DNA of 64,000 bases from Kineococcus mangrovi (GTDB taxonomy: Bacteria > Actinomycetota > Actinomycetes > Actinomycetales > Kineococcaceae): the NCBI RefSeq assembly GCF_041320705.1, contig NZ_JBGGTQ010000004.1, positions 310,001 to 374,000 on the forward strand, in the 5' to 3' direction. Positions 1 through 64,000 of the stretch are shown piece by piece (the stretch's first letter is position 1; each line of letters opens with the position of its first letter). Position numbers and translations under genes: made by a program. The notes beneath the pieces were generated by a model that was given only the letters and a program-made list of their open reading frames with translations, was not told the DNA's origin and made no database searches.

Positions 1-2
1 GC

Positions 3-122
3 GACCCCGCCGTCGCCGTCGTGGGCCCCCGGGGCCTGACGCTGGAGGAGGTCGTCTACCCCGCCGACGCCGACCTCGCCGCCCGCGCCGCGCAGTCCCG
101 CGCCGTGCGCACCCTCCCGTGA
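3..122 (+). CDS. truA: tRNA pseudouridine(38-40) synthase TruA, C-terminal end (partial)
   Basis: Only the last 39 codons are inside the window. The readable frame starts at base 3 and stops with TGA at 120-122. The peptide contains GPRGLTLEEVVYPAD followed by a charged helix, which matches the C-terminal strand and tail of bacterial TruA. TruA isomerises uridines 38-40 in the tRNA anticodon arm. Context agrees: truA normally sits just upstream of rplM-rpsI in actinobacteria, and those genes follow here after two insertions. The catalytic Asp domain lies outside the window, so the call rests on the tail and on gene order. Confidence 0.72.
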   Translation, partial: DPAVAVVGPRGLTLEEVVYPADADLAARAAQSRAVRTLP

Positions 123-210
123 CCGGCTGCCCCCGCGTGGGGGACGGGGTGGGCCGTGCGGGTGAGGGGCGGGTGGGTCGCGGGGCCGGGCGTGCGGCAG
201 GCTGGGCCGG

Positions 211-738
211 GTGCCCACGCTCGTCGTCGTCCGCCACGCGAAGGCCGACTCGCCGGTAGGACTGCAGGACATCGCCCGCCCCCTGGCCGAGCGCGGCAAG
301 GTCGACGCGCGGCAGGCCGGTCGTTGGCTGGGCGAGCACGTCGGCGGTTGCGACCTGCTCCTGGTCTCCCCGGCCCGGCGCACCGAGGAGACGACCGCCC
401 GGCTGCTCGACGGCTGGGGCGCCGCGCCCGTCGTCGTCGACGAGGAACGGCTCTACGAGGCCACCCTGGGCGACCTGCTGCGCGTCGTCCGCGGCCTGGA
501 CACCGAGACCGCCGACGCCACCGTCGTCCTCGTGGCCCACAACCCCGGCGTCAGCGCGCTCGTGGAGGCCCTCACGGGTGAGGTGGTGCAGTTGCGCACG
601 GCCGGCATCGCGGTGCTCGACGTCAGCGGGGCGTGGGCGGACGCGGACACGACGAGCTGCACCCTGCGGCTGCAGCACACCGCCCGCGCCGAGACCACCG
701 GTCCCGGGGGCGCCGGGGAAACCAGCGGCGGGCACTGA
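211..738 (+). CDS. SixA-like histidine phosphatase
   Basis: A 175-residue protein of the histidine phosphatase (phosphoglycerate mutase-like) superfamily. The N-terminal strand ends in RHAK (Arg8, His9), where His9 is the expected phospho-acceptor. SPARRTEET near residue 53 supplies a second phosphate-binding Arg, and AHNPGV at 109-114 the second catalytic His. Length and the short RHA form fit the SixA branch, which removes phosphate from phosphohistidine proteins; the substrate here is unknown. The start is GTG 211; a CAGGCT hexamer lies seven bases before it, so the mRNA may be leaderless. The 45 bases to the next gene suggest possible cotranscription. It separates truA from rplM, which is not the usual arrangement. 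Confidence 0.85.
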   Translation: MPTLVVVRHAKADSPVGLQDIARPLAERGKVDARQAGRWLGEHVGGCDLLLVSPARRTEETTARLLDGWGAAPVVVDEERLYEATLGDLLRVVRGLDTETADATVVLVAHNPGVSALVEALTGEVVQLRTAGIAVLDVSGAWADADTTSCTLRLQHTARAETTGPGGAGETSGGH

Positions 739-783
739 CCCCGACCCGGCACACTGGCCGCTCACGCGAGGAGGAGCGGGGAA

Positions 784-2481
784 GTGGCTGGAACAACGGG
801 TGGGCACGTCGACGTCGCAGGGTTGAGCCACGAGCTCCCCGACGGCCGGCCGCTGCTGAGCGAGGTCTCGTTCCGCGTGGCCGACGGGTCGACCACGGCC
901 CTCATCGGCCCCAACGGCACGGGCAAGACGACGCTGCTGCGGCTGGTCGCGGGGGACGAACCCGTCCAGGAGGGGGCCGTCGCGCGCAGCGGCGGTCTCG
1001 GGGTCATGCGCCAGTTCGTCGGTTCGGTGCGCGACGGCACGACGGTCGCCGAACTGCTCGTCTCGGTGGCCCCCGCCCCGCTGCGGGAGGCCTTCGCGGC
1101 CGTCGAGACGGCCGAGGCGGCCATGGTCGAGCAGGAGACGGAGAAGTCGCAGCTGCGGTACGCGCAGGCCCTGGCCGACTTCGGCGACGCCGGCGGGTAC
1201 GAGCAGGAGGTGCTGTGGGACGAGTGCACCCGGGCCGCCCTCGGCGTCCCCTTCGACTCCTGCCGCAACCGGCTCGTGCGGACCCTGTCGGGCGGTGAGC
1301 AGAAGCGGCTCGTGCTCGAGGCGCTGCTGCGCGGGCCCGAGGGCGTCCTGCTGCTGGACGAGCCGGACAACTACCTCGACGTGCCCGGCAAGCGCTGGCT
1401 CGAGGAGCAGCTGCGCGCCACGCCGAAGTCGGTGCTGCTCGTCAGCCACGACCGCGAGCTGCTGGCCGCGGCGGCCGACCGCGTCGTCACCCTCGAACCC
1501 GGCGCGGCCGGTGCGGTGTCCTGGACGCACGGCGGGTCCTTCGCCGACTACGGCGCGGCCCGCCGCGCGCGGGGGGAGCGGCTGGAGGAGCTGCGCCGCC
1601 GCTGGGACGAGGAGCGCGTCAAGCTGCGCACCCTCGTGGTGACGCTGCGGGAGAAGTCGAAGTTCAACGACGGCATGTCCTCGCGCTACGCGGCGGCGCA
1701 GACGCGGCTGGCCAAGTTCGAGGAGGCGGGTCCGCCGCAGGCGCCGCCCGCCGCGCAGGACGTCCGGATGCGCCTGCGCGGGGGGCGGACCGGCAAGCGC
1801 GCCGTCGTCGTCGAGCGCCTGGAGCTCACCGGGCTCATGCGGCCCTTCGACGCCGAGCTGTGGCTGGGGGACCGGGTGGCCGTGCTCGGTGCCAACGGCT
1901 CGGGCAAGTCGCACTTCCTGCGGCTGCTCGCCGCCGGCGGTTCCGACCCCGACGCCGAGCACCGCCCGGTCGACGAGCACGTCCCGGACCCGGTGCAGCA
2001 CGCGGGCAGCGCCCGGCTGGGGGCACGCGTGCGGCCGGGCTGGTTCGCCCAGACGCACGAGCAGCCGGCCCTCCTCGGCCGGTCCCTGCTCGACGTCCTG
2101 CACCGCGGCACCTCCCACCGCGACGGCCTGGACCGCGAGGCCGCCTCGCGGGCGCTGGACCGGTACGGGCTGGCCGAGGCCGCCGAGCAGCTGTTCGAGA
2201 ACCTCTCCGGCGGGCAGCAGGCCCGGTTGCAGATCCTGCTGCTGGAGCTGTCGGGGGCGACGCTGCTGCTGCTCGACGAGCCGACCGACAACCTCGACCT
2301 GCACTCGGCCGAGGCGCTCGAGCAGGCCCTCGCCGCCTTCGAGGGCACGGTCGTGGCCGTCACCCACGACCGGTGGTTCGCCCGCGGCTTCGACCGCTTC
2401 CTGCTGTTCGGGGAGGACGGGCGGGTCGTGGAGACCCCCGAGCCCGTGTGGGACGTGCAGCGCGTCGAGCGGGTCCGCTGA
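784..2481 (+). CDS. ABC-F family ATPase with two ATP-binding cassettes
   Basis: A 565-residue soluble protein with two tandem ABC domains and no membrane segment, the ABC-F plan. Cassette 1 has Walker [10 protein letters not shown] (42-50), signature LSGGEQ (168-173) and Walker B ending [10 protein letters not shown] (190-199). A charged linker at about 255-345 corresponds to the tRNA-contact linker. Cassette 2 has GANGSGKS (369-376), LSGGQQ (474-479) and [12 protein letters not shown] (494-505). Both catalytic Glu residues are present. ABC-F proteins act in the ribosomal E site, either as translation factors or as antibiotic ribosome-protection proteins; sequence alone cannot say which. GTG 784 follows GAGGAGCGGGG, a good ribosome-binding site. 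It lies directly upstream of the L13/S9 operon. Confidence 0.9.
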
Positions 2482-2507
2482 GACGGGGAGCGGGTGCCCG
2501 AGCCGTT

Positions 2508-2537
2508 TTGACCCGCCAGGTGGACGGCGGGTAACGT
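2508..2537 (+). promoter_or_regulatory. candidate sigma-70-type promoter of rplM-rpsI
   Basis: TTGACC at 2508-2513 and TAACGT at 2532-2537 are separated by 18 bases in the gap between the ABC-F gene and rplM. This is the best -35/-10 pair in the gap and would give a leader of about 105 bases before the rplM start at 2651. Confidence 0.5.
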
Positions 2538-2571
2538 CATGGGTCGTTGTGCCCACGCAGTGCCTGCCACA

Positions 2572-2595
2572 CGGCGCCGGGATCCCCCGGTGCCG
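2572..2595 (+). other. hairpin in the rplM 5' leader, possible autogenous control element
   Basis: CGGCGCCGGG at 2572-2581 pairs with CCCGGTGCCG at 2586-2595, one G-U pair, across a four-base loop. It lies in the predicted L13 mRNA leader between promoter and start codon. L13 mRNAs of several bacteria have regulatory leaders; that this hairpin works that way is inference. Confidence 0.3.
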
Positions 2596-2650
2596 GAGGA
2601 CTCGAGCGCGGGCCCAGTCCGCAACAAGTCCGAGGAGATGGGCAACCCCC

Positions 2651-3094
2651 GTGCGCACGTTCACCCCGAAGCCGGGCGACATCGACCGCCGCTGGCTCGT
2701 CATCGACGCGGAGGACGTCGTCCTGGGCCGTCTGGCCGTCCAGGCCGCCACCCTCCTGCGCGGCAAGCACAAGCCGACCTTCGCCCCGCACGTCGACGGT
2801 GGTGACTACGTCATCATCGTCAACGCCGCCAAGGTCGCCCTCACGGGTTCCAAGCGCGAGCAGAAGGTCGCCTACCGCCACTCCGGCTACCCGGGCGGCC
2901 TGAAGGCCACCGGTTACGTCGAGCTGCTCGACAAGAACCCGGAGAAGGCCGTCGAGAAGGCCATCCGCGGCATGATCCCCAAGAACTCGCTCGGCCGTCA
3001 GGTCCTGAGCAAGCTCAAGGTCTACGCGGGCCCCGAGCACCCGCACGCGGCGCAGCAGCCCGTGCCCTTCACGATCACCCAGGTCGCGCAGTGA
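2651..3094 (+). CDS. rplM: 50S ribosomal protein L13
   Basis: The 147-residue product begins [19 protein letters not shown] and ends in a PFTITQ tail, typical of actinobacterial L13, and has the usual length. GTG 2651 is chosen because it gives this N-terminus; the reading frame continues upstream without a stop but that part resembles nothing in L13. Conserved stretches include [19 protein letters not shown] and the C-terminal [18 protein letters not shown] block that contacts 23S rRNA. L13 is an early-assembly protein of the large subunit. It is followed after 50 bases by rpsI, the universal rplM-rpsI pair. Confidence 0.97.
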
Positions 3095-3144
3095 GCCGCG
3101 GCGAAGCCCGATCCGCCGTCCCGGCCGTCTGAGCGAGGAGCACT

Positions 3145-3642
3145 GTGAGCGAGTACACCGAAGAGGTCGTCGAGGACGTCACCGAGACGGACGAGTTCGA
3201 CGGGACCTACACGTCCGAGTCGTCCGCCCCGGCCACCGGCGGCAACAGCGTCATCGCCCCCGGCGGGGCCACCGGCCGCCGCAAGGAGGCCATCGCCCGC
3301 GTCCGCATCGTCCCCGGCTCCGGCCAGTGGAAGATCAACGGCCGTGAGCTGGACGACTACTTCCCGAACAAGGTCCACCAGCAGCTCGTCAACGAGCCGT
3401 TCCGGGTGACCGCGCTCGAGGGGTCGTTCGACGTCATCGCCCGCATCCACGGCGGCGGCTCGTCCGGCCAGGCCGGCGCCCTGCGCCTCGGCGTGGCCCG
3501 CGCGCTCAACGCGGTGGACCTCGAGGCCAACCGCCCGGCGCTGAAGAAGGCCGGGTTCCTGACCCGCGACCCGCGCGCCATCGAGCGCAAGAAGGCCGGT
3601 CTGAAGAAGGCCCGCAAGGCGCCGCAGTTCAGCAAGCGCTGA
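3145..3642 (+). CDS. rpsI: 30S ribosomal protein S9
   Basis: A 165-residue S9 with an acidic N-terminal extension of about 38 residues, usual in actinobacteria. The conserved core starts at [17 protein letters not shown]. The basic C-terminal tail ends [12 protein letters not shown]; in S9 this tail reaches the P-site tRNA anticodon stem. GTG 3145 follows GAGCGAGGAG. The gene forms an operon with rplM and is closed by a 17-base-pair hairpin 31 bases downstream. Confidence 0.97.
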
Positions 3643-3673
3643 TCCCGGCAGCACGCCGGCCAGCGAACATCGT

Positions 3674-3709
3674 CACGACGGCCCCGGGAGCTCTCCCGGG
3701 GCCGTCGTG
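3674..3709 (+). terminator. Rho-independent-type hairpin after rpsI
   Basis: A perfect inverted repeat with 17-base arms (3674-3690 and 3693-3709) and essentially no loop. No T-run follows, as is common in high-G+C actinobacteria. It separates the ribosomal operon from glmM. Confidence 0.8.
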
Positions 3710-3768
3710 GTGTCCGGGGGCCGTGTCCGCAGCGGCACGGCCCGTGAACGCAGGGAGAGGACGACAGG

Positions 3769-5133
3769 GTGGGGCGGCTGTTCGGGACCGACGGTGTGCG
3801 GGGGCTGGCGAACGTCGACCTGACCGCCGAGATGGCGCTCGGGCTGGCGGCCGCCGCGGCCACCGTCCTCGTGGACGAGGGTGGGACGGCGCACCCCCGC
3901 GCCCTCGTGGCCCGCGACCCCCGGGCCTCCGGGGAGTTCCTGTCGGCCGCCGTCGTGGCGGGGCTCGCGAGCTCCGGGGTCGACGTGCTCGACCTCGGCG
4001 TCGTCCCCACCCCGGCCCTGGCCCACCTCGTGGGCACCTCCGGCGCCGACTTCGGCGTCATGCTGTCCGCGTCGCACAACCCCATGCCCGACAACGGGCT
4101 GAAGATCTTCGCCCGCGGCGGGACGAAGCTGCCCGACGAGGTCGAGGACCGCATCGAGGCGGCCCACCGCGCGGGGACGCCGCGACGGCCGACCGGCAGC
4201 GGTGTCGGCCGCGTCCACGCCGGCCCCGACGTCGAGCAGGACGCCCAGGACACCTACGTCGACCACCTGCTGTCCACCCTGCCCGGCGGCCCCGGCTCGC
4301 TCGCGGGGCTGCACGTCGTCGTCGACTGCGCCGACGGCGCTGCGAGCGCCGTCTCCCCGCGCGTGCTGCGCGAGGCGGGCGCGCGCGTCACGACGCTGCA
4401 CGACGTCCCCGACGGGCTCAACATCAACGACGGCTGCGGGTCGACGCACCTGGGACCCGTGACGGCCGCCGTCCTCGCGCACGGTGCCGACCTGGGGTTG
4501 GCCCACGACGGTGACGCCGACCGCTGCCTGGCCGTGGACGCGGCCGGGAACACCGTCGACGGCGACCAGATCATGGCCGTCCTCGCCCTGGCCCTGCGCG
4601 ACCGGGGCCGGCTGACCGACGGCACCCTCGTCGCGACCGTCATGAGCAACCTCGGCCTCAAGCTCGCCATGCAGCGCGAGGGCGTCACCGTCGTGGAGAC
4701 GGGCGTGGGGGACCGCTACGTCCTGGAGGCGCTGAGCGCCGGCGGGTGGAGCATCGGCGGGGAGCAGAGCGGGCACGTCGTGCTGCCCGCGCACGCCACC
4801 ACGGGCGACGGCGTCCTGACGGGCCTGCAGCTGGCCGCCCGGATGGCCGAGACGGGCCGCACCCTCGCCGACCTCGCCTCGGTGGTGCAGCGGCTGCCGC
4901 AGGTGCTCGTCAACGTGCGCGGGGTCGACAAGTCCCGGGCGGGCGCGGACGCCGACCTGCTGGCGGCCGTGGCGCAGGCCGAGCACGAGCTCGGCGGGAC
5001 CGGCCGGGTGCTGCTGCGGCCCAGCGGCACCGAACCGCTGGTGCGGGTCATGGTCGAGGCCGCGCACACGCAGCACGCGCAGGCCGTCGCGGACCGGCTC
5101 GCCGACGTGGTGCGCGCCCGCCTCGCGCTCTGA
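3769..5133 (+). CDS. glmM: phosphoglucosamine mutase GlmM
   Basis: A 454-residue alpha-D-phosphohexomutase that converts glucosamine-6-phosphate to glucosamine-1-phosphate on the way to UDP-GlcNAc and peptidoglycan. It opens [14 protein letters not shown]. The phosphoserine loop [11 protein letters not shown] places the catalytic serine at residue 102, as in characterised GlmM. The metal loop is DGDADRC, the sugar loop GGEQSGH, and the C-terminal phosphate loop [15 protein letters not shown] 3769 is preceded by GGGAGAGGACGAC. glmS, which makes the substrate, lies 2.2 kb downstream; S9-GlmM adjacency is common in actinobacteria. Confidence 0.97.
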
Positions 5134-5175
5134 AACCGTTCGCGCTGCCCCGGTCCGGTCTGGCTGACTGGGGGA

Positions 5176-6246
5176 GTGCTCCCCACCCCGACCCTGCGCG
5201 GCACGTCCTCGGCCGACCCCGGCCGGAGCCGGTGGGCGCGGGCCCACTTCGACCGCTGGTACGACGCGCTGGCCGCCGCCGAGGCCGTGGACCGGCCCGA
5301 CCCCTCGACGTGGCGGCGCGGTGAGCTGCGGGCCCTCCTGGACCGGGGCACCTCGGACGAGCGGGTGCACGTCCTGCTCGCCGAGGAGGACGGCGACGTC
5401 GTGGGCGTGGTCGACGTCCGCTGCCCCCTCACCGACAACCGGCACGTGGCCGTCGTGCAGGTCGCCGTCCCGCCCGCGCACCGGCGCCGCGGGGTGGGGT
5501 CGGCGCTGCTCGCGGCGGCCCTGGACGTGGCCGCGGCCACGGACCGGACCACCGTGCGGGTGCGGGTGGACCGGCCGGCCGGCCGTTCGCCGCGGGAGTG
5601 GCCGGGGTCGCTCGCCGCGACCCGCTGGGGCTTCGGCGCCGGGGTGCCGACCGCCCGGCGCCGGCTCGACCTCCCGCCGGACGCCGCTCACCTCGCCGCG
5701 CTGGAGGCCGCGGCCACCCCGCACGCCACCGGGTACCGGGTGCGCGCGTACGCCGGGCCCGTCCCGGAGGAGGACCTGGACCAGGTGGCCCACCTGAGCG
5801 CCCGGATGAGCACCGACGCCCCCCACGGCGACCTGCGGGTCGAACCCGAGCACTGGGACGGCGAGCGCGTCCGCGAGGCGGAGGCCCTGCGGGCGGCCCA
5901 GGGCCGGCACCAGTGGGTGGCGGTCGCGCAGGACGAGGAGGGGCGCCTCGTGGCGCACACCGTGCTCGTCCGCTCCGACCACGAACCGGAACGGCTGGTC
6001 CAGCTCGACACCCTCGTCCTGGCCGAGCACCGCGGTCACCGTCTCGGCACGCTCGTCAAGCTGGCCTGCCTGCGCCGCGCCCTGGCCGACAACCCCGCGG
6101 CGCAGCGGGTCTCGACGTGGAACGCGGTGTCCAACACCCCGATGATCGCCGTCAACGAGGCGCTGGGGTTCGTCCTCGACGAGCTCCAGGAGGAGCGCGA
6201 GGCACCCGTGCAGCGGGTGGCTCAGACCTTGCGCAACCGCACCTGA
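5176..6246 (+). CDS. tandem-domain GNAT family N-acetyltransferase
   Basis: A 356-residue protein with two GNAT folds. The first has the acetyl-CoA loop motif [11 protein letters not shown] (about residues 99-109). The second covers about 200-350 and has the degenerate [12 protein letters not shown] loop, then [13 protein letters not shown], the typical C-terminal GNAT segment. The plan resembles mycothiol synthase and related actinobacterial acetyltransferases, but no substrate can be assigned. The last 25 bases overlap the 3' end of the convergent coaA, an arrangement that leaves no room for a terminator between them. Confidence 0.8.
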
Positions 6247-7223
6247 CGCACGGAGTGGTCCGGCCCCTTCTGCAGCACGCAGGTGGCCCGCCCGCGCGTG
6301 GGCAGCACGTTCTCGGCGAGGTTCGGGCCGTTGATCTCGTTCCAGATGCCCCGGGCCCGGGCCACGGCCTCGTCGTCGGTGAGCGAGGCGTAGCGGTGGA
6401 AGTAGGACTGGGGGTCGGAGAACGCGGTGCGGCGCAGTTCGAGGAACCGGTCCACGTACCAGGTGCGGACGTCCTCGCTGCGGGCGTCGACGTAGAGGGA
6501 GAAGTCGAAGTAGTCGCTGACGGCGACGCCCTGGGTCCCGTCCGCGCGCACCCGCGCCGGCTGCAGGACGTTCAGCCCCTCGACGATGAGCACGTCCGGC
6601 TGCCGGACGAGGACCTCCTCGTCCGGGACGATGTCGTAGACGAGGTGGGAGTACACCGGGGCCCGCACCTGCGGCACCCCGGACTTCACCGCGGCGAGGA
6701 ACCGCAGCAGCGCCCGTCGGTCGTAGCTCTCCGGGAACCCCTTGCGGTGCAGGATGCCCCGGCGTTCCAGCTCGGCGTTCGGGAGCAGGAAGCCGTCGGT
6801 CGTCACGAGTTCGACGCGCGGTGTCTCGGGCCAGTGCGAGAGCAGTTCGCGCAGCACGCGGGCCGTCGTCGACTTCCCCACCGCCACCGACCCGGCGATC
6901 CCGATGACGAACGGGGTGCGCTGGACGGCTTCGCCGAGGAAGGTGGAGGTCGCGGCGTGCAGCGACCCCGCGGACCGGTCGTACAGGGTCAGCAACCGGG
7001 ACAGCGGGAGGTAGACCTCCTCGACCTCGCGCAGGTCGACCCGGTCGCCCAGGCCCCGCAGCCGCGCCACGTCCTGCGCCGTGAGGGTCATCGGGGTGTT
7101 CGCCCGCAGGGCGCTCCAGTGCGCGCGGTCCAGCACGACGTACGGGGTGGGGGAGCTCCCCGGGGACGGGGGAGGGGCGGTCGGGGACGTGGCCGGTGCA
7201 GTGGTCGTCGCGCCCGTCCTCAC
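6222..7223 (-). CDS. coaA: type I pantothenate kinase
   Basis: A 333-residue kinase catalysing the first step of coenzyme A synthesis, pantothenate to 4'-phosphopantothenate. The P-loop GSVAVGKS is at residues 111-118 within [19 protein letters not shown]. Further CoaA marks are [16 protein letters not shown] and the C-terminal [12 protein letters not shown] region. About 25 N-terminal residues are Pro/Thr/Ser-rich and probably flexible. GTG 7223 is the start. It is divergent from glmS with only 74 bases between start codons, so the two promoters must overlap or abut. Confidence 0.95.
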
Positions 7224-7284
7224 CGGTGTGAGGCTACCGGGTGACGGAACGGGCCGAGGTGACCGGGACGGGCCGGCGGGACCG

Positions 7285-7300
7285 TAGCCTGGTGCTCATG
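7285..7300 (+). promoter_or_regulatory. leaderless-type -10 element and start of glmS
   Basis: TAGCCT at 7285-7290 is followed by seven bases and the ATG at 7298. A -10 box this close places the transcription start at or next to the A of ATG. No ribosome-binding site is visible. Confidence 0.55.
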
Positions 7301-9163
7301 TGCGGAATCGTCGGGTACGTGGGCCCCCAGGGCGCGGGAGACGGCGGTGCGGGCGTCGAGGTGGTCCTCGAGGGGCTGCGCCGGCTGGAGTACCGCGGCT
7401 ACGACTCGGCGGGGATCGCCGTCGTGACCCCCGACGGCGTGCAGACGCGCAAGAAGGCCGGCAAGCTCGCCAACCTCGTCGAGGAGCTGCAGGCCGACCC
7501 GCTGCCCGCCGTCGCCACCGCCATCGGGCACACCCGGTGGGCCACCCACGGCGGGCCGACGGACGCCAACGCGCACCCGCACGTCGGGATCGGCGGCCGC
7601 GTCGCCGTCATCCACAACGGCATCGTCGAGAACTTCGCGACCCTGCGCGCCGAGCTCGCCGCGGCCGGGGTCGAGTTCACCAGCGAGACCGACACGGAGG
7701 TCGTCGCCCACCTGCTGGCCCGTGCCTGCGAGGACACCCCCGACCTCGCCGCGGCCATGCGCGCGGTCTGCGCGCGCCTCGAGGGCGCGTTCACGCTCCT
7801 CGCGGTGCACGCCGACGCACCGGGCACCATCGTCGGGGCGCGCCGGAACTCCCCGCTCGTCGTCGGTCTCGGCGACGGCGCGAACTACCTCGGTTCCGAC
7901 GTCGCCGCGTTCATCGCCTCCACCCGCGACGCTCTCGAACTCGGCCAGGACCAGGTCGTCACCATCACCCCCGACAGCGTCGTCGTCACCGGGTTCGACG
8001 GTTCGCCCGCCCAGGGGCGCCGGTTCCACGTCGACTGGGACGCCGCCGCCGCCGAGAAGGGCGGTTTCCCCTCCTTCATGGCCAAGGAGATCCACGACCA
8101 GCCGCAGGCCATCGCCGACACCCTCCTCGGCCGGGTCGACGCCGGCGGCCGGTTGCAGCTGGACGAGATGAAGATCTCCGAGGCCGAACTGCGCACGGTC
8201 GACAAGATCGTCGTCATCGCCTGCGGCACCGCGGCCTACGCGGGTCAGGTCGCCAAGTACGCCGTCGAGCACTGGTGCCGGATCCCGGTCGAGGTGGAAC
8301 TGGCCCACGAGTTCCGCTACCGCGACCCCGTCGTCTCCGAGCGCACCCTCGTCGTCGCCATCTCCCAGTCCGGGGAGACGATGGACACCATCATGGCCGT
8401 CCGGCACGCCCGTGAGCAGGGCGCCAAGGTGCTGGCGATCTGCAACACCAACGGCTCCACCATCCCGCGCGAGTCCGACGCGGTCCTCTACACCCACGCC
8501 GGCCCCGAGATCGCCGTCGCCTCGACGAAGGCGTTCCTCGCCCAGATCACCGCCTGCTACCTGCTCGGGCTGTTCCTGGCCCAACTGCGGGGCAACAAGT
8601 TCTCCGACGAGGTGGCGCAGGTCCTGGAGCAGTTGCACGAGATCCCCGGGCAGGTCCGGCAGGTCCTCGACGGGCTCGAGCAGGTCCGCGAGATCGCCCG
8701 CTACATGGCCGACACCCGCTCGGTGCTGTTCCTCGGCCGGCACGTCGGGTACCCCGTCGCGATGGAGGGTGCGCTCAAGCTCAAGGAACTCGCCTACATC
8801 CACGCCGAGGGTTTCGCGGCGGGCGAGCTCAAGCACGGGCCCATCGCGCTCGTCGAACCCGGCCAGCCCGTGTTCGTCGTTGTGCCGAGCCCCCGCGGCC
8901 GGGACTCCCTGCACTCCAAGGTCGTCTCGAACATCCAGGAGGTCCGCGCCCGCGGGGCGCGCACCCTCGTCATCGCCGAGCAGGGCGACACCGCCGTGGA
9001 GCCGTACGCCGACGTGGTGATCCGCGTGCCGCAGACGTCCACGCTGCTCTCGCCCCTGCTGGCCGTCGTGCCGCTGCAGGTCTTCGCCTGCGAACTGGCG
9101 ACCGCCAAGGGCCTCGACGTCGACCAGCCGCGCAACCTCGCCAAGTCCGTCACCGTGGAGTGA
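7298..9163 (+). CDS. glmS: glutamine--fructose-6-phosphate aminotransferase (isomerizing)
   Basis: A 621-residue enzyme making glucosamine-6-phosphate from fructose-6-phosphate and glutamine. ATG 7298 is required because the glutaminase nucleophile is Cys2 in MCGIVGYVG, exposed after Met removal; the frame upstream is open but unrelated. The N-terminal amidotransferase domain shows [12 protein letters not shown] and HTRWATHG. Two SIS sugar-isomerase domains follow, marked by [10 protein letters not shown] and [10 protein letters not shown]. The end, AKSVTVE, is the canonical GlmS C-terminus. It works with GlmM encoded upstream. Confidence 0.98.
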
Positions 9164-9254
9164 CCCCCGCCGTCGGGCGACCCCGCCGTCCACCGCCGCA
9201 GGCCCGCGTGGGAGCGTGACGCCCGCGGACGCCGTCGGCGGAGGGACAGCACTG

Positions 9255-9608
9255 GTGATCATCGGCATCGGGATCGACGTCGTGGACGTCGCCCGCTTCA
9301 GACGTCAGGTGGAGCGCACGCCGCTGCTGCTCGAACGGCTCTTCGGCGACGGTGAGCGGGGTCTGCCCGCCGAGTCGCTCGCGGCGCGGTTCGCGGCCAA
9401 GGAGGCCGTCGCCAAGGCGCTCGGCGCACCCGTCGGGCTCGTCTGGCGCGACGTCGTCGTGGAGCGCGAGGACGGGCACCGGCCCGAGATCGTCGTGAAG
9501 GGCAGCGCGAAGGAGACCGCCGAGGAGATGGGGGTGGCGACCTTCCACCTGTCCCTCTCGCACGACGCGGGCATCGCGACCGCCATGGTGGTCGCCGAGT
9601 CGGCGTGA
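9255..9608 (+). CDS. acpS: holo-[acyl-carrier-protein] synthase
   Basis: A 117-residue AcpS that moves 4'-phosphopantetheine from CoA to the serine of acyl carrier protein. It begins [15 protein letters not shown] with the metal-binding Asp8 and has [12 protein letters not shown], which holds the second metal ligand. HLSLSHD is the usual C-terminal motif. GTG 9255 gives the standard N-terminus; the longer frame has no conserved sequence. It precedes nnr and alr, the order seen widely in actinobacteria, and CoaA for the donor's pathway is encoded nearby. Confidence 0.95.
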
Positions 9609-9665
9609 GCCGGGGGTGAGCCCCTCCGGGGAGCGGCCGGGCGCGCGGCCGGGGAGGGTGGGGCC

Positions 9666-11105
9666 GTGATCGCCGCGCACACCGTCGAGGACGTCCGCCG
9701 CACCGAGGCCGCCGCGATGGCCGCCCTGCCCCCCGGCACGCTCATGCAGCGCGCCGCCGCCGCCCTGGCCGTCGCCTGCGCCGACGTCCTGCGCGAGAGC
9801 GCGGGCGGGGTCAACGGCCGCTCCGTCGTCGTCCTGGCCGGGGCCGGCGACAACGGCGGGGACGCGTTGCTCGCCGCCGCCCGGCTCGCCCGCCGCGGCG
9901 CCGCCGTCACCGCCCTGCTCACCGCCGACCGCGTCCACGACGACGCGCTCGCCGACGCCCACCGCGCCGGGGTCCGCAGCCGCCCGTGGCGCGCCGGCGA
10001 CGAGGACGTGTGCGCCGCGGCCGACCTGCTGCTCGACGGCATCGCCGGGATCGGCGGTCGCGGGGGCCTGCGCCCCGCGTTCGAGGGCCTGTCGGCCGTC
10101 GACGGGCCCGCCGTCGTCGCCGTCGACCTGCCCTCGGGCCTGGACGCCGACACCGGCGCGGTGACGGGCGAGGTCCTCGCCGCCGACCTCACCGTGACGT
10201 TCGGGACGGCCAAGCCCGTCCACCTGCTGGGCCCGGCAGCCGCCCTCTGCGGGCGGCTGCTCGTCGCCGACATCGGCCTGACCGACCTGCCCGCCGCGGC
10301 GGTCGAGCGGGTGGAACCCGCCGACGTGGCCGCCCGCTGGCGCCGGCCCCGGCCCTCGGACGACAAGTACTCCCGCGGGGTCGTGGGCGTCGTGGCGGGC
10401 GGACCGGACTACACCGGCGCGGCCGTCCTGGCCGTGCAGGCCGCCGTCCGCGCCGGGGCCGGGATGGTCCGCTACGTCGGGCCCGCGCACCCGAGCGAGC
10501 TCGTCCGGCACGCCCGGCCCGAGGTCGTCGCCGGCCCCGGGCGCGTCCAGGCGTGGGTCCTGGGCCCCGGGGTCTCCCCGGACGACCCCGAGCAGCGGGC
10601 CCACGTCCGCGAGGCCCTGCGCGGCGGGGAACCGGCCGTCGTCGACGCCGGAGCCCTGGCCGACCTGCCCGCGCTCGGGCCGCAGCACGTCCTCACCCCC
10701 CACGCCGGCGAGCTGGCGCGCCTCCTCGGCGCCGACCGGTCCGCCGTGGAGGCCGACCCGCTCACCCACGCACGCCGGGTCCACGAGGAGACGGGCGCGA
10801 CCGTCCTGCTCAAGGGCACGGTGACGACCGTCGTCGGGGCCCGCGTCCTCACCGCGGCCGCCGCCCCCGCCTGGCTCGCGACCGCGGGCGCCGGGGACGT
10901 CCTGGCCGGGATCCTCGGCACGGCGCTCGCCGGCCTGCGCGACCCGCACGACCCCGAGGCCGTCGCGTGCGCGGCCGCCGACGCCGCCGTCCTGCACGGC
11001 CGGGCCGCGGCCCTGGCCTCGGCGACCGGTCCGCTCGCCGCCCTCGACGTGGCCGAGGCCGTGCCCGCCGCGCTGACCTCCCTGCCCGGGTGGGACGCGC
11101 TGTGA
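9666..11105 (+). CDS. nnr: bifunctional NAD(P)H-hydrate epimerase / ADP-dependent dehydratase
   Basis: A 479-residue two-domain repair enzyme. The N-terminal YjeF_N (epimerase) domain has AGAGDNGGDALLAAARL at about 58-74, binding the NAD(P)HX pyrophosphate. The C-terminal ribokinase-like dehydratase domain has SRGVVGVVAGGPDYTGAAVL, LTPHAGELARLLG and ATAGAGDVLAGI, the last carrying the catalytic Asp. Together they convert damaged, hydrated NAD(P)H back to the active cofactor. GTG 9666 starts MIAAHTVEDVRRTE. It sits between acpS and alr. Confidence 0.95.
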   Translation: MIAAHTVEDVRRTEAAAMAALPPGTLMQRAAAALAVACADVLRESAGGVNGRSVVVLAGAGDNGGDALLAAARLARRGAAVTALLTADRVHDDALADAHRAGVRSRPWRAGDEDVCAAADLLLDGIAGIGGRGGLRPAFEGLSAVDGPAVVAVDLPSGLDADTGAVTGEVLAADLTVTFGTAKPVHLLGPAAALCGRLLVADIGLTDLPAAAVERVEPADVAARWRRPRPSDDKYSRGVVGVVAGGPDYTGAAVLAVQAAVRAGAGMVRYVGPAHPSELVRHARPEVVAGPGRVQAWVLGPGVSPDDPEQRAHVREALRGGEPAVVDAGALADLPALGPQHVLTPHAGELARLLGADRSAVEADPLTHARRVHEETGATVLLKGTVTTVVGARVLTAAAAPAWLATAGAGDVLAGILGTALAGLRDPHDPEAVACAAADAAVLHGRAAALASATGPLAALDVAEAVPAALTSLPGWDAL

Positions 11106-11189
11106 GGCCCGCCCCGCCCTGACGCACACCCCGTGCCCGGTGGCGGTACGGGGACGACGGGTGCCGGGCCGGGCCGGTGGGGGCGCGAG

Positions 11190-11205
11190 TACCGTCGAGG
11201 GCGTG
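11190..11205 (+). promoter_or_regulatory. leaderless-type -10 element of alr
   Basis: TACCGT at 11190-11195, seven bases, then GTG 11203. It supports GTG 11203 over the open frame that extends upstream. Confidence 0.45.
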
Positions 11206-12387
11206 GACCTGCCCACCGAGCTGCCGGCCGTGGCGCTCGTCGACCTCGACGCCGTCGCCCGCAACGTCGCCGTCGTGCGCCACCGGGTCGGCTCGGCCGC
11301 GGTCATGGCCGTCGTCAAGGCCGACGCGTACGGCCACGGTCTCGTCCCCGTCGCCCGCGCCGCCCTCGCCGGGGGCGCCACCTGGCTCGGCGTCGCCCAC
11401 GTCCACGAGGCGCTGACCCTGCGCCGGGCGGGCGTCGACGCCGACGTCCTGGCCTGGATCCTCACCCCGGGCACCGACCTCGTCCCCGCCGTCCGCGCCG
11501 ACGTCGACCTGTCGGTCGCCGCCCCCTGGTCCCTGGAGACCGTCGTCGCCGCGGCCCGGGAGGTGGGCCGCCGGGCGAGGGTCCACCTGGAGGTCGACAC
11601 CGGCATGTCCCGCGGGGGCGCCTCCCCGGCCGAGTGGCCGGCGCTGCTGGACGCCGTGGCGAAGCACGTCGAGGCCGGCGACGTCGAGGTCCGCGGGACG
11701 TGGGCGCACTTCGCCAGCGCCGACGTCCCCGCCGACCCGTCGGTGCCCGCCCAGCTCGCGGCCTTCGAGGCGGCCCTCGCGACCGCGCGCGAGCACGGCG
11801 TCGACCCCGGCCTGCGCCACCACGCCAACTCGGCCGCCGCCCTCTTCGTCCCGCAGTCCCGCTACGACCTCGTCCGCGCCGGGCTCGCGGTCTACGGCCT
11901 CAGCCCCGCCCCCGACCTCGCCACGGGCGCCGAGCTGGGGCTCGTCCCGGCGATGACCCTCGCGGCCCGCCTGGCCCACGTCCGCCGCGTGCCGGCCGGT
12001 TCCGGCGTCTCCTACGGCCTGACGTACACCGTCGGTGCCGACACGACCCTCGGCCTGGTGCCCCTCGGGTACGGCGACGGCGTGCCCCGGCACGGCTCCT
12101 GGGACGGGCAGCGCTCCGGGGAGGTCCTCGTCGGCGGGGCCCGGCGCCGCATCGCCGGGCGCGTCTGCATGGACCAGGTCGTCGTCGACCTCGGCGACGA
12201 GGCCGCCGCACCCGGTGACCCCGCGGTCGTCTTCGGCCCCGGCACCGACGGCGAGGCCACGGCCGACGACTGGGCGCGGGCGGCCGGGACGATCCCCTGG
12301 GAGGTCGTCACCCGCGTCGGCGCCCGCGTCCCCCGCCGGCACACCGGGACGGCCGGCGTCCCGCACCCCTCGGAGGTTCCCGCGTGA
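11203..12387 (+). CDS. alr: alanine racemase
   Basis: A 394-residue PLP enzyme of fold type III that makes D-alanine for peptidoglycan. The PLP lysine is Lys39 in AVVKADAYGHG. The C-terminal beta domain carries the catalytic tyrosine in GVSYGLTY, and VPLGYGDGVPR and GRVCMDQVVVDLG are typical. GTG 11203 puts the lysine at the usual distance from the N-terminus. The gene heads a run in which alr, a hydrolase, tsaE and a second hydrolase are joined by 4-base GTGA stop/start overlaps. Confidence 0.96.
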   Translation: MDLPTELPAVALVDLDAVARNVAVVRHRVGSAAVMAVVKADAYGHGLVPVARAALAGGATWLGVAHVHEALTLRRAGVDADVLAWILTPGTDLVPAVRADVDLSVAAPWSLETVVAAAREVGRRARVHLEVDTGMSRGGASPAEWPALLDAVAKHVEAGDVEVRGTWAHFASADVPADPSVPAQLAAFEAALATAREHGVDPGLRHHANSAAALFVPQSRYDLVRAGLAVYGLSPAPDLATGAELGLVPAMTLAARLAHVRRVPAGSGVSYGLTYTVGADTTLGLVPLGYGDGVPRHGSWDGQRSGEVLVGGARRRIAGRVCMDQVVVDLGDEAAAPGDPAVVFGPGTDGEATADDWARAAGTIPWEVVTRVGARVPRRHTGTAGVPHPSEVPA

Positions 12388-13451
12388 GGCCCGTCCTGCC
12401 CACCCTCCCCGGCCTGCCCGTCCGCCGCCGTCCACCGCGCCGGCGCCCGGCCGGCCGCCGCGAGGAGCTGCTGCCCCTGACGGGTACCCCCGTCGAGGTC
12501 GTCACCGACGACGGGGCCCGGCTGCACGTCGAGGTCGACGAGGTGGACCGGCCGGCCGCCGACGCTCCCGCCGCCACGGTCGTGCTGTGCCACGGGTACG
12601 CCCTGTCGGCCGACTGCTGGCACTTCCAGCGGCTCGCGCTGCGCGGGCGGCACCGCCTCGTGCTGCCCGACCTGCGCGGTCACGGCCGGTCCACGCGCGG
12701 ACCGGGGGGGCCGGTGAGCGTGGCCCGGCTCGCCGACGACCTCGGCCGGGTCCTCGACGCCGTCGCCCCCGAGGGCCCCCTCGTGCTCGTCGGGCACTCC
12801 CTGGGCGGCATGACGGTCATGGAGCTCGCCGCGCGCCGGCCCGACCTGCTGGTGCGGACCACCGGTGCCGCGCTCGTCGCGACGTCGGCGGGCGGGCTGG
12901 CCGCCGTCGACCACGGGCTGCCGCTGCTCGGGCACCACCTCGTGCACTGGGCCGAGCTGGCCCTCGACCGCGCCGGCGGCCGCTACGACGTCCTCGAACG
13001 CAGCCGCCGCGTCGGCGCCGACCTCGAGCAGCGCCTCGTGCGGCACTGGAGCTTCGCCGGACCCGTCGCGCCCGAGCTCGTCCGGCTCAGCGCCCGCATG
13101 ATGGCGCAGACCCCCGTCGACGTCATCGCCGACCTGCTGCCCGCCTTCGCCACCCTCGACGAGCGGGGGGCGCTCGCGGGTCTGGCGGGCCGGCCCGTCC
13201 TCGTCGTCGCCGCCGAACGGGACCTCATGACCCCCGCCGCCCACGGCCGCGAGATCGCCGACGCGCTGCCGGAGGCCGAGCACGTCCTCGTCCGCGGGGC
13301 GGGTCACCTCGTCATGCTGGAGCACCCCGGTGTCGTGACCGCCCGGCTGGAGCGGCTGCTCGCCCGGGCCGCCGACGCGTCCGGACCACCGGCCGCGGCG
13401 CACGAGGTCGTCGTGCCCCTCACCGGTCGCGGACGCCGGGGGCGGGGGTGA
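12384..13451 (+). CDS. alpha/beta hydrolase
   Basis: A 355-residue alpha/beta-hydrolase fold enzyme. VVLCHGYALSADCW gives the oxyanion region, GHSLGGM the nucleophile elbow with the catalytic Ser, ERDLMTP the acid region and GAGHLVMLEHP the catalytic His. About 45 N-terminal residues are Arg/Pro-rich and probably not part of the fold. Its GTG start overlaps the alr stop by four bases, so translation is probably coupled. An alpha/beta hydrolase between alr and tsaE is frequent in actinobacteria; the substrate is unknown. Confidence 0.85.
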   Translation: MRPVLPTLPGLPVRRRPPRRRPAGRREELLPLTGTPVEVVTDDGARLHVEVDEVDRPAADAPAATVVLCHGYALSADCWHFQRLALRGRHRLVLPDLRGHGRSTRGPGGPVSVARLADDLGRVLDAVAPEGPLVLVGHSLGGMTVMELAARRPDLLVRTTGAALVATSAGGLAAVDHGLPLLGHHLVHWAELALDRAGGRYDVLERSRRVGADLEQRLVRHWSFAGPVAPELVRLSARMMAQTPVDVIADLLPAFATLDERGALAGLAGRPVLVVAAERDLMTPAAHGREIADALPEAEHVLVRGAGHLVMLEHPGVVTARLERLLARAADASGPPAAAHEVVVPLTGRGRRGRG

Positions 13452-13960
13452 GCGCCGCGCCGGAGGCCGCGGAGCTGCTGCTGGGCACCCCCGAGGCGAC
13501 CGCCGCGTTCGGCGAGCGCGTGGGACGGCTCCTGCGGGCCGGTGACCTCGTGCTGCTGTCCGGCGACCTCGGCGCGGGCAAGACGACCTTCACCCGCGGG
13601 CTGGCGCGGGGGCTGGGGGTGCGCGGGCCGGTGACGTCCCCGACGTTCGTCATCGCCCGCGAGCACCCCTCCCTCGTCGGCGGGCCGGTGCTGGTGCACG
13701 TCGACGCCTACCGGCTCGGCTCCCTCGCGGAGGTCGACGACCTCGACCTCGACACCGCGGCCGAGGAGGCCGTGACGGTCGTGGAGTGGGGCCGCGGGTT
13801 CGTCGAGGAGCTGGCGGGGGACCGGCTCGAGGTCGACCTCCTGCGCCCGCACGGGGCGGCCCCGATAGGCACCGACGCCGAGGGCGAAGCCCCCGTGGAG
13901 CCCCGTCGGGCGCGGGTGCTGGGGATCGGTGGGCGCTGGGCGGGGGTGCGGCTCGCGTGA
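13448..13960 (+). CDS. tsaE: tRNA threonylcarbamoyladenosine biosynthesis ATPase TsaE
   Basis: A 170-residue P-loop ATPase with GDLGAGKTT at 39-47, TSPTFVI and HVDAYRL, all diagnostic of TsaE. It works with TsaB and TsaD in forming t6A37 on ANN-decoding tRNAs. GTG 13448 overlaps the previous stop by four bases (GTGA) and the frame that is open upstream has no TsaE homology. The stop is again overlapped by the next gene. After about residue 140 the C-terminus is a low-complexity tail longer than usual. Confidence 0.95.
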   Translation: MSAAPEAAELLLGTPEATAAFGERVGRLLRAGDLVLLSGDLGAGKTTFTRGLARGLGVRGPVTSPTFVIAREHPSLVGGPVLVHVDAYRLGSLAEVDDLDLDTAAEEAVTVVEWGRGFVEELAGDRLEVDLLRPHGAAPIGTDAEGEAPVEPRRARVLGIGGRWAGVRLA

Positions 13961-14769
13961 GCGCCGAAGGGTCGCTCGCCGGGCGGACCGACGACGCCCG
14001 GGTCCACGGCTTCGCGCGCCGGCACGCGGTCCGCCCGCGGGCGGGCGTCCTGGTCCTGCACGGGTTCACGGCCACCCCGCTGTCCGTGGCGGGCTGGGCC
14101 GAGGAGTTCCACGCCGCCGGGTTCGACGTCGAGGTCCCGCTCCTGCCCGGGCACGGCACGACCGTCCCCGACTGCGAGCGCACGACGTGGGCCGACTGGC
14201 TCGGCGCCGCGCAGGCCGCGCTGGACCGGCTGGACCACGAGGTGGTCCTCGTCGCGGGCATCTCCATGGGCGGGGGTCTCGCCCTGCGGCTGGCGCAGCT
14301 GCACCCCGACCGCGTGCACGGTCTCGTCCTGGCCAACCCGGCCGTGCTCCTGGAGCCCTGGAAGCTGGCGGCGGTGCAGACCCTGGGCCGGGTCCTGCCG
14401 CGCTGGCCCGGCGTGGCCGGGGACCTGCGGGACACCTCCGCGCGGGTGCTCGCCTACGAGCGCACGCCGCTGCGCGCGCTCGTCTCCCAGACCGGCGGCT
14501 GGCGGGACGTGCGCCGCGACCTCGCCCTGGTCCGGCAGCCCGTGCTGCTGCTGCGATCGCGTGTCGACCACGTCGTCCCGGCGGCTTCGTCGCGGGCCGT
14601 GCTGGCCGGGATCTCCTCGGCCGACGTCTCGGAAGTGGTGTACGCCAACAGCTTCCACGAGCTGACGTCGGATCGCGACGCCCCCGCCGTGTTCGCCGCC
14701 TCGGTGCGCTTCGCCCGCCGCCGGGCGCACCCCGACCACCCGGGCGGGACGGGTCCGGGCCCGGCCTAG
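13957..14769 (+). CDS. alpha/beta hydrolase, carboxylesterase/monoacylglycerol lipase-like
   Basis: A 270-residue hydrolase. VLVLHGFTATPLSV is the oxyanion loop, LLPGHGT a conserved lid-side motif of Est30-type esterases, AGISMGGG the nucleophile elbow, SRVDHVVP the acid region and NSFHELT the catalytic His. The family cleaves short to medium acyl esters. It starts at GTG 13957, overlapping the tsaE stop by four bases, and lies just before tsaB. A lipase between tsaE and tsaB is unusual and its role there is not evident. Confidence 0.85.
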   Translation: MSAEGSLAGRTDDARVHGFARRHAVRPRAGVLVLHGFTATPLSVAGWAEEFHAAGFDVEVPLLPGHGTTVPDCERTTWADWLGAAQAALDRLDHEVVLVAGISMGGGLALRLAQLHPDRVHGLVLANPAVLLEPWKLAAVQTLGRVLPRWPGVAGDLRDTSARVLAYERTPLRALVSQTGGWRDVRRDLALVRQPVLLLRSRVDHVVPAASSRAVLAGISSADVSEVVYANSFHELTSDRDAPAVFAASVRFARRRAHPDHPGGTGPGPA

Positions 14770-14781
14770 ACTCCCGCCGTG
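14767..14781 (+). promoter_or_regulatory. leaderless-type -10 element of tsaB
   Basis: TAGACT at 14767-14772, six bases, then GTG 14779. Its TAG is also the stop codon of the preceding hydrolase, so tsaB may have its own promoter inside the gene cluster. Confidence 0.45.
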
Positions 14782-15444
14782 CTGCTGCTCGCGCTCGACA
14801 CCGCCACCGACGGCGTGGCGGTCGCCGCCCACGACGGGGAGCGGGTCCTCGCCGCCGCCCGGGCGGGGACGGCCCGCAGCCACAACGAGGTCCTCGTCCC
14901 GACCGTCGCCCAGGTGCTGCGCGCCGCGGGCCGGGAACGCCGCGACGTCACCGACGTGGCCGTCGGGGTCGGCCCGGGGCCCTTCACCGGTCTGCGCGTG
15001 GGGATCGCCACCGCCCGCACCCTCGCCCTCGCGTGGGGGGCCCGCGTCCACGGCGTCTGCTCCCTGGACGCCCTCGCCGCCGAGGCCGCCGCGCGGGGAC
15101 GGACGGGGGAGTTCCTCGTCGCGACCGACGCCCGCCGGCGCGAGGTCCACACCGCGCGGTACGCGGTCGCGGGCGGCTCGCTGCGGCGGACCGCGGGCCC
15201 GGACGTGCTGCGCCCGGCCGACGTGGTCGTGGACGTGCCGGTCGTGGGGTCGGGGACGCGGCTGTACCCCGACGTCCTCGGCGGGGAGCAGGGCCCGTTC
15301 GACGTCGACGGCGGGGCGCTGGCCCGGGTCGTCGTGGACGCGCTCGCCGGGCGTCCCGGTCCCGGGCTGCTGCCGCCCGAGCCGCTCTACCTGCGCCGGC
15401 CCGACGCGACGGCACCGGGGGCGCGCAAGCGCGTCACGGCGTGA
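14779..15444 (+). CDS. tsaB: tRNA threonylcarbamoyladenosine biosynthesis protein TsaB
   Basis: A 221-residue ASKHA-fold protein beginning LLLALDTATDGVAVA, with SHNEVLVPTVAQVL and GVGPGPFTGLRVGIATA, the TsaB signatures. TsaB dimerises with TsaD and, with TsaE, forms the t6A-synthesising complex. It lacks the metal-binding His pair of TsaD, as expected. The stop overlaps the rimI-like start by four bases. Confidence 0.95.
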   Translation: MLLLALDTATDGVAVAAHDGERVLAAARAGTARSHNEVLVPTVAQVLRAAGRERRDVTDVAVGVGPGPFTGLRVGIATARTLALAWGARVHGVCSLDALAAEAAARGRTGEFLVATDARRREVHTARYAVAGGSLRRTAGPDVLRPADVVVDVPVVGSGTRLYPDVLGGEQGPFDVDGGALARVVVDALAGRPGPGLLPPEPLYLRRPDATAPGARKRVTA

Positions 15445-16433
15445 CCGGCCGGGGACCCGACGTGCGGCTGCGCCTCGCGGCACCGGCCGACCTGCCCCGG
15501 CTGCAGGACGTCGAACGCGCCGCGGGCGAGGCGTTCCGGTCCCTGGGCATGACCGCCGTCGCCGACGACGACCCGCCCGCCCTCGACGTGCTCGCCGCCC
15601 ACCAGGAGGCCGGTCGCGCGTGGGTGGCGGTCGAGGGGGACGGTCCGGCCGAGGTCGTCGTCGGGTACCTGCTGCTCGACCTCGCCGGCGTCGACGGCAA
15701 CGGGCACGTCGAGCAGGTCACCGTCCACCCCGGCCACGCCCGCCGCGGCACCGGCCGGCGCCTGCTCGCCCTGGCCGCCGACGTCACCCGCGCCCAGGGG
15801 CGCCCCGCGCTGACGCTGACGACGTTCGCCGACGTGCCGTGGAACGCGCCGTGGTACCGGCGGCTGGGCTTCCGCGACGTCGCCGACCCCGGTCCGCAGC
15901 TGCGGGCCCTGGTCGCGCACGAGGCCGGGCTCGGCCTCGGCGCGTGGCCGCGCGTCTGCCTCGGGCTCGACCTGACCGGTCCGGCCCTGCGGGACATGCG
16001 CTGGTGGGACGTCGCCGACGTGCACGCCCTCGAGACCGACCTGTTCGGCCGCGGCGCCTGGAGCGTCGAGGCGTTCTGGGGGGAGCTCGCGCAGCCGAAC
16101 CGGCGCTTCCTGGTCGCCGAGGAGGACGGGCGGGTCGTCGGCTACGGCGGGATCGTCGTGGCCGGCGCCGACGCGGACGTGCAGACCATCGGCGTCGCCC
16201 GCGACCAGCAGGGCCGCGGGACGGGCCGGGCCCTGCTGCGCGAGCTGCGCGCCCGGGCCGTCGCGGCGGGCGCGAGGCACCTGCTGCTGGAGGTGCGCGC
16301 GGACAACGAGCCGGCGCAGCACCTCTACCGCAGCGAGGGGTTCGAGCAGATCGCCCGGCGGGCCCGGTACTACCAGCCCGAGGACGTCGACGCCCTCGTC
16401 CTGCGCGCCTCGATCACCGGCCCGGTCAGCTGA
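15441..16433 (+). CDS. rimI: two-domain acetyltransferase: GNAT domain fused to RimI
   Basis: A 330-residue protein, about twice the length of RimI. Residues 8-165 form one GNAT domain with the acetyl-CoA loop HARRGTGRRLL. Residues 175-330 are a RimI-type domain: MRWWDVADVHALETDLFG, IGVARDQQGRGTGRALL and EVRADNEPAQHLYRSEGF. RimI acetylates the N-terminus of ribosomal protein S18. GTG 15441 overlaps the tsaB stop by four bases and gives the whole fusion. RimI usually precedes tsaD; here a convergent gene follows with an 8-base overlap and tsaD is absent. Confidence 0.9.
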   Translation: MTGRGPDVRLRLAAPADLPRLQDVERAAGEAFRSLGMTAVADDDPPALDVLAAHQEAGRAWVAVEGDGPAEVVVGYLLLDLAGVDGNGHVEQVTVHPGHARRGTGRRLLALAADVTRAQGRPALTLTTFADVPWNAPWYRRLGFRDVADPGPQLRALVAHEAGLGLGAWPRVCLGLDLTGPALRDMRWWDVADVHALETDLFGRGAWSVEAFWGELAQPNRRFLVAEEDGRVVGYGGIVVAGADADVQTIGVARDQQGRGTGRALLRELRARAVAAGARHLLLEVRADNEPAQHLYRSEGFEQIARRARYYQPEDVDALVLRASITGPVS

Positions 16434-17601
16434 GCGGTTCCACCACCAGCGCGCTCTGCCTGCCCGCCACGCGCGTCAGCACGATCGTCGCGGGCCGGGA
16501 CCCCTTGAGCGCCAGCTGCCTGCGCAGCTGGTCGGGGTCGACGGCCGTCCCGCGCTTCTTGACGGTCAGCGGCCCCACGTCGCGGGAGCGCAGGTGCGCC
16601 CGCAGGCTCTTGAGCCCGAAGGGCAGCACGTCCAGGACGCGGAAGGACCGGGCGAACGGGGAGGTGACCTCCGCGTCCGTCGTGACGTAGGCGATCGTCT
16701 CGTCGACGAGCCGGCCGCCGAGGTCGGCCGCGACCCGCCCGACGAGACCGGCGCGGATGACGGCCCCGTCGGGTTCGTGCAGGTACCCGCCCACCCCACC
16801 GACCTCCGCGACGGGCAGGTCGGTGTCGTCGAGCTCGACCGCGGCGTCCTGGCGCACGACGCGGGCGCTGCGCCCGGTGCCCGGGACGGCCAGCGGGCCG
16901 CACCACAGCGCGCACTCGACGACCTCCCCGTCCACCGACGTCCACTGCGCCTCCGCGCCGGCCGGCACCAGCTCGTGCGGCAGGCCCGGGGCGAGCTTGG
17001 CGCCCGTCACCGGGACGCGGGCCGCGGTCGCCAGGACGAAGGACAGGGGAGGGGAGGTGGCCTCGGGGTCGAAGACGCGCCGCCCGCCCGAGGTGCGCCG
17101 GGCCGGGTCGAACCACGCCCCGTCCCCCGGCCCCAGCTCGTCCACGACTCCCGCCGTGACGTCCTCGCAGCGGACCGGGACGCCGAGGTTGTGCCCGGCG
17201 ACCGCGGCCGTGACCGGATCGGCGTCGACGGGCAGGACGGTCAGGCCCGCGTCGAGGAAGGCGAGGGAGTCGGCGCCGACCCCGCAGCCGAGGTCGGCGA
17301 CGCGCTGCACGCCGGCGGCGGCGAAGCGGCGGGCGTGCTCGCGGGCGACCACCGCGCGGGTGGCCTGCTCGGTCCCGGCGGCGGTGAGCAGCAGCCCGGC
17401 CGCCCGGGCGCCGAACTTGGCCGCGGCCCTGGCCCGCAACCGGGACTGGGTCGTGGCCAGGGCGGCGAGCGCCGGGTCGTGACCCGCGCGCCGCAGCCGA
17501 GCGGCGAGCGAGACCGGGTCGGCGTCGGTGGTGCCGGCCAGTTCGGTGAGCAGGGCGCGGCCCGCCGGCGAGAGCAGGGCGTCGACGTCGGCGGTGTTCA
17601 C
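16426..17601 (-). CDS. class I SAM-dependent methyltransferase, THUMP-like domain
   Basis: A 391-residue protein with a Rossmann methyltransferase core. [19 protein letters not shown] is the SAM-binding motif I, and [11 protein letters not shown] is the motif IV region with the DPAR signature of this family. The C-terminal part is the THUMP-like domain, with [16 protein letters not shown] and VKKRG. RNA methylation is the family expectation, but the substrate is unproven. The start GTG 17601 is chosen because upstream of it lie the CIRCE operators of groES. The gene is convergent with rimI and divergent from groES, a common actinobacterial position. Confidence 0.85.
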
Positions 17602-17631
17602 CCGGAGGATGCTCTCAGAGCCCCCCTGCGT

Positions 17632-17658
17632 CTGGCACTCGTCAGGGCTGAGTGCTAG
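17632..17658 (+). promoter_or_regulatory. CIRCE operator 1 (HrcA site)
   Basis: CTGGCACTC, nine bases, GAGTGCTAG. This matches the CIRCE consensus TTAGCACTC-N9-GAGTGCTAA at 16 of 18 arm positions. HrcA binds CIRCE to repress heat-shock genes. A TAGCGT hexamer at 17656-17661 overlaps the right arm and may be the groES -10 box. Confidence 0.92.
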
Positions 17659-17676
17659 CGTCTCGCGCAGCGTCGG

Positions 17677-17701
17677 TGGCACTCCCCGGTGGGGAGTGCC
17701 A
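17677..17701 (+). promoter_or_regulatory. CIRCE operator 2 (HrcA site)
   Basis: A perfect 11-3-11 palindrome whose core TGGCACTC-N9-GAGTGCCA matches CIRCE. It starts 45 bases downstream of the first operator, about four helical turns, which would allow HrcA dimers to bind the same DNA face. Both lie upstream of groES. Confidence 0.92.
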
Positions 17702-17806
17702 ACGGGGCAGCGGCCGTCCGGCACCCGCGACGACGGTCGTCCGCTCCCCACCGTTCCGACCGTCCCGCACACCAGTTCGCTGAAGCAGAAGGGGAGGGCC
17801 GCACCA

Positions 17807-18103
17807 GTGTCGGTCTCCATCACTCCGCTCGAGGACCGCATCGTCGTCAAGCCGCTCGACGCGGAGCAGACGACCGCTTCCGGTCTCGTCATCCCGGACA
17901 CCGCCAAGGAGAAGCCCCAGGAGGGCGAGGTCCTGGCCGTGGGCCCGGGCCGCGTGGACGACAACGGCAACCGCGTGCCGGTCGACGTGTCCGTCGGCGA
18001 CAAGGTCATCTACTCCAAGTACGGCGGCACCGAGGTGAAGTACGGCGGCGACGAGCTGCTGATCCTCTCGGCGCGCGACGTCCTCGCCAAGGTCGCCAAG
18101 TAA
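17807..18103 (+). CDS. groES: co-chaperonin GroES
   Basis: The 98-residue product starts [19 protein letters not shown] and has the mobile loop [10 protein letters not shown] that docks on GroEL, then the roof and [21 protein letters not shown] 17807 lies ten bases after GGGGAGGG. Control by HrcA is indicated by two CIRCE elements upstream. A strong hairpin separates it from groEL1. Confidence 0.98.
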
Positions 18104-18118
18104 GCGGCACGAGGTCCT

Positions 18119-19821
<1,703 letters not shown>

Positions 19822-19851
19822 CCCCTCCTGACCGCGTCCGTCCGCGGACGC

Positions 19852-19890
19852 ACGAAGGGCCCGGTCCCCTGGGGGGACCGGGCCCTTCGT
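19852..19890 (+). terminator. terminator hairpin after groEL1, shared with whiB
   Basis: Perfect 18-base arms, 19852-19869 and 19873-19890, with a three-base loop. It lies between convergent groEL1 and whiB and can serve both strands. Confidence 0.85.
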
Positions 19891-19948
19891 CGTTCCGGGC
19901 ACTGCTGCCGTGCGCCGCACCACACCGCGCACGGGGTGGAGCGGGGTG

Positions 19949-20251
19949 TCAGCCGACGGCGCGCATCCCGCGCCGACGCTCGGTCGCGTAGACGGCTTCG
20001 CGGTCGTCCTCGGTCATGCCGCCCCACACGCCGTAGGGTTCGCGCACCTTCAGCGCGTGCTTGCGGCACATCTCCAGGACGGGGCAGCCGGCGCAGATGG
20101 CCTGGGCGGCCGCGTCGCGGTTGCGGCGGGCGGGGCCACGCTCACCCTCGGGGTGGAAGAAGAGGTTCGGGTCGGCTTCGCGGCAGGAGCCGTCGAGCTG
20201 CCACTCCCAGACGTCGGCGACGGGTCCGGGGAGACGAGAGATCTCGGCCAT
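19949..20251 (-). CDS. whiB: WhiB-family Fe-S transcription factor, WhiB3/WblA type
   Basis: A 100-residue WhiB protein with four cysteines, Cys23, Cys53, Cys56 and Cys62 (C-X29-C-X2-C-X5-C), that bind a [4Fe-4S] cluster. EPYGVWGGMTEDDR is the turn that contacts sigma factor region 4, and the basic tail ERRRGMR binds DNA. LPGPVADVWEWQLDGSCR and FFHPEGERGPAR agree with the WhiB3/WblA subgroup, and whiB3 neighbours groEL1 in mycobacteria too. It is convergent with groEL1 and divergent from the MerR-type gene. Confidence 0.93.
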   Translation of the reverse strand: MAEISRLPGPVADVWEWQLDGSCREADPNLFFHPEGERGPARRNRDAAAQAICAGCPVLEMCRKHALKVREPYGVWGGMTEDDREAVYATERRRGMRAVG

Positions 20252-20314
20252 GGTGGTGCGCTCCTCGCTGGAGGGGACGTGCTGACTGATCGCGACGTTA
20301 CAACCGAGTCAGAA

Positions 20315-20495
20315 GTTGTTCAAGCCCCTGGGTCGAGGTCGTCACCGATCGGGTCAGGACCCGGTCCCGCGCGGGTGGCCGCCGAGCCGGCGGCCGGGTG
20401 AACAACTCTTTGAACCAGGTGTGAACAAGGTGCAGAGAGCAGGTGTCCCCGCCACCCGAACAACGTCGACCGTGCGCTGAACAACCGTGAACAGG
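20315..20495 (+). promoter_or_regulatory. cluster of GAACAAC repeats between whiB and the MerR-type gene
   Basis: GAACAAC occurs at 20400-20406, 20458-20464 and 20479-20485, with variants GAACAAG at 20423-20429 and GAACAGG at 20489-20495. A reverse copy, GTTGTTC, is at 20315-20321. Start-to-start spacings of the direct copies are 23, 35, 21 and 10 bases, most of them near whole helical turns. They fill the intergenic region of two divergent regulator genes and look like a multi-site binding array. Confidence 0.5.
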
Positions 20496-20549
20496 GTTGG
20501 CGCGGTGAGGCGAGTGGCGCGGCGGGGACCGTCGCGACAGACTTCGGCC

Positions 20550-21632
20550 ATGCCGTCCGCCGTCGACCCCGTCAACGGGAGCGCGTCCGCGCCGCCCGCG
20601 CCGCGCATGACCCTCACCGTGGCGGCCGTGGCCCGGCGGCTCGGCGTCGCCCCGGCCACGTTGCGGACGTGGGACCGGCGCTACGGCCTCGGGCCCTCCG
20701 AGCACACCGCGGGCGCGCACCGCCGCTACTCCGCCTCCGACCTCGCCCGCCTCGTGGTGATGCGGCGCCTGACCCTGGAGGGGGTCTCGCCCGCCGAGGC
20801 GGCGCAGCTGGCCGCGACGACGGCGGTCGCCGGCGGCGGGTTCGCGCTGGCGAGCGTCTCGACGATCCCGACGGCGGTCATCGAGGCGGCCGTGACCGAC
20901 GCCGCCGCCATCGCCGGGCCCACCTCGGGTCTCCTCCCCCCGGGTGCCAGCGGCCCGGAGGGCCCGGACGCCGTCCGTCCCGACGAGTCCGAGGACGCCG
21001 AGAGCCGTCCCTCACCGGCCCTGCCCGGTGCTGACGCGCCGGGTCGGGCCGCCGTCGACGACGAGGACTGGGCGGTCGCGAGCCTGTCGGACCGCTTCGC
21101 GGACGAGGTCCGCGTGCGCGGGGTCGCCCGCGCGTGGGACGAGGTGCTCGGCCCGGCCTCGGCCGCGCGGGACGCGGCGATGCACGCCGCCGTCGCCCGC
21201 GCCCTGTCCGCCCTCCCCACCGCCGACGGCGAGCGGGCGGTCCTGCTGGCCGGAGCCGGCACCGCCGACGACCGGGACCGCACCCCCGTCCTGCTCGCCG
21301 CCGCGGCCGCGCTGGCCGAGCGCGGTGCCGGGGCGCGCAGCGTCGGGGACGGCGTCCCGGCGCGGATGCTCGCCGCCGCCGTGCGCAGGGTCCGGCCGCC
21401 GGCCCTGCTGCTCGTCGCTCCCGGGGCCACCTCGCGCGAGGACGTGCTGCCCGAGCTGGCCGACCTCCTGCGGGTGCGCCCGGCCCCCCTGCTCGTCGTG
21501 CTCGGCGGGCCGGACCTCGTCGCCGACCTGCAGCGGGTGCGGGAGGAGGCCGCCGGCCCCGAACGCGACCTCGTCCCGGTCGCCGGTCTCACCGAGGCCG
21601 TCGCCGCCTGCGTGGGGGCCGTCTCCTCGTGA
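20550..21632 (+). CDS. MerR-type transcriptional regulator with a B12-binding-like C-terminal domain
   Basis: About 360 residues from ATG 20550; an in-frame start at 20487 is also possible but falls inside the GAACAAC repeat array. The N-terminal MerR winged helix reads TVAAVARRLGVAPATLRTWDRRYGLGPSE. A linker follows, then an alpha/beta domain resembling the cobalamin-binding region of CarH/LitR regulators (LLVAPGATSREDVLPELADLL). The cobalamin His motif DXHXXG is not present, so B12 binding is doubtful. It lies directly upstream of bldM and may act with it in developmental control. Confidence 0.75.
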   Translation: MPSAVDPVNGSASAPPAPRMTLTVAAVARRLGVAPATLRTWDRRYGLGPSEHTAGAHRRYSASDLARLVVMRRLTLEGVSPAEAAQLAATTAVAGGGFALASVSTIPTAVIEAAVTDAAAIAGPTSGLLPPGASGPEGPDAVRPDESEDAESRPSPALPGADAPGRAAVDDEDWAVASLSDRFADEVRVRGVARAWDEVLGPASAARDAAMHAAVARALSALPTADGERAVLLAGAGTADDRDRTPVLLAAAAALAERGAGARSVGDGVPARMLAAAVRRVRPPALLLVAPGATSREDVLPELADLLRVRPAPLLVVLGGPDLVADLQRVREEAAGPERDLVPVAGLTEAVAACVGAVSS

Positions 21633-21834
21633 GCACCACCGGGGACCGACCGCTCTCGTAGGGGCTAATAACACGGCGACCGGGTAGTCGTCCAGTCTCC
21701 GGTGCTTCTCGTCGGTCCCAGGCGCTCAGGTCGGGTCCAGGGTGTGCCGACAACTCTCTTCGTGGGGCACCCGACGTGCGCCGCAGCGGGGCCACGGACG
21801 GCCACGCTCCACCCGCACAGGGAAGAGGTTTGTG

Positions 21835-22446
21835 GTGGCAACGGTACTGGTCTGCGATGACCTTCCGCTGGCCCGCGAGGCCATGCGACGCATGGTGGCG
21901 GCCGTCCCGGGCGTGACCCGCGTCGTGGGTGCGAGCTCGGGCGAAGAGGCGCTGCAGCGGTGGCCCGTGGAACGGCCCTCGCTGGTGATCATGGACGTGC
22001 GGATGCCCGGCATCGGCGGGGTGGAAGCCGCTCGCCGGCTGCTCGCCCGTCACCCGGAGGCCAACGTCCTCATGGCCACGATGGCCGAGGACGGCGACGG
22101 GGTGGCCCGCGCGGTCGCCGCCGGCGCACGCGGCTACCTGGTCAAGGACGTCTCGCGCGAGGAGCTGGCCACGGCCGTGCTCCAGGCGCTGCAGGACGTC
22201 AGCCGCCGGCGCGCCGGCGGCCGCACCCGCACGGTCCTCACCGGCCGCGCGCCGGTGCTGACCGAGCGCGAGCAGCAGGTGCTCGTCGGCATGAGCCGCG
22301 GGCGCAGCAACGCCGAGATCGGCCGCGAGCTGTTCCTCTCGGAGGACACGGTGAAGACGCACGCGCGTCGGCTGTTCCGCAAGCTCGAGGCGGCCGACCG
22401 TGCTCAGGCGGTGGCTGTGGGATTCCGCTGGGGTCTCGTACGGTAG
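21835..22446 (+). CDS. bldM: response regulator BldM
   Basis: A 203-residue NarL/FixJ-type regulator. The receiver domain starts VLVCDDLPLAREAMRR; with GTG 21835 the phosphorylatable Asp of VIMDVRMPG is residue 54, the same number as in Streptomyces BldM. The C-terminal HTH reads GRSNAEIGRELFLSEDTVKTHARRLF and the protein ends AVGFRWGLVR, nearly identical to BldM. GTG 21832 is an alternative, but 21835 has better spacing from GAAGAGG. BldM controls development in streptomycetes; its neighbours sigD/shbA and guaB are also conserved there. Confidence 0.93.
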   Translation: MATVLVCDDLPLAREAMRRMVAAVPGVTRVVGASSGEEALQRWPVERPSLVIMDVRMPGIGGVEAARRLLARHPEANVLMATMAEDGDGVARAVAAGARGYLVKDVSREELATAVLQALQDVSRRRAGGRTRTVLTGRAPVLTEREQQVLVGMSRGRSNAEIGRELFLSEDTVKTHARRLFRKLEAADRAQAVAVGFRWGLVR

Positions 22447-22837
22447 GCGGGTGAGCCCGGGGGGCGACGAGTCCGTCGATGCGCGCGGCGGCCGGTCCGA
22501 CGCAGACTCCCGACACGCGGACGGCGGACGTGACGTCGGACGTGACGTCGGTGCCGTCGTCGTGCCCGACACCCCCCGGGTCGAACGGTCCTCCCCGGAC
22601 CTGGAGGTCGACGGGGACCTCGGCGCTCCCGGTGACCTGGTCCCGGGCGCGGTGGACGGGGTGCGCGTCGAGGCCCGGCCCGGTCCCGACCTCCAGGTCG
22701 ACGGTCGTCCCACCGACGGGGAGGACGACCGGCCCGGCCGGAGCCACGACCAGGACCACGACGAGGACGAGGGGGCAGGGGCGACCCGGCACCCGTCGGC
22801 GGGGGAGCGGGGTGTAACGCCCGGTCGTCCCGCGACG
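22447..22837 (+). other. 391-base gap between bldM and sigD, open in the sigD frame
   Basis: No separate gene is evident. The sigD frame stays open throughout, from GTG 22451, and would add about 129 Asp/Gly/Arg-rich residues. The stretch has short repeats such as CGTGACGTCGG and GACCTGGAGGTCGACGG-like units. It is either a long promoter/leader region or an unusual N-terminal extension. GTAACG at 22813-22818 is a weak -10 candidate. Confidence 0.4.
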
Positions 22838-23418
22838 ATGGACAGTTCGGAAGCCGGGGGGCTCCAGGCACTGGCGGCGCGTGCCCTGTCGGGGGAACAG
22901 GGCGCCGTCGCCGACCTCCTGGCAGCGGTTCGCCGCCTCGTCCACCGTTACTGCCGGGCCAAGCTCGGGCGCCTGCCCGGAGCTGATCACGCCGCAGAGG
23001 ATGCGGCACAGGAGGTCTGCATCGCCGTGTTGACGGCCCTGCCCCGCTACAAGGACACGGGACGCCCGTTCGAGGCGTTCGTGTACCGGATCGCGGCCAA
23101 CAAGGTCGCCGACGCCCAGCGCGCCTCCTACCGCGCTCCCGTCCCGACCGACGACGTCCCCGACGCCGCGACGGCCGAGCCGGGCCCCGAACAGCTGGCC
23201 CTCGACGCCTTCGACGCCGAGACCGTCGGCCGGCTGCTCGACACGCTGCCGCCCAAGCTGCGCGAGATCATCACGCTGCGGGTGGGGGCGGGCATGTCCG
23301 CCGAGGAGACGGGCCGTGCCCTGGGCATGACGGCCGGGGCCGTGCGGGTCGCCCAGCACCGCGCCATGCAGAAGCTGCGCAAGACCGCCCTCGAGGACGC
23401 CTCCCTGCAGGTGGCGCC

Positions 23419-23422
<4 letters not shown>
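22838..23422 (+). CDS. sigD: RNA polymerase sigma factor, SigD/ShbA type
   Basis: A 194-residue sigma-70-family ECF-like factor. Region 2 is HRYCRAKLGRLPGADHAAED to FEAFVYRIAANKVADAQR. Region 4 is LPPKLREIITLRVGAGMSAEETGRALGMTAGAVRVAQHRAMQKLRK. ATG 22838 gives the usual length. The locus bldM - sigma - anti-sigma - guaB corresponds to sigD-rsdA-guaB2 in mycobacteria and bldM-shbA-guaB in streptomycetes, where ShbA drives the principal sigma gene. The stop overlaps the start of the anti-sigma gene by four bases. Confidence 0.88.
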
Positions 23423-26494
<3,072 letters not shown>

Positions 26495-26511
26495 CCACCA
26501 CCCGGGGCGGG

Positions 26512-26533
26512 CCGCGCGCGGACGGGCGCGCGG
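26512..26533 (+). terminator. hairpin between guaB and guaB3
   Basis: CCGCGCGC (26512-26519) pairs with GCGCGCGG (26526-26533) over a six-base loop. It lies 18 bases after the guaB stop and just before the guaB3 -10 element. It is a plausible terminator without a T-run. Confidence 0.45.
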
Positions 26534-26544
26534 TCCGCAGCGGG

Positions 26545-26559
26545 TAGCCTGCTGCCGTG
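26545..26559 (+). promoter_or_regulatory. leaderless-type -10 element of guaB3
   Basis: TAGCCT at 26545-26550, six bases, then GTG 26557. This is the same hexamer as at glmS and the SURF1 gene. Confidence 0.55.
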
Positions 26560-27678
26560 TCTGAGATCGAGATCGGCCGCGGCAAGCGGGGGCGACGCGC
26601 CTACAGCTTCGACGACATCGCCGTCGTCCCGAGCCGTCGCACGCGCGACCCCGAGGACGTCTCCACGACGTGGCAGATCGACGCGTACCACTTCGACATC
26701 CCCGTGATGAGCGCGCCGATGGACTCGGTCGCCTCGCCCGCGACGGCCGTCGCGCTGGGGCGGCTCGGCGGTCTGGGCGTCCTCGACCTCGAGGGGCTGT
26801 GGACCCGGTACGCCGACCCCGAACCCCTCCTGGCCGAGATCGCCGGCCTCGACCCGGCCGTCGCGATCCCGCGCATGCAGGAGATCTACGCCGAACCCGT
26901 CAAGGCCGAGCTCATCACCAGCCGGCTGGCGGAGGTCCGCGCCGCCGGGGTGACCGTGGCCGGGGCGCTGTCCCCGCAGCGGACGCAGGAGTTCTGGAAG
27001 GTCGTCGTCGACGCCGGGGTCGACCTGTTCGTCATCCGCGGCACCACGGTCTCGGCCGAGCACGTCTCCGGCACGACCGAACCCCTGAACCTCAAGCGGT
27101 TCATCTACGAGCTCGACGTCCCCGTGGTCGTCGGCGGCGCGGCGGGCTACACCGCCGCGCTGCACCTGATGCGCACGGGGGCGGCCGGTGTCCTCGTCGG
27201 GTTCGGCGGGGGAGCGGCGCACACGACGCGCACCGCGCTGGGCATCCACGCGCCGATGGCCTCGGCCGTCGCCGACGTCGCGGCCGCGCGCCGCGACTAC
27301 ATGGACGAGTCCGGCGGCCGGTACGTCCACGTCATCGCCGACGGCGGGGTGGGCACGTCCGGCGACATCGTCAAGGCCATCGCCTGCGGGGCGGACGCCG
27401 TCATGCTCGGTGCGGCCCTGGCCCGCGCCACCGAGGCCCCGGGCCGCGGCTGGCACTGGGGACCGGAGGCCCACCACTCCGTGCTGCCGCGCGGGGAACG
27501 TGTCCGGGTCGGGACGTCGGCCCCGTTGGCGGAGATCCTGGGCGGTCCCGGCCGGGTGGCGGACGGGACGACGAACCTCATGGGCGCGCTGCGCCGGTCG
27601 ATGGCCACGACGGGGTACTCCGACCTGAAGGAGTTCCAGCGCATCGAGGTCGTCGTCTCGCCGTACCAGCCCGCCTGA
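26557..27678 (+). CDS. guaB3: GuaB3-family IMP dehydrogenase-like protein
   Basis: A 373-residue (beta/alpha)8 protein without CBS domains, starting EIEIGRGKRGRRAYSFDDIA, the GuaB3 family signature. It has IPVMSAPMDSVASP and HVIADGGVGTSGDIVKAIACGADAVMLG. The loop that carries the catalytic Cys in IMPDH (GSICTTR) is here GAAHTTR, so the Cys is replaced by His. Other GuaB3 proteins also lack the Cys and the family has no established IMPDH reaction. The guaB-guaB3 pair is conserved in actinobacteria. Confidence 0.9.
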   Translation: MSEIEIGRGKRGRRAYSFDDIAVVPSRRTRDPEDVSTTWQIDAYHFDIPVMSAPMDSVASPATAVALGRLGGLGVLDLEGLWTRYADPEPLLAEIAGLDPAVAIPRMQEIYAEPVKAELITSRLAEVRAAGVTVAGALSPQRTQEFWKVVVDAGVDLFVIRGTTVSAEHVSGTTEPLNLKRFIYELDVPVVVGGAAGYTAALHLMRTGAAGVLVGFGGGAAHTTRTALGIHAPMASAVADVAAARRDYMDESGGRYVHVIADGGVGTSGDIVKAIACGADAVMLGAALARATEAPGRGWHWGPEAHHSVLPRGERVRVGTSAPLAEILGGPGRVADGTTNLMGALRRSMATTGYSDLKEFQRIEVVVSPYQPA

Positions 27679-27710
27679 CGCCACCCGTCACCCGCGCCCC
27701 GAGGAGCCCC

Positions 27711-28670
27711 GTGAGCCAGCACGACAGCACCCCCTGGACGCCCGACGCGATGGGCCGGCAGGAGGGCCGCACCGTCCTGGTCACGGGCGCGAACTCCGGG
27801 CTGGGCCTGCACGTGGCGACCGAGTTCGCCCGCCGCGGCGCCGACGTCCTGCTCGCCTGCCGCAACCCCGAGCGGGGCCGGGCCGCGGTGGCGCAGGTGC
27901 GGGCCGAGGCCGGCGACTCCGGGGTCGACGCGCACGTCGAGCTCGTCGCCCTCGACGTGGCCGACCTCGCCAGCGTCCGGCGCGCCGCCTCCGACGTCCT
28001 GCACCGCCGGTCCAGCATCGACGTCCTCGTCAACAACGCGGGCGTCATGGTGCCGCCGTTCGGCCGCACCGTGGACGGGTTCGAGACGCAGGTCGGCACG
28101 AACCACCTGGGCCACTTCGCCTTCACGGGCCTGCTGCTGCCGGCGCTGCTGGCCGGTGGCGGCGGCCGCGTCGTCAGCGTGGCGAGCGTGGCCCACAAGT
28201 TCGGCCGGCTGAACCGGGAGAACTACCAGAGCGAACGCAGCTACCAGAAGTGGCTGGCGTACGGGCGGTCCAAGCTGTCGAACCTCCTGTTCGCCTTCGA
28301 GCTGCAGCGCCGCGCGACCGCGGTCGGGGCGCCGCTGGTGTCGGTCGCCGCCCACCCCGGGCTGTCCGAGACGAACCTGTGGAAGACGACCCCGCTCGGC
28401 GGGAACCGCGTCGGTGAGGCGCTCGCCCAGGTGCTCGGCCGGGCCGTCGGGCAGTCCGCGGCCCTCGGCGCGTGGCCGCTGCTGCGCGCCGCGACCGACC
28501 CCGAGGTCGTGGGCGGGGAGTACTTCGGCCCCGGCGGGCGGCAGGAGTGGCGGGGTTTCCCCGTCCTGGTCCCCGCCAGCCCGCACGCCTACGACACCTC
28601 CGACGCGGCCTGGTTGTGGGCCCGTTCGGTGCAGTGGACGGGCGTGGACCCGGCCGAGCTCAGCGCCTGA
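27711..28670 (+). CDS. short-chain dehydrogenase/reductase, retinol dehydrogenase-like
   Basis: A 319-residue classical SDR. VLVTGANSGLGLHVATEFARRGADVLLACRN is the NAD(P)-binding fold, with Arg after the second strand favouring NADP(H). VLVNNAGVM is conserved, the catalytic Ser lies in VASVAH and the Tyr-Lys pair in AYGRSK. The sequence fits the RDH/WWOX-like subgroup acting on lipophilic alcohols or ketones; substrate unknown. GTG 27711 follows GAGGAG with eight-base spacing. The end overlaps the convergent MFS gene by 11 bases. Confidence 0.87.
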   Translation: MSQHDSTPWTPDAMGRQEGRTVLVTGANSGLGLHVATEFARRGADVLLACRNPERGRAAVAQVRAEAGDSGVDAHVELVALDVADLASVRRAASDVLHRRSSIDVLVNNAGVMVPPFGRTVDGFETQVGTNHLGHFAFTGLLLPALLAGGGGRVVSVASVAHKFGRLNRENYQSERSYQKWLAYGRSKLSNLLFAFELQRRATAVGAPLVSVAAHPGLSETNLWKTTPLGGNRVGEALAQVLGRAVGQSAALGAWPLLRAATDPEVVGGEYFGPGGRQEWRGFPVLVPASPHAYDTSDAAWLWARSVQWTGVDPAELSA

Positions 28671-29874
28671 GCGGGGCCGCCAGCGCGCTCACCGCGAGCA
28701 GCGCCCCGGCCACCGCCACGACGGTGAACCCCGCGGCGGGTCCGGCGTGCTCGGCGACCGTCCCCCCGAGGGAGGCGCCGGCGGCGACGCCCAGGACGAT
28801 CCCGGAGTTCAGCAGCGCCATGAGGAACGCCCCGCGCTCGGCGGGCACGAGCCGGGCAGCCGCCGTGTTGACGGTCACGAGGGCGGGGCCGATGAACAAC
28901 CCCGTGACGAGGACGGCGCCGGTCAGCGTCCCGAGGTGGGTGGCCGTGGCGGCCATCAGCCCGGCGCCGGCCAGCAGCCCCAGGCCGCACACCAGCCACC
29001 GGGCCCGCAGGCCGAAGCGCGCGGGCAGCAGCACGAGGCAGACGGTCGTGGCGGTGGACCCGACCGCGGACACGGCGTAGACGAGGGACCCCAGCGAGGG
29101 GGAGCCGATGCGTTCGGCCGCGGCCGTCACCCCGGTCTGCGTCGCGCCGAACGTGGCGCCCATGCAGACCATCGCCAGGACGGGGACGGCCACGACCCAC
29201 GGCACCCGCGCCTGCGGCCGGGAGGTGTCCCGGGGGACCGGCGCGGTGTGCCGGTGGCTGCGGTGGCAGGCGAACGCCGTGACGAACACGGACGTCAGCG
29301 CCGCGGACGTCAGCAGCGCGGCGGCCGGGCTCCCCAGGACACCGACCACGCCGACGAGGGCGGGGCCCAGGATGAACGCGGCCTCGTCGACGGTGCCCTC
29401 GGCGGCGAACGCCGTGGCCAGGTCGTCCCGGTCACCGGTCATCCGCAACCAGCGGGCGCGGGAGAGACCGCTGACCGACGGCAGCGTCAGCCCGACGACC
29501 GCGGCGGCCGCGAGCACCGCGGGGGTCCCGGAGGTGGCGAGGGCGGTGAACAACCCGGCCACGGCGAGCAGGTGCAGCGCGACGACGACGAGCAGGACGG
29601 CCCGCTGCCCGCGCCGGTCCGCCGACCAGCCGACGACGGGGACGCCGACGGCCTCACCGATCGCGGCGGCCGCGCTGGCGAGGCCACCGACCGCGACGGA
29701 CCCGCTGGAGGCCGTGACCAGCGCCAGGACTGCGAGCGGGACCATCGTGATGGGCAGCCGGCCCAGTGCGGAGACGGGCAGGTAGGCCCTGCCGGCGATC
29801 TGCGGCAGCCGCGCGTAGCGCGAACGCAGACCAGTCGAGGGGGAAGTGGTGGACGGGGGTGTGGTCGTGCTCAC
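28660..29874 (-). CDS. MFS transporter
   Basis: A 404-residue membrane protein with about twelve hydrophobic segments in two six-helix halves. The cytoplasmic loop 2-3 motif of MFS exporters appears as GWSADRRGQRAVLL. No substrate can be deduced. GTG 29874 starts it. The gene has host-like high G+C; the low-G+C island begins about 60 bases upstream of its start, so the island may have replaced its original promoter region. Confidence 0.82.
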   Translation of the reverse strand: MSTTTPPSTTSPSTGLRSRYARLPQIAGRAYLPVSALGRLPITMVPLAVLALVTASSGSVAVGGLASAAAAIGEAVGVPVVGWSADRRGQRAVLLVVVALHLLAVAGLFTALATSGTPAVLAAAAVVGLTLPSVSGLSRARWLRMTGDRDDLATAFAAEGTVDEAAFILGPALVGVVGVLGSPAAALLTSAALTSVFVTAFACHRSHRHTAPVPRDTSRPQARVPWVVAVPVLAMVCMGATFGATQTGVTAAAERIGSPSLGSLVYAVSAVGSTATTVCLVLLPARFGLRARWLVCGLGLLAGAGLMAATATHLGTLTGAVLVTGLFIGPALVTVNTAAARLVPAERGAFLMALLNSGIVLGVAAGASLGGTVAEHAGPAAGFTVVAVAGALLAVSALAAPLRR

Positions 29875-29985
29875 GGGTACGCTCCAAATGCGTGGGTGCG
29901 CCTCCCCACCACAAGCGCACCGGGGCCCTGAGCTGTGACCATTAGACCGTACATCATCCCTGCGCCCAGCATGATGCAGTGCTCC

Positions 29986-32700
29986 TCACTCGCTGTTGTT
30001 GCGCTTCCGCACCAGGTTGGCGACTGCTACGACCCTCGGCCTACCGCTGGCTCGGAAGCCAAGACCATGACGGAAAATCTCAGGGATCCAGAATCGGTCG
30101 TCCTCCCGGAAGACGACGCCACTCTCGGCGAGAAGTTCTAATTGCGTGATAGACAACTGGACGGAGTCCTGAGTAAAGGGCACCTGGCGTTCCTCGGCCC
30201 CCAGGTTTCTCAAATGTTGCAACAGGTCGCCGATAACGGGTGACTCCTCGCTGATGGCGCTGATCTTCTGGCTGCTGCAGGTGATCAATGCATCGCGCAT
30301 AGCGGCGGGAGCCAGAAGTCGATCGGTCCACCGGGCCTCGCCAATGGAACGCCGCGCCGATTCCTGCATGAAGATTACAATGTCGCGCGCCTGGATATTG
30401 TCATTGAAGTCTGACAGGGCTGCGAGGAACCACCCAGAGCTTCGAGCCTCGCGGGAGCGGAGGCTTCCCATCTTCTCGCCCCAAACATCAATGAGCAGGC
30501 GGTTGAGGTCATCCTCGTTGGCCTCTCGAACAACGTCTTCCGTTACTCCGGGCATGGCGCTGGAGCTTTGCGCCAACCATAGGGCCAAACGCTTAGCCTC
30601 GGATGGGTCCCATCGGAGTGAGAAATCTTGGTAGCGCGCCAGGAATTGCGCGCTATTTTGTGGGAAAGCCGCTCTCACTAGGTCGATGCGGACGAAAACG
30701 ATGAGGCCGAATGGGCGTCCCCTCAAACTCTGCAGCCATTCGATGCAGTCTGCAAGCAGTACTCGAAGGGCGCGCTGTTGCTCGGGGTTCCGGGTGACTT
30801 CCGGAAGGGTGTCCTCTAGGCCGTCGATGAGAAAAATGCGGCGTTCAGTGCGGCCAAGTTCGATAAAGAACTTCTCGGCTTCTTCTGGTCTAACGTCGGC
30901 GCCGATGGATTTAGCCAGAAGGGCGAGCCAGAGGTGGCGCCACTGCCTGTCGCTCAGGTGAGCTTCCAGTCCTCCGCCGATCATCTCGCGGATCTCAAGC
31001 TGCGTGGCTGGTTGACCAGACTCGCTGACCCCAACCTGCTCAAGAATCGCGTCAAGTCGTTGGCGCGTGTCGTCGCTCATGTTGCGTGAGTACAGGGTCG
31101 GCACAAGGGGCGCACTCAGCTCAGCTCCCGGCACGTCGACTCGGTCGGCGTAACTTCGCCAGTCGAGCGTGTATAGCATCTGAAGTTGAGTGAAAGTTTT
31201 GCCCGCGCCTTTCGCTCCTGTGACGACGCATAGAGGGAGAGTCGTTTTGTGTGCCTCCACCAAGTTTCGCAGAGACTCAGTTGGAAGGAAGGCTTGTTCC
31301 TCCGTCGTCTCGGCGTAAGCTAAAGACTTCGAGAAGTCCGCGAGTCGACGACGACGGTCATCTGCAGCTGCCGCGGAGGGTGCCTCTTGTGGGGCTGACT
31401 TTTCCGGTGTCTGGCGTAGAGCAAGCTCGCGCGCCAAGGGGTGAAGCACGTTTAGTAGGCCTGTCTCATGTATGGTCGCGGCAAGATCGTCCCAATCCGA
31501 ACTTAGGCCTAGCAGTGCCTCTTGAAAGCCGCTGTAAAGGGTCGAAGTGCGAACGTCGTCATCCACCAAGCCCGTCTCACGGGCCGCGGCCTCCTCATTC
31601 CCGCCAGCGCTGTTAAGTGCACGCAACTCCGCGACCAGAGGCGCAACAACCGACTGGGCCATGGCCTCTTGGTCGGTTCGCCGGTACTGGGTGACGATCA
31701 AGCTACCGCCAGGATCTGTGGCTTGACTCGGTGCTCGCGTGTTGATTGCTCGGATCATCATCGCGGTACCGTCGGCGGATTGGGCGCTAACGGTCGTGAC
31801 AAAGACCTTTTGGATCCTGGGATCCAGCAGTAAAGGCGCGGCGAGTTCGGAGGCGCCTGCCCTGAGGTCAACAAGGATGACATCAACGTTCGCTTGTCGG
31901 CCAAGTTCCACAAGACCGTCGGTGAGAAAATACGGCGACCGATTGGGTGTGAGTAGATGTTGAGGCTCGATGCGAGCTGGCGCAATTCGTTGCAATTCTC
32001 GCCGGGAGGGCATGATCAAGATATCGTCAAGAGTCTGGTTCTTGGTGTAGGCCGCCGCAAGTGTGGCGGCATCCGTCACCGAACCGTCACGAGACGCATG
32101 AAGGAGTGCGATCATGTCCTCGAACGAGAAGTCGATCTCTCGTCCGGATTGTTGGTACATCCAGCTGACTCCGGGCGCCTCCAGATCAGCATCCACAATT
32201 AGCACCTTTAGGTTTAGGCGCTTCAAGGCGTGAGCTAGAGCCACGGCGTGGAGAGTTCTGCCAACACCGCCCTTGAAAGAGTGAAAAGCAACAATGCTGA
32301 CTTGCTCCCCAATCGGGTGCTCGGGGGAGGGTAAGGGCGTCCCTATCGCCCCAGTGATGCGGTTCTCGCGCCATCGAGGACGGCGCTCCTGGTCCGTCAT
32401 ATCTTCGCCGGACCGTTCGATCTCGATCGGCAGATGACGCGTGGAGACCCGTCCCGGAAGATCGTCTAAGACTAGAATTGAGTCTTCGTCGTCTTTGAGG
32501 ATCGACCCAGGCCCGAAAATCTCTTCGAGCCATCCGAGGACTATGTCTTCGTCATCGGTTGTAACTTCAAGGGTCAGTCCCCCCCAGAATGCGCTGGCTT
32601 CGCGCAGCCAGGTGGGCCAGTTGTCCGAATGGGCTGCGGTTTCAAATGCGGCGTCTACGTCTACCCAAGTGAAAAATCGCCCTGCGCTACCAAAGTTCAT
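29986..32700 (-). CDS. KGGVGR-motif ATPase with a second STAND/AAA-like P-loop domain
   Basis: A 904-residue protein with two NTPase modules. Residues 1-130 are an uncharacterised N-terminal region (FTWVDVDAAFETAAH; FWGGLTLEV). At 134-420 is a MinD/ParA-like domain with the variant Walker A FHSFKGGVGRTLHAVALA (KGGVGR at 143-148), VLIVDADLEAPG at 166-177 and VDVILVDLRAG at 272-282. A second P-loop, GAKGAGKT, is at 495-502 with Walker B IFLIDGLED at 622-630 and a helical C-terminal region that may be a winged helix. ATG 32700 overlaps the HEPN gene stop (ATGA), so translation is probably coupled. From memory, KGGVGR-variant ATPases occur in predicted bacterial conflict systems; defence is inference. 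Confidence 0.8.
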   Translation of the reverse strand: MNFGSAGRFFTWVDVDAAFETAAHSDNWPTWLREASAFWGGLTLEVTTDDEDIVLGWLEEIFGPGSILKDDEDSILVLDDLPGRVSTRHLPIEIERSGEDMTDQERRPRWRENRITGAIGTPLPSPEHPIGEQVSIVAFHSFKGGVGRTLHAVALAHALKRLNLKVLIVDADLEAPGVSWMYQQSGREIDFSFEDMIALLHASRDGSVTDAATLAAAYTKNQTLDDILIMPSRRELQRIAPARIEPQHLLTPNRSPYFLTDGLVELGRQANVDVILVDLRAGASELAAPLLLDPRIQKVFVTTVSAQSADGTAMMIRAINTRAPSQATDPGGSLIVTQYRRTDQEAMAQSVVAPLVAELRALNSAGGNEEAAARETGLVDDDVRTSTLYSGFQEALLGLSSDWDDLAATIHETGLLNVLHPLARELALRQTPEKSAPQEAPSAAAADDRRRRLADFSKSLAYAETTEEQAFLPTESLRNLVEAHKTTLPLCVVTGAKGAGKTFTQLQMLYTLDWRSYADRVDVPGAELSAPLVPTLYSRNMSDDTRQRLDAILEQVGVSESGQPATQLEIREMIGGGLEAHLSDRQWRHLWLALLAKSIGADVRPEEAEKFFIELGRTERRIFLIDGLEDTLPEVTRNPEQQRALRVLLADCIEWLQSLRGRPFGLIVFVRIDLVRAAFPQNSAQFLARYQDFSLRWDPSEAKRLALWLAQSSSAMPGVTEDVVREANEDDLNRLLIDVWGEKMGSLRSREARSSGWFLAALSDFNDNIQARDIVIFMQESARRSIGEARWTDRLLAPAAMRDALITCSSQKISAISEESPVIGDLLQHLRNLGAEERQVPFTQDSVQLSITQLELLAESGVVFREDDRFWIPEIFRHGLGFRASGRPRVVAVANLVRKRNNSE

Positions 32701-33119
32701 AGTGCCCCGCCCCTCTCGCGCTTGTACCAATCGATAATCTGACGGAAGCAGTGGATCGCGGCCACATGATCCTCATCTCTGAGTGTCTCCCCGTAACGCC
32801 ATGCTTGATGTGCATCTTTCATGGCAATACTCGAGCTGGTTCTGTTGTGGCGTGTGCGTAGAGCGCGAGGTATTGATATCTCGTTCGAGAGATTTAATTC
32901 TTTAGCGAGCCGGGCGAGATCATGGCCGTATTCATCTGCAAGTGAGCTGGTGTCGGCGAGGCTCATTCTCGACATCAAAGCAGCCTTCAAGGCGCATTCT
33001 GTCGCATAGAAGAGCAAGAGAGCGGATGTGGGGCTGTCGCCAGCTGTAAGTTGACCCACCGCTTCGTGGTGTTGTCGAACGGCTGTACGCAGTGCGCGCT
33101 GACCGACCGTGATCGCCAT
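32697..33119 (-). CDS. HEPN-like small helical protein
   Basis: A 140-residue, mostly helical protein. SALLLFYATECALKAALMSRM, then HDLARLAKEL and DAHQAWRYGETL, follow the HEPN domain pattern (an acidic ECALKA helix, a H-D/E-L helix, a W-R-Y helix). HEPN proteins include many toxin and defence RNases, but the C-terminal RX4-6H catalytic motif is not evident; the nearest are R114-H118 (X3) and an N-terminal R11-H17. It may be a sensor or adaptor. ATG 33119 lies six bases after TATGGT. The stop overlaps the ATPase start by four bases. Confidence 0.65.
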   Translation of the reverse strand: MAITVGQRALRTAVRQHHEAVGQLTAGDSPTSALLLFYATECALKAALMSRMSLADTSSLADEYGHDLARLAKELNLSNEISIPRALRTRHNRTSSSIAMKDAHQAWRYGETLRDEDHVAAIHCFRQIIDWYKRERGGAL

Positions 33120-33131
33120 GGATTGACCATA
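33117..33131 (-). promoter_or_regulatory. leaderless-type -10 element of the HEPN-ATPase operon
   Basis: On the minus strand TATGGT (33131-33126), six bases, then ATG 33119. The imported operon thus has the same start architecture as the host core genes. Confidence 0.5.
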
Positions 33132-33211
33132 GCGAGTGGACGCCGTCTCCTGTTCAGAGCGACTCGGGGGGCGTCTCAGGCCGGTAGAAGGGTGCCGACC
33201 GCCTGGGCGAG

Positions 33212-34978
33212 CTACCCCTCCCCGTGCCAGCTCCGCCACAGGTCCGCGTACGGACCCCCCGCGTGGACGAGTTCGGCGTGCGTCCCGAGTTCGGTGATGC
33301 GCCCGCCCTCGACGACGGCGATCCGGTCGGCGTCGTGGGCGGTGTGCAGGCGGTGCGCGATCGCGACGGTCGTGCGGCCCTCCAGCACCGCGGCCAGGGA
33401 CCGTTCGAGGTGCCGCGCCGCGTTCGGGTCCAGCAGCGACGTCGCCTCGTCCAGGACGAGGGTGTGCGGGTCGGCCAGCACGAGCCGGGCGAGCGCGACC
33501 TGCTGGGCCTGCGCCGCCGACAGCGTCAGCCCGTTCTCTCCGACGGCCGTGTCCAGCCCGTCGGGCAGCGCGAGCACCCACCCCCGCGCGTCGACGGCCG
33601 CCAGCGCCGCCAGGACGTCCTCGTCGCCGGACCCGGGTGCGGCGAGGGCGACGTTGTCGCGCAGCGAGGCGGCGAAGACGTGCCGCTCCTGCGTCACGAG
33701 CGCGATCCGCGAGCGCAGCTCGTCCAGCGGCAGCCCGGTGACCTCGGCGCCGCCGACCTGCACGGTGCCGTCGGTGGGGGCGTTGATCCCGGCGATCAAC
33801 CGTCCCAGCGTCGACTTGCCCGCCCCCGTCGGCCCGACGACGGCGAGCCGTTCCCCGGGTGCGAGTTCGAGTGAGACCCCTTGCAGCACAGGGCGTCCGG
33901 GGGTGTAGGCGAAACCGACCCCGTCGGCGTGGACGACGTCGGAGACCGGCTGCGCCGGGGACGTCGTCCGGTCCGGTTCGACCGCGGACAACCCCACGAC
34001 GCGGGCGAAGGAGGCCTGGCCGACCTGCAGCTCGTCCCACCACGCGAGCAGCTCGTTGACGGGGCCGACGAGCTGGCGCAGGTACAGCACGACGGTCGTC
34101 ACCTGCCCGACGGTCTGCAGGTCGTGCCGCACGAGGAAACCGCCCCACAGCAGCGCGACGACGACGGGCACGAGGTAGGACATCTCGATGCTCGGGAACC
34201 ACACGGTGCGCAGGGACAACGTGTAGCGCTCGCGGCGCACGGTCGAACCGATGACGTCGTCGACGAGCCGCACCCGGTGCTCGGCCAGGCCGAGGGCCTC
34301 GACGGTGCGGACGTTCTCGACGTTCTCGCCCAGCGTGGTGGAGATCCGGCCCCACTCGGCGCGTTCGGCGGCGTACCCCTGCGGTGCGCGGCGCAGGTAC
34401 CAGCGGGTCGCGAGGAACAACCCGGGGAACCCGGCGAGGATCGCGAGCGCCACCAGGGGCCCGGAGAACACCGCCGCCACGACCGTCAGGACCGAGGTGA
34501 CGAACGCGACGAGGATCGCCGGCGCCCCGTACCGGACGGTGTAGCTGAGCGCGTCGACGTCGTTCGTGGTGCGCGAGACGAGGTCGCCGGTGCCGGCCTG
34601 CTCCACGACCGACAGCGGCAGCGCGGTGGCGCGGCCGAGGAACTCCTCGCGCAGCTGCGCGAACACGCCCTCGGCCAGGACGAGGGAGCGCTTGCGCGCC
34701 AGGCGCGCCAGCACGGCCTGCGCGACGACCGCGACCACGAGGACGGCGACGGCGACGTCGATCCGGTGGGCCACGACGTCGAACGCGGTGCCCCCGCGGA
34801 CGGCGTCGACGACGTCGTCCACCAGCCGGCCCAGCAGGTAGGGGCCCGCCAGCCCGGCGACGGCGGCCAGCGCGTGCAGCGCGAGCATCCGCAGACCCGG
34901 GTCGCGGTGCTGGCGCAGCAGCCGCCGCACGTCGCGCAGGACGTGCTCGCGGTCGGCGACGGGGAGGGTGGTCCTCAT
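33212..34978 (-). CDS. ABC exporter half-transporter, subunit with intact Walker motifs but degenerate signature
   Basis: A 588-residue half-transporter: six membrane helices, then a nucleotide-binding domain. Walker A is GPTGAGKST (382-390), Walker B LVLDE (507-511) and the switch His is in AIAHRL (His542). The ABC signature, normally LSGGQ, is LSAAQ (486-490). It starts ten bases after the upstream exporter gene ends. In a heterodimer its Walker site would be completed by the LSGGQ of the partner, giving one working ATP site. The exported compound is unknown; drug or lipid export is the family expectation. Confidence 0.9.
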   Translation of the reverse strand: MRTTLPVADREHVLRDVRRLLRQHRDPGLRMLALHALAAVAGLAGPYLLGRLVDDVVDAVRGGTAFDVVAHRIDVAVAVLVVAVVAQAVLARLARKRSLVLAEGVFAQLREEFLGRATALPLSVVEQAGTGDLVSRTTNDVDALSYTVRYGAPAILVAFVTSVLTVVAAVFSGPLVALAILAGFPGLFLATRWYLRRAPQGYAAERAEWGRISTTLGENVENVRTVEALGLAEHRVRLVDDVIGSTVRRERYTLSLRTVWFPSIEMSYLVPVVVALLWGGFLVRHDLQTVGQVTTVVLYLRQLVGPVNELLAWWDELQVGQASFARVVGLSAVEPDRTTSPAQPVSDVVHADGVGFAYTPGRPVLQGVSLELAPGERLAVVGPTGAGKSTLGRLIAGINAPTDGTVQVGGAEVTGLPLDELRSRIALVTQERHVFAASLRDNVALAAPGSGDEDVLAALAAVDARGWVLALPDGLDTAVGENGLTLSAAQAQQVALARLVLADPHTLVLDEATSLLDPNAARHLERSLAAVLEGRTTVAIAHRLHTAHDADRIAVVEGGRITELGTHAELVHAGGPYADLWRSWHGEG

Positions 34979-34988
34979 CGGCGTGTCC

Positions 34989-36767
34989 TCACGGGTGCTC
35001 CTCGAGCGTGCGGCGGGGGTCCCGCGGTGCGGGCACGGTCTCCGGCGCGGGGGCGGCGGCGTCGCGGGTGACGAAGACGCGGTAGCCGGGGTCGGCGGCG
35101 AGCAGGTCGGCGTGCCGGCCGGTGGCGACGACGTGCCCGTCGCGCACCCAGCAGACGTGGTCCACCTCGGGCAGGACGAGAGGGCTGGCGGTCGCGACGA
35201 CGGTCGTGCGGCCGGCCCGCGCCCGACGGAGCCGGCCGGCGATGCGGGCCTCGGTGTGCGCGTCGACGGCGCTCGTCGGCTCGACGAGGACGAGCGCCTC
35301 CGGCTCGCGGGCCAGGACCCGGGCCAGGGCCAGGCGCTGGCGCTGGCCGCCGGACAGCGACCGGCCGCGCTCGGTGACGGTGCCGGCCAGGCCGCCGTCG
35401 ACGAGGTCGAGGACGTCGCGGGCGTCGGCGACGTCCAGGGCCGCGAGGACCTCGCCGTCGTCGTGCACGTGCTCGGGGTCGACCTGCTCGCGGATCGTCC
35501 CGCTGAACAGCTGGGCGTCGTCCTCGGCGAGCAGGACCCGCGAGCGGACCTCGGCGACCGGCAGGTCCCGCACCGGGACCCCGCCGAAGGTGGCGCGGGT
35601 GTCGTCGTCGAAGCGGGCGAGCCGGCGGGCCAGCACCGCGGCGTCCTCGGGCGGGTCGCAGACGAGGGCCGTCATCCGTCCCGCGGCGGCGCGGATCCCG
35701 GAGTCGGGGTCGGCCAGCTCGCCCCCGCGCGTCGCGGGCGGTGCGCCCGCGCGGTCGGTGACCGCGGGGGGCACCTCGAGCAGCGTGATGAGGCGCCGCG
35801 CGGCGACGAGGGCGCGGACGTACTTGTCGGCCGCCTCCACGAGCATCCGCAGCGGGGAGGTGAGGAACGCGGCGTAGCCGTAGAGCGCGACGAGCTCGCC
35901 GGCGGTGACGTCGCCGCGGGCGGTGGCCCGGGCGCCGGCCCACACGAGGGAGGCGACGAGCAGACCGGGCACGAGGATCTGCAGCGCCTCCAGCGCCGAC
36001 TCCCACGTCGCCACCCGCACCCCGGCCGCCCGCACCTGCTGGCTCTTGGCGCGGTACCGGTCGAGGAACACCTCCTCGCCGCCGATGCCGCGCAGGATGC
36101 GCAGCCCGCGGACGGTGTCGGTGCCGATCGAGGTCAGCTCCCCGGACAGCGTGCGGTGCCGGCGCTGCCGTTCCTGCAGGGGGCGCAGGACGAGCAGCAG
36201 CAGCGCCATGACGACGGGGACGCCGACGAGGATGACGAGCCCGATGGGCACCGACGTGCGCAGCACGAGCACGGCGACGACGACCACCGCGGCGACCGAG
36301 GCGACGGCGCGCTGGGTGACGTCGAAGGCGTCGGCCAGGCGCGGGCCGTCGGAGGCGATGGAGGCCAGCACCTCGCCCTGCGGCAGTTCCCGGGTCACCG
36401 CCGTGCCGGCGTGGGCCGTGTGCCGGCCGACCTGCTGCAGCGTCCGGAAGCAGGCGGTCAGCCAGTTCGTCACGCCGTAGCGGTGCCGCGTGATCGCCGC
36501 GGCCGCGGTGACGACCGCCAGCCCCAGGACGACGAGCGCCCACCGCGTCAGGGCGTTCGCGTCGCCCCGGCCGTCCGGTCCGACGAGACCGGCGTCGACG
36601 GCCCTGCCGATCGCGGCGGGCAGGACGGCCTGGGACAGCAACCACACGGTGCCGACCGCCGAACCGGCCACCATCGGCCGCCACTGCTGCGCCGCCGTGC
36701 GCAGCAGGAACCGGGTGGGGGAGGAGACGTCGGGGGTGCCGGGGTCGCTCAAGGGGAGAGAGCGCAC
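34989..36767 (-). CDS. ABC exporter half-transporter, subunit with intact signature but lost Walker A
   Basis: A 592-residue half-transporter with six membrane helices. Its nucleotide-binding domain has a perfect signature [15 protein letters not shown] (from 471), yet the Walker A position reads [13 protein letters not shown] (about 366-378) with no GK(S/T). Walker B is [11 protein letters not shown] (492-502), with Val in place of the magnesium Asp. The Q-loop reads LLAEDDAQL and the switch-His position VVATASPL has no His. This subunit probably cannot hydrolyse ATP itself and serves by lending LSGGQ to its partner. The two genes form one operon divergent from guaA. Confidence 0.9.
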
Positions 36768-36835
36768 GTCGACCGACGGTAATCGCTTCCCGGTCCCGCT
36801 TCCACGTGGTTTTCGGGCGGTCCCGCGCCGACGGC

Positions 36836-36847
36836 TACCCTTGGGCC

Positions 36848-36850
<3 letters not shown>
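36836..36850 (+). promoter_or_regulatory. leaderless-type -10 element of guaA
   Basis: TACCCT at 36836-36841, six bases, then GTG 36848. It supports this start over the upstream open frame. Confidence 0.5.
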
Positions 36851-38485
<1,635 letters not shown>

Positions 38486-38517
38486 CCTCCCGCTGAGGTT
38501 CCGGGACCCCCGGCCGG

Positions 38518-38976
38518 TCAGGCCGGCCGGAGGTGCCGGCCCGGCAGCGGGCTGGAGTACACGACGCTCGTGGTGATCGCCCCGAGCGTCGCGAGCCGTC
38601 CCGTGACGCGTTCGAGGTCGCGCATCGACCGGGCGAGCACCTTGAGGACGAAGCAGTCGTCGCCGGTGACGTGGTGCGCCTCCACGACCTCCGGGGTCGT
38701 GCCCAGCAGGTCGTGGAACGGCTTGTAGTTCCCCGTGGGGTAGGCGAGGCGGACGAACGCCGTGACGGTGTAGCCCAGCGCCTCCGGGTCGACGACGGCG
38801 GTGAACCCGGTGACGACGCCGGTGTCGGTCAGGCGGCGCAGGCGGTCCGCGGTGGCGCTCGCGGACAGGTTCACCGCCCGGCCCAGGTCGGCCACGCTCG
38901 TGCGGCCGTCGCGTTGCAGGTGCTCCAGGAGGGCCCGGTCGGTCGCGTCGAGGGCGGGCCGTGGATTCGTCGTCAC
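38518..38976 (-). CDS. Lrp/AsnC family transcriptional regulator
   Basis: A 152-residue regulator. The N-terminal HTH reads LDATDRALLEHLQRDGRTSVADLGRAVNLSASATADRLRRL and the rest is the ligand-binding RAM domain (VVEAHHVTGDDCFVLKV). Start GTG 38976 has TATTTT seven bases upstream on the minus strand (38989-38984), so it may be leaderless. It is divergent from the rhodanese gene with 93 bases between; this pairing recurs in actinobacteria, so the rhodanese gene is the likely target. The effector is unknown. Confidence 0.9.
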   Translation of the reverse strand: MTTNPRPALDATDRALLEHLQRDGRTSVADLGRAVNLSASATADRLRRLTDTGVVTGFTAVVDPEALGYTVTAFVRLAYPTGNYKPFHDLLGTTPEVVEAHHVTGDDCFVLKVLARSMRDLERVTGRLATLGAITTSVVYSSPLPGRHLRPA

Positions 38977-39069
38977 GGCCGGGAAAATACCGCCGCATCC
39001 CCGGTCGGCGGGTCATCTCGCCGTGGAGCACGCCTGGTCGGCCGGGGCTGCGCCCGGTTGCCTGGAGGG

Positions 39070-39495
39070 GTGTCGAACCCCCTGTCCGCCGTCGACTTCT
39101 TCGCGGCCCACCTCACCTTCCAGACCGACCCCGCCGACCTCGCGGCGGACCGGGCCGCGGGGCGGTCCCCGCTCGTCCTCGACGTCCGCTCGGACGCGGC
39201 GTGGGCGCAGGGCCACCTCCCCGGTGCGGTCCACCTGCCCGGACCGCAGGTGCGCGAGCGCATCGCGCAGGTCTGCCCGGACCGGGACGCGCCCGTCGTC
39301 GTGCACTGCTGGGGTCCGGGCTGCAACGGCGCGACGCGCGCGGCGCTCGTCCTGGCGACGCTGGGGTACTCCCACGTCCGGGAACTCATCGGCGGGTACG
39401 AGTACTGGGTGCGGGAGGGGTTCGCCGTCGTCACCGCCGCCGGCCGCACGCGTCGCGCCCCGGACCCGCTCACCGTGCCCGTCCCCGACTGCTGA
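39070..39495 (+). CDS. rhodanese-like domain protein
   Basis: A 141-residue single rhodanese domain. VLDVRSDAAWAQGHLPGAVHLP is the conserved N-terminal motif, and VVVHCWGPGCNGATRAAL contains the active-site loop with Cys80 and Cys85. Sulfur transfer is the family activity; donor and acceptor are unknown. GTG 39070 has GGAGGGG directly before it. It is divergent from an Lrp-type regulator and closed by a long hairpin. Confidence 0.87.
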   Translation: MSNPLSAVDFFAAHLTFQTDPADLAADRAAGRSPLVLDVRSDAAWAQGHLPGAVHLPGPQVRERIAQVCPDRDAPVVVHCWGPGCNGATRAALVLATLGYSHVRELIGGYEYWVREGFAVVTAAGRTRRAPDPLTVPVPDC

Positions 39496-39509
39496 GGGAG
39501 AGCGGGGCC

Positions 39510-39564
39510 GACCGGTACGTCCCGACCCACCCCGCGCTCGCGGACGGGTCGGGACGTACCGGTC
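39510..39564 (+). terminator. bidirectional terminator between the rhodanese and DUF1801 genes
   Basis: A perfect 19-base inverted repeat, 39510-39528 with 39546-39564, and a 17-base loop. It lies between two convergent genes. Confidence 0.8.
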
Positions 39565-39588
39565 GAGCGTTCGTCGAGGGTGCCGGCG

Positions 39589-40125
39589 TCAGGACGACGC
39601 GTCGGACCCGTCCGGGGCGGCGCGGGCGACGAGGGCGGCGACCTGCCCCCACGCCTCATCGGTCGCGTCCTGCGTCAGCGCGTAGGACGTCGGCCACAGC
39701 CCCGCGTCGTCGTCGAGGGTGGCCTGCGGGCTGAACCCGAAGGTGCAGTACCGCAGCTTGTCCTGCTGCCCGCTGCGGAAGAAGCACACGACCTTCCCGT
39801 CGGCCCCGGCCCAGCCCGGCTGGCCGTAGTACAGCTTCGGCGTCAGGTGCGGGGCCGCGTCCGCGACGACCCGGTGGGCGCGGTCGGCCAGCTCGCGGTC
39901 GCCGTCGGGCATCGACGCGATCTTCGCGAGGACGTCCGCGGTGTCGGCGGCGACCTTTCCGTCCTTCGCGGCGCGGCGGGACTCGGCGCGCACCTCCGCG
40001 GCCCGGGCCTTCACCGCCGCCCGCTCCACCGCGGACAGCCGGTGGTCGTCCTCGGTTCCCTCTCGTCCCGCCACCGTGGCCTCCGCGTCGCCGCGCCGGC
40101 CGCCACCGCGGCGACCGGTCACCAC
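39589..40125 (-). CDS. DUF1801-domain protein
   Basis: A 178-residue protein. The C-terminal half, with PHLTPKLYYGQPGWAGADGKV and a following FFRSGQQDKLRYCTFGFS block, matches DUF1801 (YdhG-like) proteins. Members have been called iron chaperones, but no catalytic role is established. The N-terminal 75 residues are charged and helical (SAVERAAVKARAAEVRAESRR). GTG 40125 starts it. It is separated by 74 bases from the divergent AAA gene. Confidence 0.75.
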   Translation of the reverse strand: MVTGRRGGGRRGDAEATVAGREGTEDDHRLSAVERAAVKARAAEVRAESRRAAKDGKVAADTADVLAKIASMPDGDRELADRAHRVVADAAPHLTPKLYYGQPGWAGADGKVVCFFRSGQQDKLRYCTFGFSPQATLDDDAGLWPTSYALTQDATDEAWGQVAALVARAAPDGSDASS

Positions 40126-40183
40126 CGAGGCTAGGGCCGACCGCGTGGGGTGCGCTTCTCCCGTCCTGACGGGAACCTGGTCA

Positions 40184-40197
40184 TGATAAATTTATCA
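40184..40197 (+). promoter_or_regulatory. AT-rich 14-base palindrome at the AAA ATPase start
   Basis: TGATAAATTTATCA is a perfect palindrome ending two bases before ATG 40200. Fourteen bases with only two G/C stand out in this genome. The GATAAA within it (40185-40190) lies nine bases from the ATG and may be the -10 box, so a protein bound here would block transcription. Confidence 0.6.
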
Positions 40198-40199
40198 GC

Positions 40200-41432
40200 A
40201 TGCGTTCTGCGGTGAACAACCCCTTCAACCCCGGGTCCGACATCGTCCCTGCGGTGTGGGCCGGACGCACGGCGCAACTCAGTGACTGGCGCGACGTCCT
40301 GCGACCTCGCCTCGCCCGCGGCTTGCCGGAGCGCGGACGCACCATCCTCGGTGAACCAGGGCTCGGGAAGTCCGCCCTCGTACGCAAGATCGCGACGGAA
40401 GCCGCTGCAGATGGCGACTGGGTGACCTCCCAGGTCCGGGTCCCCCTCGGATCCGACCCCTTGAAGCTCGTCGCCGATGCACTCCTGAAACTCGCTCACG
40501 TCGCTGGTCTGCCCGCTCGTCGGGAGAAGCACCTCAAGGACCTGCTCGGTCGTGTCGAGTCGATCGCCGCCAGCGGTGTCTCCCTGGCCCTCCGTGAAGG
40601 CGATGGGCCGGATCCTCACGTCATGCTGACCGACCTGCTCATCGAGATCGGTCGAGCGGCCGTGAAGGAGGAAGCCGTTTGCTTGATCCACATCGACGAG
40701 GTGCAGAACATCACGGACGAGCGAGCTCTGTCACAGCTCCTCATCGCCCTCGGAGACGCAATCACCCATCGACTCATCATCGCTGCTCCGGGTGACGTGC
40801 GGATCGAAGCGTCCCTCCCGATCGCGGTCTACCTCACCGGGCTGCCGGAGTTCGAAGATCGCGCCGGAGCGCACAAGGGAGCCACCTTCGCTCGTCGGTT
40901 CGCGACGACCGTCTTGGCTGCCATCGACGACGACGACCTCACGCTCGCTCTGCAGGAGTTCGTCACCCCCGGCTGGGTGGTCGCTGACGACCGAGGGGGT
41001 GTCGCGAGCATCCGCATGACCCAAGAGGCCGTCGCCGCGCTCGTCGACCTCTGTCGGGGAGAACCGTTCCTCTTCCAGGTCGCCGGACAACAGGCTTGGT
41101 ACGCCGCCGACGACGCTCTCATCACCGCCGATCAGGTCACGGCGGGTTGGAGGGTCGCCCAGCGGGAAGCGGCTGCCCACGTCGAACGAATCCTCGGACG
41201 ACTGCCGCAACGTGAGCGCGACTTCCTCGAGGCGATGGCACAGCTGCCTCCCACCGACCGGACGCTCACGCGCATCGCCGACCTGGCCGGCTTTCCGGCA
41301 GCCGCGGGCGCCGGCCCCACCTCCCAGCGCCTCGACACCGTGCGCGGGATCATCGGCCGTGGCAAGCCCTACTCCTTCCGGCGCCGCGCAGTAGAGGCGT
41401 ACCTCACCAGTGACTGGCCGACGGTCACCTGA
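40200..41432 (+). CDS. AAA-family ATPase of unknown function
   Basis: A 410-residue ATPase. The start NNPFNPGSDIVPAVWAGRTAQLSDW and the P-loop LGEPGLGKSAL (50-60) match a large actinobacterial family of lone ATP-binding proteins whose members begin NPFxPG. Walker B is CLIHIDEVQ (161-169) with the catalytic Glu. The C-terminal 120 residues look like a winged-helix region (LPQRERDFLEAMAQLP). It lacks an obvious partner gene and its codon use is less G/C-extreme than its neighbours. An Orc1/Cdc6- or STAND-like role is possible; function is not known. Confidence 0.75.
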   Translation: MRSAVNNPFNPGSDIVPAVWAGRTAQLSDWRDVLRPRLARGLPERGRTILGEPGLGKSALVRKIATEAAADGDWVTSQVRVPLGSDPLKLVADALLKLAHVAGLPARREKHLKDLLGRVESIAASGVSLALREGDGPDPHVMLTDLLIEIGRAAVKEEAVCLIHIDEVQNITDERALSQLLIALGDAITHRLIIAAPGDVRIEASLPIAVYLTGLPEFEDRAGAHKGATFARRFATTVLAAIDDDDLTLALQEFVTPGWVVADDRGGVASIRMTQEAVAALVDLCRGEPFLFQVAGQQAWYAADDALITADQVTAGWRVAQREAAAHVERILGRLPQRERDFLEAMAQLPPTDRTLTRIADLAGFPAAAGAGPTSQRLDTVRGIIGRGKPYSFRRRAVEAYLTSDWPTVT

Positions 41433-41770
41433 CGTCTGGCGATGCCAGGCAGTCGCTCCGTCGCTCCCTCCGTTCCCCGGGAGTCGTGAACAGCCGGGCG
41501 CGACGGCCCAGGACCGACCTCGCCGCCTGCCGGCGGAGACCCGGGATCCTCGCGATCAGACGACCGGGATTCGGCTTCCCGACAGGTGCGCCCCTTCTCC
41601 TGCGGCGCGCTGACGCACCGGGAGAAGTGCTGCCCGGGGTGCAGACGGTGTGGTTGACGCATCGACGGGACTGCGTGCCGGGACGCGCCGGTGGTCGAGT
41701 TGACGGTGCGGCCGGGGTCCACCGTCGTTCCACCCCTGCGGCGGCATCCTCGTCCTGGTCTCCCGTCGAT
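41433..41770 (+). other. 338-base region without a convincing gene
   Basis: Open frames here on both strands are Arg/Pro-rich and resemble no family. No strong hairpin or promoter pair was seen. It separates the AAA gene from the convergent MocR gene. Confidence 0.5.
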
Positions 41771-43144
41771 TCACAGGGACGCGGCGAGCACCTTCACCGC
41801 GGCGGGGATCTGCTGCTCGGTGATCGCGGCGTAGCACAGCCGCAGGTGCGCGGCGTCCTCCTCGGCGACGACGTAGTGCCGCCCCGGCCCGACGGCGAGC
41901 CCGCGTTCGCGGGTGCGGCGGGCGACCTCGAGGTCGTCGACGCCGCGCGGCAGGCGCAGCCACAGCGAGAAACCCCCGCGGGGTCGCGGCCAGCTGCACT
42001 CGGGCAGTTCCCGGGCCAGTGCCGTGGACAACGCGTCGAGCCGGGCGCCGAGGGCGGCGGACAGCCCGCGCAGGTGAGCGTTCCAGCCGGCGCCGGTGAC
42101 GAGTTCCACGGCGGCCTCCTGCAGCGGCCTCGCCACGATGAGGTGGTCGACGAAACTCAGTCCCGCGATGCGTCGCGCCACCGGGCCCCGGGCGACGACG
42201 CACCCCACCCGCAGGCTCGGCCCGGACACCTTGCTGAGGGAGTTCACGGTGATGACCCGGCCGTCGGTGTCGTCGCGCAGCAGGGACGGCGAGGTCGTCG
42301 GGCCGTGGCCGAGCCAGCGGGCGAAGTCGTCCTCGACGATGAACGCGCCGGCGCGCGCGGCGATCTCCAGCACGGGACGGCGGCGGTCGGTCGAGAGCAC
42401 GGAACCGTCGGGGTTGGCGTAGGTGGGTTGCAGGTACAGCAGCCGCGCGCCGGACTGCTCGAAGGCGCGTTCGAGGAGTTCTGGGCGGACCCCGTCGGCG
42501 TCCGTGGGGACCGGCACCGGCACGAGCCCGGCGCTGCGCAGCAACGAGATGACCCCGGGGTAGCTGGGCACCGCGACGAGCACGGGGCTTCCCGCCGGCA
42601 CGATCGAGCGCAGCACGGTGGACAGCGCCCCCTGGCCACCGGGGGTGATGAACACGTCGTCGCGGTCGGCCCCGAGCTGCTGGGCGAACCACGTCCGCAG
42701 CTCCGGGACGCCCGCGGGCGGCGGCACCGTCCACGCCTCCGGGCGGCGGGCCGCCCGGGCCATGGCCGAGGCCAGCCGCGAGGACGGTTGCAGGGACAGG
42801 TCGAGGTAACCGCGCGCCATGTCGAGGACGTCGTGCGAGGGGACGGTCAGGGCGGCCAGGACGCCCTCGGTCCGGACGGGGGAGGCGCCGAGGGCGACGC
42901 GCTGCCAGTCGGTGTCCACGGTCACGGTCCGGTGCGAGCGCGCGACGAAGGTGCCGGCGCCGGGACGGGTGACGACGGTGCCGTCCGCGACGAGGGCGTC
43001 GATGGCCCGCTGGACGGTGACGGGACCGACGCCGAGGTCCGCCACGAGACGGCGGCTGCTCGGCAGCTTCGCGCCGGCCGGCAGCGTGCCGGCCACCTCT
43101 CGCAGGCTGGCGGTCACGCGCTGCACGCTGCTACCGTTGTCCAT
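41771..43144 (-). CDS. MocR-type regulator (GntR wHTH plus aminotransferase domain)
   Basis: A 457-residue MocR protein. The N-terminal GntR winged helix reads LPSSRRLVADLGVGPVTVQRAIDALVADG. After a linker there is a fold-type-I aminotransferase domain with TPGGQGALSTVL, QPTYANPDGS and the PLP lysine in VNSLSKVSGPSLRVG. MocR proteins sense PLP or amino compounds. ATG 43144 is preferred over a TTG four codons upstream. A palindrome at 43154-43167 overlaps its likely -10 box (minus-strand TATTGT, eight bases before ATG), consistent with autoregulation. Divergent gene: a small membrane protein. Confidence 0.9.
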   Translation of the reverse strand: MDNGSSVQRVTASLREVAGTLPAGAKLPSSRRLVADLGVGPVTVQRAIDALVADGTVVTRPGAGTFVARSHRTVTVDTDWQRVALGASPVRTEGVLAALTVPSHDVLDMARGYLDLSLQPSSRLASAMARAARRPEAWTVPPPAGVPELRTWFAQQLGADRDDVFITPGGQGALSTVLRSIVPAGSPVLVAVPSYPGVISLLRSAGLVPVPVPTDADGVRPELLERAFEQSGARLLYLQPTYANPDGSVLSTDRRRPVLEIAARAGAFIVEDDFARWLGHGPTTSPSLLRDDTDGRVITVNSLSKVSGPSLRVGCVVARGPVARRIAGLSFVDHLIVARPLQEAAVELVTGAGWNAHLRGLSAALGARLDALSTALARELPECSWPRPRGGFSLWLRLPRGVDDLEVARRTRERGLAVGPGRHYVVAEEDAAHLRLCYAAITEQQIPAAVKVLAASL

Positions 43145-43153
43145 GAAGAACAA

Positions 43154-43167
43154 CAATAGCGCTATTG
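43154..43167 (-). promoter_or_regulatory. operator-like palindrome before the MocR gene
   Basis: CAATAGCGCTATTG is a perfect 14-base palindrome ten bases upstream of the MocR ATG and 44 bases upstream of the divergent small gene. It overlaps the presumed MocR -10 box. Confidence 0.55.
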
Positions 43168-43210
43168 AAGCGCTGACCGGTAGCGGCCAGCACGTCGGGC
43201 GGAGCGGGCG

Positions 43211-43408
43211 GTGAGCGGCCTCGTCGTCCTCGTCGTCCTCGGCCTGCTCGTCGCGCTCGCCCTCGCGGCCCCGTTCGCCGGCGTGGACACCCGCTGGCCC
43301 GGAGCGGGAACCCGGGCCGACCGACCGTCACGCGAGAAGCGCTACCGTCTCACCCCGGATTTCGCTACCGCCGAGGTGCGGCGGGACGAGTTCGGCCGCA
43401 CGAGCTGA
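43211..43408 (+). CDS. small membrane protein, hypothetical
   Basis: A 65-residue reading frame from GTG 43211. Residues 4-23 (LVVLVVLGLLVALALAAPFA) form one membrane segment, followed by a charged tail (REKRYRLTPDFATAEVRRDE). Codon third positions are G/C-rich as in real genes here. It lies between the divergent MocR gene and the SURF1 gene. No family is recognised and it could be spurious. Confidence 0.45.
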   Translation: MSGLVVLVVLGLLVALALAAPFAGVDTRWPGAGTRADRPSREKRYRLTPDFATAEVRRDEFGRTS

Positions 43409-43430
43409 CGGGACGCCCGGCCCCGGCACG

Positions 43431-43445
43431 TAGCCTGGTGCCGTG
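43431..43445 (+). promoter_or_regulatory. leaderless-type -10 element of the SURF1 gene
   Basis: TAGCCT at 43431-43436, six bases, then GTG 43443. Confidence 0.55.
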
Positions 43446-44258
43446 GACTCCGACCGCCCGGGCGCGCCGAGGGGCCGCGTCGCCGTCCTGACCGTCGTGG
43501 CCCTCGTCGTCGTGCTCGTCTGCAGCGGACTCGGCGTGTGGCAGTGGCAACGCGGCAACGTCGTCGTCACCGAACCCCCTGCGCGGCAACCGGTCGCACC
43601 CGTCAGCCGGATCGTCGACGCCGGCGCCTCGGGCGCCGCGGCGGTCCTGTCCGCGGACGAGGTCGGCCACCGGGTCGAGGTGAGCGGCACCTTCGACCCC
43701 TCCGTCGACCTCCTCGTGCCCGGGCGCAGCCTCGACGGGGTCGTGGGGTCCTGGGTCCTCGGCGTCGTCGTGCTGCCCGACGGCTCCGGCGTGCCCCTCG
43801 TGCGGGGCTGGGTGCCCGAGGGCGCCGCCGCGCCCGCGCCGCCGGTCGGGCAGGTCGACCTCGTCGGTGTCGTCCAGCCCCCCGAGGCCTCCGACGTCGC
43901 GCCCTCGACGGCCGTACTGCCCGCCGGGCAGACGTGGGTCGTCAGCGCCGCGGACCTCGTGAACCGCGTCGAGTACCCGGTCGCCAACGCCTACGTCACC
44001 GACAGCGCCCCGGCGGCCGGGCTCGAGGCCGTCCCGCCCGCCGACCCGGGCCAGGCGACCCGGCGCCTGGACTGGCGCAACCTCGCCTACGCGGGGCAGT
44101 GGTGGGTCTTCGCGCTGTTCGCCGCCGTCATCTGGTTCCGGGCCCTGCGCGATGAGCGGCGCGGGACGGGGGAGGATGACCCCGGACCGCCGCCGGAGGG
44201 ATCGGCTGACGGTGTGGACGACGGCGCAGGAGGACGAGACATGAGTGGTGCCCGGTGA
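43443..44258 (+). CDS. SURF1 family protein (cytochrome c oxidase assembly)
   Basis: A 271-residue membrane protein with an N-terminal helix (VAVLTVVALVVVLVCSGLGVWQWQRG) and a C-terminal helix (WWVFALFAAVIWF) flanking an extracytoplasmic domain. GLGVWQWQRGN, VRGWVPEG and RRLDWRNLAYAGQWW are SURF1 signatures. SURF1 proteins help insert heme into the oxidase. The C-terminal tail is acidic and low-complexity. The stop overlaps the next start (GTGA) by four bases. Confidence 0.88.
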   Translation: MDSDRPGAPRGRVAVLTVVALVVVLVCSGLGVWQWQRGNVVVTEPPARQPVAPVSRIVDAGASGAAAVLSADEVGHRVEVSGTFDPSVDLLVPGRSLDGVVGSWVLGVVVLPDGSGVPLVRGWVPEGAAAPAPPVGQVDLVGVVQPPEASDVAPSTAVLPAGQTWVVSAADLVNRVEYPVANAYVTDSAPAAGLEAVPPADPGQATRRLDWRNLAYAGQWWVFALFAAVIWFRALRDERRGTGEDDPGPPPEGSADGVDDGAGGRDMSGAR

Positions 44259-44632
44259 GCGCGGGGACGGCCGGCGGGGTCGGGTCGGACGCGAAGGTCC
44301 GGTCGGCGCTGACGCGCTACCGGGTCTTCGCCTGGTTGACCGGGGTCGGGCTGATCGTCCTGACCTACTCGCTGCTGAGGTACCCGGTCGACGCGCTCGA
44401 CCTCGGGCACCTGCCCGGCGCCGAGCGGATCAGCGAGGTCCTCGGCCCCATCCACGGCACCCTCTACATCGTGCTGCTGATCACCACCTTCGACCTCGGC
44501 ACCCGCGTCCGCTGGCCGTGGAGGCGGATGCTGCTCACCGCGCTCGCCGGCACCGTCCCCTTCCTCTCCTTCTACGCCGAGCGCAAGAACACCCACGCCG
44601 TCCAGGCCCAGCTCGGAGCGCGCGCCGCGTGA
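44255..44632 (+). CDS. DUF3817 membrane protein
   Basis: A 125-residue protein with about three hydrophobic segments: RVFAWLTGVGLIVLTYSLLR, GPIHGTLYIVLLITTFDLG and MLLTALAGTVPFLSFYAERK. The central HGTLY and the final FYAERK are characteristic of DUF3817 (YdzA-like) proteins, which often follow SURF1 in actinobacteria. Function unknown. Both ends overlap neighbouring genes by four bases, so SURF1, DUF3817 and Nudix form one coupled unit. Confidence 0.85.
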   Translation: MSAGTAGGVGSDAKVRSALTRYRVFAWLTGVGLIVLTYSLLRYPVDALDLGHLPGAERISEVLGPIHGTLYIVLLITTFDLGTRVRWPWRRMLLTALAGTVPFLSFYAERKNTHAVQAQLGARAA

Positions 44633-45459
44633 GCGACCTGCAACGGGTCGCCGTCCACGTCGCCGCCGTCGCGGCCGGCCGGCTGCTCGTCGTCGACGGG
44701 GTGCTGCCGTGGGCGCTGCTCGCGCACGGCGAGACCCCCCTGGCCGCGGCCCGGCGCGTGCTGGGCCCGGACGTCGTCCTCGGGGAGCTGCTGGCCGTGC
44801 ACGACGGCCGACGCGCCCACGACGGCCTGGACCTGCACACCGTCCACCTCGTCCTGGCCGGCACCGTGGCCGACGAGGCCGACGAGGCCGTCACCGGGGG
44901 GCGGTGGGTCCCGGCTCCCGACGACTGGCCGCTGGCCGCCGACGACCTCGTCGCGCTCGAGGACGCCGAACGCGTCCGGGTGTCCCCGGTCACCGACGGC
45001 AGCGTCCCCGTCGTGCGGCAGCGGCTCGCCTGCTACGCCGTCGTCGTCGCCGACGGTTCCCTCCTGCTGACCCGGCTCAGCACGACGACGCCCAGCCCCG
45101 GCCGCTGGACCCTGCCCGGTGGTGGTGTCGACCACGGCGAGCACCCGCTGACCGCGGTCGTGCGGGAGGTCCACGAGGAGACCGGCATGGCCGTCCGCGT
45201 CACCGGCCTCGCCGAGATCGGCGCCGAGCACTTCACGGGCCGGTCCCCGCGCGGGGTCCTCGAGGACTTCCACGCCGTGCGGATCCTCGTGCGCGCCGAA
45301 CCGCTCGAGGTGCTCGACCCCGTCGTCCTCGACGTCGGCGGCAGCACCGACCTCGCGCGCTGGGTCCCGATCGGTGAGGCCGAGGGCGTCGGTCTCGTGG
45401 GGGTCGCGCAGCGGGGGTTGCAGATCGCCCTGCACGACGGGGACCGGGGTCGAGGCTGA
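44629..45459 (+). CDS. Nudix hydrolase with an extra N-terminal domain
   Basis: A 276-residue protein. Residues 130-276 are a Nudix domain with a complete Nudix box, GGGVDHGEHPLTAVVREVHEETG (first G to last G, about 164-186), holding the metal-binding Glu residues of REVHEE. Residues 1-125 resemble a second, degenerate Nudix-like fold without the box. Nudix enzymes cleave nucleoside diphosphates linked to other groups; the substrate is not predictable. GTG 44629 overlaps the DUF3817 stop by four bases. Confidence 0.85.
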   Translation: MSDLQRVAVHVAAVAAGRLLVVDGVLPWALLAHGETPLAAARRVLGPDVVLGELLAVHDGRRAHDGLDLHTVHLVLAGTVADEADEAVTGGRWVPAPDDWPLAADDLVALEDAERVRVSPVTDGSVPVVRQRLACYAVVVADGSLLLTRLSTTTPSPGRWTLPGGGVDHGEHPLTAVVREVHEETGMAVRVTGLAEIGAEHFTGRSPRGVLEDFHAVRILVRAEPLEVLDPVVLDVGGSTDLARWVPIGEAEGVGLVGVAQRGLQIALHDGDRGRG

Positions 45460-45525
45460 GGGGTTCCCCTGCGTCGGCTGTGGTGGCAGGATCCGGCTCG
45501 CCCCCACCCCCTCGAGAGTGAGCCC

Positions 45526-47532
45526 ATGCGCCCTGGTCGTCCCCTCGTCCGGTTCCTCAGCGCCGGCGCCGTCACGGCGGCGCTCGCGGCCCTGCTGCCG
45601 GCGGTCCCCGCGACGGCGGCGACCACCCCGGCCACCCCGGCCGCGACACCCGCGGCCACCCCCGACCAGGTGCCGGACGTGCTGCCCGCCCCGGCCGCCG
45701 GGACGACCCGGATCCAGATCGGGGCGTTCAACGACTTCCACGGCCGCCTCGAGGCTCCCGACGAGACCGACGACGGGGACCCGGTCGGCGGTGCGGCGCA
45801 GCTGGCCGGGGTCTTCGACGCCATGCGCGCGAAGAACCCCCACACCGTCGTCGTCTCCGCCGGCGACAACATCGGCGCCTCCACGTTCACCTCGTTCATC
45901 CAGCAGGACGCCCCGACGATCGCCGCCCTGAACGCGATGGGGGTGGCGGTCTCGGCCGTCGGGAACCACGAGTTCGACCGCGGCTACGCCGACCTCGTCG
46001 ACCGCATCGGGGTGCAGGGCCGCCCCGGCGCGAACGGGGCGGAACCCCTGGCGGCGTTCCCCTACCTCGGGGCGAACGTCCTGAAGGCCGACGGAACGCC
46101 GGCGCTGCCCTCGTTCGCGACGACCGACGTCGGCGGGATCCGGGTGGGCTTCATCGGGGTCGTGACCCAGCAGACGTCGAGCCTCGTCGCCCCGGCCGGC
46201 ATCCAGGGCCTGCGGTTCACCGACCCCGTCGCGGCGGCGAACTCGGTGGCGGCCCAGCTGTCCGACGGCGACCCCGCCAACGACGAGGCCGACGTCATCG
46301 TGCTGCTCGCCCACGAGGGTTCGGCCGGGACCGACTGCGCCACCGTGCAGACCGAGGGCGCGTTCGGGCGCATCGTGCAGGACACCAGCCCGCAGGTCGA
46401 CGCCATCCTGTCCGGGCACACCCACCTGCGCTACGACTGCCAGTTCCCCGTCGCCGGCCGCTCCACGCCGCGACCGGTGCTGTCGGCCGAGAGCTACTCC
46501 ACGGCCGTCGACGACCTCGTCCTCGACGTCGACACCACGACCCGCGAGGTGGTCGCCACCGGCCACCAGGTCCTGGCGGTGGAGGGTTTCACCCCGAACG
46601 CGCGGGTCCAGCGCATCGTCGAGGACGCCGTCGCGTTCGCCGAGGACCGCGGCCGGCAGCCGGTGGGTTCCATCACCGCCGACATCACCCGCGCGTTCTC
46701 CGGCGGCGACGACGACCGCGGGAAGCAGTCGCCGCTGGGGAACCTCATCGCCGACGCCCAGTTGCAGCAGACCGAGGGCGCCGGTGCCCAGATCGCCCTG
46801 GAGAACCCCGGCGGGATCCGCGACGACCTGCTCTACGCCCAGTCCGGTTCCGAGGGCGACGGGGTCGTGACGTACGCCGAGGCCGCCGCCGTGCAGCCGT
46901 TCGCGAACTCCGTCGTGACGACGACCCTGACCGGTGCGCAGGTCCGGCAGGTGCTCGAGGAGCAGTGGCAGCCGGCGGGTTCGTCCCGCCCGTTCCTCGC
47001 CCTGGGGTTGTCGGAGGGGTTGTTCTTCACCTACGACGAGGCGGCCCCCGCGGGCCGGCGGGTCCGCTCGGTCACCCTCGACGGCGCCGAACTGGACCCG
47101 GCCGCGCAGTACCGCGTCACGGTGAACAGCTTCCTGGCCTCCGGCGGGGACAACTTCACGACGCTGGCGGAGGGGACCGACCGCACCGAACTCGGCAAGA
47201 CCGACCTCGAGGCGTTCACCGCCTACCTCGGACTGCCGGAGAACCAGGGGCTCGCGCCGGACACCGACCTGCGGTACGCGCCCGCCGCGGCCACGACGCC
47301 GACGCCGGTCCCGCCGACGGTCGCCCCGACCACGCCGGTGGCGACGCCGACGCAGACGGCCACCGCCGCCGTCCCGCCGTCGCAGCGTCCGTCGCGGACG
47401 CCCGTGGCGGCCGCTCCGTCGGGCTCGCTCGCGAACACCGGGACGAACGTCGCGCCGTGGCTGGCGGCCGGTGGCGCGCTGGTGCTCGCCGGTGGGGCGC
47501 TGCTCACGGCCGCGCGGCGTCGCGCGTCCTGA
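45526..47532 (+). CDS. secreted, sortase-anchored 5'-nucleotidase/metallophosphatase
   Basis: A 668-residue exported protein. It starts with a signal peptide (about residues 1-31) and an Ala/Thr/Pro stretch. The metallophosphatase domain has IGAFNDFHGRLEA, SAGDNIGAS, GNHEFDRG and SGHTHLRYDC, which supply the two-metal ligands. The 5'-nucleotidase C-terminal domain includes ENPGGIRDDLL and VNSFLASGGDNFTTL. After a Pro/Thr linker comes LANTG (635-639), a hydrophobic segment and RRR, a sorting signal of the LAXTG type used by class E sortases. It probably removes phosphate from extracellular nucleotides at the wall. Confidence 0.92.
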   Translation: MRPGRPLVRFLSAGAVTAALAALLPAVPATAATTPATPAATPAATPDQVPDVLPAPAAGTTRIQIGAFNDFHGRLEAPDETDDGDPVGGAAQLAGVFDAMRAKNPHTVVVSAGDNIGASTFTSFIQQDAPTIAALNAMGVAVSAVGNHEFDRGYADLVDRIGVQGRPGANGAEPLAAFPYLGANVLKADGTPALPSFATTDVGGIRVGFIGVVTQQTSSLVAPAGIQGLRFTDPVAAANSVAAQLSDGDPANDEADVIVLLAHEGSAGTDCATVQTEGAFGRIVQDTSPQVDAILSGHTHLRYDCQFPVAGRSTPRPVLSAESYSTAVDDLVLDVDTTTREVVATGHQVLAVEGFTPNARVQRIVEDAVAFAEDRGRQPVGSITADITRAFSGGDDDRGKQSPLGNLIADAQLQQTEGAGAQIALENPGGIRDDLLYAQSGSEGDGVVTYAEAAAVQPFANSVVTTTLTGAQVRQVLEEQWQPAGSSRPFLALGLSEGLFFTYDEAAPAGRRVRSVTLDGAELDPAAQYRVTVNSFLASGGDNFTTLAEGTDRTELGKTDLEAFTAYLGLPENQGLAPDTDLRYAPAAATTPTPVPPTVAPTTPVATPTQTATAAVPPSQRPSRTPVAAAPSGSLANTGTNVAPWLAAGGALVLAGGALLTAARRRAS

Positions 47533-47547
47533 GCGGAGGGGGAGAGG

Positions 47548-47633
47548 CTGGTCGCCCCGAGCGTCGCCTCTCGGCGAGTGGCCGCTCGCAGCGGCTGGAG
47601 TTGAGGCCCGGGGACACGTACCGGGGCGACCAG
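47548..47633 (+). other. structured intergenic element with nested inverted repeats
   Basis: CTGGTCGCCCCG (47548-47559) pairs perfectly with CGGGGCGACCAG (47622-47633). Inside, GCCGCT (47581-47586) pairs with AGCGGC (47590-47595). It lies 15 bases after the nucleotidase stop. It may be a terminator, a small RNA or a small palindromic repeat. Confidence 0.4.
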
Positions 47634-47749
47634 TCCCCACAACCATCGGCACCGGGGTGGCATTCCTGCAGTCCTCCACCGACCGGGTGCAGGCCGTGGA
47701 ACCGGTCGGTCGCGGATCGCGTCCACGTCGGGTGACGAGGCGACGCTCG

Positions 47750-48924
47750 ATGCGGGCGGCGGTGCTGGTGTCCGTCCTGGTCACCGGTCTCGTGAGCTGC
47801 CGGAGCACCGGGCAGGCGTAGGGGCCCCCCGAGCCGGCGCGGGACGTCCCCGTCGTGAGCGGGACGTGGACGCCGATGGCCCCGGCGCCCCTCGCGGCCC
47901 GGGGTGGCGCCGCGAGCACGGTCCGCGAGGGGCGGTTCGTCATCGCCGGTGGCTACGTGTTCCCCCGCGTGAGGGGTGCCTGCGGCGACGGTGGGAGCTG
48001 CGGCGGACCGGCTCCGGTCCCCGTCCTGACGCCGCGGCCTGGTCCGCGGTGACCGGGACGTGGACGCCCCTCCCGGCCCTGGCGGGCATCGTGGACACCT
48101 GCGCGACGGGTCCCGCCCTGGAGCCCTTCCTCGGGCCGGTGGGGCTGGACCCGGTCGGTGCCCGGGCGAGGGTGCCGTTGACGACCGGGGACGACGGGCG
48201 CTGGGTCGGCCGCACCTTCGTGGTCGCCGGGTGGCTGGGCGGCACCGCCGCGCAGCAGGAGCGCAAGGCGGTGGCCGTGGCGTCCTTCGACGCCGACACC
48301 GGTGCGTGGACCGTCGACCCGTGGCTCTTCCCCGACGCCTACCAGCAGGAGCTCGTGAGCGTGTGGGCCGACGACCGGCTCGTCGCCGTCGTCAAGGCCA
48401 TCGGGCCGGGGTGCTCGGACCGGCAGGCCTGCCGGCGGGTGGTGACCTGGTCACCCGGGAACGGCTGGCACCAGGTCGCCGAGTGGGCGATCGGCCCCGC
48501 CGGTGCGCAGACGCCGGAGCACGTCCCGGACCTCTCGCCGGGTCACTGGACGGGGTTCGGCGAGCTGCTGTGGGACGGCCGCCGCGTCCTCGGGGTGACC
48601 TTGGGCTCCGGCGGGCTGGTGGTGGCGACGCTGTCCGAGATCGACGGCCGGGTCGAGGAGGTCGGGTCCTTGCCCGGGACGATCTCGACCCCCGACGCGG
48701 TCGCGCTGCACGGGCAGGACGTCGTCGTCGACGACGACCGGGCGGTGCTCCTCGGTCCCCGCCGGCGGTGGGCCCGGCTGCCCGCCGTGCCCGGGGCGGA
48801 GGTGGCGGACCGGGCCGTCGGCGTCGTGGGTGACCGCCTCGTCGTGTGGGGCGGGAGAGCGGTCCCCGGGGTAGCGGGCAGCACCGACTCCGCCGACGGC
48901 TGGACCTTCCCCCTCCCCGCCTGA
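47750..48924 (+). pseudogene. broken gene for a kelch-like lipoprotein
   Basis: ATG 47750 begins a lipoprotein signal, MRAAVLVSVLVTGLVSC, with lipobox LVSC. A TAG at 47819-47821 then interrupts the frame, which continues in register as GTWTPMAPAPLAARGGAAS and REGRFVIAGGY to a TGA at 48050. From about 48030 the protein goes on in another frame (AAAWSAVTGTWTPLPAL, GRTFVVAGWLGG, GDRLVVWGGRA) to 48924. One missing base near 48028 explains the shift. The repeated WTP and WGG/AGG units suggest a kelch-type beta-propeller. Two lesions make it a pseudogene unless they are sequencing errors. Confidence 0.7.
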
Positions 48925-48949
48925 AGACCCCTCCACGAGAGGACGGGGG

Positions 48950-51157
48950 TCAGCGCACCGGGGCCGGCGTGCCGGGGACCGCCCCCTCCCGCCGCTCCAG
49001 CGCCGCGCCCTCGACGTCCAGCACCGGCAGCCAGCGCAGCCACCGGGGCAGCCACCAGGCCCGGGCGCCCAGCAGCGAGAGGGCCGCGGGGACCGCGACC
49101 ATCCGGACGACGACGGCGTCGGCGAGGACCCCGATGGCCAGGGCGAACGCGATCGGCTTGATCGTGGCGTCGCCCTCGGGGACGAACCCCGCGAACACGG
49201 AGAACATGATCGCCGCGGCCGCGACGACGACGGGCGCCGCCTGCTGGAACCCGGTGCGCACCGCCGTCAGCGGCTCGGTGCCGCGGGCGTGCGCCTCGTG
49301 CATCCGCGAGACGAGGAACACCTGGTAGTCCATCGCGAGGCCGAAGAGGATCCCGACCACGATGATCGGTGCCAGGCTCAGCAGCGGTCCCGTCGTGTCG
49401 GCGTGCACGAGCGCCGTGAGCCAGCCCCACTGGAACACCGCGGTCGTGGCGCCCAGCGAAGCCCCGATCGTCAGCAGGAACCCCACGACCCCCACGACGG
49501 GGACGAGGATCGAGCGGAACACCAGCACGAGCAGCACGAACGCCAACCCGACGACGAGGACGAGGTAGACCGGCAGCGCCTCGGCCAGCGTCGCGTTGAC
49601 GTCGACGCTCACGGCCGTCTGGCCCGTCACGTACGCGGGGGTGCTCGAGCCGTCCGCGCGGATCAGGTCCCGCATGCGGTGCACGAGGTCGGTGGTGGCC
49701 TCGGCGTCCGGCGCGGTCGTGGGGACGACGGTGACCAGCGCGGCCTGCGCGTCGGCGCTGGGGACGGCCGGGGTCACCAGCGCCACCCCGTCGAGGCCGC
49801 CCAGTTCGGTGCTCAGCTGCCGGCCGCGCTCGACGGCGTCGGCACCCCGGGTCAGGACGAGCAGCGGACCGCTCACCCCGGCGCCGAAGCGGTCGGCGAG
49901 GATCGTCTGCGCCTCCTCCTGGGTGCTGCCGTCCGGCCAGGAGGTGGCCAGGCTGGTCTGCAGCGAGGCCACGGGCAGGGACACCGCGCCCAGGGCGACG
50001 ACCGCGGTGAGCAGGCTCAGCCAGCGCCGGCCCGTGACGAGCCGGCTCCAGGCGCTGAAGAACCCCCGGCCGGCGGGGTCGGGGTCGGCGGGCGGGACCG
50101 CCGCGTGCTTGCCGCTCTCGTGGGCCAGGGCCCGTCGGGCCGAGCGGGGCAGGGCGCGCAGGCCCACGACGCCGAGGGCGGCGGGGACGAGGGTGAGGGC
50201 CACCAGGACGGCGACCACGACGGTCGCGGCGGCCGCGACCCCCATCTCGGTGAGGAAGGGGATGCCCGCGACGGCGAGGCCGGCGAGGGCGATGACGACC
50301 GTGGTGCCGGCCGTCAGGACGGCCGACCCGGCGGTCCCGACGGCCAGCGGGACCGCGTCGGCGACCGTCCGGCCGGCGAGCAGTTCGTGCCGGAACCGCG
50401 TGACGATGAACAACGCGTAGTCGATGCCGACGGCCAGACCGAGCATGACGGCCAGGATCGGTGTCGTGGACTGCAGGTCGACGAACCCGGTGAGGGTGGT
50501 GATGCCCAGGGCGCCGATGCCGACGCCGACGACGGCCGTGAGCAGGTTCATCCCGGCCGCGACGAGGGAGCCGTAGGTGAGGGCGAGCACGACGAGCGCG
50601 ACGACGACGCCGAGGGCCTCGGCGGCCCCGCCGATCTGGGCGACGCCCTGGGTGGCGGTACCGGTGACCTCGGCCGTCAGCCCGGTGCCGCGGGCGTCGT
50701 CGACGGCGCGCAGGAGCGCCTGCCGCTGCTCGTCGGTGACCTCCGGCGGCGCGACGCCGTAGGAGACGGTGCTGTAGGCGGCCCGCAGGTCGGGGGAGAC
50801 GACCGGGTTCTGCGGGTCCAGCGGGTTCGTCGCTCCCTGCGCCCCGGGCAGGGCGTTCAGGGCCTGGACCACGCCGGCGACCTTCGCGGCGTTCTCCGGT
50901 GAGGTGATCTGCTGCCCGGCCGGCACCTGGAGCACGACCTGCGCGGTGGCGCCGTCGGCGGTGTCCCCGAACTCCTCCCCGATCAGGTGCAGGGCGGTCG
51001 TGGACTCCTGGCCGGGGATCTCGAACGTGCTGACGGTCTTGCCCGACAGCGTGGCCGCGCCGAGGCCCCCCAGGGCCAGCAGCAGGACCCAGACCGCGAT
51101 GACGAGGCCGCGGAACCGGAACGATCCCCGGCCGAGGCGGTGCAGGAAGGTGGCCAC
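48950..51157 (-). CDS. MMPL/RND family transporter
   Basis: A 735-residue membrane protein of the MMPL family: one N-terminal helix (VIAVWVLLLALGGLGAATL), a large outer loop, five more helices, then the same layout again. GLAVGIDYALFIVTRFR and GLAMDYQVFLVSRMHEAHARG are the two conserved helix-4/loop motifs holding proton-relay Asp residues. MMPL proteins export lipids, siderophores or drugs; cargo is unknown. GTG 51157 starts two bases after the TetR gene ends, so the pair is cotranscribed and TetR presumably controls the exporter. Confidence 0.92.
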   Translation of the reverse strand: MATFLHRLGRGSFRFRGLVIAVWVLLLALGGLGAATLSGKTVSTFEIPGQESTTALHLIGEEFGDTADGATAQVVLQVPAGQQITSPENAAKVAGVVQALNALPGAQGATNPLDPQNPVVSPDLRAAYSTVSYGVAPPEVTDEQRQALLRAVDDARGTGLTAEVTGTATQGVAQIGGAAEALGVVVALVVLALTYGSLVAAGMNLLTAVVGVGIGALGITTLTGFVDLQSTTPILAVMLGLAVGIDYALFIVTRFRHELLAGRTVADAVPLAVGTAGSAVLTAGTTVVIALAGLAVAGIPFLTEMGVAAAATVVVAVLVALTLVPAALGVVGLRALPRSARRALAHESGKHAAVPPADPDPAGRGFFSAWSRLVTGRRWLSLLTAVVALGAVSLPVASLQTSLATSWPDGSTQEEAQTILADRFGAGVSGPLLVLTRGADAVERGRQLSTELGGLDGVALVTPAVPSADAQAALVTVVPTTAPDAEATTDLVHRMRDLIRADGSSTPAYVTGQTAVSVDVNATLAEALPVYLVLVVGLAFVLLVLVFRSILVPVVGVVGFLLTIGASLGATTAVFQWGWLTALVHADTTGPLLSLAPIIVVGILFGLAMDYQVFLVSRMHEAHARGTEPLTAVRTGFQQAAPVVVAAAAIMFSVFAGFVPEGDATIKPIAFALAIGVLADAVVVRMVAVPAALSLLGARAWWLPRWLRWLPVLDVEGAALERREGAVPGTPAPVR

Positions 51158-51159
51158 GG

Positions 51160-51768
51160 TCAGTCCTCCGTCTCGTGGGGGGTGGCGTCGCGGCGGTGGC
51201 CGAGCGCGCCGAGCGCGGCCGCCAGGAGGTCGCCGGACAGGGCGCGCAGGTCGGTGTCGGGTGCCTCGCAGAACGCGAGGGAGGCGACGGCGAGGCCGCC
51301 CACGGCGCTGGTGATGCGGACGGCCCGCGTGACCTCCTCGCTCGTGGGCGTCGTGCCGGGCGCGGGGAGCACGGCCCCGAAGGCGCGGAACAGGACCTCA
51401 CCGATGACGTCGAGGCGCTCGCCGGCCAGGACGCCCCGGCTGATCGAGGTGAGCATGAAGGACACGAGCCCGGGCCGGTCGGCGGCCAGCGTCGCCAGTG
51501 CCGTCAGGACCCGCCGGTCCCGGTCCGCGCCGGGCGGGGTGCCCGCGACGGTGCCCGCGACGGCCTCGAAGTGCTCGACGGTGTGGGTGATGGTCGCCTC
51601 GGCGATCGCCTCCTTCGTCGGGAAGCGGTGCAGCAGACCGGTCTTGGAGTAGCCGACGGCGTCCGCGATCCGCTGGACGGACGTCTGCTCCAGGCCGTGC
51701 CGCGCGAACAGCGCGGCCGCCGCGTCGAGGATCTCCTCGTCGATCTGTTCCTTCGTCGGTCGGGGCAC
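51160..51768 (-). CDS. TetR-family regulator of the MMPL operon
   Basis: A 202-residue regulator starting PRPTKEQIDEEILDAAAALFARHGLEQTSVQRIADAVGYSKTGLLHRFPTKEAI, a textbook TetR HTH. The C-terminal ligand domain is not assignable. GTG 51768 has TACAGT six bases upstream on the minus strand (51780-51775). It is the first gene of a two-gene operon with the MMPL exporter. Confidence 0.9.
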   Translation of the reverse strand: MPRPTKEQIDEEILDAAAALFARHGLEQTSVQRIADAVGYSKTGLLHRFPTKEAIAEATITHTVEHFEAVAGTVAGTPPGADRDRRVLTALATLAADRPGLVSFMLTSISRGVLAGERLDVIGEVLFRAFGAVLPAPGTTPTSEEVTRAVRITSAVGGLAVASLAFCEAPDTDLRALSGDLLAAALGALGHRRDATPHETED

Positions 51769-51771
51769 GGG

Positions 51772-51802
51772 ACCACTGTAGACCGGGGTGGACCGGAGTG
51801 GT
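51772..51802 (-). promoter_or_regulatory. candidate TetR operator and promoter
   Basis: ACCACT (51772-51777) and AGTGGT (51797-51802) form an inverted repeat around the presumed -10 box (minus-strand TACAGT, 51780-51775). Its position in front of a TetR-type gene suggests autoregulation. Confidence 0.4.
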
Positions 51803-52175
51803 CCGTCACCGACCGGACCGGACCAGCCGCCGGGACGAGGTCCTGTCCCGGGGCGTCGCCGGGACCGGTGATGTCGAGGAGGTCCTGCAGTGGGTGCACC
51901 GTCGTGCGCAGGGCCGCGTCGTCGTGGTCGACGTCGAGGTCGGCGACCGTGGTGAACGCCATCAGCGGGCCGCTGCGTCTGTACGGCGAGGACCTCTCCA
52001 CGAGTGGCGACGCGCCGTCCGGCGTGCCGGGGACGGCCACCGGCTGGTGTGTCGGGATGCACCAACCTCGTGGGACGACCGTGCGCGGCTCGCACCGCAG
52101 GATGAGATCCCTCGAGTGAGCCGGGACGCCGCGTTCTTGTCCGGTCGGTCTGCCCGTCCCTCGTGGCGGAAGGGT
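51803..52175 (+). other. 373-base region without a convincing gene
   Basis: A minus-strand frame starting MAVPGTPDGASPLVERSSP at 52040 is codon-like at first but runs on into the TetR gene region antisense to nothing recognisable. It may be a gene remnant. The ATPase domain missing from the adjacent kinase is not encoded here. Confidence 0.35.
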
Positions 52176-53312
<1,137 letters not shown>

Positions 53313-53495
53313 GTCACCAGCGTTGCGACGGTCGTGCCCACGCCGGAATCCTGCCAGCCCGACACCTGGTGTCGGGCTGACCCGACAGTCGTGTCGGCAT
53401 CGTGTACGCACCCAGTGCGAGCGCCGTCATCGAGTGCAGTCGTCGATCGTGACGAAGCGCCCACACATCTGCTCGCGGACAACGCAGGTCCGCAC

Positions 53496-53503
53496 TCTTT
53501 GGC
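53496..53503 (+). repeat. target-site duplication, left copy
   Basis: TCTTTGGC immediately before the left terminal repeat; the identical octamer follows the right terminal repeat at 56096-56103. Eight bases is the duplication length known for ISL3-family elements. Confidence 0.88.
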
Positions 53504-53529
53504 GGGTCTTCGGATCTGTAGGTGGGGAG
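53504..53529 (+). repeat. left terminal inverted repeat of the ISL3-type element
   Basis: Begins GGGTCTTCGGATCTGTAG. Read against the reverse complement of 56070-56095 it differs at four positions. Confidence 0.85.
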
Positions 53530-53653
53530 GCTGACCTCACCTGACTGGAACCGGGATGCCGTCCTGACGTCTCCCTTTCGTCCACCCGGCGCCAGTCAAG
53601 GATCGCTCGGCGATGCCGCGTCGGCCCTCGCGGATGAGGGATCGACTTGACTC

Positions 53654-53698
53654 GTCAGACCAGGTTGACAACCACGGCGTGTCAGACGAAGCTGACAC
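53654..53698 (+). promoter_or_regulatory. two tandem operator-like inverted repeats before the HTH gene
   Basis: Site 1 is GTCAGACCAGGTTGACA (53654-53670). Site 2 is GTCAGACGAAGCTGACA (53681-53697), within the 7-base inverted repeat GTGTCAG-N6-CTGACAC (53679-53698). The sites are 27 bases apart start to start and agree at 14 of 17 positions. GACACT (53694-53699) six bases before ATG 53706 may be the -10 box, so binding at site 2 would repress the operon. Confidence 0.6.
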
Positions 53699-53705
53699 TG
53701 TGGAC

Positions 53706-53942
53706 ATGCGGAGCGTGGAGGTTGAAGCGGCGGCGGTGGACCCCCGCGACGGCCTGCGCACCGTACTGGCGCTGCGCCGGCTGACCGCCCGCCTCGAAAC
53801 CCTCCACGTCGCCCGCGCCCGCGAGCAGGGCATGTCGTGGGCCGAGATCGCCTCTGAACTTGAAGTCACCCGGCAGACCGTCCACAAGAAGCACGGCCGC
53901 ACCGCCGGACCACCCAGATGGGACATCGATGTTGATCTATGA
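53706..53942 (+). CDS. HTH protein, transposon cargo
   Basis: A 78-residue protein with a helix-turn-helix, GMSWAEIASELEVTRQTVHK (42-61), preceded by a long helix rich in Arg and Leu. ATG 53706 is preferred; in-frame starts at 53680 and 53613 would run through the operator repeats. The gene overlaps the ClpN gene by 14 bases. HTH genes paired with a ClpN-domain gene occur elsewhere in actinobacteria. Autoregulation through the two upstream repeats is inferred. Confidence 0.75.
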   Translation: MRSVEVEAAAVDPRDGLRTVLALRRLTARLETLHVARAREQGMSWAEIASELEVTRQTVHKKHGRTAGPPRWDIDVDL

Positions 53943-54534
53943 CCAGTCCTTCGGCGCCGCGATGGCCGCCAGTCAGCGCGAGGCGACCCGGCTGCGCGCC
54001 GGGGAGTACGGGTCCGAGCACGTCCTGCTGGGTCTGCTGTCGCTGGACGATCCCATCGCGCGCGACGCCGTCGCGGCCCAGCCGACGTTCACCCTGACCA
54101 CCGTGCGCACCGCGGTGGAAACCGATCTCGACGACCTCCCCCATCTGGAACGCATCGGCATTTCCGCCGCCGACGTCTCCTCCGCCCCTGCTGCAGCCAG
54201 GACGCTGACTCCCGCCAACCGCCATACCGCGGAGTGGCAGAACGCGCTGAACTCAGCGTCGGTCAAGCTGAACCAGCTGCAGAAATCCGGCCTGCTCCCC
54301 CGGGAACGGAGGATGAGCGCAACCGTTCTCTGGCTGGCGATCCTCGAACCGGCAGCGCGGTCCGCGAAACTGCTGCGCGCCGCAGGGATTGACCCCGACC
54401 ACATCCGAACCGCCGTCCTGCAGCACCTGACTCCCGCCGGCGCCGTACCGCCCCGGTGGCCTGCGCACGCCCGTCCCGGCCTGGCCACGCGTCTGATGCA
54501 GCACGCGTTCACCCGACTGAACGTCAGCACATGA
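53929..54534 (+). CDS. Clp N-terminal-domain protein without ATPase, transposon cargo
   Basis: A 201-residue protein with two Clp-N repeats. The first is DQSFGAAMAASQREATRLRAGEYGSEHVLLGLL (5-37), with the invariant EHVLLGLL. The second is TAEWQNALNSASVKLNQLQK and SATVLWLAILE (100-140). In ClpC/ClpB this domain recruits substrates and adaptors; here it stands alone with no AAA modules. It may act as an adaptor or decoy for a host Clp ATPase, which is inference. ATG 53929 overlaps the HTH gene, and the stop overlaps the next start (ATGA). Confidence 0.82.
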   Translation: MLIYDQSFGAAMAASQREATRLRAGEYGSEHVLLGLLSLDDPIARDAVAAQPTFTLTTVRTAVETDLDDLPHLERIGISAADVSSAPAAARTLTPANRHTAEWQNALNSASVKLNQLQKSGLLPRERRMSATVLWLAILEPAARSAKLLRAAGIDPDHIRTAVLQHLTPAGAVPPRWPAHARPGLATRLMQHAFTRLNVST

Positions 54535-54695
54535 CCCTGCTGCTGGAGTTCGTCGTCTGGTTAGCGGTCGAAGTCGTGCAGGTCATCACCGGCCGCGGGC
54601 CCCGCAGCGAGGCCCCCAGCGCAGACGACGACCAAGCGCGGGAAAGACAACCTGTGACCGGCACTGAGGAGACGACAGAGATCAGCATCAACTGA
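54531..54695 (+). CDS. small membrane peptide, transposon cargo
   Basis: A 54-residue peptide: one hydrophobic helix at the start (LLLEFVVWLAVEVVQVITG) and a polar acidic tail. ATG 54531 overlaps the ClpN stop by four bases (ATGA), which supports it as a real, coupled third gene. No family is recognised. Confidence 0.6.
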   Translation: MTLLLEFVVWLAVEVVQVITGRGPRSEAPSADDDQARERQPVTGTEETTEISIN

Positions 54696-54823
54696 CTGCA
54701 GACGAGCACCCTGCGGCGGTTCGAGGTGCACCCACCAGCCAGCGACACCGACTTCGGCCACCACCTTGCCTCTGCTCCCCGACCTCGCTGCGCGCCGCAT
54801 GCCCGGCCGATGACTTCCTCGGC

Positions 54824-56068
54824 TTGAAAAGCATGCACCTGGTCGCCCTCGAACGTGTCGAAGCCGACGCGGAATGCATCCGCGGACTCCTGCGCCTGAC
54901 CGTCGACACCAAACCGCCCACGGTGGTTGCACTGCCGCCAGTGCGGGGTTCTCGCTGCTGCGAACCCCGCTGCCCCATGGGCGTCTGGTCCGAGCAGCAC
55001 CAGGCGCTGCCGACGCGAGCCAAGCTCACCACCCGGGCCGTCGAGTGGGCGATCCAGACCCTGCGCTGGGACTATTCCACCGTCTCGGCCCTGGCCCGCC
55101 AGCTCGGCGTGGACTGGCACACCCTGATGAACGCCATCCGCGCCCGCGCTACAGACCACCTCGATGACGAACCCACCCGGACGGCGCGGCTTGGCCGGGG
55201 TCGACACCCTCGGCGTCGATGAGCACACATCTGGCGGCCCTCCGCCCGCCACCGCGACCGGGCCGTCACCTCCATCGTCGACCTCACCCGCGACGAGCAC
55301 GGCCACGTCCACGCCCGTCTGCTCGACGTCACCCTCGGCCGCTCCGGTCCGGTCTACGCCACCTGGATCCGCGCTCAGACCCGCGAGTTCGTCGACGACA
55401 TCACCCACGCCGCCCTCGACCCGTTCCGCGGCTACGCCAACGCCATCCGCACCGAACTGCCCGACGACACGGTGACGGTGCTGGTCCCCCACGAGCGGGA
55501 GGTGCCCCCAGCCTTCCACGTGGTCAAGCTCGCCTCCACCGCGATGGACGAGGTCCGCCGCCGTGTCCAGCAGGCGACGCTGGGCCGGCGCGGACACCGC
55601 GACGACCCGCTCTACCGGATCCGGCGGCTGTTGACCACGGCCCGGGAGAACCTCACCGACCGCGGCCGCCTGGAAGCCGCGCTGCAGGCCGGTGACCCTG
55701 GGCTGGAGGTCACCGTGGCCTGGTACGCCTGCCAGAACCTGCGCTCGATGTTCCACGCCCCGACTCCGGCCGCGGGCCGGGTCGTCGCGCAGCGGGTGCT
55801 CGAGAGCTTCCACCGCTGCCCGATCCCGGAGATCGCCCGGCTCGGGCGGACGCTGCGTTCGTGGCGGCGCGAGGTGCTGGCCTATTTCGACGATGACCCT
55901 GCCCGGTACGGCATCAGCAACGGCGGGACCGAGGCCATCAACCTCATCATCGAGAAGACCCGGCGCCTGGAGTACGGGTTCCGCAACTTCGGCAACTACC
56001 GCATCCGCATCCTGCTCGCCGCGGACGGAACCCGTCCCTGGGGACGACGCGGGCGCAGGTCAGGGTGA
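54824..56068 (+). pseudogene. decayed ISL3-family transposase
   Basis: Recognisable ISL3 pieces occur in order but in different frames. First ERVEADAECIRGLLRL, CCEPRCPMGVWSEQHQALP and LARQLGVDWHTLMNAIRARA (54824-55222). Then, in a second frame, GLAGVDTLGVDEH (about 55185-55225). From about 55228 the first frame resumes: TSIVDLTRDEHGHVHARLL, AFHVVKLASTAMDEVRRRV, NGGTEAINLIIEKTRRLEYG and FGNYRIRILL to TGA at 56066-56068. A two-base insertion in a CACACAT run explains one shift. The first pair of zinc-ribbon cysteines (HCRQCG) is out of frame and next to a deletion. At least three lesions make it inactive. Confidence 0.85.
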
Positions 56069-56069
56069 G

Positions 56070-56095
56070 CTACCCACCCGCAGATCCGAAGAGCC
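56070..56095 (+). repeat. right terminal inverted repeat of the ISL3-type element
   Basis: Ends CAGATCCGAAGAGCC; its reverse complement matches the left end at 22 of 26 positions. It begins one base after the transposase stop. Confidence 0.85.
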
Positions 56096-56103
56096 TCTTT
56101 GGC
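56096..56103 (+). repeat. target-site duplication, right copy
   Basis: TCTTTGGC, identical to 53496-53503. Confidence 0.88.
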
Positions 56104-56131
56104 GACATCGACGTCGATGCGGCCGTAGGAC

Positions 56132-56203
56132 GTGGAGTGAGCTGTGGGTGAGACGAACCGGGTGCCGGGACGCCCGGCTCATCTCACCCGCGATTCACTC
56201 CAC
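56132..56203 (+). other. long imperfect hairpin in a gene-free region
   Basis: GTGGAGTGA (56132-56140) pairs with TCACTCCAC (56195-56203), and GGGTGAGA (56146-56153) with TCTCACCC (56182-56189), separated by a five-base internal mismatch; an inner CCGGG/CCCGG stem adds to it. The surrounding 406 bases (56104-56509) show no convincing gene. It may be a terminator left from a lost gene, or a small palindromic mobile repeat. Confidence 0.45.
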
Positions 56204-56509
56204 CGTGGGGACACCGGTGCGTGCGACGGAGGCGCGGTGATACGTGGCCGTGGCCGTCGACCGGGGTGGCCCGGCGAGCTGCTGACCGGTCGAGTGCGGC
56301 ACGGGTCGAGGACCGAGGACTGTCGCTACCGAGAGCACACAGGGCTTCGCCGGTGCCTGGAGACGTGGACGCCCAGCCGTCGGGGCGGGACCCCGGGGTT
56401 CACGGGGACGGGCGGGCGGATGCGGGCTTCCGCGCCTCACCGTCCCGGTCGAGCACCGCCTGCACCGGGAGGCGACGCGGCGGCGCTCACCGGGGTCCGG
56501 CGGCCCCGG

Positions 56510-57874
56510 TCACGACGCCGGCAGCGGCCGGCGCGGCAGGACCGCGTAGGTGGCGGCGGCCAGCAGGAAACCGACCACGACGGTCAGGTCGCCGAGGCCC
56601 GGCACGGCCCGGGCGACGAACCCGACGAACACCTCCTGGTTGGCGAACAGCAGGATCGACACGACGACCCCGGCGAGCATCGCGACCGGCCCCGAGGGGT
56701 TCCGGAACGTCGGTGCGTGCACCGCGGCCTGGACGTCCTGCCCGCGGCGGGCCCACTGGTCCACCAGGACGACCCCGAGCCAGGGGGCGATCCAGTAACC
56801 GATGACGAGCAGGAACTGCTCGTAGGCGTGGCCGGCGTCGCCCAGCCCGGCCCAGGCCAGGGCGAAACCGACGACCCCGAAGGCCAGCGGGACCACGGCC
56901 CGGCGGCGGACGACGCGTTCGAAGCCCATGGCCAGGAACGACATCGAGCCGGAGTAGACGTTGAGGATGTTCGCGCAGACCGCCCCCAGGGCGATGCACA
57001 GCAAGGTCACGTCGCCCAGGGCCGTGGGCAGGTGGCCCGTGAACGCGGCCGTCGGGTTGTCGTCGACCGTGCCCGGCACCAGGACGGACGCGGCCCCGGC
57101 GAGCATCAGGAGGGTCGTGGCGGTGAACAACCCGAGCGCGGCGGCCCAGCCGGCCGCCCGGCCCGTGCCCGGGGGGAGGTAGCGGGTGTAGTCGGTGGCG
57201 TAGGGGTTCCAGGCGGCGGAGTAGCCGTAGGCCGTCGCGGCCGCCAGCAGGAAACCCCCCGTGCCGCCGGGTTCGGCCGGCGCCAGGGAGGTGTCGGCCC
57301 GGGTGAAGGTGATGACCGACACCACGACGAACACCACGGCCAGGAGCACCGCGGAGTACCGCTCGAACAGGTGGACCAGGTCGTGCCCGAGCGCGGCGAC
57401 GGCGATCTGCACGCCCACGACGACGACCAGGCAGACCAGGGTGGGGACGCCGGTGAGGGCGCTCAGCGCGAACGCGCCGCTGACGCTGTTGACGGCGAAC
57501 CAGCCGAACCCGGCCATGAGCGAGTTCAAGGCGGCGGGCAGCAGGTTCCCGCGGTAGCCGAAGGCCGTGCGGCCCAGGACCATCTGCGGCACCCCGACGG
57601 CGGGGCCGCGGGCCGACAGGATCCCGTGGGTCACCGAGGCCAGCAGGTTGCCCAGGACGATCGCGGCCACGGCCTGACCGAACGTGAGACCGAAGACGGC
57701 CGTCGTGAGGACCCCGACGTAGACGGTCGCGAACTCCAGGTTCGGGGCGGCCCACGTCCAGGCGAGGTTCGCGGGCCGGCCGCGGCGTTCGGACAGCGGG
57801 ATCGTCTCGGTGCTGCGCTTCTCCAGCGTCTCCGTCGTCCCCGGGGTGGCCCGCGGCGTCCGCGTGCTGGTCAC
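56510..57874 (-). CDS. NCS1-family cytosine/purine permease
   Basis: A 454-residue permease with about twelve membrane segments. TWAAPNLEFATVYVGVL at the start, GRTAFGYRGNLLPAALN and NPYATDYTRYLPPG are NCS1 marks resembling CodB. It imports cytosine or a related nucleobase. GTG 57874 overlaps the stop of the deaminase gene by four bases, so both are translated from one message. Uptake plus deamination forms a cytosine-use unit under the divergent PucR-type regulator. Confidence 0.9.
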   Translation of the reverse strand: MTSTRTPRATPGTTETLEKRSTETIPLSERRGRPANLAWTWAAPNLEFATVYVGVLTTAVFGLTFGQAVAAIVLGNLLASVTHGILSARGPAVGVPQMVLGRTAFGYRGNLLPAALNSLMAGFGWFAVNSVSGAFALSALTGVPTLVCLVVVVGVQIAVAALGHDLVHLFERYSAVLLAVVFVVVSVITFTRADTSLAPAEPGGTGGFLLAAATAYGYSAAWNPYATDYTRYLPPGTGRAAGWAAALGLFTATTLLMLAGAASVLVPGTVDDNPTAAFTGHLPTALGDVTLLCIALGAVCANILNVYSGSMSFLAMGFERVVRRRAVVPLAFGVVGFALAWAGLGDAGHAYEQFLLVIGYWIAPWLGVVLVDQWARRGQDVQAAVHAPTFRNPSGPVAMLAGVVVSILLFANQEVFVGFVARAVPGLGDLTVVVGFLLAAATYAVLPRRPLPAS

Positions 57875-58344
57875 GGCACGTCCTCCCCGATGTCCTCGAA
57901 CCACACGTCGGGGCGGCGCGCGACGAACTCGCCCATGAGCCCGCGGCAGCGCTCGTCGTCCAGGACGGTGACGCGCACGCCGTGCTCGGCGAGCCAGTCG
58001 TGGCCGCCGTGGAAGGTGGTGGCCTCCCCGACGACGAGGTGGCCGATGCGGAACTGCCGGACCAGTCCGCTGCAGTACCAGCAGGGCGACAGCGTGGTCA
58101 CCATGACGGTGTCGGTGTAGCCGGGACGACGCCCGGCGGCGCGGAACGCCGCCGTCTCGGCGTGCACGGAGGGGTCGTCGTCCTGGACGCGCCGGTTGTG
58201 GCCGGCGCCGAGCAGGGTGCCGTCGAGGTCGAACAGGGCGGCGCCGATGGGCACCCCGCCCTGCGCGCCGCCGAGGACGGCCTGGTCGAGGGCGGTGCCG
58301 AGCAGGACGAGGGGATCGAGGCCGGTACTGGGCAGAGCGGTCAC
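57871..58344 (-). CDS. cytosine deaminase-like CDA-fold deaminase
   Basis: A 157-residue zinc deaminase. The catalytic HAE motif is VHAETAAFR and the zinc cysteines are in LSPCWYCSGLVRQF. GVPIGAALFDLDGTLLGAGHNRR and the C-terminal MGEFVARRPDVWFEDIGE resemble the small yeast-type cytosine deaminases rather than the large CodA amidohydrolases. With the NCS1 permease the likely reaction is cytosine to uracil; guanine or another base cannot be excluded. GTG 58344 starts it. Confidence 0.85.
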   Translation of the reverse strand: MTALPSTGLDPLVLLGTALDQAVLGGAQGGVPIGAALFDLDGTLLGAGHNRRVQDDDPSVHAETAAFRAAGRRPGYTDTVMVTTLSPCWYCSGLVRQFRIGHLVVGEATTFHGGHDWLAEHGVRVTVLDDERCRGLMGEFVARRPDVWFEDIGEDVP

Positions 58345-58375
58345 GGGACCAGTGGACCGTGCCCCCGGGGGTGCC

Positions 58376-58420
58376 GTCACGTGACACCGCGTCAGTTCTG
58401 GGTTTCCCGATCGCTGACGC
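58376..58420 (+). promoter_or_regulatory. operator-like repeats between the deaminase operon and the PucR gene
   Basis: GTCACGTGAC (58376-58385) is a perfect 10-base palindrome. GCGTCAG (58389-58395) and CTGACGC (58414-58420) form a second inverted repeat with an 18-base gap. Both lie in the 93-base divergent region and are the best candidates for PucR-type control. Confidence 0.5.
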
Positions 58421-58424
58421 CGCG

Positions 58425-58440
58425 TACGTTCGGGGGCGTG
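58425..58440 (+). promoter_or_regulatory. leaderless-type -10 element of the PucR-type gene
   Basis: TACGTT at 58425-58430, seven bases, then GTG 58438. Confidence 0.45.
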
Positions 58441-59982
58441 TTGACCGTGCGCGAGGCCCTGGCCCACCCCGTGGTCGTCGCGGCGCAGCCCCGGGTGCTG
58501 GCCGGGACGGACGGGGCGGCCGGGCTGGACGCCCCCGTCCGCTGGGTCCACTCCAGCGAGATCTACGAGATCGGGCCGCTGCTGGCCGGCGGGGAGCTCC
58601 TGCTGACCACAGGGCTCGGGGTCGCGACCGTCGACGCCGGCGCGCGGCGCCACTACGTGCGGGACCTGGCCCAGCGCGGGCTCGCGGCCCTGGCGCTGGA
58701 GACGGGCCGCTCGCTGCCGGAGGTCCCCGCGGAGATGGCGGACGAGGCGGCGCGGTGCGGGCTGGTGCTGGTCGAGCTGCGGGAGGTCGTCCCCTTCCTG
58801 CGCATCGCCGAGGCCCTGAACACGCTGGTCCTGGGGTCGGCGACGCTGGCCCTGCGGTTCGCCGAGCAGGTCACCGCCGCGATCGAGGCCGCCCAGGCCG
58901 ACGAGCGGGGCCTGTCGGGCGTGCTCGCGGCGGTGGGGGACCTGCTGGACCGGCCCCTCGTCCTGGTCTCGGCCTCGGGGGCGCTCATCGCGGCGGCGGG
59001 CAGCGCCGACGACCGGCAGGCGTGGTCGGTGCTGGACGCCGGTGGCCCCCGGGTGGACGTCGTGGTGCGCAACCGGCGGTGGGGGTTCGTCGCCGCCGGG
59101 TCCGGGCCGGGGACCGTCGACGTCGCCACGGCCCTGCGCCGGCTGGCTCCCGCCCTCGGGCTGGAGGTGCTGCGTTCGCACCGGCTGCCCGGCCGCACCG
59201 GTGAACTCGCCGAGCGGCTGCTCGCCGACCTCACCGCGGCGGCCGCCCCGGCGGCGACCGACCTGCTCGTCCGGGCCGGGTCCGCGGGGTTCCACCCTGG
59301 TGCCGGGGACGTCGTGCTCGCGGTGGCGGTCGACGCGCCGGAGAGCCGGGCCGGGACGTCGGTGCTGGCGGCCGCGGCGCGCACGACGGGACCGTCCCTG
59401 CGGGGACGGGTCGGCCCCGAGGTGCTGGCGCTGTTCGCGCTGCCCGACCGCGGGGACGCCGTCGGCACGCTCACCGAGGTCCTGGACCGGGCGTGGACGC
59501 GGGCGGGACGCCCGCCCCTGCGGATCTGCGTCGGCGAGCCGGTCCGTTCCCCGGCGGGGTGGCGCTGGACCCTGGACCGGGCCCGCCGGGCGCTGGCGGT
59601 GCGCTCGCAGGCCCCCGCGCCCGTCACGACGGTGCGCTCGCACGCCCTCGAGCTGCTGCTCGGGCAGGACCGTTCCCAGCTCGAGGCGCTGGCCGAGGCG
59701 ACGCTGGGTGCGTTGCGCCGCTGGGACTCCCGGCACGGCAGCGACCTGGTCGGCACCGTGGAGACGCACCTGCGGCTGGGCTGCTCGCCGGGCCGGACGG
59801 CGGCCGAGCTGCGCATCGGCCGGCAGGCGACCTACCAGCGGCTGCGACGGGCGGAGGAGCTGCTGGGTCACCGCCTGGACGACCCGGACGCGCACGCCGC
59901 GGTCCTCGTGGCCGCGGCGGCCCTGCGCCTGCTCACCCCGCCGCGGGCCACCGGGGACGGCCGCGGACCGTCGAGCCGGTGA
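58438..59982 (+). CDS. PucR-family transcriptional regulator
   Basis: A 514-residue regulator. The N-terminal PucR domain starts LTVREALAHPVVVAAQPRVLAG, with VRWVHSSEIYEIGPLLAGGELLLTTG. The middle is GGDEF-like/GAF-like linker sequence. The C-terminal PucR HTH reads HLRLGCSPGRTAAELRIGRQATYQRLRRAEELLG. PucR-type proteins activate purine or related catabolic genes. Divergent position suggests control of the cytosine permease-deaminase operon. GTG 58438 is chosen from homology of the N-terminus; the frame is open further upstream. Confidence 0.88.
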   Translation: MLTVREALAHPVVVAAQPRVLAGTDGAAGLDAPVRWVHSSEIYEIGPLLAGGELLLTTGLGVATVDAGARRHYVRDLAQRGLAALALETGRSLPEVPAEMADEAARCGLVLVELREVVPFLRIAEALNTLVLGSATLALRFAEQVTAAIEAAQADERGLSGVLAAVGDLLDRPLVLVSASGALIAAAGSADDRQAWSVLDAGGPRVDVVVRNRRWGFVAAGSGPGTVDVATALRRLAPALGLEVLRSHRLPGRTGELAERLLADLTAAAAPAATDLLVRAGSAGFHPGAGDVVLAVAVDAPESRAGTSVLAAAARTTGPSLRGRVGPEVLALFALPDRGDAVGTLTEVLDRAWTRAGRPPLRICVGEPVRSPAGWRWTLDRARRALAVRSQAPAPVTTVRSHALELLLGQDRSQLEALAEATLGALRRWDSRHGSDLVGTVETHLRLGCSPGRTAAELRIGRQATYQRLRRAEELLGHRLDDPDAHAAVLVAAAALRLLTPPRATGDGRGPSSR

Positions 59983-60006
59983 CCCCGGACGGCCCCGCCG
60001 GCCTCC

Positions 60007-60615
60007 TCACCCCCCGGTGGACGTCCCGCCGGGAACGTGGCCGGTGTCGCGGTCGTCGTCGTGGCAGACGAGCAGGACCCGGACCGGCGTCGACCCCGCG
60101 TTCTCCCACCGGTGGGGCCGGCGCGGGTCGATGGTCAGCGACTCCCCGGCGGCGGCCGGTCGTGCCCGGCCCCCCTGCCGGCAGTGCACGACCCCCTCCA
60201 GCACGACGGCCACCTCCTCGCCCGGGTGCGTGAACTCCGCGGGGTCCCCGCCGCCGACGGGGATGAGCAGTTCGTAGACGTGCAGGGACCGTCCCGGCCC
60301 ACCGGTCAGCAGCCGCGTCGCGTACCCGCCCGGCGGTGTCGGCAGGGCCAACCCCGGACCGGTGTCGGGCATCGTGGGCAGCAGGGCCGAGGGCGTGGTC
60401 CCCAGCGCCCCGGCGAGGTCGTAGAGGGTGGGGATGCTGGGCAGCAGGTTCCCGCCCTCGAGCTTGCTGATGAACGGCTGGGACACGCCCGCCCGTCCCG
60501 CGAGCTCGCGCATCGACCAGCCCCGGGCGGTGCGGTGCGCCCGCACCGCCGCCCCCACCTGACGGGCCGGTCCCTCGACCACGCGTTCCTCCTGAGCCGT
60601 CTCCGCGTGCAACAC
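60007..60615 (-). CDS. XRE-cupin transcriptional regulator
   Basis: A 202-residue protein. The N-terminal XRE HTH reads SMRELAGRAGVSQPFISKLEGGNLLPSIPTLYDLAGALG. The C-terminal cupin domain includes EFTHPGEEVAVVLEGVVHCRQGG and GESLTIDPRRPHRWEN, whose His residues may bind metal or a small ligand. GTG 60615 starts it. The gene is divergent from a flavin monooxygenase with 31 bases between start codons, and both promoters share the palindrome at 60623-60637. Confidence 0.9.
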   Translation of the reverse strand: MLHAETAQEERVVEGPARQVGAAVRAHRTARGWSMRELAGRAGVSQPFISKLEGGNLLPSIPTLYDLAGALGTTPSALLPTMPDTGPGLALPTPPGGYATRLLTGGPGRSLHVYELLIPVGGGDPAEFTHPGEEVAVVLEGVVHCRQGGRARPAAAGESLTIDPRRPHRWENAGSTPVRVLLVCHDDDRDTGHVPGGTSTGG

Positions 60616-60622
60616 GTTTGTA

Positions 60623-60637
60623 ATAACCCCTGGTTAT
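60623..60637 (+). promoter_or_regulatory. shared operator between the XRE-cupin and monooxygenase genes
   Basis: ATAACC-CCT-GGTTAT is a perfect 6-3-6 inverted repeat. It overlaps TATCTT (60635-60640), the probable -10 box six bases before ATG 60647, and, on the minus strand, TATTAC just before the regulator's GTG. Occupancy would affect both genes. Confidence 0.6.
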
Positions 60638-60646
60638 CTTAACTCC

Positions 60647-62014
60647 ATGACGAAGCAGATCCTCCTCGGCGGGTTCGAGGAGTTCACCCCGAACTTCATC
60701 AGCAACGCTTGGGCCCACGAGCTGAGCGACACGCGGGACTTCGCGACCCTGGCGCACTGGCAGCGCACGGCCCGCGAACTGGACGCGGGGGGTTTCGACT
60801 TCCTGTTCCTGGCCGAGGCCATCGGGTACCCCATGCGCGAGGACGGCACCGTGCCCGAGGCTGTCGTGCGCGAGGCCGTGCAGATTCCCGTGCACGACCC
60901 GATGCTGCTGATCAGCGGGCTGGCCGCCACCGTCGAACGCCTGGGGTTCATCGTCACCACGTCGACGACGGCCCACCACCCCAACCTCAACGCCCGGGCG
61001 TTCACGACCCTGGACCACCTGACGAACGGGCGCATCGGGTGGAACATCGTCACCTCGGACAACCAGATGGCGTTGACCCGGTTGCTCGGGCAGCGCGGCA
61101 TCACCCCGCACGACGAGCGCTACCGCCGCGCGACCGAGTTCGTCGAGCTGTCCCTGAAGCTGTGGGAGGGGGGCTGGGAGGACGACGCCGTCGTCTACGA
61201 CAAGGCCACCCACACGTTCGCGGACCCGGACAAGGTCCACCGCATCACCCACCACGGCGAGCACTTCGACCTCGACGGGTACTTCACGGCGACCCCCTCG
61301 CCCCAGCGCACGCCGTTCCTGCTGCAGGCGGGAACGTCCCCGGCGGGCCGGGCCTTCGCGGGGCGCTTCGCCGAGTGCGTGTTCATCCAGGACCGCGACG
61401 TGGCCGGGGCCGCCCGCAACGTCGCCGACCTGCGCGCCCGGGCCCGGGCCAACGGCCGCGACGGGAACGACCTCAAGGTCCTCGTCTCCGCCTCCGTCGT
61501 CGTCGGGTCGACCGAGGAGGAGGCCGCGCGCCGGCGCGCCGACGTCGACGCCTCGGTCACCCGCGCCTCGGCCGCCGCGCTGTTCCTGGGCTGGAGCGGC
61601 GTCGACCTCACGGCGTTCCCGCTGGAGGCGACGTTGCGCGACGTGCAGACCGAGGTCGGTCAGTCCATGCTCGGCGTCTTCCAGAAGGGCGACCGGAGCC
61701 CGACGGTCGCCGAGATCCTCGACGACCTCACCACCTCCATCCCCGGTCCGCGGATCACCGGGACGCCGGAGTCGTGCGCCGACCAGATCGAGCGGATCGT
61801 CGCCGAGACCGACCTCGACGGGTTCCTCGTCGAGCACACCCACGGCGGCCCCCTGGCCCACCGCCCGTTCATCGAGCACGTCGTGCCGCTGCTGCGCCGC
61901 CGGGGCCTGGTGCCGGCCGAACCCCGCACGGGGTCGATGCGCCGGCGCGTGCTGGGGCACGACAGCGACCGGCTCCCCGCCACCCACCCCGGCCAGGCGT
62001 TCCGGACCTGGTGA
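60647..62014 (+). CDS. FMN-dependent monooxygenase, NtaA/SnaA/DszA family
   Basis: A 455-residue luciferase-like flavin monooxygenase. It starts TKQILLGGFEEFTPNFISNAW. Family marks are RELDAGGFDFLFLAE, GFIVTTSTTAHHPNLNARAF, GRIGWNIVTSDN and LLQAGTSPAGRAFAGR. Members oxidise nitrilotriacetate, pristinamycin precursors or organosulfur compounds using FMNH2 from a separate reductase. No reductase or transporter gene adjoins, so the substrate is open. Regulation by the divergent XRE-cupin protein is inferred. Confidence 0.9.
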   Translation: MTKQILLGGFEEFTPNFISNAWAHELSDTRDFATLAHWQRTARELDAGGFDFLFLAEAIGYPMREDGTVPEAVVREAVQIPVHDPMLLISGLAATVERLGFIVTTSTTAHHPNLNARAFTTLDHLTNGRIGWNIVTSDNQMALTRLLGQRGITPHDERYRRATEFVELSLKLWEGGWEDDAVVYDKATHTFADPDKVHRITHHGEHFDLDGYFTATPSPQRTPFLLQAGTSPAGRAFAGRFAECVFIQDRDVAGAARNVADLRARARANGRDGNDLKVLVSASVVVGSTEEEAARRRADVDASVTRASAAALFLGWSGVDLTAFPLEATLRDVQTEVGQSMLGVFQKGDRSPTVAEILDDLTTSIPGPRITGTPESCADQIERIVAETDLDGFLVEHTHGGPLAHRPFIEHVVPLLRRRGLVPAEPRTGSMRRRVLGHDSDRLPATHPGQAFRTW

Positions 62015-62025
62015 GCGCCGCGACC

Positions 62026-62070
62026 GCCGCGGTGGGCGGGCTCCCGGCCCGCGGACGCGGACACCGCGGC
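62026..62070 (+). terminator. nested hairpin after the monooxygenase gene
   Basis: GCCGCGGTG (62026-62034) pairs with CACCGCGGC (62062-62070), and inside GCGGGC (62036-62041) pairs with GCCCGC (62047-62052). It starts 12 bases after the stop and separates the gene from pcrA. Confidence 0.55.
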
Positions 62071-62125
62071 GGGTGAGGCTCCGCGGCCCGGTCCTGTCCG
62101 AGGTCGGGCCTACCCTTGTCCCACG

Positions 62126-64000
62126 ATGAGCACTCTCTTCGACGACCTCCCCTTCGGCGGCTCCTCCGGCTCCGGCGGCGGGCGGGGTGACACGGGCCCC
62201 GCGGTGCTGGCCGACGGCCCCGGGCGCCCGCACCGCGCGGGCCTCGATCCGGCGGCGCTCGTCGCGGGGCTCAACCCCCAGCAGCGCCAGGCCGTCGTGC
62301 ACGCCGGGTCCCCGTTGCTCATCGTCGCCGGTGCCGGCTCCGGCAAGACGCGCGTCCTGACGCACCGCATCGCCCACCTGCTGGCGGAGGGGCGCGCCAC
62401 GGCGGGCCAGGTCCTGGCCATCACGTTCACCAACAAGGCCGCCGCCGAGATGCGCGAGCGCGTCGCCGCCCTCGTCGGTGACGTCGTCGGCCCGGGCGCG
62501 CGCAGCATGTGGGTCTCGACGTTCCACTCCGCGTGCGTGCGGATCCTGCGGCGCGAGGCGCAGCACCTGGGCATGCGCACGTCGTTCTCGATCTACGACT
62601 CCGCCGACTCCCAGCGGCTCATGGCGATGGTCGGTCGCGAGCTGGAGCTGGACCCCAAGAAGCACGCCCCGCGCGCGATGTCGGCGATGGTCTCCAACCT
62701 CAAGAACGAGCTCATCGACGAGGACGCCTTCTTCGACCGCGCCCACTCCGGGGACGGTACCGAGACCGAGCGGGTCCTGGCCCGCGCCTACCGCACGTAC
62801 CAGCAGCGGCTGCGCCAGGCCAACGCGATGGACTTCGACGACCTCATCGGCTCGACCGTCCACCTCCTGCAGGCGTTCCCCGACGTGGCCGAGCACTACC
62901 GCCGCCGGTTCCGGCACGTCCTGGTCGACGAGTACCAGGACACCAACCACGCCCAGTACGTCCTCGTGAAGGAGCTCGTCGGCACGGGGGAGGGGAACGT
63001 CCCGCGGGGCGAGCTGACGGTCGTCGGTGACGCCGACCAGTCGATCTACGCCTTCCGCGGCGCGACGATCCGCAACATCGTGGAGTTCGAGCAGGACTAC
63101 CCCGACGCCACGACGATCCTGCTGGAGCAGAACTACCGCTCGACGCAGAACATCCTCACCGCCGCCAACGAGGTCATCAAGGTCAACGAGGACCGCCGGC
63201 CGAAGAACCTGTGGACGGCCTCGGGGGCGGGGGAGCAGATCGTCGGCTACGTCGCCGACGACGAGCACGACGAGGCCGCGTTCGTCGCCGAGGAGGTCGA
63301 CCGCCTCCACGACCACGAGGACGTCACGTACAAGGACGTCGCGGTGTTCTACCGGACGAACGCGCAGTCCCGGTCGCTGGAGGAGGTGTTCATCCGCACC
63401 GGCCTGCCGTACAAGGTGGTGGGCGGTACGCGCTTCTACGAGCGCCGGGAGGTCAAGGACGCCGTCGCCTACCTGCGCGTCCTGGACAACCCCGACGACA
63501 CCGTCAACCTGCGCCGGGTGCTCAACACCCCCAAGCGCGGCATCGGTGAGCGGGCCGAGGCGAGCATCGTCGTCCTCGCCGAGCGCGAGCGCATCGGGTT
63601 CGGCGCGGCCCTCGAGCGCGCCGACGAGGCGATCGGGCTGGTCTCCCGCTCGCTCAACGCCATCAAGGGTTTCGCCCAGCTCATCGCGGACCTGCGCACG
63701 CTGGCCGAGTCGGGGGCGTCGCCGGCCGTGGTCCTGGAGGCCGTCCTGGAGCAGACGGGGTACCTCGCCGAACTGCGCGCCAGCGCCGACCCGCAGGACG
63801 AGTCCCGCGTGGAGAACCTCTCCGAGCTCGTCGCCGTCGCCGAGGAGTTCACCGAGGACAACCCCGAGGGCACGCTGTCGGACTTCCTCGAACGCGTCTC
63901 CCTCGTCGCCGACGCCGACCAGATCCCGGCCGGGGCCGAGGACGACGGCGTGGTGACGCTCATGACGCTGCACACGGCCAAGGGCCTGGAGTTCCCCGTC
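62126..64000 (+). CDS. pcrA: ATP-dependent DNA helicase PcrA/UvrD, N-terminal part (partial)
   Basis: 625 codons are inside the window and the frame continues past base 64000. After a Gly/Ser-rich start the superfamily 1 motifs appear in order: Q-motif LNPQQRQAV, motif I AGAGSGKTRVLTHR, Ia ITFTNKAAAEM, II VDEYQDTN, III VVGDADQSIYAFRGA, IV LEQNYRST, and the beginning of motif V, TLMTLHTAKGLEFP, at the edge. PcrA/UvrD unwinds DNA in excision and mismatch repair and clears replication blocks. ATG 62126 is preceded by TACCCT (62111-62116) at nine bases. PcrA near guaA is common in actinobacteria. Confidence 0.95.
   Translation, partial: MSTLFDDLPFGGSSGSGGGRGDTGPAVLADGPGRPHRAGLDPAALVAGLNPQQRQAVVHAGSPLLIVAGAGSGKTRVLTHRIAHLLAEGRATAGQVLAITFTNKAAAEMRERVAALVGDVVGPGARSMWVSTFHSACVRILRREAQHLGMRTSFSIYDSADSQRLMAMVGRELELDPKKHAPRAMSAMVSNLKNELIDEDAFFDRAHSGDGTETERVLARAYRTYQQRLRQANAMDFDDLIGSTVHLLQAFPDVAEHYRRRFRHVLVDEYQDTNHAQYVLVKELVGTGEGNVPRGELTVVGDADQSIYAFRGATIRNIVEFEQDYPDATTILLEQNYRSTQNILTAANEVIKVNEDRRPKNLWTASGAGEQIVGYVADDEHDEAAFVAEEVDRLHDHEDVTYKDVAVFYRTNAQSRSLEEVFIRTGLPYKVVGGTRFYERREVKDAVAYLRVLDNPDDTVNLRRVLNTPKRGIGERAEASIVVLAERERIGFGAALERADEAIGLVSRSLNAIKGFAQLIADLRTLAESGASPAVVLEAVLEQTGYLAELRASADPQDESRVENLSELVAVAEEFTEDNPEGTLSDFLERVSLVADADQIPAGAEDDGVVTLMTLHTAKGLEFPV

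What the first reader, a model, noticed from the sequence alone, without database searches (positions are those of the whole stretch)
53504..56095. Complete ISL3-type transposon carrying a regulatory/ClpN operon as cargo
The 26-base terminal repeats (22/26 match) and an exact 8-base duplication TCTTTGGC define the element to the base. Between the left end and the transposase are three coupled genes (HTH, stand-alone ClpN protein, membrane peptide) not needed for transposition. Passenger genes moving with an IS suggest selection for what they do. The transposase is decayed while the cargo is intact, which also suggests the cargo has been kept.
Basis: seen in the sequence. Interest (0 to 1): 0.87.

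Follow-up and report, generated by a model that had tools for sequence, protein, structure and literature searches.

The report
Transposon carrying a ClpC2-like self-regulated operon
A jumping DNA element in an actinobacterium carries a small two-gene unit, apparently self-controlled, that resembles but is not the same as a known bacterial sensor and sponge for antibiotics that attack the ClpC protease.

Summary
Related elements share its ends and transposase but carry other genes in the same left slot. Five more have exact 8-bp duplications (four in the genus, one in another family), and one cargo element is 95% identical at different sites in two species. The cargo reading is right.

The cargo is a split ClpC2-like pair: a HTH protein (start 53700) overlapping a stand-alone ClpC-N-domain protein (start 53929). 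Two tandem GTCA-N8-TGAC operators lie over a probably leaderless promoter, as in 21 of 21 loci of the pair examined. One recognition-helix residue changes with operator base 5 in both clades, so the HTH probably reads the operator. The transposon's clade has lost the cyclomarin-contact residues.

Inferred model: HTH represses, ClpN senses a ClpC-directed ligand or unfolded protein, and derepression makes more ClpN sponge.

The parts
53496..53503 (.). left copy of target duplication TCTTTGGC
53504..56095 (+). complete ISL3-family transposon, 2,592 bp
   Evidence: related elements
53504..53529 (+). left terminal inverted repeat
53654..53669 (+). distal operator GTCA-N8-TGAC; its right half holds the -35 TTGACA (53665-53670)
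53681..53696 (+). proximal operator GTCA-N8-TGAC, overlapping a -10-like GAAGCT (53688-53693), 3 nt before the start codon
53700..53942 (+). HTH protein, 80 aa, GTG start, likely autorepressor; profile matches RelI and, weakly, a Rv2667 (ClpC2) chain
53929..54534 (+). stand-alone ClpC-N-domain protein, 201 aa, overlaps the HTH gene by 14 nt
54531..54695 (+). 54-aa ORF with hydrophobic start (ATGA overlap); no counterpart in relatives, may not be a gene
54824..56068 (+). broken ISL3 transposase: open pieces 54824-55222 and 55472-56068 in one frame; DNA homology to sisters begins near 54864
56070..56095 (-). right terminal inverted repeat
56096..56103 (.). right copy of target duplication TCTTTGGC

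Best explanation
An ISL3-family transposon of the passenger-carrying kind, now probably stranded by a dead transposase, carries a split ClpC2-like operon. The HTH protein binds two tandem operators over a leaderless promoter and represses its own operon. The stand-alone ClpC-N-domain protein is sensor and sponge: when it binds a ligand that would hit the N-domain of ClpC (a peptide toxin, a phage protein, or exposed unfolded protein), repression is lifted, more of it is made, and ClpC is shielded. Shown here: the element, its ends, the cargo slot, the gene overlap, the operators and their co-variation with the HTH helix, the ClpN fold, and the loss of the cyclomarin-contact residues. Inferred: DNA binding by the HTH, contact of HTH and ClpN, ligand sensing and sponging. 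The ligand is predicted not to be cyclomarin.
For: Ends, duplication and related elements with other cargo; L054 and L096 are 95.3% identical over 3.2 kb in two species, with different exact duplications, so cargo travels with these ends. HTH-ClpN pair in 13 distinct loci of this clade, the other 12 without ISL3 ends. Tandem GTCA-N8-TGAC operators 27-29 bp apart and 2-4 nt before the start codon in 21 of 21 loci (13 of this clade, 8 of the chromosomal clade); one such pair in the 64-kb window and none in 100 Markov sequences. Helix residue and operator base 5 go together: Thr with G in left-distal, left-proximal and right-proximal half-sites in 14 of 14 loci, Ala with A there in 17 of 18 half-sites (6 loci), Ser mixed (1 locus); the fourth half-site, part of the -35, is A in all 21. 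The Thr/G pairing occurs in both clades. Published ClpC2 operator CGTCAAC-n5-GTTGACG, 1-2 nt upstream, repeated, over -35 and -10, leaderless (PMC10030653 section 10). HTH profile: best solved match RelI, E 4e-4; a 72-residue Rv2667 chain at E 0.27. RelI was tied to an HTH region of ClpC2 by HHpred in print (PMC13284704 section 22). A Solirubrobacter locus (L131) holds a similar HTH and Clp_N part in one open frame. ClpN profile matches ClpC N-domains at E 1e-11; model pLDDT 84.9, ClpC1 N-domains among its top fold matches. None of the 7 genomes with this clade has the chromosomal clade, which 8 of 12 family genomes have.
Against: No binding, repression or protection was measured. F2, F80 and E89 of ClpC1, critical for cyclomarin, are absent from all 14 rows of this clade (13 distinct loci), so sponging of that known drug is not supported; the alignment of the second repeat is uncertain. 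The HTH model is poor (pTM 0.48) and its fold search found nothing. Taylor et al. place DNA binding of ClpC2 in its C-terminal domain, against HTH reading. The fused Solirubrobacter form lacks the tandem operators. The mutual exclusion is weak: about 0.09 by hand from 12 family genomes, and one of them, G010, showed not even ClpC1. The ends alone are not rare by chance.
Confidence: 0.63

Rival explanations
1. The ClpN protein is a general stress chaperone or holdase: heat or unfolded protein titrates it and lifts repression; no toxin or antibiotic is involved.
For: ClpC2 is mildly induced by heat and proposed as holdase (PMC10030653 section 13; PMC12913811 passages). Loss of the cyclomarin residues in this clade.
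Against: Patchy distribution (7 of 396 order genomes including its own; 1 of 394 in a class sample, its own) and carriage by a transposon fit a conditional trait better than housekeeping (inference).
Confidence: 0.2
2. HTH-ClpN is an addiction (toxin-antitoxin-like) pair that stabilises the element, the HTH being a RelI-like antitoxin.
For: Best solved match of the HTH profile is the RelI antitoxin; small overlapping two-gene unit behind its own operators.
Against: RelI's partner RelS has an RNase T1 fold (passage); here the partner has a ClpC N-domain fold. Nothing tested shows toxicity.
Confidence: 0.06
3. The HTH regulates transposition, as TnpR does in ISPpu12, so the genes belong to the transposition machinery.
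For: A regulatory gene sits inside the element; ISPpu12a carries its own regulator tnpR (PMC4133298 passage).
Against: The five other elements with exact duplications show no such pair; the operator pair occurs once in the window, before the HTH itself; the pair exists at 12 other loci without ISL3 ends.
Confidence: 0.04
4. The operon entered a resident ISL3 copy after that copy had landed here and never moved as cargo.
For: No second copy of this cargo with these ends and no empty site at this locus were found.
Against: The same left slot holds other cargo in related elements, and one of those moved whole.
Confidence: 0.12

Closest known systems
ISPpu12/ISPpu12a, ISL3-family element with passenger genes (PMC4133298 and PMC4447125, passages only)
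   Same: ISL3 element with extra genes not needed for transposition, moved as one unit
   Different: Cargo there is a putative lipoprotein-related gene (passage cut off; signal peptidase is recalled) and a CzcD-like gene, with tnpR; here a HTH-ClpN operon, and the transposase is broken
Mycobacterial ClpC2, Rv2667 (PMC10030653: abstract, passages, sections 10 and 13)
   Same: ClpC1-N-domain-like protein; HTH-related region; tandem pseudopalindromes just before the gene over a leaderless promoter
   Different: Two genes instead of one protein; operator spacing N8 instead of N9 and G instead of A at base 5; cyclomarin-contact residues lost; on a transposon
RelS-RelI toxin-antitoxin system (PMC13284704: passages and section 22)
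   Same: Related HTH; small two-gene unit
   Different: Partner is an RNase-fold toxin there, a ClpC N-domain protein here
Chromosomal HTH-ClpN pair of other Kineosporiaceae (L113-L118, L147, L148; this work)
   Same: Same gene order and tandem operators (8 of 8 loci)
   Different: Keeps F2 and F80 (8 of 8) and E89 (7 of 8); not on an element; separate clade with 100/100 support among the 6 rows treed

Membership tests
ISL3 family of insertion sequences | transposase of the ISL3 type (PF01610, PF13542) | tested here: met
   PF01610 E 3e-35, PF13542 E 1e-7, on two pieces of a broken gene
ISL3 family of insertion sequences | 8-bp target duplication (family value recalled) | tested here: met
   exact in this and five other elements
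ISL3 family of insertion sequences | related terminal inverted repeats beginning GG (recalled) | tested here: met
   reversed-pattern control 0 in 12 genomes
ISL3 family of insertion sequences | intact transposase (needed for own movement, not for membership) | tested here: not met
   it is the only ISL3 DDE hit in the own assembly
ClpC2 | one protein: N-terminal part fused to a ClpC1-N-domain-like part | tested here: not met
   two overlapping genes, 53700-53942 and 53929-54534
ClpC2 | tandem pseudopalindromic operator just before the start, CGTCAAC-n5-GTTGACG | tested here: inconclusive
   same placement and tandem form; half-site and spacing differ
ClpC2 | cyclomarin-contact residues F2, F80, E89 | tested here: not met
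   0 of 14 rows of this clade, 13 distinct loci
ClpC2 | self-repression lifted by ligand; protection of ClpC1 | not testable with these tools
   needs bench work
RelS-RelI toxin-antitoxin | RNase-fold toxin next to the HTH | tested here: not met
   neighbour has a ClpC N-domain fold
Clp_N domain proteins | Clp_N repeat fold (PF02861) | tested here: met

The most novel reading that the evidence does not exclude
A mobile, inducible immunity unit against ClpC-targeting natural products (or phage proteins) not yet known: a naturally split ClpC2-type sensor/sponge with a changed pocket, spread horizontally among actinobacteria, here by an ISL3 transposon, standing in for the resident chromosomal version.
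Probability: 0.28. Interest if true: 0.82.

Novelty: new variant of a known kind. Interest (0 to 1): 0.65.

Why it matters
ClpC1 is a sought-after drug target, and ClpC2 is the sponge-type rescue described in the papers read. A naturally split version lets one ask directly which part reads the operator. PMC10030653 argues for the C-terminal domain; PMC13284704 speaks of an HTH region of ClpC2; the co-variation found here speaks for the HTH and names the residue and base to swap. A conserved but altered ClpN protein points to an unknown ligand of ClpC-type N-domains. The related elements show cargo-swapping ISL3 transposons in one genus.

Tried and rejected
Searches for the ClpN protein with one sequence found nothing in the named genome collection or in plasmids; an alignment found nothing in viral contigs and 11 loci in named genomes. 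Of these 11, L130 (a distant partial match) was dropped, and L131 (Solirubrobacter) was dropped from the operator count because HTH and Clp_N parts are in one open frame; it lacks the tandem operators. In G067 a second partial match (L013, 40% over 70 residues) was dropped. One end-like 15-mer with 3 mismatches in L017 has no partner and was dropped. Paired ends without an exact duplication (L052, L092, L095, L099, L103, L105, L108) were not counted as complete. No empty site: for L054 the joined flanks restore one open frame (transporter-like by eye), but no homologous empty site was found in 12 genomes. Looser evolution of the transposase than of the cargo was not seen. HTH fold search gave nothing. 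For that I raised the best explanation from 0.60 to 0.63 and the interest from 0.62 to 0.65, and lowered the TA rival from 0.07 to 0.06.

No print of a transposon-borne ClpC2-like operon was seen in the listings of library searches; these cover open-licence papers only.

Full report
WHERE. The window is G000:C4:310001-374000 in a 4.36-Mb, 23-contig assembly. G008, of the same genus, has a contig of 632,327 bases, as has Kineococcus sp. TRM81007 in the named collection; so the window genome is taken to be a Kineococcus (inference).

THE ELEMENT. By composition such an inverted pair alone would be common in this GC-rich window (about 12 expected), but not with an exact 8-bp repeat outside it (about 0.001). 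The transposase pieces hit ISL3 models.

RELATED ELEMENTS. A pattern of the ends, up to 3 mismatches, matched in 8 of 12 family genomes (39 sites; reversed-pattern control 0 in all 12). Of 27 entries checked for paired ends (two pieces also entered joined), 6 show an exact 8-bp duplication: this one; G003, 3,215 bp, and G008, 3,242 bp (TetR and a Chlorophyllase-type hydrolase); G008, 9,658 bp (ABC exporter, luciferase-like monooxygenase, MFS transporter, two TetR-like regulators by eye, an unassigned protein, a 404-aa transposase frame); G003, 1,046 bp (MerR and a membrane-type ORF by eye, no transposase); and G163, another family of the order, 1,858 bp. The transposase module of the window is 81-84% identical in DNA to those of four elements of the genus (over 968-1,174 bases) and 69% to G163's; the left parts differ, except that the G003 and G008 3.2-kb elements are 95.3% identical end to end. 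In L054 the joined flanks read open. So these elements carry passengers in a left slot, and one such cargo element has demonstrably moved.

STATE OF THE TRANSPOSASE. See the observation check. The insertion near 55487 falls where the sister frame reads LDAFHVV, taken to be an acidic motif (recalled). No other ISL3 DDE domain was found in the own assembly, though collapsed copies could be missing. The element is probably stranded. Substitutions do not show relaxed constraint: transposase C-half dN/dS 0.15 and 0.23 against two sisters, ClpN 0.38-0.46 with dS near 1, HTH 0.15; in L054/L096 the transposase piece is at 0.07 and cargo at 0.21-0.22. Decay is by indels; the cargo-kept argument rests on intact frames and sites.

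THE CARGO ELSEWHERE. The ClpN protein was found in 7 of 396 order genomes including its own (E at most 1e-8) and in 1 of 394 in a class sample, its own (E at most 1e-10). A named-genome scan gave 11 loci, 9 with the HTH-ClpN pair (Sanguibacter, Kineococcus, two Cellulomonas, three Actinotalea, Jonesia, Pseudokineococcus). No paired ISL3 ends or significant transposase match lie in the stretches fetched around the other 12. Flanks are shared only between two pairs of loci (L124/L126, both Actinotalea, and G301/G329). DNA similarity to the window begins at element position 145-151 in 5 of the 6 loci compared on the upstream side (L017 at 245), that is, near the operators.

TWO CLADES. Other family members carry a related chromosomal pair: 8 of 12 genomes (G001, 2, 3, 5, 6, 7, 9, 11). 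It is absent from the 7 genomes with the transposon's clade. G010 showed no ClpC1 either and says nothing. The clades separate at 100/100 (19 rows); within its clade the window lies unresolved beside other Kineosporiaceae, nearest to Kineococcus TRM81007 (54%).

OPERATORS. In 21 of 21 loci (13 of this clade, 8 chromosomal) two GTCA-N8-TGAC sites stand 27-29 bp apart, the proximal one 2-4 nt before the start codon. The distal site's right half is TTGAC[A/G], a -35; the proximal site covers a -10-like hexamer 17-18 nt on, so the transcript would be leaderless. The window has this pair once; 100 Markov sequences have none. This is the layout published for ClpC2, with N8 instead of N9.

CO-VARIATION. 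The residue after RQ/KQ in the recognition helix (TRQ-T-VH, SKQ-A-VH) goes with operator base 5 (GTCA-G or GTCA-A). Thr: 14 of 14 loci have G in three half-sites; two of these (G006, G007) are in the chromosomal clade. Ala: 6 loci, A in 17 of 18 of those half-sites, T in one. Ser: one locus, mixed. The fourth half-site, shared with the -35, is A in all 21. Sequences are related, so the number of independent switches is small, at least two if the shared state is not ancestral; but the split within the chromosomal clade is not explained by clade. This speaks for the HTH, not ClpN, as operator reader.

PROTEINS. HTH: best solved match RelI, E 4e-4; a 72-residue Rv2667 chain (8ada, taken as the N-terminal domain) at E 0.27. 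A Solirubrobacter locus joins a similar HTH and a Clp_N part in one open frame, as in ClpC2, which supports the two genes being halves of one machine. ClpN: ClpC N-domains at E 1e-11; model mean pLDDT 84.9, best fold match a ClpC1 N-domain at E 3e-5; an extra C-terminal helix 185-198 has lower confidence. ClpC1 F2, F80 and E89, named as critical for cyclomarin (PMC10030653 passage), are kept in 8, 8 and 7 of 8 chromosomal proteins (six, two read by eye) and absent in all 14 rows of this clade (13 distinct loci). Other positions are invariant instead (47 columns over 7 sequences). Placement of F80 and E89 depends on the alignment of the second repeat.

MECHANISM. Shown: layout, overlap, operators, co-variation, folds. 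Inferred: HTH binds the operators; ClpN contacts the HTH; ligand binding by ClpN lifts repression; surplus ClpN shields ClpC. For ClpC2 self-repression, its lifting by cyclomarin and protection were measured (PMC10030653); in M. tuberculosis cyclomarin but not ecumicin or ilamycin triggers it (PMC12913811 passages). Since the pocket differs here, the ligand is open: another natural product, a phage protein or unfolded protein.

VERDICT. New here: the cargo is a split ClpC2-like operon with tandem operators that co-vary with the HTH helix; the element belongs to a cargo-swapping ISL3 series; and the transposon's clade has lost the known drug-contact residues. It is laid out like ClpC2 but is not filed as ClpC2, since two defining features fail.

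Noticed in passing
L098:945 to L053:4602 (G008:C56, 9,658 bp): Large related transposon with exact duplication CCATAACC carrying an ABC exporter, two TetR-like regulators (by eye), a luciferase-like monooxygenase and an MFS transporter beside a 404-aa ISL3 transposase frame.
   Followed up: partly
L057:2485-3530: 1,046-bp element with ISL3 ends and exact duplication, MerR regulator and a membrane-type ORF, no transposase: a non-autonomous relative.
   Followed up: partly
L052:4256-4262 (G008:C13) and L097:4767-4776 (G008:C46): ISL3 ends of two elements stand back to back a few bases apart, perhaps tandem insertion or hybrid-end events.
   Followed up: no
L131:5700-6378 (Solirubrobacter soli): One open frame holds a similar HTH followed by a Clp_N part: a fused counterpart of the split pair, without the tandem operators.
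   Followed up: partly
L113-L118, L147, L148: Chromosomal HTH-ClpN pair with ClpC2-type operators and cyclomarin-contact residues in Kineosporiaceae: a split form not met in the papers read.
   Followed up: partly
53235-53275: Run of six-base GGAGCC-type repeats inside the histidine-kinase-like ORF left of the element.
   Followed up: no
50500-50621: About 120 bases that match at 74-82% in several congeners, some with more than one place, and at a second place in the own genome; not identified.
   Followed up: no
G004:C2:1684445-1684864 and G004:C2:2537849-2538265: A congener without either HTH-ClpN clade has two ClpC-type genes (open frames 899 and 909 aa), perhaps another way to tolerate ClpC-directed agents.
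   Followed up: no
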